This document shows positions 1 to 64,000 of a stretch of DNA of 64,000 bases, piece by piece (position 1 is the first letter of the stretch; each line of letters starts with the position of its first letter). The DNA is from Polaribacter pacificus (GTDB lineage Bacteria; Bacteroidota; Bacteroidia; Flavobacteriales; Flavobacteriaceae). The translations under genes and the position numbers were made by a program. A model generated the notes under the pieces. It worked only from the letters and a program-made list of their open reading frames with translations, did no database searches and was not told where the DNA came from. The stretch spans positions 1,488,001 through 1,552,000 of the forward strand of contig NZ_CP150664.1 in assembly GCF_038024035.1 (NCBI RefSeq), given 5' to 3'.

Positions 1-271
1 CATTTTCCTCTAGTACAACTTCTGACTCTTCTTCTATAACTGAAGTAATCAATTTTTCTTTTGCAGCTTCTTCTATTTTAGCAATCAGTTCTTCTTTCGA
101 TTCAGTTGCGTTTGGTGTTGTATTGATGTATTCTTCTACATAAGCAAGAAGTGCAAGTTTTTCATAAACTTGATATGCTTTTTGTTTTAAAACAAAAATA
201 TCATCTTTATTTTTAAGCTGTAAGATACTGTGTGCTATACTGGTTAAGTCTGCTGCTAATTTTTTGTGCAT
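1..271 (-). CDS. Conserved hypothetical protein, 3' end cut by window edge
   Basis: An open frame reads leftward from an ATG at 271 to the window edge without a stop, giving 90 N-terminal residues (begins MHKKLAADLTSIAHSILQLK). The visible part is Lys/Glu/Leu-rich and probably helical, with an acidic end (EEESEVVLEEN), and has no signal peptide or membrane segment. It is divergent from tdk, sharing a 108-bp spacer. It resembles small helical hypothetical proteins found in flavobacterial genomes, but I do not know a function. Codon use matches the neighbours, so it is probably a real gene. Confidence 0.6.
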   Translation of the reverse strand, partial: MHKKLAADLTSIAHSILQLKNKDDIFVLKQKAYQVYEKLALLAYVEEYINTTPNATESKEELIAKIEEAAKEKLITSVIEEESEVVLEEN

Positions 272-312
272 AAGATTGATTGATTAAATAATGAAACGCA
301 TCTTTTTTTTAA

Positions 313-320
313 TAAATTTG
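313..320 (+). promoter_or_regulatory. Candidate -7 promoter box upstream of tdk
   Basis: TAAATTTG fits the Bacteroidota -7 consensus TAnnTTTG and lies 59 bp before the tdk start. No convincing -33 TTTG sits at the expected 17-23 bp distance, so this is a weak call. Confidence 0.3.
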
Positions 321-379
321 TTCGAATTGAATTATCAGTCAAATTTGTATTGATGATTTTCAAGTTTTAAAATTACAAA

Positions 380-1003
380 ATGTTTCTCGAAAATACAGTA
401 AATCATACAGAACAATTTGGTTGGATAGAAGTTATTTGTGGGTCGATGTTCTCTGGTAAAACTGAAGAGCTTATCCGCAGACTTAAACGAGCAAAATTCG
501 CAAAACAACGGGTAGAAATTTTTAAACCTACCGTAGACACGCGCTACGATGATGAAATGGTGGTATCCCATGATTCCAACGAAATAAGATCTACACCTGT
601 ACCAGCCGCCGCAAATATTCGATTGCTTGCAAACGATGTTGATGTTATAGGGATTGATGAAGCTCAATTTTTTGACGATGAGATTGTCTCAGTTTGTAAT
701 GATTTAGCCAATCGAGGCATTCGAGTAATTATTGCAGGATTAGACATGGATTTTAAGGGCAATCCTTTTGGACCGATGCCTGCTTTAATGGCCACTGCAG
801 AATATGTAACCAAAGTACATGCAGTTTGTACCCACACAGGAAATCTAGCACATTATAGTTTTAGAAAAGCAAACAATGACAGGCTAGTATTATTGGGTGA
901 AGTTGAGCAATATGAACCATTAAGCCGTGCAGCTTATTACAAAGCTCTTAGAAAACAACAAGAAGAAAAAGGACTCCCAAATCCATCAAAAGAAGATGAA
1001 TAA
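380..1003 (+). CDS. tdk: Thymidine kinase (type II)
   Basis: Phosphorylates thymidine to dTMP in the cytosolic salvage pathway. The 207-aa product has the P-loop [10 protein letters not shown] at residues 21-30, the Walker B-like IDEAQFF near residue 95 and the C-terminal lasso segment [10 protein letters not shown]. Length is normal for TK1-like enzymes. In the usual zinc motif CxxC the second cysteine is Thr (CTHTG), and the C-terminal Cys/His pair is not visible ([10 protein letters not shown]). The structural zinc site therefore looks lost, which I believe is common in flavobacterial members. The stop overlaps the start of alr by 8 bp, so the two are probably translated together. The ATG at 380 gives the expected N-terminal extension before the P-loop. 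Confidence 0.95.
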
Positions 1004-2096
1004 TCATGTAACTGTTTTAGAGATTGATAAAAGTGCCCTACGTTATAATTTGTCTTTTTTTAAACACAAATTACTTCCTACCACAAAAATATTAGTCGTC
1101 GTAAAGGCCTTTGGGTATGGTAGTGATGCTGTTAAAATTGCGGGCAGCATAGAAAAGGAGGTCGATTATTTTGCCGTAGCCTATACTGATGAGGGGATCA
1201 ATTTAAGAGAATCAGGCATTACAAAACCCATCTTGATCTTACATCCACAAATTCAAAATTTAAAAAAAGTTCAAGAGTATCAACTAGAACCTAATCTTTA
1301 TAATTTTAAAATATTCGATGCTTTTGTTGCCCTTTGCAAGCAGCAGAACCTTACCAAATATCCAATCCATTTAAAGTTTAATACAGGATTAAACCGAATC
1401 GGTTTTTGGCATACAGACATTCCTGTTTTACTTTCAAAAATTAAAGAAACAGCTAGTTTGAAAATTACTTCGATCTTCTCTCATTTGGCTGCAAGTGAAG
1501 ATCTGCAAGAAAAGGAGTTTACTAAAAATCAGATCAATGATTTTAAATCTATCGCCAAACAACTAAAAGAAAACTTAACAGACAGCCCTTTTTTACACCT
1601 CCTCAACACCTCTGGAATCATAAATTATCCTGAGGCACAATTTGATATGGTGCGACTGGGAATTGGCTTATATGGCTTTGCTAACGACACTGAAACAACC
1701 CGACAGCTTAAAAATGTTTTAACATTAAAATCTGTTATTTCTCAAATTCATCTAATTGAGCCAGATGAATCTGTAGGATACAACAGAGCTTATATCGCGA
1801 CCAAGCCAATGAGAACTGCAACCATACCAATTGGACATGCTGATGGTTTCCCTAGAACTTTTGGCAATGGGGTTGGCGGGATTTATATTAACAAGGAATA
1901 TGCTCCGGTTGTCGGAAACGTTTGTATGGATATGATTATGGTTGATGTGACTCATATTGAGTGTAATGAAGGTGATGAAATTGTCGTTTTTGATTCTCAA
2001 GAAAAACTAGAAGAACTGGCTCAAAAAACCAATACAATCTCTTATGAGCTTCTCACAAATCTGTCTCCAAGAATAAAAAGATTGCTCAAATGTTAA
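996..2096 (+). CDS. alr: Alanine racemase
   Basis: PLP enzyme interconverting L- and D-alanine for peptidoglycan. The PLP-lysine motif is seen as VVVKAFGYG near residue 40 and the catalytic tyrosine in VGYNRAY near residue 262. I chose the ATG at 996 ([18 protein letters not shown]) over the in-frame ATG at 927. It gives 366 aa, the normal family length, and the 23-residue upstream extension is Lys/Asn-rich and lies wholly inside tdk. It overlaps tdk by 8 bp and is followed 46 bp later by mscL. It is a free-standing racemase; many Bacteroidota also carry a MurF-Alr fusion elsewhere, which cannot be judged here. Confidence 0.93.
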
Positions 2097-2142
2097 AATT
2101 TTCTTAAATTTACAACCAATTAACTATTAAACAGATACAGTA

Positions 2143-2556
2143 ATGGGAATGCTAAAAGAATTTAAAGAGTTTGCAATGAAGGGAAACCTTGTTGATATTG
2201 CAGTTGGTTTTGTTATGGGTGCCGCTTTTAAACAAGTAGTAACTTCATTTACCGGAGGAATTGTTTCTCCTTTAATTGGATTAATCTTTAAAGCTGATTT
2301 CAGAGATTTAAAATATGTCCTTACAGAAGGTGTTGCTGATGCAACAGGGAAAGTAACTGGTGAAGTTGCCATACTATATGGTGATTTTTTAACCAACGTA
2401 ATCGACTTTATTATTGTTGCCTTTGTGATGTTCATGATCATAAAAGGAATCAATTCAACTAAGAAAAAAGAAGAGCCAGCAGCTCCAGCAGCTCCGGCAG
2501 GGCCAAGTCAAGAAGATTTATTGGCAGAAATTAGAGATTTATTAGCTAAGAAATAA
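2143..2556 (+). CDS. mscL: Large-conductance mechanosensitive channel
   Basis: Inner-membrane tension-gated pore that releases solutes on hypo-osmotic shock. The 137-aa protein shows the family N-terminus (MLKEFKEFAMKGNLVDIAVG), TM1 at about residues 16-45, a periplasmic loop, TM2 at about 77-105 (FLTNVIDFIIVAFVMFMIIK) and a cytoplasmic helix (EDLLAEIRDLL). A short Ala/Pro-rich linker (PAAPAAPAGP) precedes that final helix. The start at 2143 matches the family N-terminus; a second in-frame ATG at 2149 is possible. A strong terminator follows at 2581. Confidence 0.95.
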   Translation: MGMLKEFKEFAMKGNLVDIAVGFVMGAAFKQVVTSFTGGIVSPLIGLIFKADFRDLKYVLTEGVADATGKVTGEVAILYGDFLTNVIDFIIVAFVMFMIIKGINSTKKKEEPAAPAAPAGPSQEDLLAEIRDLLAKK

Positions 2557-2580
2557 AATTTCTTTTTTAAAGAATTCAGA

Positions 2581-2609
2581 AAACCGAAGCAAATTGCTTC
2601 GGTTTTTTT
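2581..2609 (+). terminator. Rho-independent terminator after mscL
   Basis: A perfect 12-bp inverted repeat (AAACCGAAGCAA / TTGCTTCGGTTT) is followed by seven T. It closes the tdk-alr-mscL unit. Confidence 0.85.
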
Positions 2610-2629
2610 ATATTTATAAAAACATGTAA

Positions 2630-2905
2630 ATGAAAAGCTTACTCACAACTAAAAAATTGACAATTATAAATTTTATGATTGTGCTGTATTTTGCTCTAAT
2701 TTTTCTGATTAATTACTACAAAATAGATCTTGTAATCCTTGGCGTTTTCAGAGAAATGCTCACCATTCCATTTCTGATTGCGCAAGTGGTGTTTTTAGTA
2801 ATTGGAATAAAATTCACCTTAAAGAATTCCAAGAATTTCTTACTGCTATTTAGCCTTCTGGCATTAGGAATTTGCGCTGTTATTACGATTGGAAGTTTCT
2901 TTTAA
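2630..2905 (+). CDS. Small three-helix membrane protein, unknown function
   Basis: A 91-aa hydrophobic protein. Three membrane segments are visible at about residues 12-29, 39-60 and 68-90, with Lys-rich turns (KNSKN) between them. There is no signal cleavage site and no recognisable motif. It sits alone between the mscL terminator and the YCII/sigma pair on the same strand. Base composition and codon use match neighbours, and hydrophobic periodicity supports a real gene, but I cannot assign a family. Confidence 0.6.
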   Translation: MKSLLTTKKLTIINFMIVLYFALIFLINYYKIDLVILGVFREMLTIPFLIAQVVFLVIGIKFTLKNSKNFLLLFSLLALGICAVITIGSFF

Positions 2906-2992
2906 ATGAGTAGCTACTAAAATTAATAAAAAAAATGTCCTCTTTTTGGTTTTAACAAACGTCTTATAATAAATAACTTAAAACTTTAAATT

Positions 2993-3340
2993 ATGAAAAA
3001 TTTTATGATGATTTTTATCGGTGCTGATTATGCAGACTTAGGGCTTTCTCAAGAAGAAATGCAAGGCCGTATGGAAAAATGGTTTGCTTGGGGCAATAAG
3101 ATGGAACAAGCTGGTGTTTTAAAAGGAGGCGAAGCTTTAACTCCACAAATAAGACGTATTGTAGGACAAAACAGGACGGTAACAGATCTTAGCTCGGCTG
3201 AAGTTAAAGAAATTGTAGGCGGGTATTATTTAGTTGAAGCCATTGATTTTGATGCTGTACAAGAAATAGCACAAGATTTTCCTGACTATGATCTAGGAGG
3301 CACAGTTGAAATTCGTGAAATTATGGTTTTTGATCACTGA
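2993..3340 (+). CDS. YCII-related (DGPF-type) protein
   Basis: A 115-aa ferredoxin-like-fold protein of the YCII family. The N-terminus MMIFIGADYADLGLSQEEM and the block VKEIVGGYYLVEA near residue 72 align with the DGPF family, in which the motif DGPFAETKE precedes GGY. Here that segment reads DLSSAEVKE, so the signature DGPF itself is lost. The stop overlaps the start of the sigma factor by one base (TGATG). This pairing is the known context of ECF42 sigma factors, whose neighbours are DGPF proteins. Upstream, TTTG (2945) and TATAAT (2965) are 16 bp apart and could form a promoter. Biochemical role unknown. Confidence 0.8.
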   Translation: MKNFMMIFIGADYADLGLSQEEMQGRMEKWFAWGNKMEQAGVLKGGEALTPQIRRIVGQNRTVTDLSSAEVKEIVGGYYLVEAIDFDAVQEIAQDFPDYDLGGTVEIREIMVFDH

Positions 3341-4575
3341 TGAACTCTAAAAACTTAGACCATCTTTTTAGACACCATCACGGAAAGATGGTCTCTGTTT
3401 TAACACGAATTTTTGGACTATCTAATCTAGAAATTATTGAAGATGCAGTTCAAGACACCTTTCTGAAGGCTAGTATAAACTGGAGAAAAAAACAACCCGA
3501 CAATCCAGAGGCTTGGTTAACAAAAGCAGCAAAAAATAGAGTTCTAGATATTTTTAGAAAAATTCAAGCAGAGAAAAAACATTTGCCGGAACTCAAAAGC
3601 GGACTTGAATCCATAGCTGTTAATGAGCTCTTTTTGGATGCCGAAATAGAAGATGCTCAATTGCGAATGATATTTACGGCTTGTCATCCAAAACTTAATC
3701 CAAAAGACCGCATCTCTTTTGCCTTAAGAACCATATCTGGATTTAGCTCTAAAGAAATTGCATCTGCTTTACTTACCAAAGAAGAAACTATTAAAAAAAG
3801 GCTTTTTAGAGCTAGGAAATTCATTCAGGAATCTGATTTAGCGTTTAAAATTCCTCAAGGACAAGAATTACCCCATCGTATCGAAAGTGTTTTAGAGGTG
3901 ATATACCTTATTTTTAACGAAGGGTTTCACTCAAACAAAAAAGAAGTCTTGATACAAAAAGAGCTTTGCGGAGAAGCAATGCGATTGTGTAAATACCTTC
4001 TAAAAAATAAGCACACAAACATTCCAGCAAGTTATGCTTTATTTGCCCTAATGTGTTTCCATGCAGCCAGGTTGGATGCCAAAATAAATACAGAAAACGA
4101 ACTCATGGATTTAAAAAATCAAGATCGAAACAAATGGTCTTTTCCTTTAATTCAGATGGGAAACACAATGATGAATAAAGCTGTAGAAAATAATGAATTT
4201 TCTACTTATCACTATGAGGCTGCAATTATAGCCGAACATATAAAAGCTCCTAGTTTTGAGCAAACCAATTGGAAAAAGATACTAACTTGGTATGAGTGTT
4301 TACACAAACTACAACCAACTGCTTCTCATTTGTTAATTATGGGCGTCGTTTGTTTACAAAGTAAAAATTACATAAAAGCAAACTATTATTTTGAGCAGTT
4401 AAACCCAGAAGATTTAGAACAACGTTCGTATTTATTTTACAGTGCAAAAGCAGATTACTTTGTTGCCACAAACAACAAAAAGGAGGCAATCATTCAACTA
4501 AATATTGCTTTAGAAAAAGTAACTAACCGTTTAGAAAAGGAATTTTTAGAAAAAAAGAAGCTCACGATTAATTGA
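3340..4575 (+). CDS. ECF42-like RNA polymerase sigma factor
   Basis: A 411-aa sigma factor, about twice the length of a plain ECF sigma. Sigma region 2 is at about residues 8-75 (EDAVQDTFLKA; NPEAWLTKAAKNRVLD). Region 4 is at about 120-180 (RISFALRTISGFSSKEIASAL). It is followed by a roughly 220-residue helical extension with TPR-like spacing (DUF6596-type). That architecture, together with the overlapping YCII gene and no anti-sigma gene nearby, is typical of ECF42, where the C-terminal extension is thought to control activity. Translation is coupled to the YCII gene by the TGATG overlap. Its 3' end overlaps the convergent MOSC gene by 8 bp. Target promoters are unknown. Confidence 0.88.
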   Translation: MNSKNLDHLFRHHHGKMVSVLTRIFGLSNLEIIEDAVQDTFLKASINWRKKQPDNPEAWLTKAAKNRVLDIFRKIQAEKKHLPELKSGLESIAVNELFLDAEIEDAQLRMIFTACHPKLNPKDRISFALRTISGFSSKEIASALLTKEETIKKRLFRARKFIQESDLAFKIPQGQELPHRIESVLEVIYLIFNEGFHSNKKEVLIQKELCGEAMRLCKYLLKNKHTNIPASYALFALMCFHAARLDAKINTENELMDLKNQDRNKWSFPLIQMGNTMMNKAVENNEFSTYHYEAAIIAEHIKAPSFEQTNWKKILTWYECLHKLQPTASHLLIMGVVCLQSKNYIKANYYFEQLNPEDLEQRSYLFYSAKADYFVATNNKKEAIIQLNIALEKVTNRLEKEFLEKKKLTIN

Positions 4576-5128
4576 TTCCTTTTTCTATTTTCTTTGCCTG
4601 ATAAACCTCTGCAATTGTTGGGTTTTCAGGACAGCTTTTAATTTGCTCGAACACTTCTCCAGATTTTACAAGACCTGTTTGTAGTACTTTAAAATAGACA
4701 CCACACATGCTTGTATTCCAAAATTGTTTTACTATGCTCATATCGTTAAAACGAACTCCTAGTTTCATACAGGGATTTCGAGCCTTTGTCACCTCTAACA
4801 TCGCAGCTCCTACTTTAAAAACGTCGCCAACATGAGTCTTCGTTTCATCAAGATCATCAATGGTTAAATTTTCTCCAAACATACCAAACTGCCAATCTAA
4901 ATTAGGATATTTTGTCTTCCAATACTCGTAGTGTTTTAAAGAATACCCATAAATTGCCTGATCAATTCCTCCGTGATTTTCTCGATTACAAATAGCATCT
5001 CCTCTAACATCTTCTAGATCTAGAAAAATGGGTTCATCAACAGAAAATTTAAAAATCCCGGTAGTTACCTGTTTTCCTTTCCACTCGATCTCTCGTTGTT
5101 CTCCTGTATTTGTTGAAATGATTTTCAT
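4568..5128 (-). CDS. MOSC domain protein (YiiM-like)
   Basis: A 186-aa single-domain MOSC protein. The family's substrate-binding features are visible: NRENHGGIDQAIYGYS near residue 50, FGMFGENLT near 82 and the conserved cysteine in ARNPCMKLG near 118. MOSC domains bind the molybdenum cofactor or carry sulfur to and from it. YiiM proteins reduce N-hydroxylated purines and related compounds, but this specific activity is only inferred. It is the most distal gene of a leftward run whose upstream member is the GH3-family gene, 50 bp away. Its 3' end overlaps the sigma-factor gene by 8 bp tail to tail. Confidence 0.85.
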   Translation of the reverse strand: MKIISTNTGEQREIEWKGKQVTTGIFKFSVDEPIFLDLEDVRGDAICNRENHGGIDQAIYGYSLKHYEYWKTKYPNLDWQFGMFGENLTIDDLDETKTHVGDVFKVGAAMLEVTKARNPCMKLGVRFNDMSIVKQFWNTSMCGVYFKVLQTGLVKSGEVFEQIKSCPENPTIAEVYQAKKIEKGIN

Positions 5129-5178
5129 CTATTTGTTTACTAAAATTTAAGGTAAATAAAGAAGTTCTTTTAAGCTAT

Positions 5179-6675
5179 TTATTCAATTAAGAAATTTTGT
5201 AAAACATCTGCTATTTTACGGTTATCAGACAATTGTGGAATCTTATTTTGCCCTCCAAACTTACCTATCGATTTCATATACTCATGAAACCCACCTTTCT
5301 TAACCTTTCTAATAACCAGCGTTCGCAAGACTTTACCTGCAATTAAATCTTGATAATAAATGTTTTGTGCTTGCATAGAGTCATCAACTTTTTGGGTAAA
5401 ATCATCTAAATTTTCAGGTTCATTTTCAAACTCGATAAACCATTCATGATAGGGCAAACCACTCTCTGGATTCACCTGAGGAGCAACAGTAAATTCACTA
5501 ATGTTTATAGCGGTATCTTTTATTGAATCTTTTAAAGCTTTTTCTACTTCTTTTCCAATTACGTGCTCTCCAAAGGCAGAGATAAAATGCTTGATTCTTC
5601 CAGTAACCTTAATTCGGTAAGGTTGTAATGAAGTAAATTCAACAGTGTCACCAATATTATAGCCCCAAAGACCAGCATTGGTGTTTAAAATAATCACATA
5701 ATTTACACCTAACCGTACCTCTTTTATAGAAATCCTTGTTGGGTTTTCATCATAAAACTCTGTTGCAGGTATAAACTCATAAAAAATTCCAGAGTTTAAT
5801 TGCAACAACATGCCAGGTGCTGTTTGAGAATCTTGATAAGCAATAAATCCTTCAGAAGCAGGATACAGCTCTACATAATCAATCTTTTTACCGATAAGAC
5901 TTTCAAACTTGTTTTTATAGGGTTCAAAATTGACACCCCCATACACAAAGAAATTAAAGTTTGGGAAAATCTCGGCAATAGGCTTCCCTGTTTTAGCGAT
6001 GAGCTTTTCAAAATACATTTGCACCCAAGATGGAATACCGCTAATTACGGTCATGTTCTCATCTATGGTTTCATCTACAATGGCATTGACTTTGGTATCC
6101 CAGTCTTCTATGCAGTTGGTCTCCCAGCTTGGCAATCTATTCTTAAGCAAGTAATTTGGAACAAAATGAGCTACGATTCCGCTAAGTCTACCTAGCTGAA
6201 TACCATTTTTATCTTCTAAAACTGGGTTCCCTTGTAAGAAAATCATCTTACCATCTACAAAGCTTGCATCCTTTTTTTCTAAGATGTAAAACAACAAGGC
6301 ATTTCTTGCAGCTTTGATATGTGTAGGCATCGATTCTTTGGTAATCGGAATGTATTTAGCTCCAGAAGTCGTTCCAGAAGTTTTTGCAAAATACAAAGGT
6401 TTTCCTGGCCATAACACATCCTGTTCTCCTAAAACAATTCGATCCACATAGGGCTTTAAGCCCTCATAATCAGAAACTTTAACGCGTTTCTTAAAATCTT
6501 CGTAGGTTTTTATATTTTCAAAATCATGGTCCTTTCCAAAGGCTGTTTGTTTTGCATCAGCGATTAGTTTTTGAAAAACTTTTTCTTGAGTTTGAAAGGG
6601 CTTATTAGCCCATTTATAGACTTTTTTGGTAGCCAACTTTGCAAAGGGAATGGCAAAAATAGATTTTAGGCTCAT
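5179..6675 (-). CDS. GH3-family acyl-adenylate-forming protein
   Basis: A 498-aa protein of the GH3 (auxin-responsive promoter) family. Plant members conjugate amino acids to hormones through an adenylate; the bacterial substrate is unknown. The adenylation motifs are present: AKTSGTTSGAKYIPIT (phosphate loop, about residues 95-110), ELYPASEGF (about 265) and NTNAGLWGYNIGDTVEF (about 330). Length is slightly under plant enzymes. The start codon overlaps the stop of the upstream M23 gene by one base (TAATG), so the two are translationally coupled. No membrane segment is seen. The link with an M23 cell-wall protein may hint at an envelope role, but that is inference. Confidence 0.88.
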   Translation of the reverse strand: MSLKSIFAIPFAKLATKKVYKWANKPFQTQEKVFQKLIADAKQTAFGKDHDFENIKTYEDFKKRVKVSDYEGLKPYVDRIVLGEQDVLWPGKPLYFAKTSGTTSGAKYIPITKESMPTHIKAARNALLFYILEKKDASFVDGKMIFLQGNPVLEDKNGIQLGRLSGIVAHFVPNYLLKNRLPSWETNCIEDWDTKVNAIVDETIDENMTVISGIPSWVQMYFEKLIAKTGKPIAEIFPNFNFFVYGGVNFEPYKNKFESLIGKKIDYVELYPASEGFIAYQDSQTAPGMLLQLNSGIFYEFIPATEFYDENPTRISIKEVRLGVNYVIILNTNAGLWGYNIGDTVEFTSLQPYRIKVTGRIKHFISAFGEHVIGKEVEKALKDSIKDTAINISEFTVAPQVNPESGLPYHEWFIEFENEPENLDDFTQKVDDSMQAQNIYYQDLIAGKVLRTLVIRKVKKGGFHEYMKSIGKFGGQNKIPQLSDNRKIADVLQNFLIE

Positions 6676-7547
6676 TATTGAAAATCAATATAATTAGACG
6701 GATTTACAGGATAACCATTATACCATAATTCAAAATGTAAATGAGGACCTGTACTTAACTCACCTGTAGAACCAACACTAGAAATGGCTTCTCCTGATTT
6801 CACAAAATCACCCTGTTGTTTTAGCAAAGCTCCATTGTGTTTATAAACAGAAATAAAACCATTAGAATGATCGACTATAATTACATAACCGGTTTCTGCT
6901 GTCCACTCGGAGAAGACAACAGTTCCGTCTTCTATCACTTTTACTGGGGTTCCAGTTTCTGCTACAATATCAATTGCAAAATGCTTATTATCTAGATCAA
7001 ATCCTTGGGTTACGTTTCCAGTAATGGGCGCAAAAAAAACGACATCAATTTTAGTGGAAGCCTTATCAAATAAAGGAAATCTGTCTTTGCTCTCAATCTT
7101 TTCTCTAAACAGAGAATCCTCTTTGGTTGCATTTAGTTTTTTAAGATCAAAAGTACTTGGAACTGGATTCTGTTTAATAGAATCAAAATTAACGTCTTCT
7201 ACTGTTTGATCTCCTTTTAAAACAGGAATAATTGATTGGGTGTATTTTTCTATAATTTGCAAACGCATTTTTAATGAATCTGCCTCATAAAGTAAATCCG
7301 AAGCTTCTTTTTTAAGCTGGCTAGAAGAGTATCCTGGGATGTATTCTCTAATAGGAGTGTAAGCAATAAGAACTGTTGTTCCTGCAATTAATAAGATAGA
7401 GAAAAAACCACTGATTACAAAAATATTTAGCCGTGATAATTTTATAGAAAATCGTTCTTCAAACGTTTCTTCGTTTAAAACAACCATCCTGTATTTGTTG
7501 GTTATTTTCTGTCTGAAGTTTCCTTTTTTCTTCGGTTTTTTTGCCAC
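6675..7547 (-). CDS. Membrane-anchored M23 (LytM-like) peptidase
   Basis: A 290-aa envelope protein. A basic cytoplasmic N-terminus (MAKKPKKKGNFRQK) precedes one membrane helix at about residues 42-65. A short coiled region follows (about 78-105), then a C-terminal M23 domain from about 175. Zinc and catalytic residues are complete: HFAID (HxxxD), the YKHNG histidine and GPHLHFELW (HxH). This predicts an active peptidoglycan endopeptidase or a LytM regulator of division hydrolases. It is downstream of nadD (48-bp gap) and overlaps the GH3-family gene by one base, within the yicC-gmk-nadD leftward run. Confidence 0.9.
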   Translation of the reverse strand: MAKKPKKKGNFRQKITNKYRMVVLNEETFEERFSIKLSRLNIFVISGFFSILLIAGTTVLIAYTPIREYIPGYSSSQLKKEASDLLYEADSLKMRLQIIEKYTQSIIPVLKGDQTVEDVNFDSIKQNPVPSTFDLKKLNATKEDSLFREKIESKDRFPLFDKASTKIDVVFFAPITGNVTQGFDLDNKHFAIDIVAETGTPVKVIEDGTVVFSEWTAETGYVIIVDHSNGFISVYKHNGALLKQQGDFVKSGEAISSVGSTGELSTGPHLHFELWYNGYPVNPSNYIDFQ

Positions 7548-7595
7548 AGTTCAACTATTAGAATTACACAAATATACAACGAAATATTACTGAAT

Positions 7596-8177
7596 CTATT
7601 TTCTGTAAAAATTCATTTGATCTATATAGCTCCATACCGACTCTGTTAAAAGCGGTTGTACATTTTTTTGTTCGCGAATTCCTTTGCGTATCGATGTAGA
7701 TGAAATTTCAATAATTGGAGCGTCTACTTTAAAAATTTTTGGATGACTTAACAATGAAGACTCTAAACTTCCATTTGAAATTCTTGGATACACATACACA
7801 TTATGGTGCGCTAGAATTGTATCATAGTTTTTCCATTTGTGAAAACTCTTCAGGTTGTCTTCACCCATAATCAAGCAAAATTCATGCTGAGGATAGAGTT
7901 CAGTAAGATGAGCTAGGGTGTGAACCGTGTAATTAGGCTGTTCCAGCTTAAACTCGATATCAGAAGGCTTTAAATGCGGATACTTTTCTGTAGCGCGAAA
8001 CACCAACTCATAACGATGATGATTGTCTAATAAGGTTTTTTTCTTTTTAAAGGGATTATGAGGAGTCACAACCATCCAAACCTCTTCAAGATCAGAGTAT
8101 TCAACCATGTGATTAGCAATAATCAAATGCCCGACATGAATAGGGTTAAAACTACCAAAATACAATCCAACTTTCAT
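7596..8177 (-). CDS. nadD: Nicotinate-nucleotide adenylyltransferase
   Basis: Adenylates nicotinate mononucleotide to deamido-NAD in NAD biosynthesis. The 193-aa protein starts with the nucleotidyltransferase signature GLYFGSFNPIHVGHL (HxGH-type) and carries the C-terminal phosphate-binding motif EISSTSIRKGI. Length is typical. It begins 2 bp after the gmk stop, so the two are surely co-transcribed. Confidence 0.95.
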   Translation of the reverse strand: MKVGLYFGSFNPIHVGHLIIANHMVEYSDLEEVWMVVTPHNPFKKKKTLLDNHHRYELVFRATEKYPHLKPSDIEFKLEQPNYTVHTLAHLTELYPQHEFCLIMGEDNLKSFHKWKNYDTILAHHNVYVYPRISNGSLESSLLSHPKIFKVDAPIIEISSTSIRKGIREQKNVQPLLTESVWSYIDQMNFYRK

Positions 8178-8179
8178 AC

Positions 8180-8761
8180 TTAGTCCTTATTTAAAAAATC
8201 TCCAACAAGCTGCTCTGCTTCTTTCAAAGCAACGTCTAGATCGTAGTTTTTTATAATCTTATCAAACTGCGGAGCGGTTGCCAACTCAACAGAAGCCTTA
8301 GCTATCCGCATGTTTATTTTTTCTTCACTCTCTGTTTTTCGTTTTTTTAAACGAATTTTCAACTCATCAATACTAGGTGGTTTTACAAAAACAGCCAAGG
8401 TTTGATCTGGGAATTTCTTTTTGATTCGCAGGCCTCCAGCTACGTCAATATCAAAAATTACGTGTTTTCCTTGGGCCCAAATACGCGCTACTTCACTTTT
8501 TAAGGTTCCGTAAAAATTATCGCGATATACTTCTTCCCACTCTAAAAAATCATCATTCTTAATATGATTTTTAAACTCTGGTAAGCTGATAAAATAATAG
8601 TCTTTTCCATCAATTTCTTCTCCTCTAGGTTCTCTAGAAGTTGCAGAAATAGAAAACTCTAACTGAAACTGTTCTTGTTGTAATAAATGGCGAACTATGG
8701 TTGTTTTACCCGATCCAGAAGGTGCAGAAAAAACAAACAATTTTCCTTTAAAATCTTTCAT
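8180..8761 (-). CDS. gmk: Guanylate kinase
   Basis: Phosphorylates GMP to GDP using ATP. The 193-aa product has the P-loop FSAPSGSGKTTI at about residues 11-22, the GMP-binding block SREPRGEEIDGKDYYF and the lid segment KKRKTESEEKINMRI. Length is normal. It lies between yicC (51 bp upstream) and nadD (2 bp downstream). Confidence 0.96.
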   Translation of the reverse strand: MKDFKGKLFVFSAPSGSGKTTIVRHLLQQEQFQLEFSISATSREPRGEEIDGKDYYFISLPEFKNHIKNDDFLEWEEVYRDNFYGTLKSEVARIWAQGKHVIFDIDVAGGLRIKKKFPDQTLAVFVKPPSIDELKIRLKKRKTESEEKINMRIAKASVELATAPQFDKIIKNYDLDVALKEAEQLVGDFLNKD

Positions 8762-8812
8762 ATACTTTAATTTAGACAGTCAAAACTGTCTTTTACTTTT
8801 TGTTGTTTCTTC

Positions 8813-9679
8813 TTACAATACGTTAAGTATTTGCTCTTTAATCTGCTCTAATTCGTTCTTCATTTGAATTACGGCCTTTTGCATAGGAGCATAATTTGCT
8901 TTTGACCCTGTGGTATTGATCTCACGACCCATTTCTTGAACGATAAAACCTAGTTTTTTGCCATTAGAAGTTGTACCATCAAGCTCTTTTAGAAAATAAT
9001 CTAAATGATTTGCCAAACGCACTTTTTCTTCATTAATGTCTAACTTTTCTAAGTAATAGATTAACTCTTGTTCAAAACGATTTTCATCAAGCTCAACCTT
9101 TAAATCTGAAATGGCTTTTTGCAAACGCTGCTTTACGTGCTCTATTCGCTCTTCATCCAATGCTTTTACTTCTTCTAGATAGCTGTAAATATTTTGGATT
9201 CTCGTTCTAAAATCAACTTCTAAAGAGGCTGCTTCATCAGTTCTATATTGGGTGATCTCTTTAAGTGCTTCATTAATACCTGCATCAATTAACTGCCATT
9301 CTGATTCATCCAACTCTTCACGTTCAGTTTTTAATGCATCAGGCATTTTAACTGCCATCTTTAGCAATTCAATTTCTGAAAGTTCATTGGTTGGCAAAAC
9401 ACTTCGCAGGTCATCCATGTATTGTTTAACGATACGGCCATTAACTTTGGTACTGGTTTCATCAGAAGTCATTTCTACATAGATAGAAAAATCAACCTTC
9501 CCGCGAACCAAACTCGCCGCAATTCTTTTTCGAACATCAAGCTCCTTCTCCTTGTAATAAGAAGGGATTCGAACATTTAAATCTAAGCTTTTGCTATTCA
9601 AAGATTTTACTTCTATGCTTACTTTTTTAGTTGGTAATTGCAAAACTGCTTTACCGTATCCCGTCATGGATTGTATCAT
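8813..9679 (-). CDS. yicC: YicC/YloC-family endoribonuclease
   Basis: A 288-aa protein of the YicC family, members of which act as RNases in E. coli. The N-terminal signature MIQSMTGYGKAV and the C-terminal signature LGFIVQEMGREINTTGSKAN are both present, with a charged helical middle. I place the start at 9679, where the protein begins MIQSMTGYG, and not at the in-frame ATG at 9703. The upstream ATG falls inside a promoter -7 box, and the signature normally lies at the very N-terminus. It heads the leftward run yicC-gmk-nadD-M23-GH3, a common order in flavobacteria for the first three. Confidence 0.93.
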   Translation of the reverse strand: MIQSMTGYGKAVLQLPTKKVSIEVKSLNSKSLDLNVRIPSYYKEKELDVRKRIAASLVRGKVDFSIYVEMTSDETSTKVNGRIVKQYMDDLRSVLPTNELSEIELLKMAVKMPDALKTEREELDESEWQLIDAGINEALKEITQYRTDEAASLEVDFRTRIQNIYSYLEEVKALDEERIEHVKQRLQKAISDLKVELDENRFEQELIYYLEKLDINEEKVRLANHLDYFLKELDGTTSNGKKLGFIVQEMGREINTTGSKANYAPMQKAVIQMKNELEQIKEQILNVL

Positions 9680-9700
9680 TCTCAATATTTTATAAAGCAA

Positions 9701-9708
9701 CAAAGGTA
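9701..9708 (-). promoter_or_regulatory. Candidate -7 promoter box for yicC-gmk-nadD
   Basis: On the minus strand TACCTTTG matches TAnnTTTG. Transcription would begin near 9694, about 15 nt before the yicC start chosen at 9679. No clear -33 element was found. Confidence 0.4.
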
Positions 9709-9806
9709 CATATTATTTGCTGATTTTCTCTTTTGAAGCCTTTAGAATCCTACGTCATTCGTCTTAAAGAAATTCTTATTTTTACAATCTGTAAAACAGT
9801 TATATT

Positions 9807-10841
9807 TTGAACAAAACAAAGCATATTGTAGTGATACGTCTTTCGGCCATGGGAGATGTAGCCATGACTGTCCCTGTATTAAGAGCCCTAATTGATCAGC
9901 ACCCTGATGCACAAATTACCATGATCTCAAAAGGCCACCTTGCTCCTGTTTTTGAATCATTAAAAACGGTCCGGTTTTTTGAGGTTGATGTAAAGCACAA
10001 ACACAAAGGCATTCTTGGGCTATGGAGACTGTTTAGACAACTCCAAAAAGAAGAAATAACACATGTTGCTGACTTACACAATGTTTTACGCTCAAAAATC
10101 CTTCGTTTATTTTTCCGCTTCTCTCTAAAAAAAGTTGCTGCTATTGACAAAGGAAGAGCAGAAAAAAAAGCATTGACGAGGTCTAAAAATAAAATTTTTA
10201 AGCAACTAAAAAGCACTCACCAACGCTATGCGGATGTGTTTAAGCAATTGGGATTTCTTGTTGATATTTCGAATCCTACACAGTTAAAAAAACCTATTTT
10301 ATCAAAAAATATTACAACTATTACAGGCATTAAAGATTCAAAAAAATGGATCGGTATTGCGCCTTTTGCCCAGTACGCATCAAAAACTTACCCCTTAGAC
10401 TTCATGGAAAAGGTGATTGAAAAACTAAGTGAACATTATCACTTATTTTTGTTTGGAGGCGGGCAAAAAGAAATTGAAATCTTAACCAGTCTAGAAAAAA
10501 AACACCCACAAACCATCTGTGTTGCGGGCCGACTAAAACTAAAAGAAGAGTTAGATCTAATTTCTCATTTAGACTTGATGCTCGCTATGGATTCTGGAAA
10601 TGCACATTTTGCATCCATGCAGCAAATTAAAACCATTACTCTTTGGGGAGTTACCCACCCTTTTGCAGGATTTGCACCTTTTGGTCAACCTGTAGATTAT
10701 TGCATTTTACCCGATTTAAAAAAATATCCAAACATTCCATGCTCTGTATATGGCAATAAAGTTTGCGAGGGTTATGAAGAAGTAATGTACAGCATAAAGC
10801 CAAATACTATCACCAAAAAAATCGTATCGGTTTTAAACTAA
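9807..10841 (+). CDS. Glycosyltransferase family 9 (heptosyltransferase-like)
   Basis: A 344-aa GT9 protein that should transfer a sugar onto the lipopolysaccharide core at the cytoplasmic face of the inner membrane. The N-terminal motif VIRLSAMGDVAMTVPVLRAL and the C-terminal donor site (MLAMDSGNAHFASMQQ; LWGVTHPFAGFAPF) are typical. Start is TTG at 9807, with the motif beginning at residue 7. It is followed by upp after 32 bp. The actual sugar donor cannot be told; flavobacterial members need not be true heptosyltransferases. Confidence 0.88.
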   Translation: MNKTKHIVVIRLSAMGDVAMTVPVLRALIDQHPDAQITMISKGHLAPVFESLKTVRFFEVDVKHKHKGILGLWRLFRQLQKEEITHVADLHNVLRSKILRLFFRFSLKKVAAIDKGRAEKKALTRSKNKIFKQLKSTHQRYADVFKQLGFLVDISNPTQLKKPILSKNITTITGIKDSKKWIGIAPFAQYASKTYPLDFMEKVIEKLSEHYHLFLFGGGQKEIEILTSLEKKHPQTICVAGRLKLKEELDLISHLDLMLAMDSGNAHFASMQQIKTITLWGVTHPFAGFAPFGQPVDYCILPDLKKYPNIPCSVYGNKVCEGYEEVMYSIKPNTITKKIVSVLN

Positions 10842-10873
10842 AAAAAGTACCTTTAATAAAAATTTTCTCCATC

Positions 10874-11527
10874 ATGACTGTTCATCATATTGCCCAAAAC
10901 AACTCGATACTAAATAAATTTATTGCAGAAATTAGAGATGTGAAAATTCAAAAAGACTCTCTGCGTTTCAGAAGAAATATTGAAAGAATTGGCGAGATAT
11001 TAAGTTATGAGCTAAGTAAGCAACTTTTGTATAAAACCTCAAGCACCACAACTCCTCTAGGCATTAAAGAAACTTCTTTTATCAAAGACAATTTAGTAAT
11101 CGCATCAGTTTTAAGAGCTGGATTGCCTTTGCATCAAGGTTTATTAAATTATTTTGACGATGCAGAAAATGCATTTATCTCTGCTTATAGACATCATCCA
11201 AACAAAGATGAAAACTTTGAAATTGTCGTGGAGTATTTTGCAGCCCCTGCACTCGAAAATAAAATAGTTTTACTTGCAGACCCGATGTTGGCAACTGGAC
11301 AATCATTGGTAGCTGTATACGAGGCTTTAAAAAAGCATGGGCTTCCAAGAGAAATTCACATTGTCGCAGTGATAGGATCACAGGAAGGAATTGATTATAT
11401 AGGTGAAAATTTTCCTGAAAATACTCATTTATGGATCGCCACCATTGACCCTTCACTAAACGATAAAGGGTATATCGTGCCAGGATTAGGAGACGCTGGT
11501 GATTTGGCTTATGGCACTAAACTATAA
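10874..11527 (+). CDS. upp: Uracil phosphoribosyltransferase
   Basis: Converts uracil and PRPP to UMP in pyrimidine salvage. The 217-aa product has VLRAGLPLHQGLL (about residues 77-89), the PRPP loop LLADPMLATGQS near residue 136 and the uracil-binding C-terminus PGLGDAGDLAYGT. Its last 11 bp overlap the convergent DUF6427-like gene. Confidence 0.94.
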   Translation: MTVHHIAQNNSILNKFIAEIRDVKIQKDSLRFRRNIERIGEILSYELSKQLLYKTSSTTTPLGIKETSFIKDNLVIASVLRAGLPLHQGLLNYFDDAENAFISAYRHHPNKDENFEIVVEYFAAPALENKIVLLADPMLATGQSLVAVYEALKKHGLPREIHIVAVIGSQEGIDYIGENFPENTHLWIATIDPSLNDKGYIVPGLGDAGDLAYGTKL

Positions 11528-12446
11528 AATGAATCGCAATAGAGTAACCCAAAAATAAAAGCAGTATTAAATCTACAAACAGTTTTTTCTTTAAGAACTG
11601 TAACCAGTTTGCTATAATGATGCTCATCGGAATAAAAACAGCGATTAACTCAGAACCATCTCTTTGTTTTATCAGTAAAACAAAAGCCAATGCCACAGCT
11701 AAATGAAATAACAGCAAGAACCAGCTTCTTCTAAACTTATTGTTAACAGAAAAAACACGTGGTGTCCTAGATATAATAGCAACAAAAAGCGCTCCAAAAA
11801 ACAAGAAAAAACTTGTTGAATAGAAAACAGAATCATAACTGCTAAAATCATAAGTAGTGGTAAACGTAAACAAGCTGTAAAAAATATCGGTTTGATCTAC
11901 AAAAAAAAGATAGGTAAAAAACAAAAACAGTGGAGAACAAAAACCTAAAATAGGTATCAGTAAAGTTTTGACAGAAACTTCATAAAACAGAACGACTGCT
12001 GCATAGATCATCAACAAAAAGACTATAGAGAATGGCTCTAGTAAGAAGGCAACACCCAACCACAGACCACTATCAAAAAGTTTTGACAAGACATTATTGA
12101 GTTTTCGGATGCTATATACTTTTCTTAGGGTCAATAAAATTAAAACCTGAACCAATAAATTATTAAGATTGACCAAACTATTACTCACTGTACCTAAGAA
12201 AATTACTAAAAGCAAAAAAGCATACAGATTATCTCTTGTTAATTTATTTTTTACAATGATAAAATTAAACAAGAACAGAAAAAGTCCAAAAAGCATCAAA
12301 AGCCCCAACTTAGGGAGTAAAAAACCTTCTGTTTCTGCTGGTTTTATGACCGTCAATTGTGTCATAAGAAAATAGATAAGGAAAACCCCGGCTATAATTA
12401 TAAAATTAACTGGTTTTGATTTGCCGAAAAAATTGGCTAACATCAT
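11517..12446 (-). CDS. DUF6427-like multi-spanning membrane protein
   Basis: A 309-aa very hydrophobic protein with about nine membrane segments. The N-terminus MMLANFFGKSKPVNFIIIAG resembles the flavobacterial family I recall as DUF6427. No catalytic motif is seen, and function is unknown. It converges on upp with an 11-bp overlap and diverges from the small membrane gene at 12485. The upp / DUF6427 / DUF6341 neighbourhood is, as I recall, conserved in flavobacteria. Confidence 0.75.
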   Translation of the reverse strand: MMLANFFGKSKPVNFIIIAGVFLIYFLMTQLTVIKPAETEGFLLPKLGLLMLFGLFLFLFNFIIVKNKLTRDNLYAFLLLVIFLGTVSNSLVNLNNLLVQVLILLTLRKVYSIRKLNNVLSKLFDSGLWLGVAFLLEPFSIVFLLMIYAAVVLFYEVSVKTLLIPILGFCSPLFLFFTYLFFVDQTDIFYSLFTFTTTYDFSSYDSVFYSTSFFLFFGALFVAIISRTPRVFSVNNKFRRSWFLLLFHLAVALAFVLLIKQRDGSELIAVFIPMSIIIANWLQFLKKKLFVDLILLLFLGYSIAIHFIV

Positions 12447-12463
12447 TTGTTTTTATATTTTTG
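12433..12463 (+). promoter_or_regulatory. Candidate promoter (-33 TTG and -7 TATTTTTG) for the 12485 gene
   Basis: TTG at 12433-12435 and TATTTTTG at 12456-12463 are 20 bp apart, fitting the Bacteroidota -33/-7 layout. Transcription would start near 12470, about 15 nt before the start codon. This is the only site in the window where both boxes were found at good spacing. Confidence 0.5.
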
Positions 12464-12484
12464 CACTGTAAATATACTTAAGTT

Positions 12485-12694
12485 ATGATAGCAAGCAATA
12501 TTTTTAGACTCATTGGAGACTTTTTTACATGGGCTTTTGGTCCTTTTCAAGCCTTACGCTTAGGTGATTTTGGATGGTGGGCTTCGAATATAGTAAACTG
12601 GCTGTTTATTTTAGTTGGTTTTGTTCTATTTGCTTATTGGATGAAAGAATCAAAACGTTTTCAAAAAGAAGGCATCGAAGATTCTGCTGAATAA
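12485..12694 (+). CDS. DUF6341-like small membrane protein
   Basis: A 69-aa protein with an amphipathic aromatic N-terminus (IFRLIGDFFTWAFGPFQALR), one clear membrane helix at about residues 31-53 (WWASNIVNWLFILVGFVLFA) and a charged tail (ESKRFQKEGIEDSAE). It resembles a short flavobacterial family I recall as DUF6341. Function unknown. It starts 38 bp from the divergent DUF6427-like gene and precedes trmB by 8 bp, so it probably heads a trmB operon. Confidence 0.78.
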   Translation: MIASNIFRLIGDFFTWAFGPFQALRLGDFGWWASNIVNWLFILVGFVLFAYWMKESKRFQKEGIEDSAE

Positions 12695-12702
12695 TATAGA
12701 AC

Positions 12703-13377
12703 TTGGGAAGTAAAAACAAACTTAAACGTTTTAATGAAAATGAAACGTTTTCAAATGTTATTCAACCAAAAAGAGAAGAACTTTTAAACGGGTTTCATCT
12801 TAAAGGTGAATGGCATACTTTTTTTAAAAACGATCATCCGATTGTTTTAGAATTAGGCTGCGGTAAAGGTGAATACACTATTGCTTTGGCTCAAAAAAAT
12901 CCAGAAAAAAACTTTATTGGAATCGATATTAAAGGTGCTCGCTTTTGGCGTGGTGCAAAAACTGCACTTGAAGAAGACTTGCCTAATGTTGCCTTTATTC
13001 GAACTCAAATAGAACTGGTTGATTTGATTTTTGCTGAGGGAGAAGTTGATGAGATCTGGATTACCTTTCCCGATCCACAGATTAAATACAAACGCACCAA
13101 GCATCGACTTACAAATTCTGAGTTTTTAAAAAAATACCACCACATCTTAAAAAAAGACGGCTGTGTTAATTTAAAAACGGACAGCGAATTTATGCACGGG
13201 TACACCTTGGGCTTATTACATGGTGAAGGGCATGAAATATTGCACTCAAACCACGACGTCTACAAAAACGTTTACAGTCCTGAAGAAGTTACAGGTACAC
13301 AAACATTTTACGAAAAACAATACTTAGAAAAAGGAAAACCCATAACTTACGTTAAATTTAGAATCAACTATAAATAA
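12703..13377 (+). CDS. trmB: tRNA (guanine-N7-)-methyltransferase
   Basis: Methylates G46 in the variable loop of tRNAs using S-adenosylmethionine. The 224-aa product has the SAM-binding motif LELGCGKGEYT (about residues 49-59) and the family signature ITFPDPQIKYKRTKHRLTN. Start is TTG at 12703 (MGSKNKLKRFNENETF), matching the usual basic N-terminus. It follows the small membrane gene by 8 bp and precedes the LysE-type gene by 5 bp. Confidence 0.93.
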   Translation: MGSKNKLKRFNENETFSNVIQPKREELLNGFHLKGEWHTFFKNDHPIVLELGCGKGEYTIALAQKNPEKNFIGIDIKGARFWRGAKTALEEDLPNVAFIRTQIELVDLIFAEGEVDEIWITFPDPQIKYKRTKHRLTNSEFLKKYHHILKKDGCVNLKTDSEFMHGYTLGLLHGEGHEILHSNHDVYKNVYSPEEVTGTQTFYEKQYLEKGKPITYVKFRINYK

Positions 13378-13382
13378 ACGTG

Positions 13383-14003
13383 ATGGTTTTGCTGACTTTA
13401 ATAATAGGCCTTATTACTTCATACCTAGGTTCTATTACACCCAGCATGCTTAATATTACAGCCATTAAATTACGTTTAGAAAACGGCAAAAAAAACGCCA
13501 TTCAATTTGCCTTTGGAGTCGCCTTTATTGTAATTTTCCAAGCCTATATAGGCCTATATATCTTAACTATTCTCAATCAATACCCTTCTATTTTAGATCA
13601 ACTCCAAATTGTAATTGTCATCGTTTTCGCAGCCTTATCGATCTTTTTTTACCTAAAATCAAGAAAAGATCGTCAAGAAGATTTAGCAATTGACACTCCA
13701 AAAAAAATAAAAAATGGCTTCTTAATTGGTGTCAGCCTTTCGAGTATTAACATGTTTGCGATTCCTTTTTTTTGTGGCGTTGGAGCAATGCTTAATCTTT
13801 ACGATTGGTTCCTTTTAGAACCCATATCAATGCTTGCCTTTTCTTTGGGTTCTAGTATTGGTGCATTTTTTATTTTGTACCACTATATACTTTTGGCAGA
13901 AAAAATAAGACCTCGTTTGCAAAGCTACACCCAACATTTTAACATGGCCCTAGCTGTTCTGACTGGATTTCTAGCTCTTTTTACTTTTTTTAAATTATTG
14001 TAA
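13383..14003 (+). CDS. LysE-family exporter-like membrane protein
   Basis: A 206-aa integral membrane protein with six predicted helices. The start MVLLTLIIGLITSYLGSITP and the following NITAIKLRLENGKKNAIQFA resemble the LysE/RhtB family, in which an early proline-containing loop and a repeated half are typical. Substrate unknown; amino acids are the usual ones. GTG at 13380 is directly before the ATG at 13383, and I prefer the ATG. It lies 5 bp after trmB and 9 bp before the ATL gene, so all four rightward genes from 12485 look like one operon. Confidence 0.72.
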   Translation: MVLLTLIIGLITSYLGSITPSMLNITAIKLRLENGKKNAIQFAFGVAFIVIFQAYIGLYILTILNQYPSILDQLQIVIVIVFAALSIFFYLKSRKDRQEDLAIDTPKKIKNGFLIGVSLSSINMFAIPFFCGVGAMLNLYDWFLLEPISMLAFSLGSSIGAFFILYHYILLAEKIRPRLQSYTQHFNMALAVLTGFLALFTFFKLL

Positions 14004-14012
14004 CTTGTTTCC

Positions 14013-14348
14013 ATGAAAAGCTCAGATAATTTTTTCGAAAAATGCTATCAAGTGGCACGATTGATCCCTTATGGTAGAGTAACCAGTTACGGGGCAATTG
14101 CAACTTATTTAGGGGCTGCAAGATCTGCAAGAATGGTTGGTTGGGCAATGAACAACTCACACAATCAAACGGATGAAGTTCCTGCTCATCGTGTTGTTAA
14201 CAGAAAAGGATTACTTACTGGGAAACAGCATTTTGAAGGCACCAACCTTATGCAACAACTTTTAGAAAGCGAAGGAATTGTGGTCTTAGACAATCAGATT
14301 CAAAACTTTGATCAGGTTTTTTGGAACCCCAGTGAAGAATTGCTATAA
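14013..14348 (+). CDS. Alkyltransferase-like (ATL) protein, no catalytic cysteine
   Basis: A 111-aa single-domain protein with the O6-alkylguanine-DNA alkyltransferase fold: GRVTSYGAIATYLG (DNA-binding helix and arginine finger region), ARSARMVGWAMNN and the active-site block. The normal PCHRV reads PAHRV here, so the alkyl-accepting cysteine is Ala. ATL proteins (often PWHRV in E. coli) bind O6-alkylguanine without repairing it and hand the site to nucleotide excision repair. I infer that role. It is the last gene of the 12485-14348 run. Confidence 0.88.
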   Translation: MKSSDNFFEKCYQVARLIPYGRVTSYGAIATYLGAARSARMVGWAMNNSHNQTDEVPAHRVVNRKGLLTGKQHFEGTNLMQQLLESEGIVVLDNQIQNFDQVFWNPSEELL

Positions 14349-14422
14349 ATTAAGCATAATTTTCTTCTATAGACCCATCAATAAACATCATCTATCTGCT
14401 TTAATATCTGAACTGTAAATAC

Positions 14423-14430
14423 TATCTTTG
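14423..14430 (+). promoter_or_regulatory. Candidate -7 promoter box for the iron-sulfur cassette
   Basis: TATCTTTG fits TAnnTTTG in the 187-bp gap before the Mrp-type gene, about 105 bp upstream of its ATG. No clear -33 box. The rest of the gap is AT-rich and non-coding, with a weak AACTTG...CAAGTT inverted repeat near 14485-14506. Confidence 0.35.
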
Positions 14431-14535
14431 TTCTTTAGATTAAAACTAATTAAAAACTACTTTAAGAGTTAGAACAGAGTTTAAACTTGCGCACAAAAAC
14501 AAGTTAAACAGGTTCAAGTTTACAGATATACCATC

Positions 14536-15666
14536 ATGAGTTTTACCAAGCAAGATATATACACCGCATTAGAAAGCATCACTGCTCCAGGAGAAGGAAA
14601 GAGTCTAGTAGAAAATAAAAACATCAGCAATATTGTTGCTTTTGGCAATGAAGTTGTAGTAGATGTTCGCATTAACAACCCTACATTACAAGCAAAAAAA
14701 CGCGTTGAAAGCGACATTAAAAAAGCAATTCATCAACATGTTGGTGATAGCATCGACGTAAAGGTGAATGTTAAAGTAGAAGCTGCTTCTAAAGAAAATC
14801 CAAATCAGATTAAAGGAAAAGAAATTCCAAATATAAAAAACATCATTGCCATCGCTTCTGGTAAAGGAGGAGTTGGTAAATCTACCATCACAGCAAATAC
14901 AGCTGTTTCATTAGCTAAAATGGGATTTAGTGTAGGTGTTTTAGATGCCGATATTTACGGCCCATCGATGCATTTAATGTTTGATGTAGAAAAAGAAAAA
15001 CCAGTCTCGGTTACTGTAGATGGAAGATCTAAAATGAAACCTATTGAAAGTTATGGCGTAAAATTACTGTCTTTAGGCTTTTTTACCAATCCAAACCAGG
15101 CAGTTATTTGGCGTGGACCCATGGCTTCTAAAGCTTTAAATCAATTGATTTTTGATGCAGATTGGGGTGAGTTAGACTTCTTACTAATTGATTTGCCTCC
15201 AGGAACAGGAGATGTACATTTATCCATAGTTCAGGCCCTTCCTATTAACGGAGCTGTGGTAGTAAGCACGCCACAAAACATTGCTTTAGCTGATGCCAAA
15301 AAAGGAGTTGCCATGTTTCAACAAGAAAGTATCAATGTTCCTGTATTGGGAATCGTAGAAAACATGTCTTATTTTACTCCAGAAGAGTTACCAGACAATA
15401 AATATTATATCTTTGGAAAAGATGGAGCTAAAAATTTAGCCGAGGATATACAAACTCAATTTTTGGGAGAGGTTCCCTTAGTGCAAAGTATTCGAGAAGC
15501 AGGAGATGTTGGACATCCAGTTGCCTTACAAGAGAACACGCCTCTAGAAAAAGCTTTTGCTGACATCACCAAAGAAATGCTTTCTCAATTATTAAAAAGA
15601 AATGCAAATTTACCACCTACAGAAGTTGTTAGAATTACAACGATGAGTGGATGTAGTACTAAATAA
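14536..15666 (+). CDS. apbC: Mrp/ApbC-type iron-sulfur cluster carrier ATPase
   Basis: A 376-aa P-loop ATPase that carries or delivers Fe-S clusters in the cytosol. An N-terminal MIP18/DUF59-like domain (about residues 1-85) precedes the ATPase domain with the deviant Walker A IASGKGGVGKSTITANTAV (about 112-130), switch residues in VLDADIYGPSMH and LIDLPPGTGDVH. The C-terminus ends MSGCSTK; the family's usual CxxC metal site is not obvious as a pair. It is followed 7 bp later by an NFU-domain gene, which supports the Fe-S role. Confidence 0.92.
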   Translation: MSFTKQDIYTALESITAPGEGKSLVENKNISNIVAFGNEVVVDVRINNPTLQAKKRVESDIKKAIHQHVGDSIDVKVNVKVEAASKENPNQIKGKEIPNIKNIIAIASGKGGVGKSTITANTAVSLAKMGFSVGVLDADIYGPSMHLMFDVEKEKPVSVTVDGRSKMKPIESYGVKLLSLGFFTNPNQAVIWRGPMASKALNQLIFDADWGELDFLLIDLPPGTGDVHLSIVQALPINGAVVVSTPQNIALADAKKGVAMFQQESINVPVLGIVENMSYFTPEELPDNKYYIFGKDGAKNLAEDIQTQFLGEVPLVQSIREAGDVGHPVALQENTPLEKAFADITKEMLSQLLKRNANLPPTEVVRITTMSGCSTK

Positions 15667-15673
15667 ATAAACT

Positions 15674-15910
15674 ATGACTGTACAAGAAACAACAGACAAT
15701 GTAGAAAAGGCACTAGAAGAAATTCGTCCTTTTTTAATTAGTGATGGTGGCAATATAAAACTGCTATCAATCGAAAATAATATTGTAAAAGTTCAATTAG
15801 AAGGCGCTTGTACAGGCTGTTCCGTTAATCAAATGACCTTGAAAAACGGCGTAGAAGCTACCATCAAAAAATATGCACCCCAAATAGAAGAAGTTATTAA
15901 TGTTGCTTAA
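15674..15910 (+). CDS. NFU-domain iron-sulfur scaffold protein
   Basis: A 78-aa protein made only of the NifU C-terminal (NFU) domain. It binds a Fe-S cluster at the dimer interface through the CxxC in GACTGCSVNQMTL (about residues 46-58). The N-terminal half shows the usual IRPFLISDGGNIKL. It starts 7 bp after the Mrp-type ATPase, suggesting that both handle cluster delivery. Confidence 0.93.
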   Translation: MTVQETTDNVEKALEEIRPFLISDGGNIKLLSIENNIVKVQLEGACTGCSVNQMTLKNGVEATIKKYAPQIEEVINVA

Positions 15911-15972
15911 CTGATAAAAATCAGCTTTTATCTTTTAAACAGCACGTATCTTTACTTGAATTTTTTTTGCAA

Positions 15973-17028
15973 ATGATAACCACAGACATACTCATCATAG
16001 GCGCTGGCCCTACAGGATTATTCACTGTTTTTGAAGCAGGATTACTAAAACTAAGATGTCATTTAATTGACGCACTACCTCAGGCAGGTGGTCAATGTTC
16101 TGAAATTTATCCAAAAAAACCCATTTATGATATCCCTGCATATCCAGAAATTTTAGCCGGTGACCTTACCGATAAACTACTAGAGCAGATAAAGCAATTT
16201 GAACCTGGGTTTACCTTAGGAGAACGCGCTGAAACCATAGAAAAGCAAGAAGATGGTAGCTTTGTAGTAACCACCAATAAAGGAACTCAGCACAAAGCAC
16301 CAATTGTTGCAATTGCTGGAGGATTAGGAAGTTTTGAACCTCGTAAACCTCCCATTCCTCAAATTGAAAAATTTGAAGACAAAGGTGTTGAATACATGAT
16401 CCGAGAGCCAGAATTGTACCGCGATAAAGATGTTGTTATTTCTGGAGGAGGAGACTCTGCTTTGGATTGGTCAATCTTTTTAACGGATGTTGCAAAAAGT
16501 GTTACCCTAATCCATAGAAGAAATGAGTTTAGAGGAGCACTTGATTCTGTAGAAAAAGTTCAAGAATTAAAAAACTCAGGAAAAATCAATTTGATTACTC
16601 CCGCAGAAGTGGTAGACATCGTTGGTGAATCAAAGCTAACGGGCGTGGTCGTAAAACAGAAAGACAAAGAAAACTTTATTTTAGAAGCGGATCATTTTAT
16701 CCCGCTATTTGGCTTGTCTCCAAAACTTGGACCCATCGCAAATTGGGGCTTAGAAATAGAAAAAAATGCCATTAAGGTAAACAACGCCTTGGACTATCAA
16801 ACCAACATTCCTGGCATCTATGCCATTGGTGATGTAAATACCTATCCAGGAAAATTAAAATTAATTTTGTGTGGATTTCACGAGGCAACCTTGATGTGTC
16901 AAAGTGCATATCAACGAATCTTCCCAAACAAAAAATACGTAATGAAATACACCACAGTTGGTGGTGTTGATGGTTTTGATGGGACCCGAAAAGAGGCTCC
17001 AAAAGCAGTTATAAAAAGTATCGATTAA
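15973..17028 (+). CDS. Thioredoxin-reductase-like ferredoxin-NADP+ reductase
   Basis: A 351-aa flavoprotein of the YumC/TrxR-like FNR type. The FAD site DILIIGAGPTGLFTVFEAG is at the N-terminus, the NADPH site VVISGGGDSALDWS near residue 160, and the second FAD block IPGIYAIGDVNTYPG near 280. No CxxC redox pair follows the NADPH site, which separates it from thioredoxin reductase. A TTG at 15967 is in frame, but the ATG at 15973 (MITTDILIIGAGP) fits the family N-terminus better. A 2Fe-2S ferredoxin gene follows after 24 bp and is the natural partner. Confidence 0.9.
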   Translation: MITTDILIIGAGPTGLFTVFEAGLLKLRCHLIDALPQAGGQCSEIYPKKPIYDIPAYPEILAGDLTDKLLEQIKQFEPGFTLGERAETIEKQEDGSFVVTTNKGTQHKAPIVAIAGGLGSFEPRKPPIPQIEKFEDKGVEYMIREPELYRDKDVVISGGGDSALDWSIFLTDVAKSVTLIHRRNEFRGALDSVEKVQELKNSGKINLITPAEVVDIVGESKLTGVVVKQKDKENFILEADHFIPLFGLSPKLGPIANWGLEIEKNAIKVNNALDYQTNIPGIYAIGDVNTYPGKLKLILCGFHEATLMCQSAYQRIFPNKKYVMKYTTVGGVDGFDGTRKEAPKAVIKSID

Positions 17029-17052
17029 TAGTACACACTTAAAACGAAAACT

Positions 17053-17385
17053 TTGGAACAAGACATTACCCTAAAAATAAAAGACAGAGAAGGTGTTCTA
17101 CACGAAATTTTAGCTCCCACAGACATGGCAATGAACCTGATGGAAGTAGTTAGATCTTATGAGCTTGCTCCAGAAGGAACCATCGGCATTTGTGGAGGAA
17201 TGGCCATGTGTGCTTCATGTCAATGCTATGTAGAGTCTGATCATGAATTACCAGAAATGGGGCCTGATGAAGACATGATGCTTGCAGAGGCTTTTCACGT
17301 AAAAGAAAACAGTCGTTTGGGCTGTCAAATTCAAATCACTCCAGAGATGGATGGTCTAGAGATAGAATTAGCTCCAGAATCTTAA
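17053..17385 (+). CDS. 2Fe-2S ferredoxin (adrenodoxin type)
   Basis: A 110-aa electron carrier with the cluster ligands in the CX5CX2C pattern (GICGGMAMCASCQCY, about residues 55-69) and the fourth cysteine in RLGCQI near 97. Start is TTG at 17053 (MEQDITLKIKDREG). It lies just after the ferredoxin reductase gene, so NADPH to FNR to ferredoxin transfer is likely. The acceptor is not shown; Fe-S assembly or the oxygenases downstream are possible. Confidence 0.9.
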   Translation: MEQDITLKIKDREGVLHEILAPTDMAMNLMEVVRSYELAPEGTIGICGGMAMCASCQCYVESDHELPEMGPDEDMMLAEAFHVKENSRLGCQIQITPEMDGLEIELAPES

Positions 17386-17406
17386 AAATCCTTTTGTTAG
17401 TTTTTG

Positions 17407-17414
17407 TATATTTG
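17407..17414 (+). promoter_or_regulatory. Candidate -7 box and long leader of the hmgA cluster
   Basis: TATATTTG fits TAnnTTTG just after the ferredoxin stop. It would give a leader of about 170 nt before the start at 17591. The leader holds a short ORF at 17442-17501 (MSWLDLLILLKFLIKRNPE) with no other support, and no strong hairpin was found. Confidence 0.35.
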
Positions 17415-17590
17415 TGAAGCAGATGCTTAAAATGCTTACCTATGAGCTGGTTAGACCTATTAATATTGTTAAAATTCTTAATCAAGAGAAACCCAGAATG
17501 ATTGACTGATGTAGCTGTATTTCAATGAAGTGCAATCGAGAGCCTTAAAACGCTGTTGCACAATTATTAACTTATAAAACTATATCAAAG

Positions 17591-18748
17591 ATGCCTTTTT
17601 ATCATCATTTAGGAAAAATACCACCCAAACGTCATACTCAATTTAGAAAACCAAATGGCGATTTGTACTACGAACAATTGTTTGGTACTATTGGATTTGA
17701 CGGAATGTCTACCAACTCGTATCACGAGCAAAGACCAACCATGGTCAAAGAAATCAGAAAACAATATTCTGTAAAGCCAAAAATTGCGAAAGCAAATAAC
17801 ATACAATCTTACCGTCTTAGAGGTTTTCAGGTAGCACCGGAAAACGATTATCTTGATAGTAGAAAAGTAATGTTAACCAACGCTGATTGTAACATTATTT
17901 TAGCCGCACCAAAAGAATCTACCAAAGATTATTTTTACAAAAATACCGATGCAGACGAAGTATTGTTTATCCATAAGGGTAGCGGAAAACTAAGAACTCA
18001 TTTAGGAAATATTGATTTTAAATACGGAGACTATTTAGTGATTCCAAGAGGAATCATTTACAAATTAGACTTTGATACTCAAGACAATCGTCTTTTTATT
18101 GTAGAGTCCTACCAACCTGTTTATACTCCAAAAAGATACCGCAACTGGTTTGGTCAGCTTTTAGAGCATGCACCATTCTGTGAGCGAGACATTAGAAGGC
18201 CTTCTGAACTTGAAACCCATAATGAAACTGGAGAGTTTATTATGAAAGTAAAAAAGCAAGGCGACATTATAGAAATGGTCTATGCAAGTCATCCTTTTGA
18301 TGTGGTAGGCTATGATGGATTTAATTATCCGTATGCATTTTCTATTCATGATTTTGAACCCATTACAGGTCGCATACATCAACCGCCTCCAGTACATCAA
18401 ACATTTGAAACCAGTGCTTTTGTAATCTGTAGTTTTGTACCAAGACTCTATGATTACCACCCAGATTCTATCCCTGCGCCATACAATCACAGCAATATAG
18501 ATTCTGATGAAGTTCTCTACTATGTTGATGGTGAGTTTATGAGTAGAAACGATATTGCTCCTGGACATATTTCATTACACCCTGCGGGAATCCCACATGG
18601 TCCCCACCCTGGAGCGACAGAAAGAAGTATTGGTCAAACCAAAACAGAAGAATTGGCCGTTATGGTAGATACTTTTAAGCCTTTACAAGTAACAGAAGAA
18701 GCTATGAAAATAGCCGACGACGATTATTATAAATCTTGGCTTGAGTAG
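17591..18748 (+). CDS. hmgA: Homogentisate 1,2-dioxygenase-like bicupin
   Basis: Predicted to open the ring of homogentisate to maleylacetoacetate in tyrosine catabolism. The 385-aa protein starts with HLGKIPPKRHTQFRKPNG, as in flavobacterial proteins labelled homogentisate dioxygenase, and ends with the histidine-rich SLHPAGIPHGPHPG. It is shorter than the well-studied enzymes (about 440 aa). The classic iron motif H-x5-E is not seen; PVHQTFETSAF gives H-x3-E instead. Placement just before hpd supports the call. Between them lies an inserted four-helix-bundle gene. A fumarylacetoacetase gene is not in the window. Confidence 0.82.
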   Translation: MPFYHHLGKIPPKRHTQFRKPNGDLYYEQLFGTIGFDGMSTNSYHEQRPTMVKEIRKQYSVKPKIAKANNIQSYRLRGFQVAPENDYLDSRKVMLTNADCNIILAAPKESTKDYFYKNTDADEVLFIHKGSGKLRTHLGNIDFKYGDYLVIPRGIIYKLDFDTQDNRLFIVESYQPVYTPKRYRNWFGQLLEHAPFCERDIRRPSELETHNETGEFIMKVKKQGDIIEMVYASHPFDVVGYDGFNYPYAFSIHDFEPITGRIHQPPPVHQTFETSAFVICSFVPRLYDYHPDSIPAPYNHSNIDSDEVLYYVDGEFMSRNDIAPGHISLHPAGIPHGPHPGATERSIGQTKTEELAVMVDTFKPLQVTEEAMKIADDDYYKSWLE

Positions 18749-18826
18749 GTCAATTTAACAATAAAACAATTTGAAAATGTATCAATTTAATTTTTAATTA
18801 AATTAGGAGAGAGAGAATAGAAAACA

Positions 18827-18850
18827 GAGAAGAGAGAAGAGAGAAGAGAG
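18827..18850 (+). repeat. Tandem heptamer (GAGAAGA), about 3.4 copies
   Basis: Three full copies of GAGAAGA plus GAG end one base before the ATG at 18851. The tract occupies the ribosome-binding position, so copy-number change could alter translation of the four-helix-bundle gene. Confidence 0.75.
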
Positions 18851-19201
18851 ATGAAAAGACATAATTACAAAAACCTTAAAATTTGGAATTTAGGTATTGA
18901 AATTGTAGATGATGTTTTTAAAATAACTGATTCATTTCCAATAGAAGAAAAGTTTGGGTTAATTTCACAAATCAATAGATGTTCTATTTCTATTCCAAGT
19001 AATATTGCAGAAGGATCATCTAGAACAAGTAAATCTTTCTCTCACTTTATCGATGTCTCTTTAGGTTCTTCGTTTGAACTTGAAACACAATTAATAATAG
19101 CATATAAAAGAAAATATATTACAGAAAAACAATTAAAAACATTTGAAGAAAAACTAGCAGAGTTCCAAATGATGACTATGAGTTTTCAAAACAAACTATA
19201 G
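18851..19201 (+). CDS. Four-helix-bundle (S23-type) protein
   Basis: A 116-aa protein of the S23-related four-helix-bundle family, also found inside 23S rRNA intervening sequences in some bacteria. Signature segments are KNLKIWNLGIEIVDDVF, ISQINRCSISIPSNIAEGSS and FIDVSLGSSFELETQLIIA. Function is unknown. The gene sits between hmgA and hpd with purine/pyrimidine-rich flanks and has no functional tie to them, so it looks like an inserted unit. The frame is intact and the ATG directly follows the heptamer repeat. Confidence 0.9.
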   Translation: MKRHNYKNLKIWNLGIEIVDDVFKITDSFPIEEKFGLISQINRCSISIPSNIAEGSSRTSKSFSHFIDVSLGSSFELETQLIIAYKRKYITEKQLKTFEEKLAEFQMMTMSFQNKL

Positions 19202-19248
19202 TTGTCTCTTTTCTCTACTCTTTTTTCTTTATTCTAATACAGAGTATA

Positions 19249-20412
19249 ATGAGTAAAAAAGAAATAAAATCAGTAAACTACGGTTTAGAAAAAATATTTG
19301 AAGGGGCACAAGACTTTTTGCCTTTATTAGGAACAGACTATGTAGAATTTTATGTAGGGAATGCAAAACAAGCTGCACACTTTTATAAGACTGCTTTTGG
19401 ATTTCAATCTCTAGCCTACAAAGGTCTAGAAACAGGATCAAAAGACAGTGTAAGTTATGTGTTAGTGCAAGATAAGATTCGCTTAATGCTAACCACACCG
19501 TTAAATAGCAAATCACCTATTAATGATCATATCGTCAAGCATGGTGATGGTGTAAAAATAATTGCTCTTTGGGTAGAAGATGCCAGAAGTGCCTACGAAG
19601 AAACTACCAAACGCGGTGCAAAATCATATTTAGAGCCTACTGTTGAGTCGGATGAATTTGGTGAAGTTGTTAAGGCTGGAATCTATACCTATGGAGAAAC
19701 AGTTCATATGTTTGTTGAGCGCAAGAACTACACAGGAACTTTTATGCCTGGATTTAAAAAATGGGAATCAGACTACAACCCTACACCAGTTGGGTTAAAA
19801 TACATTGACCATATGGTTGGGAACGTAGGTTGGAACCAAATGGATGTTTGGGTTAAATGGTATGAAGATGTAATGGGGTTTGAAAACTTTTTATCTTTTG
19901 ATGACAAGCAAATTCACACGGAGTATTCTGCCTTAATGAGTAAGGTAATGAGCAACGGTAATGGCAGTATTAAATTTCCAATTAATGAACCTGCCAAAGC
20001 TGCAAAACGTTCTCAAATTGAAGAATATTTAGATTTTTACGAAGGTTCTGGTGTTCAACACATTGCAGTAGCAACTGATGATATTATAGAAACCGTAAGT
20101 CAATTAAAAGCTCGTGGAATTGAATTTTTACCTCCACCGCCTCAAGCATATTACGATGATATTCCAAATCGTTTAGGAGAGCACAGAGACATGATGAAAG
20201 AAGATATTGGCGAATTGCAGAAATTATCAATTATGATTGATGCAGATGAAGAAGGCTATCTATTACAAATCTTCACTAAGCCTGTAGAAGACAGACCTAC
20301 ACTTTTCTTTGAGATCATTCAAAGAATGGGTGCTCGTGGTTTTGGCGCCGGTAATTTTAAAGCTTTATTTGAGTCTATAGAAAGAGAACAAGAAAAAAGA
20401 GGTACTTTATAA
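19249..20412 (+). CDS. hpd: 4-hydroxyphenylpyruvate dioxygenase
   Basis: Non-haem iron enzyme converting 4-hydroxyphenylpyruvate to homogentisate, the substrate of the upstream hmgA product. The 387-aa protein shows two vicinal-oxygen-chelate halves. Iron ligands are visible: His in YIDHMVGNV (near residue 180), His in GVQHIAVATDDI (near 263) and Glu in LFFEIIQRMG (near 361). The C-terminal gating helix GFGAGNFKALFESIEREQ is intact. A strong terminator follows at 20423, closing the hmgA-hpd unit. Confidence 0.95.
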   Translation: MSKKEIKSVNYGLEKIFEGAQDFLPLLGTDYVEFYVGNAKQAAHFYKTAFGFQSLAYKGLETGSKDSVSYVLVQDKIRLMLTTPLNSKSPINDHIVKHGDGVKIIALWVEDARSAYEETTKRGAKSYLEPTVESDEFGEVVKAGIYTYGETVHMFVERKNYTGTFMPGFKKWESDYNPTPVGLKYIDHMVGNVGWNQMDVWVKWYEDVMGFENFLSFDDKQIHTEYSALMSKVMSNGNGSIKFPINEPAKAAKRSQIEEYLDFYEGSGVQHIAVATDDIIETVSQLKARGIEFLPPPPQAYYDDIPNRLGEHRDMMKEDIGELQKLSIMIDADEEGYLLQIFTKPVEDRPTLFFEIIQRMGARGFGAGNFKALFESIEREQEKRGTL

Positions 20413-20422
20413 TAAACATTTC

Positions 20423-20471
20423 AAAAAGAGCCAAGCTAAAAGCAAAACAGTTTTAAACTTGGCTCTTTTTT
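20423..20471 (+). terminator. Rho-independent terminator after hpd
   Basis: A 13-bp perfect stem (AAAAAGAGCCAAG / CTTGGCTCTTTTT) with a 22-nt loop is followed by T. It ends two bases before an in-frame ATG at 20473 of the next gene. Confidence 0.85.
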
Positions 20472-20487
20472 AATGCATAACAGAAAC

Positions 20488-21408
20488 ATGGAAAAAGAAG
20501 AATTACTAAAGGCTTTAGAAGCAAAATACGAGAAACTGGGCGTTCCTTTAAACAGCATGCTTGAAGGCTTATTGTGGAGCACCCCAATTACGTATTGGGA
20601 TTATATTCAAACCGACGCCTTACTAGGTCTTCAGATTCCGAGAACAACTGAAAAAGACGAAATGGTCTTTATCATGTACCACCAAGTAAACGAGTTGCTT
20701 TTTAAAATGGTTTTATGGGAGATTGATCAAATTTCACTTTCTAAAGAAACTGTTTCTGCAGAGAAATTCTCAAAACACCTAATGAGAATTAGCAGGTATT
20801 TTGACATGCTTTGCAATTCTTTTGAAGTAATGGCAGAGGGTATGGATGTGGATCAATACTTAAAGTTTAGAAACACTCTAACACCTGCAAGTGGTTTTCA
20901 GAGTGCTCAATACAGAAAAATAGAATTTGCTTCTACGGAGCTTATCAACTTGATTGATGTGCGTTACCGAGATAGCATCGATAGAAATTCATCTTTTAAA
21001 AATGCCTTTGACCACTTGTATTGGCAGGCTGCAGGCAAAGACCATAAAACTGGGAAAAAATCGACGCTAATCAACTTGTTTGAAAAAAAGTATATGGGCG
21101 ATTTTATTGATTTTATGGAAGATTACAACGAGTGCAATCTCTCTAAAAAATTTAAACAACTTCCAGAAGAATTTCAAAAAGATCCAAATCTAATTAAAGC
21201 CATGAGGCATTACGATTATACCGTCAATGTAAAGTGGGTGATGGCACACTACAATGCTGCAGGAAAATATCTGGGTGGAGGAGATAAAGATCTTGAAGCA
21301 ACCGGTGGAAGTAGCTGGCGAAAATACATGCATCCCAAATTCCAACGAAGAATCTTTTTTCCATATTTATGGAGTAATGATGAACTAAAAAATTGGGGAA
21401 CATTCTAA
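20488..21408 (+). CDS. kynA: Tryptophan 2,3-dioxygenase
   Basis: Haem enzyme opening tryptophan to N-formylkynurenine, the first step of the kynurenine pathway. Family features are MLEGLLWSTPITYWDYIQTD, the distal histidine in FIMYHQVNELLFKM (near residue 65), the proximal histidine in VMAHYNAAGKYLGGG and the substrate-binding EATGGSSWRKYM. Length (306 aa) is typical. I chose the ATG at 20488 because the ATG at 20473 sits two bases from the hpd terminator; it would add five residues (MHNRN). It ends with its own terminator at 21417. Confidence 0.94.
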   Translation: MEKEELLKALEAKYEKLGVPLNSMLEGLLWSTPITYWDYIQTDALLGLQIPRTTEKDEMVFIMYHQVNELLFKMVLWEIDQISLSKETVSAEKFSKHLMRISRYFDMLCNSFEVMAEGMDVDQYLKFRNTLTPASGFQSAQYRKIEFASTELINLIDVRYRDSIDRNSSFKNAFDHLYWQAAGKDHKTGKKSTLINLFEKKYMGDFIDFMEDYNECNLSKKFKQLPEEFQKDPNLIKAMRHYDYTVNVKWVMAHYNAAGKYLGGGDKDLEATGGSSWRKYMHPKFQRRIFFPYLWSNDELKNWGTF

Positions 21409-21416
21409 GTCCTTTC

Positions 21417-21457
21417 AAAACCTTTTGGAATAGCAATTCTAAAAGGTTTTTAATTTT
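21417..21457 (+). terminator. Rho-independent terminator after kynA
   Basis: A 15-bp stem with one G-T pair (AAAACCTTTTGGAAT / ATTCTAAAAGGTTTT) and a 4-nt loop precedes TAATTTT. Confidence 0.75.
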
Positions 21458-21497
21458 GGAACAGATTTTGTCATCCTTTTTTTATATGTTTGATTTA

Positions 21498-22274
21498 ATG
21501 AAAAAAAATATCCTCCTCTTTCTCGCTTTATTATATATAGGTTTTGGACACGCTCAAGAAACAACAACTGTTTTTAAAAAAGGTGAATGGCTACGATTTA
21601 AAATGAGCTATAGCGGTTTTTTAAGAGCTGGTAGCGCAACTCTTAGTGTGGATGAAGCAATTATTAATGACAAAGAAGTATTTCATGTTACAGGAAAAGG
21701 ATGGACTTCTGGTGTAATCAAATGGTTTTTTAAGGTAGATGACACGTACGAGTCCTTTTTTAACAAAGAAACCATTCAACCTTATGTGTTTATAAGAAAC
21801 ATCAATGAGGGAGGTTATATTATTAATCGTAAAATAAATTTTGATTACTCTAACAATATAGCCACAACTCAAGATTTTAAATCAGGAACAACTTCATCTG
21901 CAAGCATTGAAGACATCCAAGATATGCTCTCAGCTTTTTATTACTTAAGGACTCAAAATTTAGAGAATTTAAACGAAGGAGATGAGATAGGACTTAATAT
22001 GTTTATAGACGGAGAAACCTTTCCTTTTAAATTGCGCTTTTTAGGTACTGAGTTTTTAAAGACCTCTTTTGGCAAGGTTAAAACTCTGCTATTTAGACCC
22101 ATGGTTCAGGCTGGTAGGATTTTTAAAGCCAATGAAAGTGTTACCATCTGGATAACTGCTGATGCGAATAAAATTCCTATCAAGTTAAAAGCATCTTTAG
22201 CAGTAGGTTCTTTACGCGCAGAATTAGAAGCCTATAAAGGTCTTGCAAATTCTTTTGAAATTATATACGATTAA
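21498..22274 (+). CDS. DUF3108 domain exported protein
   Basis: A 258-aa exported protein. I place the start at 21498, where a clean signal peptide begins (MKKNILLFLALLYIGFGHAQ, cleavage before Q). The frame is open to 21393, but that part overlaps kynA and its terminator. The mature part matches DUF3108 (FKKGEWLRFKMSYSGFLRAG; AFYYLRTQ; IWITADANKIPIKLKASL), a beta-rich envelope family of unknown function. A TATGTTTG -7-like box at 21485-21492 is very close to the ATG and would imply almost no leader. It is followed by an M23 lipoprotein gene after 39 bp. Confidence 0.85.
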   Translation: MKKNILLFLALLYIGFGHAQETTTVFKKGEWLRFKMSYSGFLRAGSATLSVDEAIINDKEVFHVTGKGWTSGVIKWFFKVDDTYESFFNKETIQPYVFIRNINEGGYIINRKINFDYSNNIATTQDFKSGTTSSASIEDIQDMLSAFYYLRTQNLENLNEGDEIGLNMFIDGETFPFKLRFLGTEFLKTSFGKVKTLLFRPMVQAGRIFKANESVTIWITADANKIPIKLKASLAVGSLRAELEAYKGLANSFEIIYD

Positions 22275-22313
22275 ATTGTATTTTTACGTTTTAAAAACAT
22301 AAAAAATACTCGT

Positions 22314-23606
22314 TTGAAAAATTTATTGTCCATCTTTTCAATTGTTTTTCTATTGGTTTCTTGTAAATCAGAAATTACACCACCACAAAATGAACTTAGC
22401 GCAACTGTAAAAGTGCCAAAAATTGTTCAGAAATACGGATTTAAACTGGATGATTACACAGTGTTTCATGACACTATCAAACAGGGAGAAAGTTTTGGCG
22501 TTATTTTAGATCGTTATCATGTGGATTACCCAATTATCAATAAAATTGCAACAAAAGTTAAAGACACTTTTGATGTTCGTATGGTAAGAGCCGGAAAACC
22601 ATATATAATTTTAGCCTCAAAAGATTCAACTCAAAAAGCTCAAGTATTTATCTATAAAAACACTAAGTCAATTGCAACTGTTGTAGAGTTTAATGACTCG
22701 ATTATACACAGCTACAAATATCGTAAAGAGATTAAAACTGTAGAAAAAGAAGCCATTGGTCATATTTATTCTAGCTTTTCAGAATCAATGGATAGTTTGG
22801 GGATTAATTCAAATTTAATGAATGAAGTTGCAGACATTTACGCTTGGACTTTAGATTTCTTAAAGCTTCAAAAAGGAGATAGTTTTAAGATTGTTTACGA
22901 AGCACAATATATAGATGATGATACTTTTGTTGGCTACGGAAAAATCAAAGCCGCTGTTTTTAACCATAAAGGTAAAGATTTGTATGCCTATCGTTTTGTT
23001 CCTGACCCTAAAAAAGGCATTGTAGAATATTATGATGAAGACGGAAACATGCTACGAAGTCAATTCTTAAAATCACCTATTAAGTTTCAATATAGAATTT
23101 CATCTCGATACAACTTAACCCGAAAAATTGCCCTTTACAACAACAAGGTAAAGCCACATAAAGGTACTGATTTCGCGGCCAATTACGGTACTCCAATCAT
23201 GGCAACTGCCAGCGGAGTTGTAACTGAATCAGCCTACAGAAAAACCGGAAATGGGCATTATGTTAAGGTTAAACACAACAGCACATACACTACTCAGTAT
23301 TTACATATGAGTAGAAGAAATGTAAAACGAGGGCAGTACGTAAAACAAGGTGACATTATTGGTTTTGTAGGCTCTACTGGAAGCAGCAGCGGAAACCATG
23401 TGTGCTATCGCTTCTGGAAAAATGGACGCCAAGTAGATCCACTTAAAGAGAAACTACCTGCCGCTGAACCCCTTAAAAAGGAAAAAAGACCTACCTTTTT
23501 CACCCACATTAAACCTCTAAAAACACAATTAGACAACATTACTTATAAAAAAGAAATAGAAGAGTTGATATTGCCTACAACAAACATTGTCGCTTTTCAA
23601 AACTAA
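22314..23606 (+). CDS. M23-family lipoprotein with altered zinc motif
   Basis: A 430-aa predicted lipoprotein (TTG start). The signal sequence ends in the lipobox LLVSC with Cys at about residue 17. A LysM-like/OapA-like N-terminal part and middle precede the M23 domain from about residue 275. The zinc motif HKGTD (HxxxD) is intact and QYLHM is present. The usual HxH is HVC (GNHVCYRFW), so the last zinc-binding histidine is replaced by Cys. Similar HVCYRFW sequences occur, as I recall, in other Bacteroidota. It is 7 bp upstream of pgi. Role: envelope peptidoglycan hydrolase or a regulator of one. Confidence 0.88.
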   Translation: MKNLLSIFSIVFLLVSCKSEITPPQNELSATVKVPKIVQKYGFKLDDYTVFHDTIKQGESFGVILDRYHVDYPIINKIATKVKDTFDVRMVRAGKPYIILASKDSTQKAQVFIYKNTKSIATVVEFNDSIIHSYKYRKEIKTVEKEAIGHIYSSFSESMDSLGINSNLMNEVADIYAWTLDFLKLQKGDSFKIVYEAQYIDDDTFVGYGKIKAAVFNHKGKDLYAYRFVPDPKKGIVEYYDEDGNMLRSQFLKSPIKFQYRISSRYNLTRKIALYNNKVKPHKGTDFAANYGTPIMATASGVVTESAYRKTGNGHYVKVKHNSTYTTQYLHMSRRNVKRGQYVKQGDIIGFVGSTGSSSGNHVCYRFWKNGRQVDPLKEKLPAAEPLKKEKRPTFFTHIKPLKTQLDNITYKKEIEELILPTTNIVAFQN

Positions 23607-23612
23607 TCAAAA

Positions 23613-25181
23613 ATGGCTTTAAAAAACATTGATCCAACAACTACAATTGCCTGGAAAAAACTGAATGAGCATTTTCTGGAAATACAAGAAAAACACCTCA
23701 TCAATTTTTTTAAAGACCACCCCAACAGAGCAACAGACTTTACTATTGATTTTGAAGATTTCTTTTTTGATTATTCTAAAAACAGACTCAATCAAGAAGT
23801 CCTTGACCTTTTAACTGAGTTAACTGAAGAAGTAGCCTTACCTAATGCAATAGCAAGTTATTTTAATGGCGATATTATTAATAGCACAGAACAAAGGGCC
23901 GTATTACACACAGCCTTAAGATCAAATTCAGAAGTTCCTTTATGGGTTGACGGAAAAAACATTCGCTTAGAAATAGCAGCTGCTTTAAAGCAAATGGAAA
24001 GCCTAACAAATGACGTGGTTTCTGGCAAATGGAAAGGAGCTACTGGCAAAGCAATTACAGACATCGTAAATATTGGTATTGGCGGGTCTCATTTGGGACC
24101 ACAAATGGTTGTGACTGCCTTGCAAGAATACTCCAATCATTTAAACACGCATTTTATATCAAATGTTGATGGCGATCATTTGGAGTCTGTTTTAGCAAAA
24201 TTAAATAGAGAAACTACCTTGTTTGTGATCGTCTCAAAAACTTTTAGCACTCAAGAAACATTGTCCAATGCAACAAGTGCTAAAGAATGGTTTTTAAAAT
24301 CTGCAACTAAAAAAGACATCGCCAAACATTTTATAGCAGTCTCTACAAATACAAAAGCTGTTACAGCATTTGGTGTGGCTCCAAAAAATATCCTACCGAT
24401 GTGGGATTGGGTTGGTGGTCGTTTTTCACTTTGGAGTCCCGTGGGAATTACAATTTCCTTGTCTCTAGGTTTTGAGCATTTTAAACAACTCTTAGCAGGC
24501 GCCAATGAAATGGATGAACATTTTAAAAGTACCCCTTTTAATAAAAACATCCCTGTACTTATGGCTTTAATAGGTATTTGGTACACTAATTTTTTTGATT
24601 GTGAAACGGAACTTGTCTTGACTTATGCGCAGGCCTTAGAAAATCTGGTCCCTTATTTGCAGCAAGCTTCTATGGAAAGCAATGGGAAAAGCGTAGATAG
24701 AGCTGGTAAAAAAATAGGCTACCAAACTGGAAGTATTCTTTGGGGAGGTATTGGAACCAATGTACAACACTCATTCATGCAATTGGTTCATCAAGGCACC
24801 AAACTAATACCTGCAGATTTCATTGGCTTTAAAGAATCTTGCAGCGGAAGAAAAGATCAGCACAAAAAACTAATGGCCAATTACCAAGGACAAATTACCG
24901 CATTGGCTTTTGGAAAAAGCATTCAAGACGCACACTTAGAACTTAAATTTCAAGGAAAAGTTAACCAAATCTCAGAGCTACTTCCTTACAAAGTCTTTGA
25001 GGGAAACAAACCTAGTAATTCACTAATTATCAAAAAAAGAACTCCAGAATCTATAGGCAAATTAATTGCACTTTACGAGCATAAAATCTTTACTCAGGGC
25101 ATTATTTGGAATATTTATAGTTTTGATCAATTTGGTGTAGAATTAGGAAAAGAATTGGCTAATACTTATTTAAATCAATAA
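23613..25181 (+). CDS. pgi: Glucose-6-phosphate isomerase
   Basis: Interconverts glucose-6-phosphate and fructose-6-phosphate. The 522-aa protein has both PGI signatures: the sugar-phosphate site VNIGIGGSHLGPQM and VSKTFSTQETLSN, and GSILWGGIGTNVQHSFMQ with the catalytic His. The C-terminal Lys region (ELGKELA) is intact. Slightly shorter than E. coli Pgi but normal for the phylum. It starts 7 bp after the M23 lipoprotein gene. Confidence 0.96.
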   Translation: MALKNIDPTTTIAWKKLNEHFLEIQEKHLINFFKDHPNRATDFTIDFEDFFFDYSKNRLNQEVLDLLTELTEEVALPNAIASYFNGDIINSTEQRAVLHTALRSNSEVPLWVDGKNIRLEIAAALKQMESLTNDVVSGKWKGATGKAITDIVNIGIGGSHLGPQMVVTALQEYSNHLNTHFISNVDGDHLESVLAKLNRETTLFVIVSKTFSTQETLSNATSAKEWFLKSATKKDIAKHFIAVSTNTKAVTAFGVAPKNILPMWDWVGGRFSLWSPVGITISLSLGFEHFKQLLAGANEMDEHFKSTPFNKNIPVLMALIGIWYTNFFDCETELVLTYAQALENLVPYLQQASMESNGKSVDRAGKKIGYQTGSILWGGIGTNVQHSFMQLVHQGTKLIPADFIGFKESCSGRKDQHKKLMANYQGQITALAFGKSIQDAHLELKFQGKVNQISELLPYKVFEGNKPSNSLIIKKRTPESIGKLIALYEHKIFTQGIIWNIYSFDQFGVELGKELANTYLNQ

Positions 25182-25400
25182 AAAAATTGTCTGTTTTTTT
25201 ATTTCTCGTTAAAATTTTAACTTTTAATATTCATTTGTTAACAACCCTGTTAATATTTAATTCTCTGATAAACAGAATTTAACCCTAAAAAAGCTAAATT
25301 TATATTTCTTAATTTTATGTTAATAATTAACATTAACTTAACATTGGGAAGTGTAAAAAGAGGGATTTTTGCATAACATTTAATAACGTAAAATTTAAAA
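25182..25400 (+). promoter_or_regulatory. AT-rich regulatory gap before the TonB receptor
   Basis: This 219-bp non-coding gap contains several GTTAAC/TTAA-type short inverted repeats and a possible promoter: TTG at 25344 and GATTTTTG at 25364, 17 bp apart, with the first T of the -7 box replaced by G. No T-run terminator hairpin for pgi was found. The site of regulation cannot be fixed by eye. Confidence 0.35.
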
Positions 25401-28064
25401 ATGAAAAATTTTAAAAATTTATTAGTAGTTGCATTGTTTTTTACAGTTGCTACAGTTTTTGGACAATCAAAAATCACTGGTAAAGTTGTTGACGAATCTG
25501 GTCAACCATTACCAAGTGCGAGTGTTCAAGTAAAAGGAACCTCAAATGGAACATCATCAGACTTTGATGGGAAATTTGTTTTAAACGCAAACACCGACTC
25601 TGGTGTCGTATTGATTTCGTTTATTGGATACCTAACTAAAGAAGTAGCATTTACTTCATCAAAAAGTAATTTAGGGACTATTCAATTAACTGAAGACTCT
25701 AACACTTTAGAGGAAGTTGTTATCCAAGGTGTAATTGATGTTGCCAAAGACAGAAAAACTCCTGTAGCGGTTTCAACGATTAAAGCAAATGAAATAGAAG
25801 AAAAATTAGGGTCTCAGGAATTTCCTGAAATTTTAAAATCTACTCCTTCTGTATACGCTACCAAATCTGGTGGTGGATTTGGAGATGCTAGAATTAATAT
25901 TAGAGGATTTAGTCAAGAGAACATTGCTGTATTGATTAATGGTGTTCCAGTAAATGACATGGAAAATGGTTCTATTTATTGGTCTAACTGGGCTGGACTT
26001 TCTGATGTAACTTCTGCAATGCAAGTACAAAGAGGTTTAGGTTCTTCTAAATTGGCAATTTCGTCTGTTGGAGGTACTGTAAACGTTATTACAAAGACTT
26101 CTGAACAAAAACAAGGAGGAAATGTAACTGCTAGTTTTGGAAATGACGGATATATGAAATATTTGGCTTCTTATTCTACAGGTAAATTAGACAACGGATT
26201 ATCTGCTTCTTTTTTATTAAGCAGAACTCAAGGAGATGGTTATGTTGATGGTACTAAATTTTTAGGACACAACTATTTTATTGGTCTTGGTTACACATTT
26301 AATGATGAGCACTCAATTGAGTTTACATTTACTGGTGCACCACAATGGCATCACCAACGTAGTTATGCTGAAAAACTATCATTATACCAACAGTTTGGAA
26401 CTGCAGATGAACCTAGCAGAAAATTCAATCCAGCTTGGGGAATGTATAATGGAGAAGAATTTTCTTTAAGAAGAAACTTTTACCACAAACCAGTTATGTC
26501 TTTAAACTATGACTGGAAAATTTCTGACGATGCAAGTTTATCAACTGTTCTTTACGCTTCATGGGGACGTGGAGGTGGATCAGGTCCAATTGGAAATGTA
26601 AACGGTATCCGTGATTATGATTTTAGATTAAGAGATGCAGCTGGTCAAGTTCGTTTTGACGATATCGCAAAGTGGAATGCAGGTGGTACTGTAGCTGATT
26701 TTGGAGCAGATAGAGTTAGTACAGTTAATGATAGAAATAACGGTTTAACACGTAGAGCTTCTATGAACTCTCATAACTGGTATGGTCTTATTGCTAACTT
26801 CCATAAAGAAGCAAACGAAAACTTAAGCTGGGACTTAGGTATAGATGCAAGAACTTACCAAGGAATTCACTACAGAGTTGTTTCTAATCTTTTAGGAGCT
26901 ACAGGATATACTGACAACAGAGATGTAAACAATCCTAACAGAAATATTACAAGTTTTGTAGATCCTTCTCCAAGTTTTAATCCTTGGGCTAATATTACCA
27001 ATCAACAAAAAATTGAGTACTATAATGATGGTAACGTTCGTTGGTTAGGAGCTTTTGGACAAGTTGAATATTCTAAAGATAATATTTCTGCTTTTGTACA
27101 AGCTGGTGTTTCTCAACAAGCATTCCAAAGAGTTGATTATTTCAACTTGCTAGTTGGTAGTCAAAAATCAAGCTTTGAAAGCTTATTAGGAGGAAACATA
27201 AAAGGGGGAATGAACTGGAACATTAATGAAGAGCATAATGTTTTTGGAAATGCAGGTTACTATTCTAAACAACCTTTCTTTGACGCTGTTTACCCAAACT
27301 ATAACAACAACGACATCAATACTGGGTTAACAAACGAAAAAATCGTAGGATTGGAGTTAGGTTATGGTTTTAGAAATGAAAACTACAATGTAAAAGTAAA
27401 TGCATATAGAACTTCATGGAAAGACAGATACCAAAGATCAGGTGGTTCTGCACCAGGAAATTTTGTTGATTTCTCAGGAATTGAACAAGTTCACACTGGA
27501 TTAGAATTTGAAGCAAATGCATATTATGGAAAATTCACTATTGATGGAATGCTTTCTTTAGGTAATTTCCAATATGTAGGTAATGTAACTGGTACAGAAT
27601 ATGACCAAAACAATAATGTTGTTGGAGCTAGTGGAACAACTTTTTATTTAGATGGAGTTAAAGTTGGTGATGCTGCTCAAACTACAGCAAGAATTGGAGT
27701 TACATATAGAGCTACAGATGACTTAAAATTTGATATTAGCAATTTTTACGCAACAAATTTATACCCAACAATTAGCGCTTCTTCTTTTACCTCACAAGCT
27801 GATAATGATGCTGGATCTTTAAAACTTCCTAGTCATTCTTTATTAGATGCAGGAGTATCATACAAATTTAACTTTGGAGAAAAAGTTAATGCTCGTTTCA
27901 GACTTAACGTAAACAACGTTTTAGACACGAGATATATTTCTGATGGTTACACAAACATCCATGCAACTGCAGGTAGCACAACCTATGATGGTATAGATGT
28001 AAACAACAGAGTATACTTTGGTTACGGAAGAACTTGGAATGCTTCTTTTAAGTTTTCTTTCTAA
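25401..28064 (+). CDS. TonB-dependent outer-membrane receptor
   Basis: An 887-aa outer-membrane receptor. Signal peptide at residues 1-21 (ends TVFGQ), a CarboxypepD_reg-like beta-sandwich at about 22-105 (ITGKVVDESGQPLPSASVQV), a plug domain at about 115-230 (ARINIRGFSQENIAVLINGV) and a 22-strand barrel ending in the aromatic terminus WNASFKFSF. No SusD-like partner follows, so it is a solitary receptor and its ligand (siderophore, vitamin or glycan) is unknown. It has its own terminator at 28087. Confidence 0.93.
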   Translation: MKNFKNLLVVALFFTVATVFGQSKITGKVVDESGQPLPSASVQVKGTSNGTSSDFDGKFVLNANTDSGVVLISFIGYLTKEVAFTSSKSNLGTIQLTEDSNTLEEVVIQGVIDVAKDRKTPVAVSTIKANEIEEKLGSQEFPEILKSTPSVYATKSGGGFGDARINIRGFSQENIAVLINGVPVNDMENGSIYWSNWAGLSDVTSAMQVQRGLGSSKLAISSVGGTVNVITKTSEQKQGGNVTASFGNDGYMKYLASYSTGKLDNGLSASFLLSRTQGDGYVDGTKFLGHNYFIGLGYTFNDEHSIEFTFTGAPQWHHQRSYAEKLSLYQQFGTADEPSRKFNPAWGMYNGEEFSLRRNFYHKPVMSLNYDWKISDDASLSTVLYASWGRGGGSGPIGNVNGIRDYDFRLRDAAGQVRFDDIAKWNAGGTVADFGADRVSTVNDRNNGLTRRASMNSHNWYGLIANFHKEANENLSWDLGIDARTYQGIHYRVVSNLLGATGYTDNRDVNNPNRNITSFVDPSPSFNPWANITNQQKIEYYNDGNVRWLGAFGQVEYSKDNISAFVQAGVSQQAFQRVDYFNLLVGSQKSSFESLLGGNIKGGMNWNINEEHNVFGNAGYYSKQPFFDAVYPNYNNNDINTGLTNEKIVGLELGYGFRNENYNVKVNAYRTSWKDRYQRSGGSAPGNFVDFSGIEQVHTGLEFEANAYYGKFTIDGMLSLGNFQYVGNVTGTEYDQNNNVVGASGTTFYLDGVKVGDAAQTTARIGVTYRATDDLKFDISNFYATNLYPTISASSFTSQADNDAGSLKLPSHSLLDAGVSYKFNFGEKVNARFRLNVNNVLDTRYISDGYTNIHATAGSTTYDGIDVNNRVYFGYGRTWNASFKFSF

Positions 28065-28086
28065 GAAATTAAAACTATACATTTTT

Positions 28087-28117
28087 AAAACCACCTCTTT
28101 TGAGGTGGTTTTTTTAT
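28087..28117 (+). terminator. Rho-independent terminator after the TonB receptor
   Basis: Stem AAAACCACCTC / GAGGTGGTTTT with a 4-nt loop and a run of T. Confidence 0.85.
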
Positions 28118-28164
28118 GACTAAAATTCTGTATATTTACTCCTTTAAAAAATAAAACCAAGATC

Positions 28165-28590
28165 ATGAAAGAAATACATTCTTATTGGGCCTATTTAGTG
28201 GTGCTTTTTTTAGCCTTCGCAGTTATTAATGCACTCTTAGCACTTCAAAAAAAAAGAGCCTTTACCGATAAAGATTTACGCATAGGTTTGTTTACCTTAA
28301 TCGTATCACATATTCAATTATTAATCGGATTGGGTTGGTATTTTATGAGTCCTTGGTACAAAGCAATGAAAGCTGATAGCACTGCTGTAATGGGTAACTC
28401 AGAAAGTAGATTGTTAGCTCTAGAGCATCCTCTAATGATGATCATAGCTATTGTCTTAATTACTATTGGTTGGTCTAAACACAAAAAGAAAACAACTGAC
28501 ACTGCTAAATTTAAAACCTTTGCCATTTTCTATGGCATCGCTTTCTTGTTGATATTAGCAAGAATTCCCTGGAATCAATGGTTTAAATAA
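28165..28590 (+). CDS. Four-helix membrane protein, unknown function
   Basis: A 141-aa integral membrane protein with four helices (about residues 8-26, 42-62, 90-108 and 120-136). Conserved-looking polar residues inside or near helices (HSYWAY, LIVSHIQLLIGLGWYFMSP, ALEHPLMM) include three histidines, reminiscent of haem-binding membrane proteins. Similar flavobacterial proteins are sometimes labelled cytochrome b, but I cannot confirm haem binding. It stands alone between two terminators, so it is probably its own transcription unit. Confidence 0.7.
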   Translation: MKEIHSYWAYLVVLFLAFAVINALLALQKKRAFTDKDLRIGLFTLIVSHIQLLIGLGWYFMSPWYKAMKADSTAVMGNSESRLLALEHPLMMIIAIVLITIGWSKHKKKTTDTAKFKTFAIFYGIAFLLILARIPWNQWFK

Positions 28591-28601
28591 GAACACTCAC
28601 A

Positions 28602-28627
28602 TCCTAAGTTTTTCTTAGGATTTTTTT
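28602..28627 (+). terminator. Rho-independent terminator after the 28165 gene
   Basis: Stem TCCTAAG / CTTAGGA with a 5-nt T loop and seven T, ending 10 bp before the acyltransferase start. Confidence 0.75.
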
Positions 28628-28637
28628 AAATATAAAA

Positions 28638-29366
28638 ATGAAAATTTTAAGTTATATAATATCTCCAATATTTATCCTTGTCTTTTTTCTGTTGTTAGTG
28701 ATTTTTCACCCGCTACAATGGATAAGCTTAAATGTTTTTGGCCATAAAGCACATGATAAAGTTGTGGCAGCACTAAACTTTTTTTTGGTTAAGTCTTTAC
28801 TAATCTTGGGGATTCCTATCCGATTGATCAACAAACACACATTACCAGAAGATACCAGCTTAATATTTGTATCAAACCACCAAAGTACTTTTGACATCCC
28901 TCCAATTGGTTGGTTTTTTAGAAAGCATCACCCAAAATTTGTTGCCAAAATCGAGTTGGGTAAAGGCATACCAAGTGTTTCATACAATTTAAGACACGGA
29001 GGCGCGGCTCTTATCAACAGGAAAGATGCAAAACAAGCACTTACTGAGCTTGGACGATTTTCTAAAAGAATCCGCGAAAAAAAATGGGGGGCAATTATCT
29101 TCCCAGAAGGTACCAGAAGTAGAACGGGGAAGCCAAAGCCTTTTTCTACAAATGGATTAAAAATGATAACCAAATACAATCCTGACGGATATATTGTACC
29201 TTTGACCATTAACAATTCGTGGAAAGTATTTAAATATGGCAAATTTCCTTTGGGTTTAGGAAGTCCTATTAGCATTACTACACACAAACCTATAAAAATA
29301 GATTCATTACCGTTTGATGAATTAATGAAAGAAGTAGAAACAGCGGTCACCAATCATATCCAATAA
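28638..29366 (+). CDS. plsC: 1-acyl-sn-glycerol-3-phosphate acyltransferase (PlsC-type)
   Basis: Adds the second acyl chain to lysophosphatidate at the inner membrane. The 242-aa protein has an N-terminal membrane helix (about residues 6-28), the catalytic NHQSTFDIPP (H-x4-D, near residue 80) and FPEGTRSRTGKPKPF near 155. Other PlsC-like proteins acylate ornithine lipids or similar, so the acceptor is inferred. It is 2 bp upstream of an acyl-ACP desaturase gene, consistent with joint control of membrane lipids. Confidence 0.9.
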   Translation: MKILSYIISPIFILVFFLLLVIFHPLQWISLNVFGHKAHDKVVAALNFFLVKSLLILGIPIRLINKHTLPEDTSLIFVSNHQSTFDIPPIGWFFRKHHPKFVAKIELGKGIPSVSYNLRHGGAALINRKDAKQALTELGRFSKRIREKKWGAIIFPEGTRSRTGKPKPFSTNGLKMITKYNPDGYIVPLTINNSWKVFKYGKFPLGLGSPISITTHKPIKIDSLPFDELMKEVETAVTNHIQ

Positions 29367-29368
29367 AT

Positions 29369-30352
29369 ATGTCTGTACACAACATAAGAAAAGAGGTGAT
29401 GTTAACCTTAGAAAAAAACATCGATACATTTGTAGATAAGTTTTTAATCACGCCTGAAAAAATTTGGCAGCCAACTGATTTTTTGCCTAATTCTCAAAAA
29501 GATAGCTTCATTGATGAAGTAAGAGAAATTCAAGAAATCTCGAAAGAATTGGATGACGACTTTTGGGTAGTTTTAGTAGGTGATACTATTACCGAAGAGG
29601 CTTTACCTACTTATGAGTCTTGGCTATTAGACCTTGATGGAGTTAGTCAACATCCAGATAACGGTTGGGCAAAATGGGTAAGAGCATGGACCTCAGAAGA
29701 AAATCGTCACGGTGATGTTTTAAATAAGTATTTGTATTTGTCTGGACGTGTAAACATGCGTGAGGTAGAAATTACCACCCAACATTTAATTGCTGATGGT
29801 TTTGACATCGGTACTGCATCTGATCCGTATAAGAATTTTGTTTACACTAGTTTTCAAGAACTTGCAACCTATATTTCTCATAATAACGTAGCAAAAATCG
29901 CCAAAAGCAAAGGGCACAAGGCCTTGGCTAAAATGTCTAAAATTATTGCTGGTGATGAAATGCGCCATCATATAGCCTATGCAGAGTTTGTTAAAGAAAT
30001 CTTTAAAATAGATCCAAACGAAATGATGCTAGCTTTTCAACATATGATGAAGCATAAGATTGTCATGCCTGCAGTACACCTGAGAGAATCGTTTAACAAC
30101 AAAGGAACCTTGTTTGATCAATTTTCTACTGTCGCACAACGCGTAGGGGTTTATACTGGTTTTGACTATGTAGACATCCTTAAAAAGCTAAATACCACTT
30201 GGGAAATTGACAAATTAACCAACCTAAGTCCTGAAGCAGAAAAAGCAAGAGATTATTTGTTAAAGCTTCCAGATCGTATGTATAGAATCACAGAAAGAAT
30301 TGTGGTTCCAGATACCAAATATGATTTTAAATGGATGAATCCTATCGTTTAA
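29369..30352 (+). CDS. Acyl-ACP desaturase (soluble di-iron)
   Basis: Introduces a double bond into acyl-ACP chains, giving unsaturated membrane fatty acids. The 327-aa protein is of the soluble plant stearoyl-ACP type, not the membrane type. Di-iron ligands are in the paired motifs EENRHGDVL (near residue 113) and DEMRHHIAYAEF (near 197). It needs ferredoxin as electron donor; a 2Fe-2S ferredoxin and its reductase are encoded at 15.9-17.4 kb, but a direct link is speculation. It follows plsC by 2 bp and ends in a terminator. Confidence 0.92.
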   Translation: MSVHNIRKEVMLTLEKNIDTFVDKFLITPEKIWQPTDFLPNSQKDSFIDEVREIQEISKELDDDFWVVLVGDTITEEALPTYESWLLDLDGVSQHPDNGWAKWVRAWTSEENRHGDVLNKYLYLSGRVNMREVEITTQHLIADGFDIGTASDPYKNFVYTSFQELATYISHNNVAKIAKSKGHKALAKMSKIIAGDEMRHHIAYAEFVKEIFKIDPNEMMLAFQHMMKHKIVMPAVHLRESFNNKGTLFDQFSTVAQRVGVYTGFDYVDILKKLNTTWEIDKLTNLSPEAEKARDYLLKLPDRMYRITERIVVPDTKYDFKWMNPIV

Positions 30353-30367
30353 AATAAACACAGATAT

Positions 30368-30402
30368 AAAAAAGCCGTCAATCTAAGATTGACGGCTTTT
30401 TT
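30368..30402. terminator. Bidirectional terminator between desaturase and amidase genes
   Basis: A perfect 16-bp stem (AAAAAAGCCGTCAATC / GATTGACGGCTTTTTT) with a 3-nt loop. T tracts on both strands serve the convergent genes on each side. Confidence 0.88.
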
Positions 30403-30414
30403 ATTATACAGTAA

Positions 30415-31194
30415 TTAGTCTACTACAAAACTATCTCGATCATTTAAAAATCCTAATTTTTGTCGGGTAGCCATCATCGGTTCTTTTAAAAGTGTTGTGA
30501 TAAGCACTGCTGCTTTATGCTCGCAAACCTCCGTTAAAGGAGATCCTAGATAATCTATAGCAATAGAATTTCCTGAATATTCATAGCCATTGGCATCAAC
30601 TCCAATTCTATTGACCCCAACACAATAACTCATGTTTTCTATAGCTCTTGCTTTTAGTAAAGTGTTCCATGCATTTATTCTCGGAACGGGCCAATTGGCA
30701 ACATAAATTAAGAGATCATAATCAACTGTATTACGAGCCCAAACCGGAAAGCGCAAATCATAACAAATAAGCGGGCAAATCCTCCAGCCTTTATAGTGTA
30801 CCAACTGCCTTGAAACTCCAGGTGTGTATACCTTATCTTCTCCTGCCAAACTAAATCCGTGTTTTTTATCATAACTAGTTATTGCTCCAGTGGGCTCTAC
30901 AAATAACAGTCGATTAAAAAACTGCTCCTGATCTTTAATAATAAGACTACCCATAACCGCCGCTGCCTTTTGCTTGGCTAGTTCCTGCATCCACTTAACA
31001 GTAGGTCCATCCATAGTTTCATACAGTTTTGTTGGCTCCATAGAAAACCCAGTAGTAAACATCTCTGGTAAGACAATTAAATCTACAGTATTAGGAAGCT
31101 CAGCAAGTTGAACTGTTAATTGGTTGCAATTCTCTTTGGGGGATTCCCAAAACAAATCGGTTTGCACTAAAGCAATCTGCAAGGTTAAACTCAT
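30415..31194 (-). CDS. Omega-amidase / nitrilase-superfamily hydrolase (YafV-like)
   Basis: A 259-aa member of the nitrilase superfamily with the Glu-Lys-Cys triad: VLPEMFTTGF (near residue 43), YDKKHGFSLAGE (near 110) and LICYDLRFPVWAR (near 143). FxxAGE after the Lys and the size point to the Nit2/YafV omega-amidase group, which hydrolyses alpha-ketoglutaramate and repairs transamination by-products. It is a single gene convergent with the desaturase and separated from the divergent nuclease gene by about 80 bp. Confidence 0.88.
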   Translation of the reverse strand: MSLTLQIALVQTDLFWESPKENCNQLTVQLAELPNTVDLIVLPEMFTTGFSMEPTKLYETMDGPTVKWMQELAKQKAAAVMGSLIIKDQEQFFNRLLFVEPTGAITSYDKKHGFSLAGEDKVYTPGVSRQLVHYKGWRICPLICYDLRFPVWARNTVDYDLLIYVANWPVPRINAWNTLLKARAIENMSYCVGVNRIGVDANGYEYSGNSIAIDYLGSPLTEVCEHKAAVLITTLLKEPMMATRQKLGFLNDRDSFVVD

Positions 31195-31273
31195 AAAAAT
31201 TATTTTTTAACAAAGTAAGTAAAAGAACTCGGCTTTTTGTACATTGTTTGTTCAAATTATCAGTTGGCAATCC

Positions 31274-34030
31274 ATGCAATCATTCATTTCTGAAACCTTA
31301 GACGACATCCTAAAAAGTCAAAATACTTTTGAAAATAGTATTTTTATACTTCCATCACAAAGAGCTGGTGTCTTTTTAAAAAAAGCCATTCAGGATAAAA
31401 TAAGCAGTGGTTTTTTGCCAGAAATTTTAAATATTGAAACCTTTATTTCACGTGTTTCTCATATCAACAAGGTCGAAGCAGTTCCTTTACTTTTTCATTT
31501 TTACCACTGCTATCAGAAGAAGACAGCAAAACCAGAGTCTTTTGATATATTTGCTTCTTGGGCGGTTACTGCACTTCAAGATTTTAATGAAATTGATCAA
31601 CACTTAGTTGACCCAAAAGGTATTTTTAATTACTTAAAAGACATCCAACGCATTAAAAATTGGGATCTTAAAACTCCTATGCAAAGTACTCCTCTAATGA
31701 AAAGTCATTTTTCTTTTATGGAAAAACTTGGAGAATATTATACAGAATTGTACCAATATTTACTAGAGAAAAATTGGGGTTATCAAGGATTAATGTACAG
31801 AGAGGCTGCTAAAAAAATCGATTCCTTTTGTAAAATGAATCCAGAAAAAAAATTGATTTTTTTAGGCTTTAATGCCTTAAACAAAGCAGAAGAATTGATT
31901 TTTCAAACCGTCTTGGCTACAGAACAGGCAAAGGTCTATTGGGATATTGATAGCGCTTTTTTAAAGGATAAACATCAGGCAGGGCATTTTATTAGACAGT
32001 ACAAAAAGAGCTGGAAATATTATGAAAAGAATGAACTAAAAACTGTTACAAATTCTTTTGATACTCCAAAAAATATTCAAGTAATTGGGGCTTCAAAAAA
32101 TAGCAGTCAATTTAAATATATTGGCGAACTCTTAGATTCTTTTGAATCTTTTCAGAAAACAGCAGTCGTCTTAGCTGATGAAAGCCTATTGCCCCTGGCA
32201 CTGAACGCATTGCCAAAAAAGATAGAAGGCATTAATATTACCATGGGATATCCTTTAAAAGACCTGCCCTCTACCCTTTTATTTTCATTGATTTTTAAGG
32301 TGTTTTTATCCCAAGAAAGCTTACAAAAGAAAGTATCAAATGGATTCTATTACAAAGATGTCATCGACCTTTTAAAACACCCATTGCTTTTTAATACCTT
32401 AAATATTCCTAGTGGAAATCTTAGTTTAGTCATTGCCACTCGCATTGCAAAAAATAATGAGGTTTTTATCAGTCAAGCATATATTGCTAATTGTCTAGAC
32501 CCACTTGAGCCTAAGAAAAAAGAGATAATATTAGCTATTTTTGATCCACTAACAAGTATAGAACACTTTTTTGATCGCTTACTTTTACTTATTCAGTTTT
32601 TAAAAGAAGAGGTAAGTGCTATAGAAAAAGAATACTTATTTAGATATTATAAAATTTTTACACAATTACAAGAACTTCAGAGCAGCTATAAATATCTGCA
32701 AAGTTTAAAAGGTTTACAGCAGTTATTTAACCAGCTCATTGCTAGCGAAAGCCTGTCTTTTGAAGGTGAACCTTTAAAGGGTTTGCAATTAATGGGCATG
32801 TTAGAAACACGTGTTCTAGACTTTGAAAACCTAATCATTAGCTCAGTAAATGAAGGAGTCCTCCCTGCTGGAAACAAGCAAAACTCTTTTATTCCTTTTG
32901 ATGTCAAAGTGGCTTATGGGCTTCCTACTTTTAAAGAAAAAGATGCAATTTTTTCTTACCATTTTTTTAGATTGTTACAGCGAGCAAAAAACATCTTCCT
33001 ACTCTATAATTCAGAAAGTGATAGCTTTGGAGCTGGAGAAAAAAGTAGGTTTATAGCACAACTAAATCAATTAAAACCAGCCCTAACTACTGTTCAGATA
33101 AGTCCAGAGGTACGAACAGAAAAGACGAATTTAAAACGCATAGAAAAATCAGAATTTGTGATGGCTAAGCTTAAAGAGCTAGCAAAAAAGGGTATTTCGC
33201 CATCATCACTAACTAGTTACCTTAGAAACCCATTAGATTTTTATCAGCAAAAAGTACTTGCTATTAAAGAGCTAGACGCGGTAGAAGAAACGGTGGCTGC
33301 AAACACCCTTGGAACGATAGTCCACGAAACGCTTGAAGCACTTTACAAACCTTATATTGGCAGTTTATTAAGCACTGACCATTTTAGTAGTATGGAGACA
33401 AAAATTGATGAGTCCATACATTTTTATTTTAAAAAACATTTTCATCAAAGTGCAGTTCTTACCGGAAAAAACAAGCTAATTTTTGAAGTTGCCAAACAAT
33501 TTGTAAAACGATTTATCAAAAACGAAAAGAAACTAGTTGCTCAGGGAAATAAACTAAAAATCATTGCTACCGAACAAACTTTAGATACGACAATACAGGT
33601 AAAAGGCATTCCTTTCCCGATTAAACTACACGGAAATGTAGATCGAATAGATCAACTAAATGATGTTTTGAGAATTATTGATTACAAAACAGGAAAAGTA
33701 ACGGCAAGCAATCTAAAAATCAGCGATGTATCGACTATTAACGATGACAAATATAGCAAGGCTATCCAGGTACTTCTCTACGCTTTTTTATACAGCAAGT
33801 CTCCAAACTACAACCCTGAAAAACCATTCGAAGCAGGGATTGTTTCTTTTAAAAATTTAAATGAAGGCTTTATAAAAGTAAATTTTGCAGAAGGTAGAAA
33901 ACCAGCAGAGGTAATAATTACACCAGAAAAGTTAGCAGAATTTGTACATGCAATGGAAACTCTAATTTTAGAAATCTACAATCCAGAAATTCCTTTCGAA
34001 GAAAAATTGATAAAAAAAATGACCCCGTAG
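31274..34030 (+). CDS. AddB-like PD-(D/E)XK nuclease
   Basis: A 918-aa protein resembling AddB/RecB-type subunits of double-strand-break repair complexes. The N-terminal two-thirds is a helicase-like fold without a Walker A site (ILPSQRAGVFLKK where a P-loop would be). The C-terminal nuclease domain starts near residue 645, with VHETLEALY, GNVDRIDQ, the catalytic IIDYKTGK and AIQVLLYAF. The Cys that anchors the Fe-S staple in many AddB proteins is Asn (LRNPLDFYQ). I prefer the ATG at 31274; a TTG at 31244 is in frame. No AddA-type helicase gene is in the window. The stop lies inside a terminator hairpin. Confidence 0.85.
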   Translation: MQSFISETLDDILKSQNTFENSIFILPSQRAGVFLKKAIQDKISSGFLPEILNIETFISRVSHINKVEAVPLLFHFYHCYQKKTAKPESFDIFASWAVTALQDFNEIDQHLVDPKGIFNYLKDIQRIKNWDLKTPMQSTPLMKSHFSFMEKLGEYYTELYQYLLEKNWGYQGLMYREAAKKIDSFCKMNPEKKLIFLGFNALNKAEELIFQTVLATEQAKVYWDIDSAFLKDKHQAGHFIRQYKKSWKYYEKNELKTVTNSFDTPKNIQVIGASKNSSQFKYIGELLDSFESFQKTAVVLADESLLPLALNALPKKIEGINITMGYPLKDLPSTLLFSLIFKVFLSQESLQKKVSNGFYYKDVIDLLKHPLLFNTLNIPSGNLSLVIATRIAKNNEVFISQAYIANCLDPLEPKKKEIILAIFDPLTSIEHFFDRLLLLIQFLKEEVSAIEKEYLFRYYKIFTQLQELQSSYKYLQSLKGLQQLFNQLIASESLSFEGEPLKGLQLMGMLETRVLDFENLIISSVNEGVLPAGNKQNSFIPFDVKVAYGLPTFKEKDAIFSYHFFRLLQRAKNIFLLYNSESDSFGAGEKSRFIAQLNQLKPALTTVQISPEVRTEKTNLKRIEKSEFVMAKLKELAKKGISPSSLTSYLRNPLDFYQQKVLAIKELDAVEETVAANTLGTIVHETLEALYKPYIGSLLSTDHFSSMETKIDESIHFYFKKHFHQSAVLTGKNKLIFEVAKQFVKRFIKNEKKLVAQGNKLKIIATEQTLDTTIQVKGIPFPIKLHGNVDRIDQLNDVLRIIDYKTGKVTASNLKISDVSTINDDKYSKAIQVLLYAFLYSKSPNYNPEKPFEAGIVSFKNLNEGFIKVNFAEGRKPAEVIITPEKLAEFVHAMETLILEIYNPEIPFEEKLIKKMTP

Positions 34031-34037
34031 GGTCATT
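34012..34037 (-). terminator. Terminator for tRNA-Ala embedded in the nuclease 3' end
   Basis: Stem AATGACCC / GGGTCATT with a 4-nt loop. On the minus strand it is followed by eight T and lies 7 bp after the tRNA-Ala 3' end. The stop codon TAG (34028-34030) of the plus-strand nuclease gene is in the loop and stem, so the hairpin is partly coding sequence. Confidence 0.7.
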
Positions 34038-34043
34038 ATTTTG

Positions 34044-34117
34044 TGGAGAAGATGGGATTCGAACCCACGACCTCTTGACTGCCAGTCAAGCACTCTAGCC
34101 AACTGAGCTACATCCCC
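34044..34117 (-). tRNA. tRNA-Ala (GGC)
   Basis: A full cloverleaf can be drawn on the minus strand: acceptor GGGGATG, D-arm GCTC...GAGT, anticodon stem CTTGA/TCAAG with loop CTGGCAG (anticodon GGC), and a TTCGAAT T-loop. G3-U70, the alanine identity pair, is present. Positions 6 and 67 are a T-T mismatch in the acceptor stem. CCA is not encoded. It starts 8 bp after the stop of the usp gene on the same strand, so it may be read through from that gene. Confidence 0.95.
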
Positions 34118-34125
34118 AGCTATAC

Positions 34126-34923
34126 TTATTTTTTCTTTTCGCCTAAGACCAATAATGGAATACTACAGTGAAATTCTTTTTTTAGGATGGTATTCTTCTC
34201 CCATAATTTTGTGAAAAACCCTCGCTTTCTTCTAAAAACACACAATAAATCAGGATTATTTGCCTGAAAATGTTCTAAAACACCTTGAAATGTAGTGGCA
34301 TTTTCTGTAACAGTTAATGATGATTTTACAGCTTCTAGCTGGCTATCTAAAACCAAATCCTCATCTGAATACCCTGGAGTTTTAACCAACAATAAATTTA
34401 CAACAGGATTAAAAGTTTTCATTAAAAACTGCAAAGGTTCTAAAACGTTTTTCTCTGTAACAACCCCAGACTTAAATGCTGTTAACACAGATTCAAAAGG
34501 TTTAAACACATAGCCTTCTGGAACAATTAAAGCGGGGATACTAGATTGTTTTACTACACTACCTGAAGTACCTCCTAAGAAAACTTCTTCTTTAATTGAG
34601 TTGCTCTTTGGTCCCATCACAATTAAATCGATTCCTATTTTTTTATCAACAGAAGTTATTGAATCTAATACATTACTATTGGCAGAAATCAATTTGATAT
34701 CTAATCCCCTTCGGTTGGTTGAATTGATAACAGATTTTAAATACAAATTAGTTTCTCTTTCTAAAATTGCGTCTACATCAACCATCGTTCCAGCTTTAGA
34801 AAAGGCTTTATATGCCCTAAGCACATAGATATTAGCACCAATAGTGCTAGCAAAATCTATTGCATATTGAAGGGTATTGATGGAATTTTCACTAGAACCG
34901 ATAGGAACAAGAATATTTTTCAT
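34126..34923 (-). CDS. Universal stress protein, two UspA domains
   Basis: A 265-aa cytosolic protein with tandem UspA folds. The first (about residues 1-145) begins MKNILVPIGSSENSINTLQYA and keeps the nucleotide-binding pattern (MGPKSN...GGTSGSVVKQSSIPALIVP). The second (about 155-265) is more divergent and ends KKEFHCSIPLLVLG. Such proteins bind ATP/AMP and respond to starvation or stress; the exact role is unknown. It stands alone upstream of tRNA-Ala. Confidence 0.88.
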   Translation of the reverse strand: MKNILVPIGSSENSINTLQYAIDFASTIGANIYVLRAYKAFSKAGTMVDVDAILERETNLYLKSVINSTNRRGLDIKLISANSNVLDSITSVDKKIGIDLIVMGPKSNSIKEEVFLGGTSGSVVKQSSIPALIVPEGYVFKPFESVLTAFKSGVVTEKNVLEPLQFLMKTFNPVVNLLLVKTPGYSDEDLVLDSQLEAVKSSLTVTENATTFQGVLEHFQANNPDLLCVFRRKRGFFTKLWEKNTILKKEFHCSIPLLVLGEKKK

Positions 34924-34970
34924 GAATTGTTTTTTTTGAGAAAAGGAAATTACATAATTTTAATGAATTG

Positions 34971-34978
34971 CAAAAGTA
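34971..34978 (-). promoter_or_regulatory. Candidate -7 promoter box for usp
   Basis: TACTTTTG on the minus strand fits TAnnTTTG, 48 bp before the usp start. No clear -33 element. Confidence 0.35.
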
Positions 34979-35037
34979 ATCAACCTAAATATAACATTTG
35001 TTAAAATTTAGTTGGTTTCAATGGCTTTTTTTACCCT

Positions 35038-36375
35038 ATGAACAAAACCCCTATCGACTTTAAAAGTATCAACAAATTAGCGATACCAGCGCTCATTGCC
35101 GGTGTTGCAGAACCCTTATTGTCTATAACAGACACAGCCATTATTGGAAACATTGAATACAATGCTGTTGAATCTTTAGCAGCAGTTGGAATCGTTGGTG
35201 CCTTTATATCTATGCTGATTTGGGTTTTTGGACAAACTCGAAGTGCTATTTCTGCAATCGTATCTCAGTATTTAGGAGCTGATAAATTGGATGAAATAAA
35301 AAACCTACCCAGTCAGGCCATCTTAATTATCGTGCTTTTAAGCCTTATAATTCTAGGTATTAGTTATCCTTTTGCTAGCAGTATATTTCGTTTTTACAAT
35401 GCTGATAACCTCATTTTACAGTACTGTATAGAGTATTACCAAATTAGAGTTTTTGGGTTTCCTTTTTCTTTGTTCACCTTTGCTATCTTTGGAGCTTTTA
35501 GAGGTTTACAAAACACCTACTATCCAATGATCGTTGCCATTATTGGAGCTTTGCTAAACATTGTTTTGGACATTATTTTAGTTTATGGAATTGAAGGCTG
35601 GATCCCCGCCATGGATATTAAAGGAGCTGCCTACGCCAGTGTGTTTGCCCAAATAGTAATGGCTGTAATTTCTGCTATTTTACTCGTAAAAAAAACAAGC
35701 ATTCCTTTGCGTGTGAGCTTACCTTTTCATCCAGAAATAAAAAGACTTCTTTATATGATTTGGAACCTTTTTATTAGAACCCTTGCGCTGAACACTGCTT
35801 TGTATTTTGGTACAGCTTATGCAACAGGATATGGCAAAGAATACATAGCAGCCTATACAATCGGGTTAAATTTGTGGTTGTTAGGCGCCTTTATGATTGA
35901 TGGCTACTCGAGTGCTGGAAACATCCTTTCCGGAAAATTATATGGGCAAAAATCATACAACAGCTTGTGGCTACTCAATAAGAAACTACTGCGTTACGCA
36001 GCAATTCTCGGTCTTATTTTTATAGTGATGGGAAGTGTGTTTTACAACCAAATTGGATTAATTTTCACAAAAGACCCTCTAGTATTAAAAGAATTTTATA
36101 CTGTTTTTTGGGTTATTCTACTCATGCAACCACTCTGTGCTATGACCTTTATTTTTGATGGAACTTTTAAAGGTTTGGGACAAATGAAATACCTTAGAAA
36201 TGTACTGCTTATTGCAACTGGTTTTGGGTTTATCCCTACCTTATTATTTTTTGATTGGCTTGACTGGAAACTCTACGCTATTTGGATTGCATTTACCGTT
36301 TGGATCTTTTTTAGAGGAATCTTTTTATATTTTAAATTTAGAAGAATGTTTTTACCCCTAATTCAAAAGCCTTAA
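35038..36375 (+). CDS. MATE-family efflux transporter
   Basis: A 445-aa inner-membrane protein with 12 predicted helices and two-fold symmetry, of the DinF-like branch of the MATE family (AIPALIAGVAEPLLSITDTA at the N-terminus, AFRGLQNTYYPM near residue 160). MATE pumps export cationic drugs or metabolites using H+ or Na+. Substrate unknown. It is followed after 20 bp by an enoyl-CoA hydratase gene that has its own possible promoter overlapping the MATE stop. Confidence 0.92.
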   Translation: MNKTPIDFKSINKLAIPALIAGVAEPLLSITDTAIIGNIEYNAVESLAAVGIVGAFISMLIWVFGQTRSAISAIVSQYLGADKLDEIKNLPSQAILIIVLLSLIILGISYPFASSIFRFYNADNLILQYCIEYYQIRVFGFPFSLFTFAIFGAFRGLQNTYYPMIVAIIGALLNIVLDIILVYGIEGWIPAMDIKGAAYASVFAQIVMAVISAILLVKKTSIPLRVSLPFHPEIKRLLYMIWNLFIRTLALNTALYFGTAYATGYGKEYIAAYTIGLNLWLLGAFMIDGYSSAGNILSGKLYGQKSYNSLWLLNKKLLRYAAILGLIFIVMGSVFYNQIGLIFTKDPLVLKEFYTVFWVILLMQPLCAMTFIFDGTFKGLGQMKYLRNVLLIATGFGFIPTLLFFDWLDWKLYAIWIAFTVWIFFRGIFLYFKFRRMFLPLIQKP

Positions 36376-36380
36376 ATTTG
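36373..36380 (+). promoter_or_regulatory. Candidate -7 box before the enoyl-CoA hydratase gene
   Basis: TAAATTTG fits TAnnTTTG and overlaps the MATE stop codon. Transcription would start near 36387, about 9 nt before the ATG. No -33 box seen. Confidence 0.3.
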
Positions 36381-36395
36381 ACCAAAGATTAATCC

Positions 36396-37166
36396 ATGAG
36401 CACAACCAATAGAATCGAAGGGAGTTTGTATACTCGTATTCAAAATAAGGTGGCAACCCTAGAGTTTGGGCACCCTGCAAGCAATTCATTTCCAAGTGGT
36501 TTATTGGCCAGATTGACGGCAGAAATTAACCTGCTTTCTAAGAACGAAGAAGTAGCGGTAATTGTCTTAAAATCTGAAGGAGAAAAAGCCTTTTGTGCTG
36601 GTGCTTCTTTTGATGAATTAGTGGCCATTACTAATTTAGAAGATGGGCAAAAATTCTTTGCTGGTTTTGCAAATGTTATCAATGCCATGAGAACCTGCTC
36701 AAAATTAATTATTGGTGCTGTACAAGGAAAAACTGTTGGTGGAGGTGTAGGGCTTGCAGCTGCCTGTGATTATACCTTGGCCACTGAAGCAGCAGCAATT
36801 AAATTGTCTGAACTTAGCATCGGTATTGGCCCCTTTGTAATTGCTCCTGCAGTAGAAAGAAAAATGGGTTTGGCTGGTTTAACAGAGCTAAGTCTTGCAG
36901 CTACCGAATGGAAAAATGCTTATTGGGCCAAAGAAAAAGGTTTGTATGCTAAGGTTTTTGAAACTCAAGAAGAGCTCTATAAAGAAGTAGACATCCTTAG
37001 CCAACAATTGGCCAACTATAATTTAGAAGCCTTAGCTGAAATGAAAAAAATCTTATGGAAAAACACAGAAAATTGGGATACGTTATTAATAGAGCGAGCA
37101 CAAATTTCTGGCAAATTGGTTTTATCCGATTTTACAAAAAAAGCATTGGCAAAATTTAAAAAATAA
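36396..37166 (+). CDS. Enoyl-CoA hydratase/isomerase family protein
   Basis: A 256-aa crotonase-fold enzyme. The oxyanion-hole segments are AFCAGASFDEL (near residue 66) and VQGKTVGGGVGLAAACDYTLA (116-136), with the acidic site in KLSELSIGIGP near 145. The family hydrates or isomerises enoyl-CoAs; the substrate cannot be told. The position usually filled by a second catalytic Glu in hydratases is not clearly acidic, so an isomerase or other crotonase activity is possible. It is followed by a 27-aa membrane peptide gene and a QueD-like gene. Confidence 0.88.
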   Translation: MSTTNRIEGSLYTRIQNKVATLEFGHPASNSFPSGLLARLTAEINLLSKNEEVAVIVLKSEGEKAFCAGASFDELVAITNLEDGQKFFAGFANVINAMRTCSKLIIGAVQGKTVGGGVGLAAACDYTLATEAAAIKLSELSIGIGPFVIAPAVERKMGLAGLTELSLAATEWKNAYWAKEKGLYAKVFETQEELYKEVDILSQQLANYNLEALAEMKKILWKNTENWDTLLIERAQISGKLVLSDFTKKALAKFKK

Positions 37167-37187
37167 CAACTCACAAAAACATTAAAT

Positions 37188-37271
37188 ATGGGTCCAGATT
37201 ATTTATTTTTAGGATTGGCTGTGGTTTTAGCAATCATGTATTTTTACAATAAATTTAAAGCAAAAAAATAA
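37188..37271 (+). CDS. 27-residue single-helix membrane protein
   Basis: A complete short frame, ATG to TAA, encoding MGPDYLFLGLAVVLAIMYFY followed by a basic tail (NKFKAKK). It is one membrane helix with positive residues at the C-terminus, expected to insert N-out/C-in. It fits exactly into the 109-bp gap between the enoyl-CoA hydratase gene and the QueD-like gene (21 bp and 4 bp spacing). No homologue is known to me. Support is the tight fit and the membrane-protein pattern; translation is unproven. Confidence 0.5.
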   Translation: MGPDYLFLGLAVVLAIMYFYNKFKAKK

Positions 37272-37275
37272 GCTT

Positions 37276-37728
37276 ATGGGTACTATCCGAATCACCAAGC
37301 AGTTTAACTTTGAAACAGGTCATGCCCTTTATGGCTACGACGGAAAGTGTAAAAATGTCCACGGGCACAGTTATAAGCTATCTGTTACTGTTATTGGGAA
37401 ACCCATTTCAGACTCCACCCAAGTAAAATATGGTATGGTGATTGATTTTACAGACCTAAAAAAAATTGTAAAAGAAGAAATTGTCGATGTGTTTGATCAT
37501 GCAACAGTCTTTAATAAAAACACACCTCATATAGAGTTGGCAAAAGAATTACAAGACAGAGATCATCATGTAATTTTGGTTGATTATCAACCCACCAGCG
37601 AAATGATGGTGATTGATTTTGCTAAAAAAATCAAGGGACGCCTACCTCAAAACATTCAATTGTTTTCTGTAAGACTTCAAGAGACAGAAACCAGCTTTGC
37701 AGAATGGTATGCTTCTGACAATCAGTAA
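37276..37728 (+). CDS. queD: 6-carboxytetrahydropterin synthase (QueD/PTPS family)
   Basis: A 150-aa T-fold enzyme. Zinc ligands are the His in FETGHALYG (near residue 14) and the pair in NVHGHSYKL (near 29); the catalytic Cys is in DGKCKNVHG and the pterin-anchoring Glu in RLQETETSFAEW. QueD makes 6-carboxy-tetrahydropterin for queuosine; a few family members serve tetrahydrobiopterin synthesis instead. No other que gene is nearby. It is convergent with pth, with 17 bp between stops. Confidence 0.9.
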   Translation: MGTIRITKQFNFETGHALYGYDGKCKNVHGHSYKLSVTVIGKPISDSTQVKYGMVIDFTDLKKIVKEEIVDVFDHATVFNKNTPHIELAKELQDRDHHVILVDYQPTSEMMVIDFAKKIKGRLPQNIQLFSVRLQETETSFAEWYASDNQ

Positions 37729-37745
37729 TTTAGAAAACAATTATT

Positions 37746-38324
37746 TTAAATATTATCGCCTTTTCCGTTAAAGGTGTTCATGGTATTGGCTAAACCTGCG
37801 GTACCAAAAGATAAAATGGCTTTACAAGAGGCAGGAATTCGTTCTATTAACATGCTTGTTTCTTCTTTATCCCATTGACTAAGGACAAAATCAACCTGAC
37901 GCCCTCTAGAATAATTAGCTCCGACACCAAAACGAAATCGTGGATAGTTTGTTGTATTTAATTTTTCTTGAATATCTTTTAAACCATTGTGTCCTCCAGC
38001 ACTTCCTTTTGCTTTAATTCTGATGGTTCCAAAATCAATATTTAAATCATCCGTAACCACAAGTAGTTGTTCTATGGCTATCCTTTCTTGATCCATCCAA
38101 TACTTAACAGCCTTACCACTTAAGTTCATATAAGTGCTTGGTTTTAACAAGATAAAAGTTCTTCCTTTAAAACGAAACTCTGCCCGATCTCCTAACTTTT
38201 CAGTAACAAAATCAGCACCTTCATCTTTGGCAAGTGCATCTAATATTTGAAAACCAATATTGTGTCTTGTATTGGTATACTTTTCACCAATATTACCTAA
38301 ACCAACAATTAAAAATTTTTTCAT
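37746..38324 (-). CDS. pth: Peptidyl-tRNA hydrolase
   Basis: Recycles peptidyl-tRNA by cleaving the ester bond. The 192-aa product has the N-terminal signature LIVGLGNIGEKYTNTRHNIG with catalytic His near residue 21, LKPSTYMNLSG near 61, the catalytic Asp in VTDDLN and GGHNGLKDI near 110. It is the distal gene of prs-rplY-pth, although a terminator (38354) lies between rplY and pth. Confidence 0.96.
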   Translation of the reverse strand: MKKFLIVGLGNIGEKYTNTRHNIGFQILDALAKDEGADFVTEKLGDRAEFRFKGRTFILLKPSTYMNLSGKAVKYWMDQERIAIEQLLVVTDDLNIDFGTIRIKAKGSAGGHNGLKDIQEKLNTTNYPRFRFGVGANYSRGRQVDFVLSQWDKEETSMLIERIPASCKAILSFGTAGLANTMNTFNGKGDNI

Positions 38325-38353
38325 TAAGTCTTTCCTTAGTCTATTGCAAAAAT

Positions 38354-38386
38354 AAAAAAAAGCGTTACATAACTGTAACGCTTTTT
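38354..38386 (-). terminator. Terminator between rplY and pth
   Basis: Stem AAAAAGCGTTACA / TGTAACGCTTTTT with a 4-nt loop; T tracts on both strands. It probably attenuates read-through from rplY into pth. Confidence 0.75.
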
Positions 38387-38408
38387 GCTATTATAAATAG
38401 AATGAATT

Positions 38409-38987
38409 TTATTCTTCTTCTGTTTCAGCAGCTACTTTAGTTGCGTTACGAGACATTCTTACTTGAGCAACCACAGTATTTTCTGGATGCATAATTGTGT
38501 ATTTGTCATTCTGTAAAGAACGAACAACCAATTTGTTTCCAATTTGTAATTCTGTGATGTCTGCTTCAATAACATCTGGTAAGTTAGCTGGTAAAGCTTT
38601 TACTTTTAATTTACGTAAGTTGTGACGTAATGCACCTCCAGTAGCAACACCTTTCGATTTTCCAACTAATTTTACTGGAATGTTCATCGAAATTTCTTTG
38701 TCCTCAAACAATTGATAAAAATCTACGTGTAAGATTTTATCTGTTACAGGGTGAAACTGAATGTCTTGTAATGTAGTGATGATTTTCTCTCCTCCTAATT
38801 CAATCGTTGCTGTATAAACGTTTGGAGTGTACACTAATTTTTTAAATGCTAATTCTTCTGCTGAAAAATGCATAGGCTTGTCTCCTCCGTATATAACGCA
38901 AGGTACCTGACCAGCATTACGTAAGGCTTTAGTAGCTACTTTACCCACGCTTTCTCTTTGAGATCCTTTGATTGTAATTGACTTCAT
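38409..38987 (-). CDS. rplY: 50S ribosomal protein L25/general stress protein Ctc
   Basis: Binds 5S rRNA in the large ribosomal subunit. The 192-aa protein is the long (TL5/Ctc) form: N-terminal L25 domain ([30 protein letters not shown]) and C-terminal beta-barrel domain ([20 protein letters not shown]), with an acidic tail (VAAETEEE). It follows prs by 26 bp. Confidence 0.95.
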
Positions 38988-39013
38988 TACTTGTTTTAAT
39001 TATGGTTATTTAT

Positions 39014-39955
39014 TTACATTAAAAATTGTCCACTAATGGATGTGTTGGACTGAACCTTGTGCATCACATCAGCGAATAAAGGGGCGCAAGATACAACTTT
39101 TATTTTAGAACTTTCTCTTTTTAAAGGAATTGTATCAGAAACAATTAACTCAACCAAGCTAGAGTTTTCTATACGCTCAATTGCGGTCCCAGATAAGATT
39201 GGATGTGTACAAATTGCACGGACACTTAAAGCACCTTTCTCCATCATTAAATCTGCCGCTTTTGTAAGAGTTCCTCCTGTATCTATCATATCATCAACCA
39301 AGATAACATGTTTTCCTGTTACTTCGCCGATGAGCTCCATATGAGAAATGACATTCGCTTTTTTACGTTGCTTATAACAAATCACTACATCACAATCTAA
39401 GTACTTAGAGTATGCATAGGCTCTTTTAGACCCACCCATATCTGGCGATGCAATCATTAGGTTATCTAACTTTAACGATTTTACATACGGCAAAAAGATG
39501 GTTGAAGCGAATAAATGATCCACTGGCTTTTCAAAAAATCCTTGAATTTGATCTGCATGCAGATCCATGGTCATGATTCTTGTAGCTCCTGCAGCTTGTA
39601 ATAAATTAGCAACCAATTTTGCACCAATAGCAACTCTTGGTTTGTCTTTTCTGTCTTGTCTTGCCCATCCAAAATAAGGCATTACAGCTGTTACGTGTCT
39701 TGCTGATGCTCTTTTAGCAGCATCAATCATTAACAACATTTCCATTAAATTATCTGCTGTTGGAAACGTAGAACCAATAATAAAAATTCTTCTTCCTCTA
39801 ATTGATTCTTCAAATGCAGGTTGAAATTCTCCGTCGCTAAAATGAGTTACTGTAACCTCCCCTAGTGGACTTCCGTATTCTTTGGCAATTTTCTCAGCCA
39901 ATTCTACACTTTGTGAGCAAGCAAAAATTTTTGGTTCAAGTTGATTTGTAGGCAT
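39014..39955 (-). CDS. prs: Ribose-phosphate pyrophosphokinase
   Basis: Makes PRPP from ribose-5-phosphate and ATP, feeding nucleotide, His and Trp synthesis; upp above uses its product. The 313-aa protein has the flexible-loop region MPYFGWARQDRKDKPRVAIG, TMDLHADQIQGFF and the PRPP loop VILVDDMIDTGGTLTKAA. Length is normal. It heads the leftward prs-rplY(-pth) unit. Confidence 0.97.
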   Translation of the reverse strand: MPTNQLEPKIFACSQSVELAEKIAKEYGSPLGEVTVTHFSDGEFQPAFEESIRGRRIFIIGSTFPTADNLMEMLLMIDAAKRASARHVTAVMPYFGWARQDRKDKPRVAIGAKLVANLLQAAGATRIMTMDLHADQIQGFFEKPVDHLFASTIFLPYVKSLKLDNLMIASPDMGGSKRAYAYSKYLDCDVVICYKQRKKANVISHMELIGEVTGKHVILVDDMIDTGGTLTKAADLMMEKGALSVRAICTHPILSGTAIERIENSSLVELIVSDTIPLKRESSKIKVVSCAPLFADVMHKVQSNTSISGQFLM

Positions 39956-39994
39956 TTAGTTGGGTTTTGTTATTAGTTTGTGTGTTGTGAATGA

Positions 39995-40002
39995 CAAAAA
40001 TA
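39995..40002 (-). promoter_or_regulatory. Candidate -7 promoter box for prs-rplY
   Basis: TATTTTTG on the minus strand fits TAnnTTTG; transcription would start about 33 nt before the prs ATG. No -33 box found at normal spacing. Confidence 0.4.
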
Positions 40003-40055
40003 AAAATATTTAGTGAGATGAGTGTTTTTTATGCTGATAAACTAAAAATATTTTT

Positions 40056-40063
40056 TAAATTTG
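40056..40063 (+). promoter_or_regulatory. Candidate -7 promoter box for tRNA-Leu
   Basis: TAAATTTG fits TAnnTTTG and is 18 bp before the tRNA 5' end, a spacing that suits a tRNA promoter. No -33 TTTG is evident. Confidence 0.45.
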
Positions 40064-40081
40064 CAGTCCAATTTAAGAATT

Positions 40082-40163
40082 GCTCGAGTGGCGGAATTGG
40101 TAGACGCGCTGGATTCAAAATCCAGTTCTTTCGGGAGTGTGGGTTCGATTCCCACCTCGAGTA
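40082..40163 (+). tRNA. tRNA-Leu (CAA)
   Basis: A class II tRNA with a long variable arm. Acceptor GCTCGAG pairs with CTCGAGT (G1-U72 wobble), the anticodon stem is CTGGA/TCCAG with loop TTCAAAA (anticodon CAA), the variable arm is around TTCTTTCGGGAGT, and the T-loop TTCGATT and discriminator A73 are normal for leucine. CCA is not encoded. Its 3' part (40106 onward) is repeated exactly at 41850, so it looks like an integration target. Confidence 0.96.
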
Positions 40164-40164
40164 C
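40106..40164 (+). repeat. Left copy of 59-bp direct repeat (att-like)
   Basis: From the anticodon arm to one base past the discriminator of tRNA-Leu. It is identical over 59 bp to 41850-41908; flanking bases differ on both sides. Integrases commonly recombine in such 3' tRNA segments. Confidence 0.85.
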
Positions 40165-40202
40165 AAAAAAACCTGACAATTAGTTAATTGTCAGGTTTTT
40201 TT
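40165..40202. terminator. Bidirectional terminator after tRNA-Leu
   Basis: Stem AACCTGACAATTA / TAATTGTCAGGTT with flanking A and T runs, directly after the tRNA. It can also end the leftward TlpA gene, whose stop is at 40221. Confidence 0.85.
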
Positions 40203-40220
40203 ATCTACTATAATAGTATG

Positions 40221-41708
40221 CTATATATTATTTTTATCAAATAAATCGATTAATTTAGAGTCAGATGGCTTTGGTGCATTAGCCGAAACCACCTTACCTC
40301 TTGTATCTAATAATATAAATCTTGGAATGGTATTAACCCTAAAAACCTTTTTAATAATATTGTGAGCAACACTATCTGCATATAGTTGTGTGCCTTTAAG
40401 TGATTTATCTTTAACAAATTTTTTCCACTTCTCTTTATCTTTTTCAGAATCAACAGACACACTGACAAAGCGTATATTCTTGCCGTGATATGCTTTTTCA
40501 ACCTTTTGAAGATATGGGATCTCTTTTATACAAGGACCACACCAAGTAGCCCATAAATCTATATACACATATTGATTCTGAAGATCATTCAACGCCACCT
40601 TACCTCCATTGGTATCTTCAAATAAAATGTTAGGCACTTGACTTCCCTCTAACATACCTTCTGAATCTTTATACTTTATTCTTACAGCTTTAGCCATTTC
40701 TGGGTAAGGACTATTACTATCAAAATGATCATATACTTTTTTCGAAAAATCACCTGGTAAAGCATAGGCCATGTATTCATATCTATTCTTTTCAGATAGC
40801 TCAGTTTCTAACCAATCGTAAAATTCAGGGATTTCTTTATTTGAAGATTTCTCAAAATCATACTTCTTTTTTAAGTAGGTTCTTAAATTATAAAAATAAC
40901 CAGTACCGTGCTTACTTATACTTCCGTCTAATTTAACTGTTTCTAAAAAATTATAATAATCTTCTGGAAGAACTGTTTCTTCTTTATTAGTATAACTAGC
41001 ATGCATTGCTGGATAATTAATTTTTGAACCAACATTTGTTGCCTTATAATCTGCTTTATAAAAAGCAATTAAATCATCACTTAACTTATGAGAACTCGAA
41101 AAGTCATCTAAAAATGCTAATTTATTCTGATATAACTCATCAGCTATTTGCTTATACTCATCAGGCCCTCTGTTTACCAAATTATAATAGTTCCTTAAAA
41201 ATTTACTTTTATAATTGTTAAAACGATACTCTTCTTGATTTACAAATATACTTTGAGCTGCATTTTCTCCCGTAAAATTATATGTGTTTTTTATATCATT
41301 TACATCAACAGTTAAGTGTAAACTATCTCCAGGTTGTAAATAAAGATAAATCATTCTAAAATCGTAAGTCTCCGTTTTCATTATTGTGTCTTTATTCTTA
41401 ACAGTTTTAAGCTGAAACACTTCAGTTATTGGAACCTTACCAAAGGAAAACCACCCTTTTAAAGCTGCTGTTTTTTCCATTTTCATTTTAAAAGAACCGT
41501 CACTATCAAATTTAACTTCTTGGCGAGCAAGGTCTTTTAAAAAATCATATTCATAATAGGAAAAAACAATTGTAGTATCCTTCAGGTTTTCAACTTTTCC
41601 AGTCACCACTATTTTAGTATCATCTTTATCTACCGATTTATTATCACAAGAAATAAATAATTGTAATACTGAAAAAATAGCTGTAAAATATTTTATTTTA
41701 TTTTTCAT
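40221..41708 (-). CDS. TlpA-like thioredoxin-fold lipoprotein with DUF4369-type N-terminus
   Basis: A 495-aa predicted lipoprotein: signal sequence MKNKIKYFTAIFSVLQLFIS then lipobox Cys at residue 21. A DUF4369-like region (about residues 30-150), a helical middle and a C-terminal TlpA/AhpC-TSA domain follow (about 360-495) with the redox motif WATWCGPCIKEIP. Many Bacteroidota carry families of such proteins, thought to reduce disulfides in the periplasm or outer membrane. It is the only gene between the two tRNA-Leu repeats, so it was probably acquired. A -7-like CAAAAATA (minus TATTTTTG) is at 41807-41814. Confidence 0.88.
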   Translation of the reverse strand: MKNKIKYFTAIFSVLQLFISCDNKSVDKDDTKIVVTGKVENLKDTTIVFSYYEYDFLKDLARQEVKFDSDGSFKMKMEKTAALKGWFSFGKVPITEVFQLKTVKNKDTIMKTETYDFRMIYLYLQPGDSLHLTVDVNDIKNTYNFTGENAAQSIFVNQEEYRFNNYKSKFLRNYYNLVNRGPDEYKQIADELYQNKLAFLDDFSSSHKLSDDLIAFYKADYKATNVGSKINYPAMHASYTNKEETVLPEDYYNFLETVKLDGSISKHGTGYFYNLRTYLKKKYDFEKSSNKEIPEFYDWLETELSEKNRYEYMAYALPGDFSKKVYDHFDSNSPYPEMAKAVRIKYKDSEGMLEGSQVPNILFEDTNGGKVALNDLQNQYVYIDLWATWCGPCIKEIPYLQKVEKAYHGKNIRFVSVSVDSEKDKEKWKKFVKDKSLKGTQLYADSVAHNIIKKVFRVNTIPRFILLDTRGKVVSANAPKPSDSKLIDLFDKNNI

Positions 41709-41849
41709 TCTAAGTTAGTTATTAGGATTATAAGAACTTGTCTACTCTTTTTCTTTCTCTAAGCTTTACACTCATCTTATTTAATTTTGTCTGTAACAGA
41801 CAGTAACAAAAATAGGATAAAAAAACTACAAAAAATAAACAACAAGATA

Positions 41850-41908
41850 GCGCTGGATTCAAAATCCAGTTCTTTCGGGAGTGTGGGTTCGATTCCCACC
41901 TCGAGTAC
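41850..41908 (+). pseudogene. Truncated tRNA-Leu copy (3' part, att-like)
   Basis: An exact 59-bp copy of tRNA-Leu from the anticodon arm to one base past A73, without the acceptor 5' strand and D-arm, so it cannot make a tRNA. It lies in the 410-bp gap 41709-42118. Left of it (41709-41849) is AT-rich non-coding DNA. To the right is a terminator and then about 170 bp with no feature other than the presumed kinase promoter region. Confidence 0.92.
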
Positions 41909-41909
41909 T

Positions 41910-41939
41910 AAAAACCTCAACATTCTGTTGAGGTTTTTT
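41910..41939 (+). terminator. Terminator after the truncated tRNA copy
   Basis: Stem AAAAACCTCAAC / GTTGAGGTTTTT with a 5-nt loop. The stem and the next 16 bases up to 41949 are repeated at 48120-48155 beside the oxidoreductase gene. Confidence 0.82.
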
Positions 41940-42118
41940 ACTTTAATACCCACCCTTAATCTAAAGAAAACCTAAAAAACTATGCAGTTTTGAATTCTTT
42001 TCAATAAAAATTTATAACTCTTTAAATATCAAATTATTACAGCATACCATAAAAACACATTCTTTTGGTTTGATGTAAAATTTTTTGTATTTTAATTGCG
42101 TTCAACACTTCAATCTTT

Positions 42119-45100
42119 ATGAATTATACTCAGTTAACAAATACTGCATTAGACCAAAGTAAAGATTCTTTTTGGATCGTAAATCTTGACCTTCAATTAA
42201 TTTACGCAAATAAAGCCTACTTAAGTGCACTAAAAACAATCACAGGAAAAACACCAGAGCTTTACAAACCTGTCTTTCTTTTAAATGATGCAAAAAAATG
42301 GAAATCATACTATAAAAAGGCTTTAAGCGGATCGTCTTTCGAAGTCGATAACCAGCTTTATGATCCAGCGTTAGAAGAAACTAAAAATGGCTGCACTTCT
42401 TTTGAACCTTTACTAGATGATGATAAAAAAATCTTTGCTGTTGCGTGCCGATGGAAAAATAGTGCATCAACCATAAAACACACAAATGAAGCTAGTCGAT
42501 TATTAGATGCTTCGTTAGATGTTTTTTGCACCATCAATGAAAAAGGAGAATTTGTTTATGTAAGCTCAGCTGCCCAAAAACTGTGGGGCTACAAGCCCGA
42601 TGAGTTAATTGGGAGGCCCTATATAGAGTTAACTCTAGAAAATGATAAATTAAAAACCGAAGAAACTGCAACTGCTATCGAAGGTGGGCGCGACATAAAA
42701 ACCTTTTCTAATCGATATCAAAAGAAAAATGGTGAAATTGCCTATAATTTATGGTCCTCAAGATGGGATGCTACAACCAAATTATTCTATTGTGTAGCTA
42801 GAGATAATAAAGAACAAATTGAGCAGGAAGATAAAATTAAGAAAAATGAGCAACGATTTAAAGCGTTAGTGTCAGGTGCATTTGACTTAGTAGCTGTCTT
42901 AGACACTGAAGGATGTTATTTGTATATGAGTCCTTCAATCAAAGCTATTTCTGGTATTCCACCTGAAGAATTTATTGGGAAGTATGCATTTGACTTTGTT
43001 CACCCCGATGATATTAGCCAAACATTAGCTGAGCTTGAAAAATCAACCAAAGTAGATAGGCTAATAATGAAACCTTATCGTGCTAAAAATAATAAAAATG
43101 AATGGAGATGGGTTGAATCGGTATTAACAAACATGTTAGATAATTCAGCAATTAATGGCATTGTTATTAATTCAAGGGATATTACAGATAAAATTGAGCA
43201 GGAAGAACGGATTGCTCAAACTAAAAAAAGATTTGAAAAACTAATCCAAAACAGTACCGACTGTATCACCATAATTTCTCCAGAAGGTGAGACAATCTTT
43301 GTCTCTGAGGGAATAAATGAAATTATAGGCTACACAGCATCAGAAACAATAAACCTGGATATTTGGGAACTAATTCATCCAAAGGATAGAGATAATTCTG
43401 CGAAGGCCATATCACAAGCTATGAAGAATCCGGGTGTTTCTATACAGGGGCACACTTCAAGAATCAAACATAAAGATGGTTCATGGAGATGGGTTAGTGC
43501 TGTTATTACCAACCTGATACATGACCCTTCCATTGGAGGAATTGTGGATGTTATAAGTGACGTAACCAAACAAAAAAATGAAGAGTTTGAAAAGAACCTC
43601 ATCGCTAAAATAAGTAAGACGTTTAATCAAAACATCAACAAAGGCTTATCTCCCTGCTTACTAGATCTATGTAAGGAAATTGCTCGATTTGATGATTTTA
43701 GTTTTGCTGAAATTTGGTTGCCTGCAATTGATACTATAACGCTTAATCTAGCAGCTAGTTACGCAAAGGGCAAAGCTGGTAAAGCATTTTTAAAAGCATC
43801 CAATGACACAAATACAATACGCATAAATGATGGTCTAGCAGGTCAGGTTATGCAAAATAACAAAACAGTGATCTGCGAAGCTAAAGGTGATAATTGGGAC
43901 TTGATTAAGCGAAAATCAGCTGCAAATAAAGCAGGAATTAAAACATTTATTGGTGTTCCATTAACTCATAATAATGAGATAATAGGCGGTCTTTTGATAG
44001 GGACAGAAAAAGCAAAGTCTGCTCTTAATGTGAGTTCTGAACTATTTCTAAACTTAGAGACAGTAGTTGGCTCTGAGTTGAGTAGAAAGCAAATCGAAAT
44101 AGAGCTTTCTCAGATATTTGATTTCACACCAGACATGATTTGTGTAACTGGATTTGATGGTTATATAAAGCGAATAAATCCTGCTGGATTAAAGATATTA
44201 GGCTATTCATTTGATGAAATTTACTCACGTCCAGTAAAGTCATTTGTTCATGAAGAAGATCTGCTGCTTACTGTGGCACAACAAACTAAATTGTATAGTG
44301 GTGAAAACCTTACTAATTTTGAAAACCGCTACATTACAAAGGAAGGTAAAGTAGTTTGGTTGAGCTGGACTGCTACTTCCTTACCTGAGCAAAGTATTAT
44401 TTATGCTGTAGGTAAAGATATCTCTGAAGAAAAGAAACTGAGAGAATTAAACCAGCAAGTTGGCAAGCTCGTCCAAATTGGAAGCTGGGAAGTAGATTTA
44501 ATTAAACAAACACTCTATTGGTCTGATGAAGTGCACAAGATGCATGAAACAGACCCAAATCTCTACAATCCAAACTTGGAAGAAGCAATCAACTTTTACA
44601 GGGAGGATTTTCGGGAAATGGTTCAATCAAAGATAGAAAACGCCATTGCTCACCAAAAAAATTGGGATTTTGAAGCGGTAATCATCACAGCAAATAAGAA
44701 TGAATTATGGGTTCGCTCTATTGGTGATGCCGAATTTAAAAATGGCAAATGCATTCGATTATACGGTGGTTTTCAAGATATTAACACCGTAAAACAAGCT
44801 GAAAATAGACTGCAATCACTTGCCAATAATTTACCTGGAGTAGTGTTTCAGTACCTTATCTATCCTGATGGAACTGACGTCTTAAAATCTGTTAGTGCAG
44901 GTTCAAAAAAAGTATGGGGGTTTTCTGCTAACGAAGTAATGAAAGACAATCAGTTAGTTTGGAACAATATTAAGCTTGGCGGCAATTTTGAAAAGGTTCA
45001 ACAAAGTATTACTGAATCTATAGCGTCTAAATCAAAGTGGTCATATCGATTCAAATATGTAATGCCAAATGGTGAGTTAAAAATCCATCTAGGCAACGGA

Positions 45101-48073
45101 ACTCCTACTTATTTAGCAGACGGTACAATACTTTTTAACTCCATTATATTAGACGTCACCCAAGAGGCTAAGAATCAAGAAATGCTTGAACAAACGACCA
45201 AAATGGCACGAATTGGAAGTTGGGAAATGGATTTAACTAGTCAAAAGGGAGATATGATGTATTGGTCTCCGTTAATGAGAGAGATTCTAGGGGTTGATGA
45301 AAATTTTGAAGCTAGTTTTAATGCTGGTTTGGAGTTCTGCACCAAAGAGAGTGAAATCCAAATGAGCAAAGCATTTACTGCGCTACTTGAAGAAAACGTT
45401 GAGTTTGATGAAGAAATTTTACTCATCTCAGCGAAAGGAAAAGAGCAATGGGTTAGGGTGCTGGGAAAAAGCAAAATAGTTCAAGGAAAAAGCATAAGAG
45501 TTTATGGTAGTTTTCAAGATATCCATGCGGTTAAAAAAATCACTGAAGAGCTCCAGAATGTCCTTACCGAAAAGGCAAATATATTAGAAAGTATAGGGGA
45601 TGCGTTTTTTGCTGTAGATAGAAACTGGATGGTTACTTATTGGAATAAGCAAGCAGAAGTTTCTCTTGGAAAAAGCAGAAATGACATCATTGGAAAGAAT
45701 CTTTGGAATGCATATCCAGATGCCAAAGATTTAGAGTTTTACCGCCAATATCACAAAGCAATGGAGACTGGTAAGATGGTTAACTTCGAAGAACATTACC
45801 CAGCTTTAAATATATGGCTGGAGGTTACAGCCTACCCATCTAATGAGGGGCTATCTATTTATTTTAAAGATGTAACCCAACGAAAAAAAACAGAGCAAGA
45901 ACGCAATAGTTTATACACAACTTTAGAAAACAGCTTAAACGAAATTTATATATTCGATTCGAGAACCCTAGAATTTATTTATGTAAACAAAGGTGCTCTA
46001 CATAATCTTGGCTATTTAAATGAAGAAATACACTCATTAACCACACTTGATCTTATCCCTGACTATACAAAAGCATCATTTAATGTACTTACTACACCGT
46101 TAATAAAACACAAAAAAGATAGAATTGTATTCTTTACCAATCACAAACGTAAAAACGGTAGTGTTTACCCTGTTGAGGTTCATTTACAGCTTATAAATCA
46201 TGGTACACATGAAAATTTTCTGGCAGTAGTTCTAGATATTACCGAGCGGAAAATTGCTGAAGAAAATTTAATTTCGACCTCAGAACGATTGCGATTAGCG
46301 ACCACAACAGCAAATATTGGTATATGGGAATGGGATATTCCAAACAACCAGCTCATTTGGGACAAGACCATGTTTAAAATTTTTGGAATAACTGAAAAAG
46401 ACTTTAATGGCAAGTTCGAAACTTGGGCTGCTACAGTTCATCCCGATGATATTGATAAAACCAATGAGGAGGTTCAAATTGCACTACAAGGCCTTTCAAA
46501 ACTTAATGTGGAGTTCCGAGTTATTTGGCCTGACAAGTCCATTAGACACGTTCAAGGAGATGCTATTGTAATAAAGGATGAAGTTTCTGGAGAGCCTATT
46601 ACAATGATAGGAACTAATATTGACATTACAGCTAAAAAACAGGCGGAGAAGGAAATACTCCAAGCAAATGAACGATTTGAAAAAGTAACCGAAGCAACCA
46701 ATGATGTAATTTGGGATTGGGATATCGCCAACAATACCTTCTATCGTTCAGAAGCCATTGAACAGTTATTCGGGGACCAAGTCTCAAAGTTTTTGAATAA
46801 GGAAAATTTTTGGAAAGATAGTTTTCACCCTGAAGACAAAGACGAAATTCAGAAAAGTATCGAAGAAGCAATCGCTGACCCTTTATGCACTCGATGGAAA
46901 AAAGAGTACCGGTTATTTAATAAGGATGGAAGCCTTATATATGTATCTGACCAAGGTGTTGTTATTAGAAATAATGAAGGAGTGGCCACTCGAATGGTTG
47001 GTGCCATGACTGATGTTACTGATAGAAAAAAAGCAGAAGAAACCTATCGCTTATTGGCAAATAACAGTAATGATATTATTACTTTACAAGACATCAACAA
47101 TCAGCTTAAATATATTAGCCCTTCTGTAGAAAATATACTGGGCTACAAGCAAGAAGAGCTAACTGATAAACATTTTTTAGATTTAATTCATAATGATGAT
47201 GTTAAAAAAATAAAAAAAACAATCAATAAAAATGTTTCAAAAGATAAAAGTTCTAACACAGTAGAGTACCGTATTCGTCATAAAAACGGGCATTATGTTT
47301 GGTTAGAAGGGTCTGTTTCTCCAGTATTTAAGAAAGGCCAAGCTGATTCTTTTGTAACTACTAATAGAGATATTTCAAGATGGATGTTGGCTAAAAAAGA
47401 AATTCAAGACTATCAATCTTCTCTTCAAAAATTAACCACCGAACTTTCTTTAACTGAAGAAAAACAAAAAAAAGAAATAGCTGCCAATATTCACGACCAC
47501 TTAAGTCAATCTCTAGTTATTTCGAAAATGCGAATTTCAGAATTGGAGAAAAAAACAGAACTAGAAAACATTCAAGAAGATCTAAGTTTTATCAAAGATC
47601 ACATTTCTAGCGCCTTAGAAAATAGTCGTAAAATAACCTACGATCTTTCACCACCTGTCTTATATCAGCTAGGCATAATTGATACCTTATCTTGGTTTGC
47701 GGATACTATTGAAAATCAATATGGGATTAAGTTTGAGTTTAACACCAATACAGATACTAGTAGCCTAAATGAATTTAAATCAATTTTACTATTTCGTTGT
47801 ATTCAAGAAGCTGTAACAAATACAATAAAATATGCAAACGCTTCTTTAATTATATTAGATCTAGAAAAAGATGAAGAAACAATTACTGTTATACTCACCG
47901 ATAATGGAAAAGGATTTGATACCTCAACATTAAGTAATACTATAAGTTCAGAATCTGGTTTTGGTTTATTCGCCGTTAAAGAACGCATTAAAAACATGAA
48001 TGGAGAGCTGATTATTACTTCTGAAATAAATGTTGGTACAAAAATTAAAATTTGTCTATCATTAGAAAAATGA
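42119..48073 (+). CDS. Giant soluble multi-PAS/GAF sensor histidine kinase
   Basis: A 1,984-aa cytoplasmic kinase without any membrane segment. About 13 PAS domains can be traced, starting near residues 1, 121, 246, 373, 667, 782, 900, 1026, 1156, 1267, 1393, 1521 and 1645, with one GAF domain at about 493-655. The end is a HisKA_3 dimerisation domain (NIHDHLSQSL, His near 1791) and a HATPase domain (ITVILTDNGKGFD; GFGLFAVKERIKNMNG). This NarX/DesK-type output would phosphorylate a LuxR-type regulator, but none is adjacent. Several PAS units resemble each other (782 and 1026: IGSWE, WVR, FQDI). No ligand is evident. Confidence 0.9.
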   Translation: MNYTQLTNTALDQSKDSFWIVNLDLQLIYANKAYLSALKTITGKTPELYKPVFLLNDAKKWKSYYKKALSGSSFEVDNQLYDPALEETKNGCTSFEPLLDDDKKIFAVACRWKNSASTIKHTNEASRLLDASLDVFCTINEKGEFVYVSSAAQKLWGYKPDELIGRPYIELTLENDKLKTEETATAIEGGRDIKTFSNRYQKKNGEIAYNLWSSRWDATTKLFYCVARDNKEQIEQEDKIKKNEQRFKALVSGAFDLVAVLDTEGCYLYMSPSIKAISGIPPEEFIGKYAFDFVHPDDISQTLAELEKSTKVDRLIMKPYRAKNNKNEWRWVESVLTNMLDNSAINGIVINSRDITDKIEQEERIAQTKKRFEKLIQNSTDCITIISPEGETIFVSEGINEIIGYTASETINLDIWELIHPKDRDNSAKAISQAMKNPGVSIQGHTSRIKHKDGSWRWVSAVITNLIHDPSIGGIVDVISDVTKQKNEEFEKNLIAKISKTFNQNINKGLSPCLLDLCKEIARFDDFSFAEIWLPAIDTITLNLAASYAKGKAGKAFLKASNDTNTIRINDGLAGQVMQNNKTVICEAKGDNWDLIKRKSAANKAGIKTFIGVPLTHNNEIIGGLLIGTEKAKSALNVSSELFLNLETVVGSELSRKQIEIELSQIFDFTPDMICVTGFDGYIKRINPAGLKILGYSFDEIYSRPVKSFVHEEDLLLTVAQQTKLYSGENLTNFENRYITKEGKVVWLSWTATSLPEQSIIYAVGKDISEEKKLRELNQQVGKLVQIGSWEVDLIKQTLYWSDEVHKMHETDPNLYNPNLEEAINFYREDFREMVQSKIENAIAHQKNWDFEAVIITANKNELWVRSIGDAEFKNGKCIRLYGGFQDINTVKQAENRLQSLANNLPGVVFQYLIYPDGTDVLKSVSAGSKKVWGFSANEVMKDNQLVWNNIKLGGNFEKVQQSITESIASKSKWSYRFKYVMPNGELKIHLGNGTPTYLADGTILFNSIILDVTQEAKNQEMLEQTTKMARIGSWEMDLTSQKGDMMYWSPLMREILGVDENFEASFNAGLEFCTKESEIQMSKAFTALLEENVEFDEEILLISAKGKEQWVRVLGKSKIVQGKSIRVYGSFQDIHAVKKITEELQNVLTEKANILESIGDAFFAVDRNWMVTYWNKQAEVSLGKSRNDIIGKNLWNAYPDAKDLEFYRQYHKAMETGKMVNFEEHYPALNIWLEVTAYPSNEGLSIYFKDVTQRKKTEQERNSLYTTLENSLNEIYIFDSRTLEFIYVNKGALHNLGYLNEEIHSLTTLDLIPDYTKASFNVLTTPLIKHKKDRIVFFTNHKRKNGSVYPVEVHLQLINHGTHENFLAVVLDITERKIAEENLISTSERLRLATTTANIGIWEWDIPNNQLIWDKTMFKIFGITEKDFNGKFETWAATVHPDDIDKTNEEVQIALQGLSKLNVEFRVIWPDKSIRHVQGDAIVIKDEVSGEPITMIGTNIDITAKKQAEKEILQANERFEKVTEATNDVIWDWDIANNTFYRSEAIEQLFGDQVSKFLNKENFWKDSFHPEDKDEIQKSIEEAIADPLCTRWKKEYRLFNKDGSLIYVSDQGVVIRNNEGVATRMVGAMTDVTDRKKAEETYRLLANNSNDIITLQDINNQLKYISPSVENILGYKQEELTDKHFLDLIHNDDVKKIKKTINKNVSKDKSSNTVEYRIRHKNGHYVWLEGSVSPVFKKGQADSFVTTNRDISRWMLAKKEIQDYQSSLQKLTTELSLTEEKQKKEIAANIHDHLSQSLVISKMRISELEKKTELENIQEDLSFIKDHISSALENSRKITYDLSPPVLYQLGIIDTLSWFADTIENQYGIKFEFNTNTDTSSLNEFKSILLFRCIQEAVTNTIKYANASLIILDLEKDEETITVILTDNGKGFDTSTLSNTISSESGFGLFAVKERIKNMNGELIITSEINVGTKIKICLSLEK

Positions 48074-48105
48074 ATTCCTCCAAAAAACCATAGAAACAGC
48101 ATATA

Positions 48106-48153
48106 ATTAAAGTAAAAAACCTCAACTTTTCAGTTGAGGTTTTTTACTTTAAT
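48106..48153. terminator. Perfect bidirectional terminator, kinase / oxidoreductase
   Basis: A perfect 21-bp inverted repeat (48106-48126 and 48133-48153) with a 6-nt loop. Core CCTCAAC/GTTGAGG is flanked by A and T runs. The right arm covers the TAA stop (48149-48151) of the leftward oxidoreductase gene. Confidence 0.9.
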
Positions 48154-49501
48154 ACGTATCCTTCATCCAATTATAAGGCTTGCGTTTTACCCACATTCCT
48201 CTCGTAAAATCTGGAAAATCTTGTGGCTCTCCGTTGTTTTCTATCGATGCTTCAGAAAGCGGTGTAATGGCACTCCAGGCTGCTGCGTCATACACGTCTA
48301 AAGGTGGGGCAATGTTTTGCAGTGCTGAGTTGACAAAGGCATTAATCACAAAGAAATCCATTCCACCATGACCAGCCCCTTGCGCATGCTCACCGTATTT
48401 TTTCCAAAGTGGATGATCGTATTTGTCTAACCATTCTTTAGAAGCATCCCAAGCATGAGGCTTTGAAACTCCTTCTATATACATTCTATCCCCATCTTTT
48501 TCCCACAATCCATTAGCGCCTTGCACTCTAAACCCTAAAGAATAGGGTCTGGGTAAGTTACAGTCATGAGTCACAATAATTGTTTCTCCATTAGCAGTTT
48601 CAATGGTCGAAGTGATTACATCTCCTTGTTTAAATTTTAATTTTGCATTGGGATGGTCTTTGCCTCCATTAGCAACTATATAATTGTGCAAACCGATTCC
48701 TTTGGTGGCATGAGAAGTTAGGGACATAAATCGGTTACCTCTATTTACATCACACATGGTAGCCATTGGCCCTACTCCGTGAGTTGGATATACATCGGCA
48801 TTTCTCAATAAAGAATGTTGTGTTCGCCAAGCGGACTCTGAAATTCCTTTATCTCCAAACTCCACTCCTTTTCCGTAAGGTGTTTTTCCATCATTAAACT
48901 TAACAAAGCGCAAATCATGCTGATAGCCACATCGAAAATGAACCAACTCTCCAAAAACATTTTGCTTGACCATATTTAAAACCGCCAAGACATCTCTTCT
49001 GTAATTTACATTTTCTAAAATCATTAAATGACTCCCAGTTTGCTCATGGGTATTGACCAAATCCCAGCACTCCTCCATGGTATTTGCTGCAGACACTTCC
49101 AATCCGGTATATTTTCCAGCCAACATCGCATCTTTTGCCATTCTCGTATGCCACAACCAAGGTGTAGAAATGATTACGGCATCTACGTTTTTAAGAGCCA
49201 ATAAATTTTTATAATCCTCTTCATTGCTTCCAAAAACAGCGGGCTTATTCTTTTCAAATTTTGCAACTTGCTTCAAGGCTACTTGTATTCTTGCAGGATC
49301 AATATCACAAATGGCCGTCACCTCTACATCATCTCTTTGCAATACATTGTTTAAATGGTTAGTGCCTCGTAAACCCACTCCTATCATACCGATTTTCAAC
49401 TTCTTGGCTGGATTGGTCATTCCATAAGAAAGACTAGGAGCCATGGCGATTCCCGTACCTATTATAGCTGATTTTTTGATAAAATCTCTTCTTGAACTCA
49501 T
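48149..49501 (-). CDS. GH109-like Gfo/Idh/MocA oxidoreductase, Tat-exported
   Basis: A 450-aa exported protein close to glycoside hydrolase family 109 (NAD-dependent alpha-N-acetylgalactosaminidase) as I remember it. The twin-arginine signal is SSRRDFIKKSAIIGTGIAMA. The Rossmann motif MIGVGLRGTNHLNN follows near residue 39. GH109-type blocks are STPWLWHT, LENVNYRRDVLAVLNM, GGYQHDLR-like GYQHDLRFVKF, YPTHGVGPMATMCDVNRGNR and GHGGMDFF. GH109 keeps NAD tightly bound and cleaves by a redox-elimination route; substrate here is inferred. The gene is alone, with no sulfatase, SusCD or other CAZyme nearby. Confidence 0.85.
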   Translation of the reverse strand: MSSRRDFIKKSAIIGTGIAMAPSLSYGMTNPAKKLKIGMIGVGLRGTNHLNNVLQRDDVEVTAICDIDPARIQVALKQVAKFEKNKPAVFGSNEEDYKNLLALKNVDAVIISTPWLWHTRMAKDAMLAGKYTGLEVSAANTMEECWDLVNTHEQTGSHLMILENVNYRRDVLAVLNMVKQNVFGELVHFRCGYQHDLRFVKFNDGKTPYGKGVEFGDKGISESAWRTQHSLLRNADVYPTHGVGPMATMCDVNRGNRFMSLTSHATKGIGLHNYIVANGGKDHPNAKLKFKQGDVITSTIETANGETIIVTHDCNLPRPYSLGFRVQGANGLWEKDGDRMYIEGVSKPHAWDASKEWLDKYDHPLWKKYGEHAQGAGHGGMDFFVINAFVNSALQNIAPPLDVYDAAAWSAITPLSEASIENNGEPQDFPDFTRGMWVKRKPYNWMKDTY

Positions 49502-49622
49502 GTTGCTTTTATTAAAATTAATGATTTGTTCTTTTCAAATTTAAAAATTATTAGCCACAACAGACCTTTAATTTTATAGAAATATTATGAGCCCAAACCA
49601 CAAAGCCATCTGTTGTTTTTTA

Positions 49623-49630
49623 TATATTTG
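49623..49630 (+). promoter_or_regulatory. Candidate -7 promoter box for the HupE-like gene
   Basis: TATATTTG fits TAnnTTTG. Transcription would start about 16 nt before the ATG at 49653, which supports that start over the in-frame ATG at 49587. No -33 box at normal spacing. Confidence 0.42.
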
Positions 49631-49652
49631 GAAATCTAAAAAATTCTCTAAC

Positions 49653-50234
49653 ATGGATGAAGTAATTTTATACATAAAAATGGGCCTCTATCATGTGCTT
49701 GACTTTCAGGCATATGATCATATTTTATTTTTAATTGTTTTAGCGGTAATTTTTTCTTTTTACCAGCTAAAAAAAGTACTGTGGCTAATTACCTTTTTTA
49801 CCATCGGACACACATTAACGCTGGCCTTATCTGCTTACGGAATTTTAAAAATTGATGTTTCAATAATAGAGTTTTTAATCCCTGTCACTATTTTTATTAC
49901 AGGAGCTGTAAACGTCTATAATTCTAACAAACTCAATGAGAAAAAAGAGAATATCAATTTGGCATTTGCACTAATTTTTGGGTTGATACACGGCTTGGGC
50001 TTTTCTAATTATTTTAGAATGATGATAGGAAAAGAAGAAGATAAACTACTCCCTCTAATAGAATTTGCTTTAGGAATTGAACTATCACAAGTTATAATAG
50101 TTTTAGGGATTTTAATAGTTGGCTCTTTGGTTCAATCAATGGGGAAAGTTAGCAAGCGCGATTGGGTTTTAGTCTGCTCATCTATTGTTATTGGCTTTGT
50201 TATTCCTATGATGATTGAGCGTGTTTTTTGGTAA
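49653..50234 (+). CDS. HupE/UreJ-like membrane protein
   Basis: A 193-aa membrane protein with six or so helices. The family pattern MGLYHVLDFQAYDHILFL (His, Asp, His near the first helix), FTIGHTLTLALSAYG and LIHGLGFSNYFRMM with conserved histidines suggests a metal (nickel-type) transporter-like protein. The start at 49653 (MDEVILYIKMGLYHV) removes a Cys-rich, non-family extension. No hydrogenase or urease gene is nearby, so nickel is uncertain. dcd-type gene follows after 40 bp. Confidence 0.78.
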   Translation: MDEVILYIKMGLYHVLDFQAYDHILFLIVLAVIFSFYQLKKVLWLITFFTIGHTLTLALSAYGILKIDVSIIEFLIPVTIFITGAVNVYNSNKLNEKKENINLAFALIFGLIHGLGFSNYFRMMIGKEEDKLLPLIEFALGIELSQVIIVLGILIVGSLVQSMGKVSKRDWVLVCSSIVIGFVIPMMIERVFW

Positions 50235-50274
50235 TTCATTACAAACACTTTAAAAAAACTACTACCTTCGCTCT

Positions 50275-50709
50275 ATGAGTAAAAAGCAATTAAAATATGA
50301 CACCGCCTATTTAAGAATGGCACATGAATGGGCAAAATTATCTCATTGTGACCGCAAACAGGTAGGGGCACTTATTGTAAAAGATCGTATGATTATTTCT
50401 GATGGCTTTAACGGAACCCCAACCGGTTTTGAAAACCATTGTGAAGATGAAGAAAATTACACCAAATGGTATGTTTTGCACGCAGAAGCAAATGCCATTT
50501 TAAAAGTAGCATCCTCAACACAATCTTGTAAAGGAGCTACTTTATATATTACCTTATCTCCCTGCAAAGAATGTAGCAAACTCATTCATCAAGCTGGTAT
50601 TACACGCGTGGTCTATGCAAATGCTTATAAAGATGGAGTCGGATTAAAATTTTTAGAAAAAGCGGGGGTAAAAACAGAATTAATGCAGATTACAGATGAA
50701 CAAAAATAA
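50275..50709 (+). CDS. dCMP deaminase family protein (ComEB-like)
   Basis: A 144-aa zinc deaminase. The zinc motifs HAEANAI (near residue 70) and PCKECSKLI (near 96) are intact, with GFNGTPTGFENHCEDEE upstream as in dCMP deaminases. It should convert dCMP to dUMP for dTTP synthesis. It overlaps the S41 protease gene by 14 bp. Confidence 0.9.
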   Translation: MSKKQLKYDTAYLRMAHEWAKLSHCDRKQVGALIVKDRMIISDGFNGTPTGFENHCEDEENYTKWYVLHAEANAILKVASSTQSCKGATLYITLSPCKECSKLIHQAGITRVVYANAYKDGVGLKFLEKAGVKTELMQITDEQK

Positions 50710-52258
50710 TTTACCCATATACTTATCTATTGCTGTTGTCTTAGGCATATTTATAGGAAGTCTTTTTAATTCAGGAAGTAGTGATGCTTTCTTGTTTTCA
50801 AAAAAATCTCCTAATGAAATAAAGATAAAACGCCTCATCGATTTTATCCAGAGAGATTATGTAGACTCTATCAATACAGATCATTTATTGGACGGAGCAA
50901 TCACGCAAATTTTAGGAAAATTAGATCCTCACTCTGTGTACATCCCAAAAGAAAACCTACAAGCGGTTACAGAAAACATGCAGGGAAACTTTGTTGGAAT
51001 TGGAGTTCAGTTTCGAATGATTAAAGACTCCATTACAGTCATCCAACCCATAAAAGGAGGCCCAAGTATCAAGGCAGGAATCAAAGCTGGTGATCGAATT
51101 TTACTAGCAAACACAGACACCTTATACAACAAGAACTTGTCTAACGATCAAATAATGAGTTTTTTAAAGGGTGCTGCTAGTACCCCTATTAAACTTCAAC
51201 TCTACAGAAAAAGCAATGATTCATTATTTTCTCTGACACTTAAGAGAGGTAAAGTAGCCATTAAAAGTGTGGAAGTATCGTATATGATAAACGACTCTAT
51301 TGGCTATATTAAATTAGAGCGTTTTGCAAGAACTAGTTACCAAGAATTTAAATCAGCACTGAACACGATGCAAAAAAAGGGCATGACTGATTTAATTTTA
51401 GATCTACGTGATAATGGAGGTGGCTATGTGGATATTGCCAATAAAATAGTCGATGAATTTCTAGAGTCTGGAAAACTCATCGTTTTTACCAAAAATAACA
51501 AGGGTGAAATTGACGAAGACTTTGCCAGTGGTAGAGGAAGTTTTGAAAAAGGAGGCTTGTATGTCTTAATAGATCAAGGAACAGCTTCTGCATCAGAAAT
51601 TGTTGCTGGTGCCCTACAAGACAATGATAGAGGTACAACCATCGGAAGACGTTCTTTTGGTAAAGGATTGGTTCAAGAAGAGTTGGATTTAGGAGATGGC
51701 TCAGCAGTGCGCTTAACCATAGCAAGATACTACACACCTACCGGACGCTCTATACAGAAACCCTATAGCGACGGAAATGACAAGGCCTATCAACGAGACA
51801 TGGCCAACCGCTATCAAAATGGAGAATTGCTTAATAGAGACAGTATTAAGGTGGTAGATTCATTACAATATAAAACCCCAAAAGGCAAAATAGTCTACGG
51901 AGGTGGAGGAATTGTTCCTGATGTTTTTGTGCCGATAGACACAACAGCCTACCTAAACACCTACTTGTATAACACCATTAATAACTTTGCTTTTGACTAT
52001 GTTGATGAGCATCGAAAAAAACTTCAAAAAATTAGCTTAAGCCAATATATAGAAGGCAACTATATAGATCTTATTTTAAAAAAATACCTAGAAGGCATAC
52101 CAAAACTTAAACCCTCTAAAAGCATGCTTAAAACCATGACTCAATACTTAAAGGCTGCTGTTGCAAATCAATTGTTTGGCGATGAAGGTTTTTATAAAGT
52201 GATTCAAGAAGATGATACGATGATCCTAAAAGTATTAGAGTTGGAAAGTTCCAATTAA
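50696..52258 (+). CDS. S41 C-terminal processing protease
   Basis: A 520-aa periplasmic protease anchored by an N-terminal helix (about residues 6-24). A PDZ domain at about 90-175 (FVGIGVQFRMIKDSITVIQP) is followed by the S41 domain with the catalytic Ser in GTASASEIVAGALQDNDR (near 300) and Lys in GRRSFGKGLVQEE (near 323). These proteases trim C-termini of exported proteins. The start overlaps the dCMP deaminase gene, suggesting coupling. It precedes the LpxH-like gene by 16 bp. Confidence 0.93.
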   Translation: MNKNNLPIYLSIAVVLGIFIGSLFNSGSSDAFLFSKKSPNEIKIKRLIDFIQRDYVDSINTDHLLDGAITQILGKLDPHSVYIPKENLQAVTENMQGNFVGIGVQFRMIKDSITVIQPIKGGPSIKAGIKAGDRILLANTDTLYNKNLSNDQIMSFLKGAASTPIKLQLYRKSNDSLFSLTLKRGKVAIKSVEVSYMINDSIGYIKLERFARTSYQEFKSALNTMQKKGMTDLILDLRDNGGGYVDIANKIVDEFLESGKLIVFTKNNKGEIDEDFASGRGSFEKGGLYVLIDQGTASASEIVAGALQDNDRGTTIGRRSFGKGLVQEELDLGDGSAVRLTIARYYTPTGRSIQKPYSDGNDKAYQRDMANRYQNGELLNRDSIKVVDSLQYKTPKGKIVYGGGGIVPDVFVPIDTTAYLNTYLYNTINNFAFDYVDEHRKKLQKISLSQYIEGNYIDLILKKYLEGIPKLKPSKSMLKTMTQYLKAAVANQLFGDEGFYKVIQEDDTMILKVLELESSN

Positions 52259-52274
52259 TGCCGTTCCTTTGTCT

Positions 52275-53042
52275 ATGATGATTAAAGTACCCCAAAACAA
52301 AAAAATTTACTTCGCCTCAGATCAACATTTAGGGGCACCAACTGCAGAGGCTAGTATGCCAAGAGAACAAAGATTTGTCTCATGGTTAGACGAGATAAAA
52401 ACAGATGCTGCTGCAATCTTTTTATTGGGAGATTTATTTGATTTTTGGTTTGAATACAAAACAGTGGTCCCAAAGGGATTTGTTCGGGTTTTAGGAAAAC
52501 TGGCCGAGCTAAAAGACAGTGGAATTCCCATTTATTTTTTTGTAGGGAATCACGATTTATGGATGCGTGACTATTTTGAAAAAGAATTAAACATTCCTGT
52601 ATATCATGAGCCTCAAGAATTTGTATTTAACACAACCTCTTTACTCATCGGTCACGGAGATGGTTTAGGCCCTGGAGATAAAGGGTATAAACGCATGAAA
52701 AAAGTATTTACTTTTCCGTTTTTTAAATGGTTGTTTAGATGGCTGCATCCCGATATTGGCGTTAAATTAGGACAGTATTTCTCTGTTAAAAATAAACTCA
52801 TTTCTGGTGATGAAGATGCTGCTTTTTTAGGAGAAGATAATGAGTGGCTAGTTCAATATTGCAAACGAAAACTAGAGACCAAACACTATGATTTTTTTAT
52901 TTTTGGTCATCGTCATTTGCCTCTTGAAATTGACTTAAACAAGCAAAGCAAATACATCAATTTAGGAGATTGGATTCAGTATTTTACCTATGGTGTTTTT
53001 GAAGACGGAAACATCGGTCTTAAAGAATACGGTAAGCCTTGA
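52275..53042 (+). CDS. LpxH-like UDP-2,3-diacylglucosamine diphosphatase
   Basis: A 255-aa calcineurin-like phosphoesterase. Metal motifs are SDQHLGAP (DxH), LLGDLFDFWFE (GD), FVGNHDLWM (GNHD), LIGHGDGLGPGD and FGHRHLP. The pattern fits LpxH-type enzymes that release UMP to make lipid X in lipid A synthesis. An in-frame TTG at 52269 and ATGs at 52275 and 52278 are possible starts; I prefer 52275. It is the last gene of the 50275-53042 run. Confidence 0.87.
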   Translation: MMIKVPQNKKIYFASDQHLGAPTAEASMPREQRFVSWLDEIKTDAAAIFLLGDLFDFWFEYKTVVPKGFVRVLGKLAELKDSGIPIYFFVGNHDLWMRDYFEKELNIPVYHEPQEFVFNTTSLLIGHGDGLGPGDKGYKRMKKVFTFPFFKWLFRWLHPDIGVKLGQYFSVKNKLISGDEDAAFLGEDNEWLVQYCKRKLETKHYDFFIFGHRHLPLEIDLNKQSKYINLGDWIQYFTYGVFEDGNIGLKEYGKP

Positions 53043-53104
53043 TTTCACAATACTTTAACCAAATCTTTAACCTTCTTTTAACAAGAAAAAAATTGCTATT
53101 ATTG

Positions 53105-53112
53105 TAGCTTTG
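53105..53112 (+). promoter_or_regulatory. Candidate -7 promoter box for the Bat operon
   Basis: TAGCTTTG fits TAnnTTTG, 40 bp before the moxR start. No clear -33 box. Confidence 0.42.
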
Positions 53113-53151
53113 TCAAACTATAACTAGATTAGTACACATAAATTACTCATA

Positions 53152-54156
53152 ATGATAGAATCACAAATGAATGTAGATGTAAGAGCAATCAACGAAAAGA
53201 TTGAAAGAGAAAGTGCCTTTATAGACATTTTAACTTTGGAAATGAACAAGGTAATTGTGGGTCAAAAAGACATGATTGAACGCTTGCTTATTGGTTTGCT
53301 TGGTAATGGGCATATCTTACTAGAAGGAGTTCCAGGTCTTGCAAAAACTTTAGCGATAAACACTTTATCTAAAGCTGTAGACGCTAGTTTTAGTAGAGTT
53401 CAATTTACCCCAGATTTATTACCTGCTGATGTAGTTGGAACCATGATATACAACATGAAAGAGAATGATTTCATGATTAAAAAAGGTCCCATTTTTGCAA
53501 ATTTCGTCTTGGCTGATGAGATTAACCGTGCACCTGCAAAGGTTCAATCGGCTTTGCTAGAGGCCATGCAAGAGCGCCAAATAACTATTGGTGACGAAAC
53601 GTTTAAATTGGATGAGCCCTTTTTAGTATTGGCTACCCAAAACCCTGTAGAGCAAGAAGGAACTTATCCTTTGCCAGAAGCTCAGGTTGACCGTTTTATG
53701 TTAAAAGTGGTTATTGATTATCCTAAATTGGCTGATGAGCAAATTATCATGCGTCAAAACCTAAACAACCAACACGCACAAATAAATCCAATTATCTCTG
53801 TTGACCAAATCTTAAAAGCTCGTGAAGTAGTTAATGAGGTTTATATGGATGAGAAAATTGAAAAATACATTTTAGATATTATTTTTGCGACGCGTTATCC
53901 AGAAAAATACAACTTAGAAAAGTTAAAGCCTTTAATCGGATTTGGAGCCTCTCCTCGTGGAAGTATTAACTTGGCAAAAGCTGCCAAATGTTATGCTTTT
54001 ATCAAACGTAGAGGGTATGTTATTCCAGAAGATGTTAGAGCAGTAGTATATGATGTACTTAGACACCGTATTGGTATCACTTATGAAGCAGAAGCAGAAA
54101 ACATTAGCTCTGTAGACATCATTAACAGTATTATCAATGAAGTAGAAGTACCTTAA
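53152..54156 (+). CDS. MoxR-type AAA+ ATPase
   Basis: A 334-aa AAA+ ATPase, chaperone-like, first gene of the Bat operon. Walker A is ILLEGVPGLAKTLA (near residue 65), Walker B is VLADEINRAPAKVQ (near 119), sensor and lid motifs are ATQNPVEQEGTYPLPEAQVDRF and GASPRGSINLAKA. MoxR ATPases work with VWA-domain partners, which are encoded directly downstream. Separated by 75 bp from the DUF58 gene. Confidence 0.94.
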   Translation: MIESQMNVDVRAINEKIERESAFIDILTLEMNKVIVGQKDMIERLLIGLLGNGHILLEGVPGLAKTLAINTLSKAVDASFSRVQFTPDLLPADVVGTMIYNMKENDFMIKKGPIFANFVLADEINRAPAKVQSALLEAMQERQITIGDETFKLDEPFLVLATQNPVEQEGTYPLPEAQVDRFMLKVVIDYPKLADEQIIMRQNLNNQHAQINPIISVDQILKAREVVNEVYMDEKIEKYILDIIFATRYPEKYNLEKLKPLIGFGASPRGSINLAKAAKCYAFIKRRGYVIPEDVRAVVYDVLRHRIGITYEAEAENISSVDIINSIINEVEVP

Positions 54157-54231
54157 TCAATTATCGAAAGACAATTATCGGCGAGTAAAAAACCCCTGAT
54201 TATTGATAACTGTTAACTGGCAATTGAAACA

Positions 54232-55101
54232 ATGGAGACGAAAGAAATACTAAAAAAAGTTCGAAAAATAGAGATTAAGACACGTAGGCTGTCTGATCAT
54301 ATTTTTGGAGGAGAATACCATTCTACATTTAAAGGACGAGGTATGACTTTCTCTGAAGTTCGGCAGTACCAATATGGCGATGATATTAGAGCCATTGATT
54401 GGAATGTGACCGCACGTTACAATGAACCTTATGTAAAAGTCTTTGAAGAAGAACGCGAGTTGACCATGCTATTAATGGTTGATATTTCTGGTTCTGAATT
54501 TTTTGGTACCCACCAACAATACAAAAGAGATACAGCCACAGAGATTGCTGCAACACTAGCTTTTTCTGCTATACAAAACAATGATAAAGTTGGCTTAATG
54601 CTGTTTTCGGATGAAATAGAATTGTACATCCCTCCCAAAAAAGGAAAAAGTCATGTACTGCGTATTATCCGAGAATTGATTGAGTTTAAACCAAAGAGCA
54701 AAGGAACCAATATTGGTGAAGCTTTTAAGTTTTTATCCAATGTGATGAAGAAAAAGGCCATCGTATTTGTACTCTCTGATTTTATGGATGACTCGTATGA
54801 GCAAACCCTTAAAATTGCTGGAAACAAACACGATGTTACCGGAATCAGAATTTACGACAAGCACGATGAAGAGATTCCTAATTTAGGAATGGTACCCATG
54901 TTGGATGCAGAAACCGGAAAAGTACAATTGATTAATACTGGAGCAAAAAATGTCCGAACTAACTACAAGGCCAATGCCTTGCGTTTGTTCGATTTTTATC
55001 AAAAAACCTTTAGTCGAAGTGGAGCGGGAACCATCAACACAAGAGTTGATGAGGATTATGTAAAAAAATTATTAGGCTATTTTAAACACAAAGGAAACTA
55101 G
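54232..55101 (+). CDS. DUF58 (VWA-like) protein
   Basis: A 289-aa DUF58 protein. The family block RQYQYGDDIRAIDWNVTARYNEPYVK is at about residues 40-65 (shown in part) and the VWA-like metal site is LMVDISGSEFFG near 81. Such proteins are the usual partner of MoxR. In this operon it is second of eight. The 75-bp gap before it has a repeated CAATTATCG and no terminator. Confidence 0.92.
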   Translation: METKEILKKVRKIEIKTRRLSDHIFGGEYHSTFKGRGMTFSEVRQYQYGDDIRAIDWNVTARYNEPYVKVFEEERELTMLLMVDISGSEFFGTHQQYKRDTATEIAATLAFSAIQNNDKVGLMLFSDEIELYIPPKKGKSHVLRIIRELIEFKPKSKGTNIGEAFKFLSNVMKKKAIVFVLSDFMDDSYEQTLKIAGNKHDVTGIRIYDKHDEEIPNLGMVPMLDAETGKVQLINTGAKNVRTNYKANALRLFDFYQKTFSRSGAGTINTRVDEDYVKKLLGYFKHKGN

Positions 55102-55132
55102 CAAGACTGCGTTTACAAAAAGCGTTTAAAAA

Positions 55133-56053
55133 ATGAAGAAAAACTTATTTTATCTATTCATATTCTTTTCGACCATGGCATTTGCTCAACAAAAGCCATT
55201 GGTCAAAGCGGCTATTGATACCGCACAAATTAGAATAGGTGAACAAATTACCTATCAAATTTCTGTGGATGAGATAGACAATGTTATCATTCCTAAATTA
55301 GAAAATTTAAAGGGCCTAGAAATTGTTGAAGACACAAAAATGGACACCTTAAAAAATCAGCTAATTAAGAAGTATATTCTTACTGGTTTTGACAGCGGTG
55401 CTTTTTATATTCCACAGCAACAAATTTTTATAAAACAACGATTACACCTTACAGATTCATTGCTTGTAAAGGTAGCAACGGTGGCTATTGACACTGTTAA
55501 ACAACCGATGTTTCCTATAAAATCTATCCAAAAAGAACCTTATACCTTTGATGATTTTATACCTTACTTATGGTATGTTCTCTTAGGGCTAGTGGTACTG
55601 GCTGTGATTTTGTATTTTATTTTTAGAAAGAAAAAGACCCCAGAAGAAAAAATTGCAGAAGCACTATTGCCTCCGTTTGAAGAGGCTATTCAAAGACTGC
55701 AACAACTGGATAAAAAACTACTTTGGCAAAACAACAAAGTAAAAGAATATTACAGTGAGCTTACAGACATTGTTAGAGGGTATATAGAAAGAGAACTAAA
55801 GGTTCCTGCCCTGGAGTCTACCACCGATGAATTGGTAGATACCTTGATTGATTTTAATAAGACTGGATCTATCACCACCTCTGAAGAAACCATACAAAAA
55901 TTAAAAGCTTTATTGCGTGAAGCTGATTTGGTGAAGTTTGCTAAATCAATGCCTATGGCAGATGAAATAGAAGGAAACAGAAAAGATGCAGAACTGGTGG
56001 TTTCTAATTTAAAACCTACACCTATAAAAGAAGATGAAGATGGATTGGAGTAA
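55133..56053 (+). CDS. Bat operon membrane protein (DUF4381-like)
   Basis: A 306-aa protein with a signal peptide (ends TMAFAQQ), a periplasmic beta-rich domain (about residues 20-140), one membrane helix at about 144-166 (FIPYLWYVLLGLVVLAVILYFIF in part) and a cytoplasmic helical tail resembling DUF4381 (YYSELTDIVRGYIERELKV). It lies between DUF58 and BatA and overlaps BatA by 20 bp. Similar proteins occupy this position in other Bacteroidota. Role: membrane part of the Bat complex, inferred from place. Confidence 0.82.
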   Translation: MKKNLFYLFIFFSTMAFAQQKPLVKAAIDTAQIRIGEQITYQISVDEIDNVIIPKLENLKGLEIVEDTKMDTLKNQLIKKYILTGFDSGAFYIPQQQIFIKQRLHLTDSLLVKVATVAIDTVKQPMFPIKSIQKEPYTFDDFIPYLWYVLLGLVVLAVILYFIFRKKKTPEEKIAEALLPPFEEAIQRLQQLDKKLLWQNNKVKEYYSELTDIVRGYIERELKVPALESTTDELVDTLIDFNKTGSITTSEETIQKLKALLREADLVKFAKSMPMADEIEGNRKDAELVVSNLKPTPIKEDEDGLE

Positions 56054-57047
56054 TTTTGAGTTTTTAAATCCTGAGTTTTTCTGGCTGTTTGCCTTGATCC
56101 CTATCCTCATTGTGTGGTATGTTTTAATGCGAAACAAAAACAGTGCAAATTTAACCATACCAAGTGTTAAGGGGTTTAAAGCTGAGCAATCATGGTTGCC
56201 AAAACTAAAACCGATACTCTATGTACTCCGTTTACTTGCATTTTCTTTACTTATAGTGGCATTAGCCAGACCCAGAAATGTGGCGGTGAGTAAAAAGACA
56301 AAAACCAACAAAGGTATAGACATCGTGATGGCCATTGATGTTTCTGCAAGCATGATGGCAAAAGACTTAAAGCCAAATAGATTAGAAGCTTTAAAAAACG
56401 TAGCTACAGACTTTGTAAATCAAAGACCCAACGATCGAATAGGAATTGTGGTTTATGCTGGTGAAAGTTTTACCCAAACACCAATAACTAGTGATAAAGG
56501 CATCGTAAAAAGAACTATTTCTGATATTAAATGGGGACAGTTAGAAGGTGGTACTGCCATTGGTATGGGACTCGGATCTGCCGTAAATAGACTTAAAGAA
56601 AGCAAAGCCAAAAGTAAGGTGATTATCTTGCTAACCGACGGAGTTAACAACTCTGGTTTTATTGACCCAAAGACGGCGACAGAATTGGCAACAGAATTAG
56701 AAATTAAGGTATATACGATTGGAATAGGGACAAATGGAATGGCTGATTTCCCTGTAAATATCAATCCGCAAACAGGTCAATTAATATTCAGAAAACAGCA
56801 AGTAGAAATTGATGAGGATCTTTTAAAGTACATCGCAGAACAAACCGATGGTAAATATTTTAGAGCCACGGACAACACCAAATTAAAAGAAATCTACGAT
56901 GAAATAAACAAATTAGAAAAAACAAAAATTGAAGAATTTAAATATTACAATTACGAAGAGAAATACCGACTCTTAGTACTAATCGCATTAGGTTTATTAG
57001 TATTGGAATACACCTTAAAGAATACGATATTTAAAAGTTTTATATAG
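56034..57047 (+). CDS. batA: BatA, VWA-domain aerotolerance protein
   Basis: A 337-aa membrane protein: N-terminal helix pair (about residues 12-28 and 62-82), a VWA domain with intact MIDAS (MAIDVSASMMAKD; TPITSD; LLTDGVNNSG) and a C-terminal membrane helix (about 315-335). It overlaps the previous gene; the ATG at 56040 (MDWSNFEFLNPEFFWL) is an equally good start. BatA and BatB form part of a membrane complex needed for aerotolerance in Bacteroides, where the operon was named. Confidence 0.93.
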   Translation: MKMDWSNFEFLNPEFFWLFALIPILIVWYVLMRNKNSANLTIPSVKGFKAEQSWLPKLKPILYVLRLLAFSLLIVALARPRNVAVSKKTKTNKGIDIVMAIDVSASMMAKDLKPNRLEALKNVATDFVNQRPNDRIGIVVYAGESFTQTPITSDKGIVKRTISDIKWGQLEGGTAIGMGLGSAVNRLKESKAKSKVIILLTDGVNNSGFIDPKTATELATELEIKVYTIGIGTNGMADFPVNINPQTGQLIFRKQQVEIDEDLLKYIAEQTDGKYFRATDNTKLKEIYDEINKLEKTKIEEFKYYNYEEKYRLLVLIALGLLVLEYTLKNTIFKSFI

Positions 57048-57071
57048 TTTAACAAAACTAGCACAAAAAAA

Positions 57072-58106
57072 ATGTATCAGATAGAAGAACCTTCTTATTT
57101 TTATTACCTAGCTATAATCCCAGTGATTATTGTGCTTTTTCTATTGGTCTTTTGGTGGAAAAAAAGCACTCAGAAAAAATTTATTGATAAAGATTTATTA
57201 GTGCGATTAGCTCCAAACACTTCTACGTTTAAATCGGTTTTAAAATTGGTGTTTTTGCTTATAGGGATCAGTTTTTTAGTGGTGTCTTTAACCAACCCTA
57301 AAATGGGGACCAAATTAAAAACTTTAAAAAGAGAAGGTGTTGATGTTGTTTTTGCTTTGGATGTTTCTAAAAGTATGTTGGCAGAGGATATTGCTCCTAA
57401 TCGTTTGGAAAAAGCCAAACAAATTATCTCTAAAATTATTGATAAATTAGGAAGTGACCGTGTTGGAATCATTATTTATGCCGGTAATGCATATCCACTC
57501 TTACCAATTACAACCGACCATGCTGCAGCAAGTATGTTTTTACAAAATGCTGGACCAAATATGGTGTCGAGTCAAGGAACAGCAATTAATGAAGCCTTAA
57601 CTTTGGCAAAAACCTATTATAATAATGATGAGCAAACCAATCGGTTTTTAATCATTATTTCAGACGGAGAAGATCATCAAGATGAAACCAGCAAGGTTGC
57701 ACAAAGCATGTCTAAAGAAGGTATTAAGATTTTTACCATTGGTGTTGGAACCGAGCAAGGAGGCCCAATCCCAATTAAGACAAACGGATCTTTGGTAGGA
57801 TACAAAAAAGACAACAAGGGAGAAACTGTCATAACCAAGCGCAACCAAGAAGTTTTAGAAGAAGTAGCAAATTCTGCTAGTGGACGCTATATCGACGGAA
57901 ACAAAACTGAAACTCCTGTGGATATACTTGAAAAAATATTGGCAAACGCACAAAAAAGTGAGTTTGAAACCAAGCAATTTTCAGATTATAAAGATCAATT
58001 TCAGTGGTTTATTGGTTTGGGGATCCTCTTTCTTTTAATTGATGTATTTTTCCTTGACAAAAAAACAAAATGGGTTAAAAAAATTGATTTATTTAATGAG
58101 CAATAA
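57072..58106 (+). CDS. batB: BatB, VWA-domain aerotolerance protein
   Basis: A 344-aa paralogue of BatA. Membrane helices at about residues 9-28 and 58-78, MIDAS in FALDVSKSMLAED and ISDGEDHQDE, and a C-terminal helix (FQWFIGLGILFLLIDVFFL). The second MIDAS Ser is kept (DxSxS). It follows BatA by 24 bp and precedes BatC by 10 bp. Confidence 0.93.
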   Translation: MYQIEEPSYFYYLAIIPVIIVLFLLVFWWKKSTQKKFIDKDLLVRLAPNTSTFKSVLKLVFLLIGISFLVVSLTNPKMGTKLKTLKREGVDVVFALDVSKSMLAEDIAPNRLEKAKQIISKIIDKLGSDRVGIIIYAGNAYPLLPITTDHAAASMFLQNAGPNMVSSQGTAINEALTLAKTYYNNDEQTNRFLIIISDGEDHQDETSKVAQSMSKEGIKIFTIGVGTEQGGPIPIKTNGSLVGYKKDNKGETVITKRNQEVLEEVANSASGRYIDGNKTETPVDILEKILANAQKSEFETKQFSDYKDQFQWFIGLGILFLLIDVFFLDKKTKWVKKIDLFNEQ

Positions 58107-58116
58107 AACAATACCA

Positions 58117-58944
58117 ATGAATAGAATTAAAAACATCTTTACCGTAGTATTCTTCGTGCTGTTCTCTGCTACGAGCTTTGCTCAGCAAGATAGCATTGCA
58201 CTTCAAAGAGAGGCCAGAAGCTTGTTGAGAAATGGAAATGAACTCTATCAGCAAGAAAAGTATACTGATGCCAGTGTCCTATACAAAAAGGCCTTAGAAA
58301 AAAGCGCCACCTATAAAAAGGCTAGTTATAATTTAGGCAATGCCTTGTATTTGCAAAAGGATTATAAAGAAGCAGTTCCTCAATTTGAATTGTCTGCAAA
58401 AGCGGCAAAAGACAAGTTCTCAAAAGCAGAATCTTTTCATAACCTTGGGAATTCTATGATGGAGCAAAAGCAATATCAACAAGCGATAGACGCTTATAAG
58501 AATGCCTTGAGAAACAATCCAAATGATGATGAGACTCGTTACAATTTGGCCGTTGCAAAAAAGAAATTAAAAGAGCAAAAGGACAAAGAGAACAAGGACA
58601 ATAAAGACGACAAAAAGGATAACAAAGACAAGAAAGACAACAAAGATAAGAACGACGATAAAGGAGATCAAAAGGACGATAAAAAAGGAGACCAGAAAGA
58701 CGAGGATAAAAACAAGGACGACAAAAAAGATGATCAAAATGGTGATCAGAAAGACAACAAAGACCCTAAACAAAACGAAAATAAAGACAATAAGAAAAAA
58801 GAGCAGCCTAAAAAAGGCAAAATGACTCCTGAGCAGATCAAACAATTGTTAGAGAGTTTGAACAACGAAGAAAAAAAGACTCAGAAAAAAATGAACGTAG
58901 AGAAAGCAAAAGGAACAAAAACCAATAAAGAAAAAGATTGGTAA
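58117..58944 (+). CDS. batC: BatC, TPR protein with charged low-complexity tail
   Basis: A 275-aa exported TPR protein. I place the start at 58117, where a clean signal peptide begins (MNRIKNIFTVVFFVLFSATS, cleavage in SFAQQ). The frame is open further upstream to 58039, but this overlaps batB. Three TPR units span about residues 30-145 (YQEKYTDASVLYKKALEKS and similar). A Lys/Asp/Asn-rich tract of about 75 residues follows (nucleotides 58576-58806), then MTPEQIKQLLESLNNEE. Related BatC proteins have similar charged tails. Confidence 0.9.
   Translation: MNRIKNIFTVVFFVLFSATSFAQQDSIALQREARSLLRNGNELYQQEKYTDASVLYKKALEKSATYKKASYNLGNALYLQKDYKEAVPQFELSAKAAKDKFSKAESFHNLGNSMMEQKQYQQAIDAYKNALRNNPNDDETRYNLAVAKKKLKEQKDKENKDNKDDKKDNKDKKDNKDKNDDKGDQKDDKKGDQKDEDKNKDDKKDDQNGDQKDNKDPKQNENKDNKKKEQPKKGKMTPEQIKQLLESLNNEEKKTQKKMNVEKAKGTKTNKEKDW
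58576..58806 (+). repeat. Low-complexity Lys/Asp/Asn coding tract in batC
   Basis: About 75 codons of nearly only AAA/AAG, GAC/GAT and AAC/AAT in irregular KDNKDKKD-type units. The tract is prone to slippage and its length probably differs between strains. The antisense reading gives a false hydrophobic ORF. Confidence 0.8.
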
Positions 58945-58991
58945 GTAATTTTTAATATTTACAAATCTTATTATTTTTGATTGTTGACAAA

Positions 58992-60752
58992 ATGAAAATG
59001 AAAGCGTTTTACATACTGTGTTTTATTGGATTGTTTACCCAATCCTTATTAGCCCAAGCGACATTTACTACTGCGGTTAGTAAAAACAAATTGGGTGTAA
59101 ACGAACGTTTTAGAATAGAATTTACCATCAATATGCAAGGTGCAGATAATTTTTCTCCACCAAATTTTAAAAATTTTAAGGTCATAGCTGGGCCAAGTCA
59201 ATCTGTAAACCAAGCGTGGATTAACGGAAAAACTACCTTTTCACAATCCTATATTTACACCCTGCAACCAAAAAACATTGGCGTTTATACTATCCCTGGA
59301 GCAACCATAGAGTTTGGAGGAAAAACACTCACTTCCAATACGGTTGAGATGAACATCTTAAAAGCAGTCGATATTCCAAAAAATCCAAATGACCCTAATT
59401 ATATTGCTGAGCAAAACGTACACTTGGTTGCAGAAGTTTCTAAGACCAAGCCTTATGTTGGAGAAGGTATTTATGTTGAGTATAAGCTGTATGTTAGTCA
59501 AAACATCAGTGTAGATAATTATGAGGTAACAGAAAGCCCAAAATACAATGGCTTTTGGAATCAAGACATTAGAATAGACAATTTACAGGTAAAATTAGGG
59601 AAGTTTAACGGAGAAGATTATCGTTATGTAGTCTTAAAAAAAGCGCTACTTATTCCAACAAAATCAGGAAAACTGATAATTGAACCCATGAAAATGGATG
59701 TGTGGATTGGAGTACCAACCGGCCGAGGTGATTTTTTTGGAAACCCAATTACTACAACTGTTAGAAAAGAGTTTACCTCTGCCCAAAGAAACATTCAGGT
59801 TGCTGCTTTACCCATAAAAGGAAAACCAGAAAACTTTACAGGTGCCGTTGGAGATTTTGATTTTGTAGTTTCTGCAAATAAAAATGATTTAAAAGCCAAT
59901 GAATCATCAGAAATAAAAGTGACTGTATCAGGAAAAGGAAACTTAAAACTCTTTAGCTTACCTAACATAGAAACGCCAAAAGAACTAGAGGTATATACCC
60001 CTGAGCACAAGGAAAACCTAAGAACCACAGCAAGTGGGTTGCAGGGTACAGTCTCTGATTTATATACCGTTGTTCCGCAATTTAAAGGGAAATACAAAAT
60101 TCCAAAACTGGCCTTCTCCTATTTTAATCCTTCAGAGAAAAAATACAAGACTATAACAACAGACGATTTGTATGTAAATGTTTTAGAAGGGAAAGAAATT
60201 GTAAGCAGCACAAATGCAGACACGGCTAAAAAAGATGTCGTAATTTCTGGAAACAACTTTAGATATATTCAAACCAGTACTAGTTTTAAACCTAAAACGA
60301 CAAGCTTTTTCTTTGATTCAAATCTGTTTTATCTACTCTTAATTATCCCTTTACTTTTTATACCGATTGGCATAATCATCTATAATAAAAGTGTCGAAAA
60401 GTCAAAAGACCTGGTTGGCAAGAAACTTAGAACAGCAGATAGGCTCGCTAAAAAGTACTTATCCGAAGCTAAAAAACAACTCGGAAACAAAGAAGCGTTT
60501 TACATAGCTTTAGAAAGAGCTTTGCACAATTATTTAAAAGCAAAATTGCAAATAGAAACTGTAGATATAAGTAGAGAGAGTATCAAAGAAATTTTAATTG
60601 ATAAAAAGATCAGTGAAGAAACTATTGAATCTTTTATTGAGGTTTTAGACGGTTGTGATTTTGCTCGTTATACTCCGATCACTGATGTGATGATGCAAGA
60701 TGAGTTTGAAAAAGCCAAACATGTAATTTCTCTTATAGACAAACAATTATAA
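58992..60752 (+). CDS. batD: BatD, oxygen-tolerance family protein
   Basis: A 586-aa exported protein. Start placed at 58992, a few residues before the signal peptide (MKMKAFYILCFIGLFTQSLLA), not at the upstream TTG at 58977. Repeated beta-sandwich domains match BatD (VSKNKLGVNERFRIEFTINM near residue 30; VSANKNDLKANESSEIKV near 295). One membrane helix follows at about 440-460 and then a cytoplasmic helical tail. A TATTTTTG box at 58972 could be an internal promoter. It precedes BatE by 4 bp. Confidence 0.92.
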   Translation: MKMKAFYILCFIGLFTQSLLAQATFTTAVSKNKLGVNERFRIEFTINMQGADNFSPPNFKNFKVIAGPSQSVNQAWINGKTTFSQSYIYTLQPKNIGVYTIPGATIEFGGKTLTSNTVEMNILKAVDIPKNPNDPNYIAEQNVHLVAEVSKTKPYVGEGIYVEYKLYVSQNISVDNYEVTESPKYNGFWNQDIRIDNLQVKLGKFNGEDYRYVVLKKALLIPTKSGKLIIEPMKMDVWIGVPTGRGDFFGNPITTTVRKEFTSAQRNIQVAALPIKGKPENFTGAVGDFDFVVSANKNDLKANESSEIKVTVSGKGNLKLFSLPNIETPKELEVYTPEHKENLRTTASGLQGTVSDLYTVVPQFKGKYKIPKLAFSYFNPSEKKYKTITTDDLYVNVLEGKEIVSSTNADTAKKDVVISGNNFRYIQTSTSFKPKTTSFFFDSNLFYLLLIIPLLFIPIGIIIYNKSVEKSKDLVGKKLRTADRLAKKYLSEAKKQLGNKEAFYIALERALHNYLKAKLQIETVDISRESIKEILIDKKISEETIESFIEVLDGCDFARYTPITDVMMQDEFEKAKHVISLIDKQL

Positions 60753-60756
60753 GCTG

Positions 60757-61518
60757 ATGAAAAAAAGTATATACATCGTATTTATACTCGTTGCACAAAC
60801 AATGTTTGCGCAAACTAGTAGCGCTTTGTTTGATCAAGCAAATGGTTTATACAAAGAAGGACAATATAAAAAAGCAATAGAGCTTTATACACAGATAGAA
60901 GGAAAAGACAGCATATCATCCGACCTGTATTACAATTTAGGAAATTGTTACTACAAGCTAAACAGTGTTGCCAATACCATCTATTATTATGAGAAAGCCT
61001 TATTGATCAATCCTCTAAATACAGATGCTACTAATAATTTGACATTTGCAAAAAGAATGGTCATAGACAACATAGAAGAGCTGCCTCAGACCTTTTTACA
61101 GAGATTAGAAACCAACTACATCAAAAAGTTATCCTTTGATCAATGGGCTCGTATTTCAGTAATCTTCTCGGTTCTAACCGCAGTCCTTTTTTTACTCTTT
61201 TATATTTCAAAAATCTCAAACAAAAAAAGGATTTACTTTATTACAAGTATTATTGCATTTCTAGGCTTGTTAGCTTCTTTAAGTGTTAGTTATCACCAAT
61301 ACGACAAGCATAAAACAACTAAAACAGCAATTATCTTTGCTGCAAAAGTGTCTGTGAAAAATGCTCCAACCTCAAATTCAGATGAAATTTTTGAATTACA
61401 TGAAGGAACCAAAGTTCAGATTTTGGATGCCGTTGACGATTGGAATAAAATCCTTCTAGCCGACGGAAAAATTGGTTGGATGAGCTCTAGCGAATTAAAA
61501 TTGTTAACCCAGAATTAA
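60757..61518 (+). CDS. batE: BatE, TPR and SH3 domain protein
   Basis: A 253-aa protein: signal peptide (ends TMFAQ), two or three TPR units (about residues 22-100, LYYNLGNCYYKLNSVANTIY), two membrane helices (about 130-148 and 156-176) and a C-terminal bacterial SH3 domain (SVKNAPTSNSDEIFELHEGT; GWMSSSELKLL). This is the usual last member of the Bat operon. Confidence 0.91.
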   Translation: MKKSIYIVFILVAQTMFAQTSSALFDQANGLYKEGQYKKAIELYTQIEGKDSISSDLYYNLGNCYYKLNSVANTIYYYEKALLINPLNTDATNNLTFAKRMVIDNIEELPQTFLQRLETNYIKKLSFDQWARISVIFSVLTAVLFLLFYISKISNKKRIYFITSIIAFLGLLASLSVSYHQYDKHKTTKTAIIFAAKVSVKNAPTSNSDEIFELHEGTKVQILDAVDDWNKILLADGKIGWMSSSELKLLTQN

Positions 61519-61568
61519 CAAATAATTACTTAAATTTTAGTAAATTCGCATTTCTGACAAAAAAACTG

Positions 61569-61871
61569 ATGAACAAAAACAAGATAGCAATCTTTTTTTC
61601 TTTTATTTTTATCCTGTTTGTAACAGCGCCAACCGTTGTTACATTAATAGATGAATCTATTGATATCTCTTTTATTTACTCTACTTCGGAAGAAGAAGAA
61701 CAAGGACAAAAAGCAGATAAAAATGTCAAAGTTTTCATTGTTCAGGTAAAGCCAAATGAATTTGAGTTTGCCAAAGTTTCTAATGACAACAATTTAGGAC
61801 ATAACAACGCTAATTATCCTAAGCCTTATCTCAACGTGGTATTTCCACCTCCAGAGTACAATGTGGCTTAA
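61569..61871 (+). CDS. Small exported/anchored protein upstream of SulP
   Basis: A 100-aa protein with one N-terminal hydrophobic segment (about residues 6-27, IAIFFSFIFILFVTAPTVVT) then an acidic stretch (STSEEEEQGQKADKN) and a Pro/Asn-rich tail (NYPKPYLNVVFPPPEYNVA). It may stay membrane-anchored. It lies between the Bat operon and the SulP gene, same strand. I recall similar small proteins before sulP in other flavobacteria, but know no function. Confidence 0.65.
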   Translation: MNKNKIAIFFSFIFILFVTAPTVVTLIDESIDISFIYSTSEEEEQGQKADKNVKVFIVQVKPNEFEFAKVSNDNNLGHNNANYPKPYLNVVFPPPEYNVA

Positions 61872-61970
61872 TCTTAGCCCAAAAACTTTCTATTTACTTA
61901 GAACACAATCATTCAATTTTTTTATTAATTAATTCCTACTTTTAGCAAGGAATTAAAAACTTATATTTAT

Positions 61971-63800
61971 ATGAAATCTATTTTTTCAAATATTAAAGGG
62001 GATATTTTTGGTGGTATTACTGCTGGTATTGTAGCCCTTCCACTAGCTTTAGCTTTCGGTGTTAGTTCTGGATTAGGACCTAGTGCTGGATTGTATGGGG
62101 CCATCTTTTTAAGTTTTTTCGCCGCATTATTTGGCGGTACTAGCACCCAAATTTCTGGACCAACTGCCCCAATGACTGCCGTTAGTGTTGTGGTTATTGC
62201 AGGAATCGTGGCTGCCAACGATGGAGATGTTACAAAAGCACTTCCTTACATTTTATTTGTATTTTTCTTGGCAGGTTTACTTCAAGTAATACTAGGATTA
62301 GCTGGTTTAGGAAAGTACATTAAATACATACCCTATCCGGTCGTCTCTGGTTTTATGACAGCAATTGGAGTAATTATTATCATTACACAAATTTTACCAA
62401 CTGTTGGATATTACCCAAAAGAGGATGTTGCTTTTGTAAATGAATTTAAACCTCAAGCAGAAGAAATCATCTTACAAAATATTCTTAAAGATGAAGCAGG
62501 AGAAGGTATTTTGGTTTTAGAAGATTTTAAAGAAACCATCAACAGAGCAGGAACAATTACAGAGGATCAAATATTAAAAGAGTCTCAAACTCTTGCTGCT
62601 AGTAATACTTCTGGTGTAATCGGCGCAGTGAAATCACTTCCAAGAGCTATTGGAAATATTAACTGGTTAGAGCTTATTTTAGCTCTTTCGACTATTTTTA
62701 TTATCTATGGTTTTAAACGAATAACAACTGCCGTCCCAAGTACTTTGGTGGCCTTGCTCGCAGTTAGTGGAGTGGCCTATTTTGGAGGCTTGGATTACCG
62801 TTCTATAGAACAAATTCCATCGGGTTTACCGATACCACATTTTGAAATGTTTACACAATTTAGTCTTGGCGGAATTTCACCTTATATTTTTACCGCACTA
62901 TCATTAGCGCTACTTGGAGCCATTGACTCATTACTAACTTCGGTCGTTGCAGACAATATGACCAAGACAAAACACAATCCAAATAAAGAATTAATAGGTC
63001 AAGGAATTGGAAATAGTATTTCATCAATTTTTGGTGGTATCCCTGGTGCAGGTGCAACAATTAGAACCGTTGTAAACATCAATGCTGGAGGAAAAACAAA
63101 ACTTTCTGGTATGGTTGCCGCACTATTATTACTATTAATTTTATTAGCATTAGGCCCGGTAGCTTCACAGATTCCTGCAGCAGTATTAGCTGGTATTTTA
63201 ATTACTGTAGGTATTGGTGTAATGGACTATAAAGGACTAAAGGCTGTTGTAAAAATGCCTTCTGGTGAAGTCGTTATTATGTTTATCGTATTAATCTTAT
63301 CTACGTTCTGGAATTTAGTGAACGCAGTAGGAATTGGTTTGGTAATGGCTTGTTTGTTATTCATGAAAAAAATGGGTGATGTCTCAGAAAAAAGATCAGA
63401 TGTAAAATCACTTAAAAAAGAAAAAAGCTGGGAAGATGAAGCTGATTTTCCAGAAGATTTAAAAGAAAAAGTATACATCAAACACATTAAAGGTCCTTTG
63501 TTCTTTGGATCTACTAGTAATTTCCAGAGTTTAACCAAACAAATTCCAAGTTCTGCAGAATATGTAATCATTCGTATGGGAAGATCTCCGTACATGGACC
63601 AATCAGGTTTGTATGCGCTAGAAGATGCTGCTATGGAGTTGGTTCAAAATGGCAAAAAAGTATTATTAGTAAATGTGTTAACCCAACCTAAATATATGTT
63701 AGAACGTATAGATCTTGTTCCTGATTTGATTCCTAAGGAACATATCTTTAAAACATTTAAAGACTGTACAAGTTGGATTAAAGAACAAACAAAAAACTAA
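61971..63800 (+). CDS. SulP-family anion transporter with STAS domain
   Basis: A 609-aa inner-membrane protein with about 12 helices and a C-terminal cytoplasmic STAS domain (about residues 490-605, DQSGLYALEDAAMELVQNG). Family blocks are GDIFGGITAGIVALPLALAF (start), STQISGPTAPMTAVSVVV and GATIRTVVNINAGGKTKLS. SulP members carry sulfate, bicarbonate or dicarboxylates. A beta-carbonic anhydrase gene begins 3 bp later, so bicarbonate is the likely substrate. Confidence 0.92.
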   Translation: MKSIFSNIKGDIFGGITAGIVALPLALAFGVSSGLGPSAGLYGAIFLSFFAALFGGTSTQISGPTAPMTAVSVVVIAGIVAANDGDVTKALPYILFVFFLAGLLQVILGLAGLGKYIKYIPYPVVSGFMTAIGVIIIITQILPTVGYYPKEDVAFVNEFKPQAEEIILQNILKDEAGEGILVLEDFKETINRAGTITEDQILKESQTLAASNTSGVIGAVKSLPRAIGNINWLELILALSTIFIIYGFKRITTAVPSTLVALLAVSGVAYFGGLDYRSIEQIPSGLPIPHFEMFTQFSLGGISPYIFTALSLALLGAIDSLLTSVVADNMTKTKHNPNKELIGQGIGNSISSIFGGIPGAGATIRTVVNINAGGKTKLSGMVAALLLLLILLALGPVASQIPAAVLAGILITVGIGVMDYKGLKAVVKMPSGEVVIMFIVLILSTFWNLVNAVGIGLVMACLLFMKKMGDVSEKRSDVKSLKKEKSWEDEADFPEDLKEKVYIKHIKGPLFFGSTSNFQSLTKQIPSSAEYVIIRMGRSPYMDQSGLYALEDAAMELVQNGKKVLLVNVLTQPKYMLERIDLVPDLIPKEHIFKTFKDCTSWIKEQTKN

Positions 63801-63803
63801 ACA

Positions 63804-64000
63804 ATGTTACATAGAGATAAAGCAGTTACAAAAGAGCAGCAGGACAAATTGACCCCACTGCGCGTTTTACAAGATTTTATTGAAGGGAATGCACGATTCA
63901 TTAGAGATGAGGTGCATTCTATCAACCACAAAGCCTTGATAACACAAACTACTGAAGGACAGCATCCAAAAGCAATTGTACTCTCTTGTATCGATTCAAG
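63804..64000 (+). CDS. Beta-carbonic anhydrase, 3' end cut by window edge
   Basis: An open frame from ATG at 63804 to the window edge (65 codons) reads MLHRDKAVTKEQQDKLTPLR and then LQDFIEGNARFI. It reaches the first zinc motif VLSCIDS (CxD) at the end. This matches the N-terminal part of beta-carbonic anhydrases. It lies 3 bp after SulP; joint bicarbonate uptake and CO2/HCO3- interconversion is likely. The remaining zinc ligands (HxxC) are outside the window. Confidence 0.88.
   Translation, partial: MLHRDKAVTKEQQDKLTPLRVLQDFIEGNARFIRDEVHSINHKALITQTTEGQHPKAIVLSCIDS

Follow-up and report, generated by a model that had tools for sequence, protein, structure and literature searches.

How did a single lipoprotein gene come to lie between an intact tRNA-Leu(CAA) gene and a second, partial copy of the same tRNA? 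The locus belongs to the window analysed here, a stretch of 64,000 nucleotides (bases 1,488,001–1,552,000) of a single-contig genome of 2.72 Mb. The last 59 bases of the tRNA recur downstream in the same orientation with zero mismatches, at a distance of 1,744 bp from start to start (Table 1). The repeat search paired 40106–40185 with 41850–41929, with identity over the first 59 bases. A 32-base piece of the repeat, searched with up to three mismatches, occurred twice in the window, against a mean of 0 in shuffled sequences (n = 100). The perfect 59-bp repeat of the tRNA-Leu 3' end reported in a preliminary description of this DNA was thus confirmed by sequence, repeat search and shuffle control, and ARAGORN called no tRNA at the second copy, in agreement with the claim that it is not one.

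Table 1 Features of the tRNA-Leu(CAA) locus, with positions in the window
Feature	Position	Strand	Basis or remark
Prs, ribose-phosphate pyrophosphokinase, conserved left flank	39014..39955	-	domain search, locus comparison
tRNA-Leu(CAA), intact	40082..40164	+	ARAGORN
Proximal 59-bp copy, attL-like core, tRNA bases 25-83	40106..40164	+	sequence, repeat search
Inverted repeat with T-run, terminator-like, CCTGACAATTAGTTAATTGTCAGG	40165..40203		18-nt perfect inverted repeat
TlpA-type thioredoxin-fold lipoprotein gene (putative), 495 aa, uninterrupted	40221..41708	-	ORF list, Pfam, homologues
Right end of unit, 141 bp upstream of lipoprotein gene	41709..41849		one TAnnTTTG box
Displaced 3' copy of tRNA-Leu(CAA), attR-like core	41850..41908	+	repeat search; no tRNA call
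Terminator-like stem CCTCAACATTCTGTTGAGG with T-run	41909..41940		CCTCAAC..GTTGAGG at 41915-41933
Multi-PAS histidine kinase, 1984 aa	42119..48073	+	eight PAS_3 stretches
Second CCTCAAC..GTTGAGG stem	48114..48145		right flank matches G088 empty site, 25/27 bases
Gfo/Idh-type oxidoreductase, conserved right flank	48149..49501	-	85% identical in G088

Between the copies, the only listed ORF of at least 80 aa encodes a 495-aa protein to which Pfam assigned a thioredoxin-like domain (Redoxin/AhpC-TSA), and its lipobox-like start suggests a lipoprotein. It had been described as a TlpA/DUF4369 lipoprotein; the TlpA-type, thioredoxin-like assignment stood, and DUF4369 was not reported by Pfam at E ≤ 0.001. 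The closest named relatives were TlpA family disulfide reductases, mostly of Flavobacteriaceae, the top ones (54–56%) coming from Sinomicrobium, Salinimicrobium, Winogradskyella and Gelidibacter, with one further protein at 66%. Within the genus, relatives at E ≤ 1e-48 were detected in 20 of 166 genomes including the window's own (nine candidates scored per genome). Just one in the other 165 genomes was full-length (G041), and the remaining ones aligned only from about residue 114 (32–34%) or only in the C-terminal part (39–58%). A family-wide search at E ≤ 1e-80, with three candidates scored per genome, matched 2 of 397 genomes, the window's own and G274. Named genome contigs yielded 14 relatives, matching mainly in the C-terminal part, whereas plasmid and phage records held no full-length relative (none covered 80% of the protein), and a search of viral contigs for close relatives only returned none. 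The G+C content of the ORF (0.292) was the lowest of the 49 mechanically listed window ORFs of at least 150 aa (mean 0.350, sd 0.020), and its third-position G+C was the second lowest. Given this sparse distribution and low G+C, the gene looks foreign; it is probably expressed in its host.

In both G274 and G041, the relative is the last gene of a SusC-type/SusD locus. It comes after FecR (Pfam), a SusC-type TonB receptor, SusD and a 294-aa protein in G274, and after SusD and a SusC-type receptor in G041, where one ORF was read as FecR. The likeness of the window's gene to the SusC-type/SusD/TlpA loci of Bacteroidota lies in these TlpA relatives (57% in G274, 39% in G041); there the gene is last in its locus, whereas in the window it stands alone.

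Neither the repeats nor the TlpA gene are fixed in the relatives. Relatedness was judged by Prs alone, and 88 of 90 tRNA loci could be oriented. An empty tRNA-Leu site, which the preliminary description had proposed to look for, was found in G088, one of the two closest relatives among the compared loci (Prs 93% identical). There the oxidoreductase gene (for whose counterpart in the window no NCBIfam model scored over its cut-off) comes immediately after the tRNA and a CCTCAAC..GTTGAGG stem, and neither a second 3' copy nor a TlpA match at E ≤ 1e-48 was found. Three other relatives (G145, G141 and G135; Prs 90–92%) carry other genes between the tRNA and the oxidoreductase gene, with no second core, and the interval therefore gains and loses genes often. 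In the window, a CCTCAAC..GTTGAGG stem lies on either side of the histidine kinase gene, and the locus holds no homologue of this gene in G088, G145, G141, G135 or G143. The gene is probably a second acquisition at this hot spot, because the stem that matches G088 lies after it. Before the insertion, the order was probably tRNA, stem, histidine kinase, stem and oxidoreductase.

The two tRNA copies are followed by different stems, the distal one by a CCTCAAC-type stem and the proximal one by the CCTGACAATTAGTTAATTGTCAGG stem (arms at 40165–40182 and 40185–40202), which sits between the tRNA and the convergent lipoprotein gene. Stems of the CCTCAACATTCTGTTGAGG type lie 3' of tRNA-Leu(CAA) in G088, G145 and G141, and other stems in G135, G143, G169 and G011. 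Because stems of the CCTCAAC type occur often (31 in the 829 kb of loci retrieved) and are not found 3' of the tRNA in every near relative, we treat the stem as supporting evidence only. The idea that the distal-copy stem is the directly ancestral terminator was rejected, as the G088-matching stem is at 48120–48139, beyond the histidine kinase gene. The terminators named in the preliminary description could be read at both stems as a stem plus T-run, but a consensus terminator scan of 40000–42150 found 0 terminator-like sites by its own rule, perhaps because the stems absorb the T-run.

The tRNA-Leu(CAA) gene is an insertion hot spot in the genus. Searches with the tRNA against the 166 genus genomes (58 at E ≤ 1e-8; 54 and 54 at E ≤ 1e-11) gave some tRNA match in 54 + 52 + 45 = 151 of them, part of these being other tRNAs. 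Displaced 3' copies lie downstream in the same orientation in 8 of the 166 genomes (the window's own is G000), a lower bound as draft genomes may hide copies on other contigs. The distance between copies is 1.7 kb in G000, 37 kb in G001, 41 kb in G013, 49 kb in G058, 58 kb in G020, 60 kb in G087, 101 kb in G112 and 0.2 kb in G137. All displaced copies start at tRNA bases 25–28, on the first base of the anticodon arm or at most three bases ahead of it (base 26–28 in the seven other genomes, base 25 in the window). In each of the six large islands (37–101 kb), a tyrosine integrase ORF marks the far end; it has 403–404 aa in G020, G001, G058, G013 and G112 and 353 aa in G087, and in G112 it lies about 1 kb before the copy, with a 241-aa ORF between. 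The island integrases are 61–90% identical in the compared pairs. The G001 island carries a type IV secretion (T4SS) coupling protein and is therefore ICE-like. An island of the same plan (23.6 kb) was detected in another genus (G433), with a 403-aa integrase 62–75% identical to the others. Different cargo between such repeats, also proposed as a thing to look for, is thus provided by integrase-bearing islands at the same tRNA in relatives.

The island-integrase family was detected at E ≤ 1e-100 in 16 of the 166 genus genomes. Eight members are at least 62% identical (query included); six of them adjoin a displaced tRNA-Leu(CAA) copy, that of G176 neighbours an almost complete tRNA-Leu(CAA)-like sequence, and that of G071 has no tRNA-Leu(CAA) copy within 1.5 kb. 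The eight members at 45–57% are all without a displaced tRNA-Leu(CAA) copy, and one of them (G092) has tRNA-Leu(TAG). A family-wide pattern search, which excludes intact tRNAs with C at base 24, matched 10 of 397 genomes; three matches are displaced copies (G000, G020 and G433), and the remaining seven, with T at base 24, resemble intact tRNAs.

In G137 (L175:14853–15139), a decayed relic of about 0.2 kb has the left arm repeat, a displaced copy with 6/56 differences, and 20–23 bp of right-end sequence. In G013 (L099:5482–5618), a second, diverged tRNA-Leu of full length begins about 16 bases after a tRNA-Leu 5' half (bases 1–44), an arrangement that looks as though the island had brought a whole tRNA and not a 3' half.

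Taken from the sequence comparisons, a tyrosine-integrase-type insertion is a well supported explanation of the repeat framing, because the copy begins at the anticodon-arm boundary, the tRNA and side are shared with the islands, the site is empty in G088, and the enclosed gene is sparsely distributed and low in G+C. The preliminary description had read the repeats as the scar of site-specific integration, and the intact tRNA, the displaced same-orientation 3' fragment and the att core shared with integrase islands all agree with this. The 5' part of the tRNA is presumably original, and the 3' part, from the anticodon arm, presumably came with the inserted unit. The two cores of the unit are identical (0/56 differences); in the other islands, the proximal and displaced cores differ at 0–12 positions, with 0 in four of eight (G020, G001, G087 and G433). 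This identity fits a recent event but is no proof of one, because the same 83-bp tRNA haplotype is 100% identical in many relatives.

We considered whether the 3' end of the tRNA was first duplicated locally in tandem and the gene inserted afterwards. This is disfavoured, since the stems downstream of the two copies differ and the displaced copy begins at the boundary seen in the islands. It also seems quite improbable that the unit arose by homologous recombination without any integrase, with transformed donor DNA (tRNA-Leu(CAA), terminator and a convergent TlpA gene) entering in a Campbell-type or insertion-duplication event. In its favour, the left junction resembles that of G088, where an ordinary chromosomal tRNA faces a convergent gene, the 83-bp tRNA identity among relatives is perhaps enough for short-homology recombination, and the unit has no arms. 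Homology alone, however, predicts any start point, whereas the copy starts at base 25, at most three bases from the boundary at bases 26–28 of seven genomes, and the event would require a circle or a second, precise illegitimate join.

The preliminary description had found no integrase between the repeats; the lipoprotein gene is indeed the sole listed ORF of at least 80 aa there, and tblastn with nine proteins (four island integrases, four tyrosine recombinases of the own genome and one P-type ATPase) gave no hit in the window at E ≤ 1, and thus no sign of a leftover integrase. The arm sequences of the islands are missing as well. In all eight comparison islands (seven of the genus plus G433), an arm-type repeat, GGTNNAACATAGG(T/C)NNAAC, lies 39–42 bases after the rebuilt tRNA. 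The GGTNNAACATAGGTNNAAC-type arm repeat, one base different in G137, is missing from the window's unit, where the lipoprotein gene already ends at that place, with its stop codon 57 bp beyond the tRNA. When the sequence 3' of the tRNA was scanned for periodic repeats, 11 of 87 loci were positive (about 1% in shuffled sequences), and the window's unit was not among them. At the other end, the 250 bp left of the displaced copies (143 bp in G137) form two related groups, G020/G001/G058/G087 and G112/G433/G013/G137, and therefore even the 0.2-kb relic of G137 is recognisable. The right end of the window's unit matches none of these eight (best 11 bp, E 0.085); its TAnnTTTG box, at 41814–41807 on the minus strand, has no well-spaced TTG. 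The missing arms argue both against an intact mobile element and against an origin from the local island family by simple deletion.

The own genome encodes four tyrosine recombinases and gave no match to the integrase family of this site at E ≤ 1e-100, so that the search for a tRNA-Leu(CAA) integrase elsewhere in the genome, as previously suggested, was negative for this family. Three of the recombinases align with the island integrases at 23–28% (once 36% over 72 aa), and the fourth gave no alignment to them at E ≤ 1e-3. A 416-aa tyrosine integrase of the own genome (about 2,255,600–2,257,200; L190) is encoded between an AcrB-type efflux gene and tRNA-Ser(GGA), the latter preceding it by about 240 bp, and no displaced tRNA-Ser 3' fragment was found in the 68 kb around it. 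This integrase was considered as the actor at tRNA-Leu(CAA) and rejected, as it adjoins tRNA-Ser(GGA) and is 23–25% identical to the island integrases (36% over 72 aa once).

The unit could in principle be a mini-element that still moves in trans through the integrase of a resident or visiting island, as the preliminary description had raised. Its att cores are intact and identical, and the integrase family of the site occurs in 16 of 166 genus genomes, yet the own genome lacks a family member at E ≤ 1e-100 and the arm repeats are missing. Moreover, a search of genus DNA (two candidates scored per genome) gave no second copy of the unit among the matches listed. The listed matches outside the own genome lie within query positions 1–446, the C-terminal part of the gene, with G101 also matching the left end, and none reaches the right end. 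Viral contigs, searched for close relatives, held no relative. Mobility in trans today is thus not supported beyond the two intact cores, and we regard this explanation as highly improbable.

Stepwise trimming of an island ranks second to the circle proposed below, and we consider it unlikely. The unit would then be the stub of an integrative island, a cis-mobilizable element (CIME) in the strict sense, in which internal deletions took the integrase, the transfer genes and the arms and left one cargo gene. CIMEs are described as decayed elements that keep attL and attR in the available text of PMC5704250, G137 shows decay at the same site (a relic of about 0.2 kb), and the relatives of the gene end SusC-type/SusD loci, so that a solo TlpA gene looks like a remainder. 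Nevertheless, a single deletion cannot trim both ends and leave a middle gene, the lipoprotein gene stops where the arms belong, and the identical cores suggest little time for stepwise decay, although four of the eight other islands also show no differences. The missing arms weaken the trimmed-island explanation.

The course of events that we favour, and hold to be reasonably probable, is that a small circle was inserted into tRNA-Leu(CAA) by an integrase from outside and that the unit is now a passive passenger. On this circle, the single TlpA-type lipoprotein gene would have been accompanied by a tRNA-Leu(CAA) 3' half, a terminator and the 141 bp of the right end. Tyrosine-integrase-type recombination, with a crossover block reaching from the anticodon arm to the 3' end, would have put it into the host tRNA; the incoming 3' half would have rebuilt the tRNA, and the host's own 3' half and terminator would have moved 1,744 bp downstream. 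The integrase, absent from the unit, would most likely have been supplied by an island like those that relatives carry at this tRNA; that island may either have made the circle by misfired excision beside a donor tRNA-Leu or have been trimmed away later. Left with only its att cores, the unit would today be CIME-like and probably inert. Several observations count against this favoured course: the unit carries no integrase and lacks the arm repeat, its right end matches none of the eight islands, the own tyrosine recombinases have low identity to the island integrases, the distal copy is not directly beside the ancestral flank, and CCTCAAC-type stems are widespread yet missing after some of the tRNAs and displaced copies. 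A more specific version, which we think rather unlikely, is that an integrase resident in the donor excised a chromosomal gene lying beside tRNA-Leu(CAA), and that the circle integrated at the same tRNA elsewhere without element ends. If true, tRNA att recombination would have captured an ordinary chromosomal gene.

Compared with known systems, the unit resembles a CIME in what it retains, and is unusually small but otherwise of a known kind. According to the available text of PMC5704250, a CIME is a decayed element without integration or transfer genes that keeps attL and attR; the unit likewise keeps two att cores without such genes, and differs in its missing local arm repeat and unmatched right end. 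No ancestral island with the ends of the unit was found among the eight islands at tRNA-Leu(CAA). With the islands of the genus, the unit shares the tRNA, the core boundary (anticodon arm to 3' end) and the side. A CCTCAAC-type stem follows the distal copy, as in the unit, in four of seven islands (G001, G020, G058 and G112) of the set that includes G433; the displaced copies in G087 and G137 are not followed by this stem type, and that in G013 is followed by a variant. In contrast to the unit, the islands of the genus and G433 measure 24–101 kb and have a far-end integrase and left and right ends shared within groups. Islander maps tRNA-targeted genomic islands, and the available text of PMC4383910 gives anticodon-centred 'A' sites for 2083 of 3919 islands. 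The unit has in common with these islands an intact tRNA, a same-orientation displaced 3' fragment and an anticodon-centred attachment. As stated in that text, Islander rejects candidates without an integrase and those below 2 kb; the unit fails both the integrase rule and the 2–200 kb length rule (1,744 bp). In the literature consulted, mostly without subscription papers, we recognised no paper on tRNA-Leu(CAA) islands of Flavobacteriaceae.

The locus thus presents a clean, possibly recent and very small tRNA insertion that a standard island finder would discard, having no integrase and being under 2 kb. If such units are common, part of the single-gene acquisition beside tRNAs may come from island integrases acting on DNA other than their own. 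The genus offers a ready comparative system, with one tRNA at which an empty site, full islands, a decayed relic and a stub can be compared.

Another type of unit was observed at the same tRNA in other genomes. At 8 of the 88 orientable tRNA-Leu(CAA) loci, a GIY-YIG ORF of about 80 aa ends within about 10 nt of the intact tRNA 5' end (L035 in G020, L160 in G175, L137 in G110, L127 in G093, L153 in G142, L056 in G067, L037 in G040 and L157 in G167; PF01541 was tested for L127 only). The ORF runs into the tRNA in L037 and has in-frame stops in L056. The GIY-YIG ORF is preceded by a 5' piece of this tRNA that a CCTGTCTGCCGACAGGCAGG-type palindrome interrupts. The arrangement looks like a tiny homing-type unit that replaces the tRNA 5' half. 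The mirror order was found in G143 (L174:1867–2880), where tRNA-Leu(CAA) is followed by a stem, a GIY-YIG ORF (82 aa, PF01541), a 3' tRNA fragment whose T-arm is interrupted by a palindrome, a stem and a second GIY-YIG ORF (95% identical); the array ends with a second split 3' fragment, a short unit with CACCTCGAGTAC at its end, and finally a CCTCAAC-type stem. The window gave no match to the G143 GIY-YIG proteins at E ≤ 1e-4 and no CTGTC..GACAG palindrome was found in it; its unit differs from these in having neither a GIY-YIG ORF nor a palindrome-split tRNA fragment. In the same, mostly non-subscription literature, no paper on GIY-YIG/palindrome units was recognised, and these units may be more novel than the one-gene insertion. 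A further short unit, starting with GAATAAATC and containing an AAGC..GCTT stem, lies directly 3' of the tRNA in G010 (L034/L093) and occurs in slightly different form in G014 (L055) and G126 (L113); it recurs in the G143 array (L174, about 2690–2810), where it ends with a further copy of the tRNA's last 12 bases.
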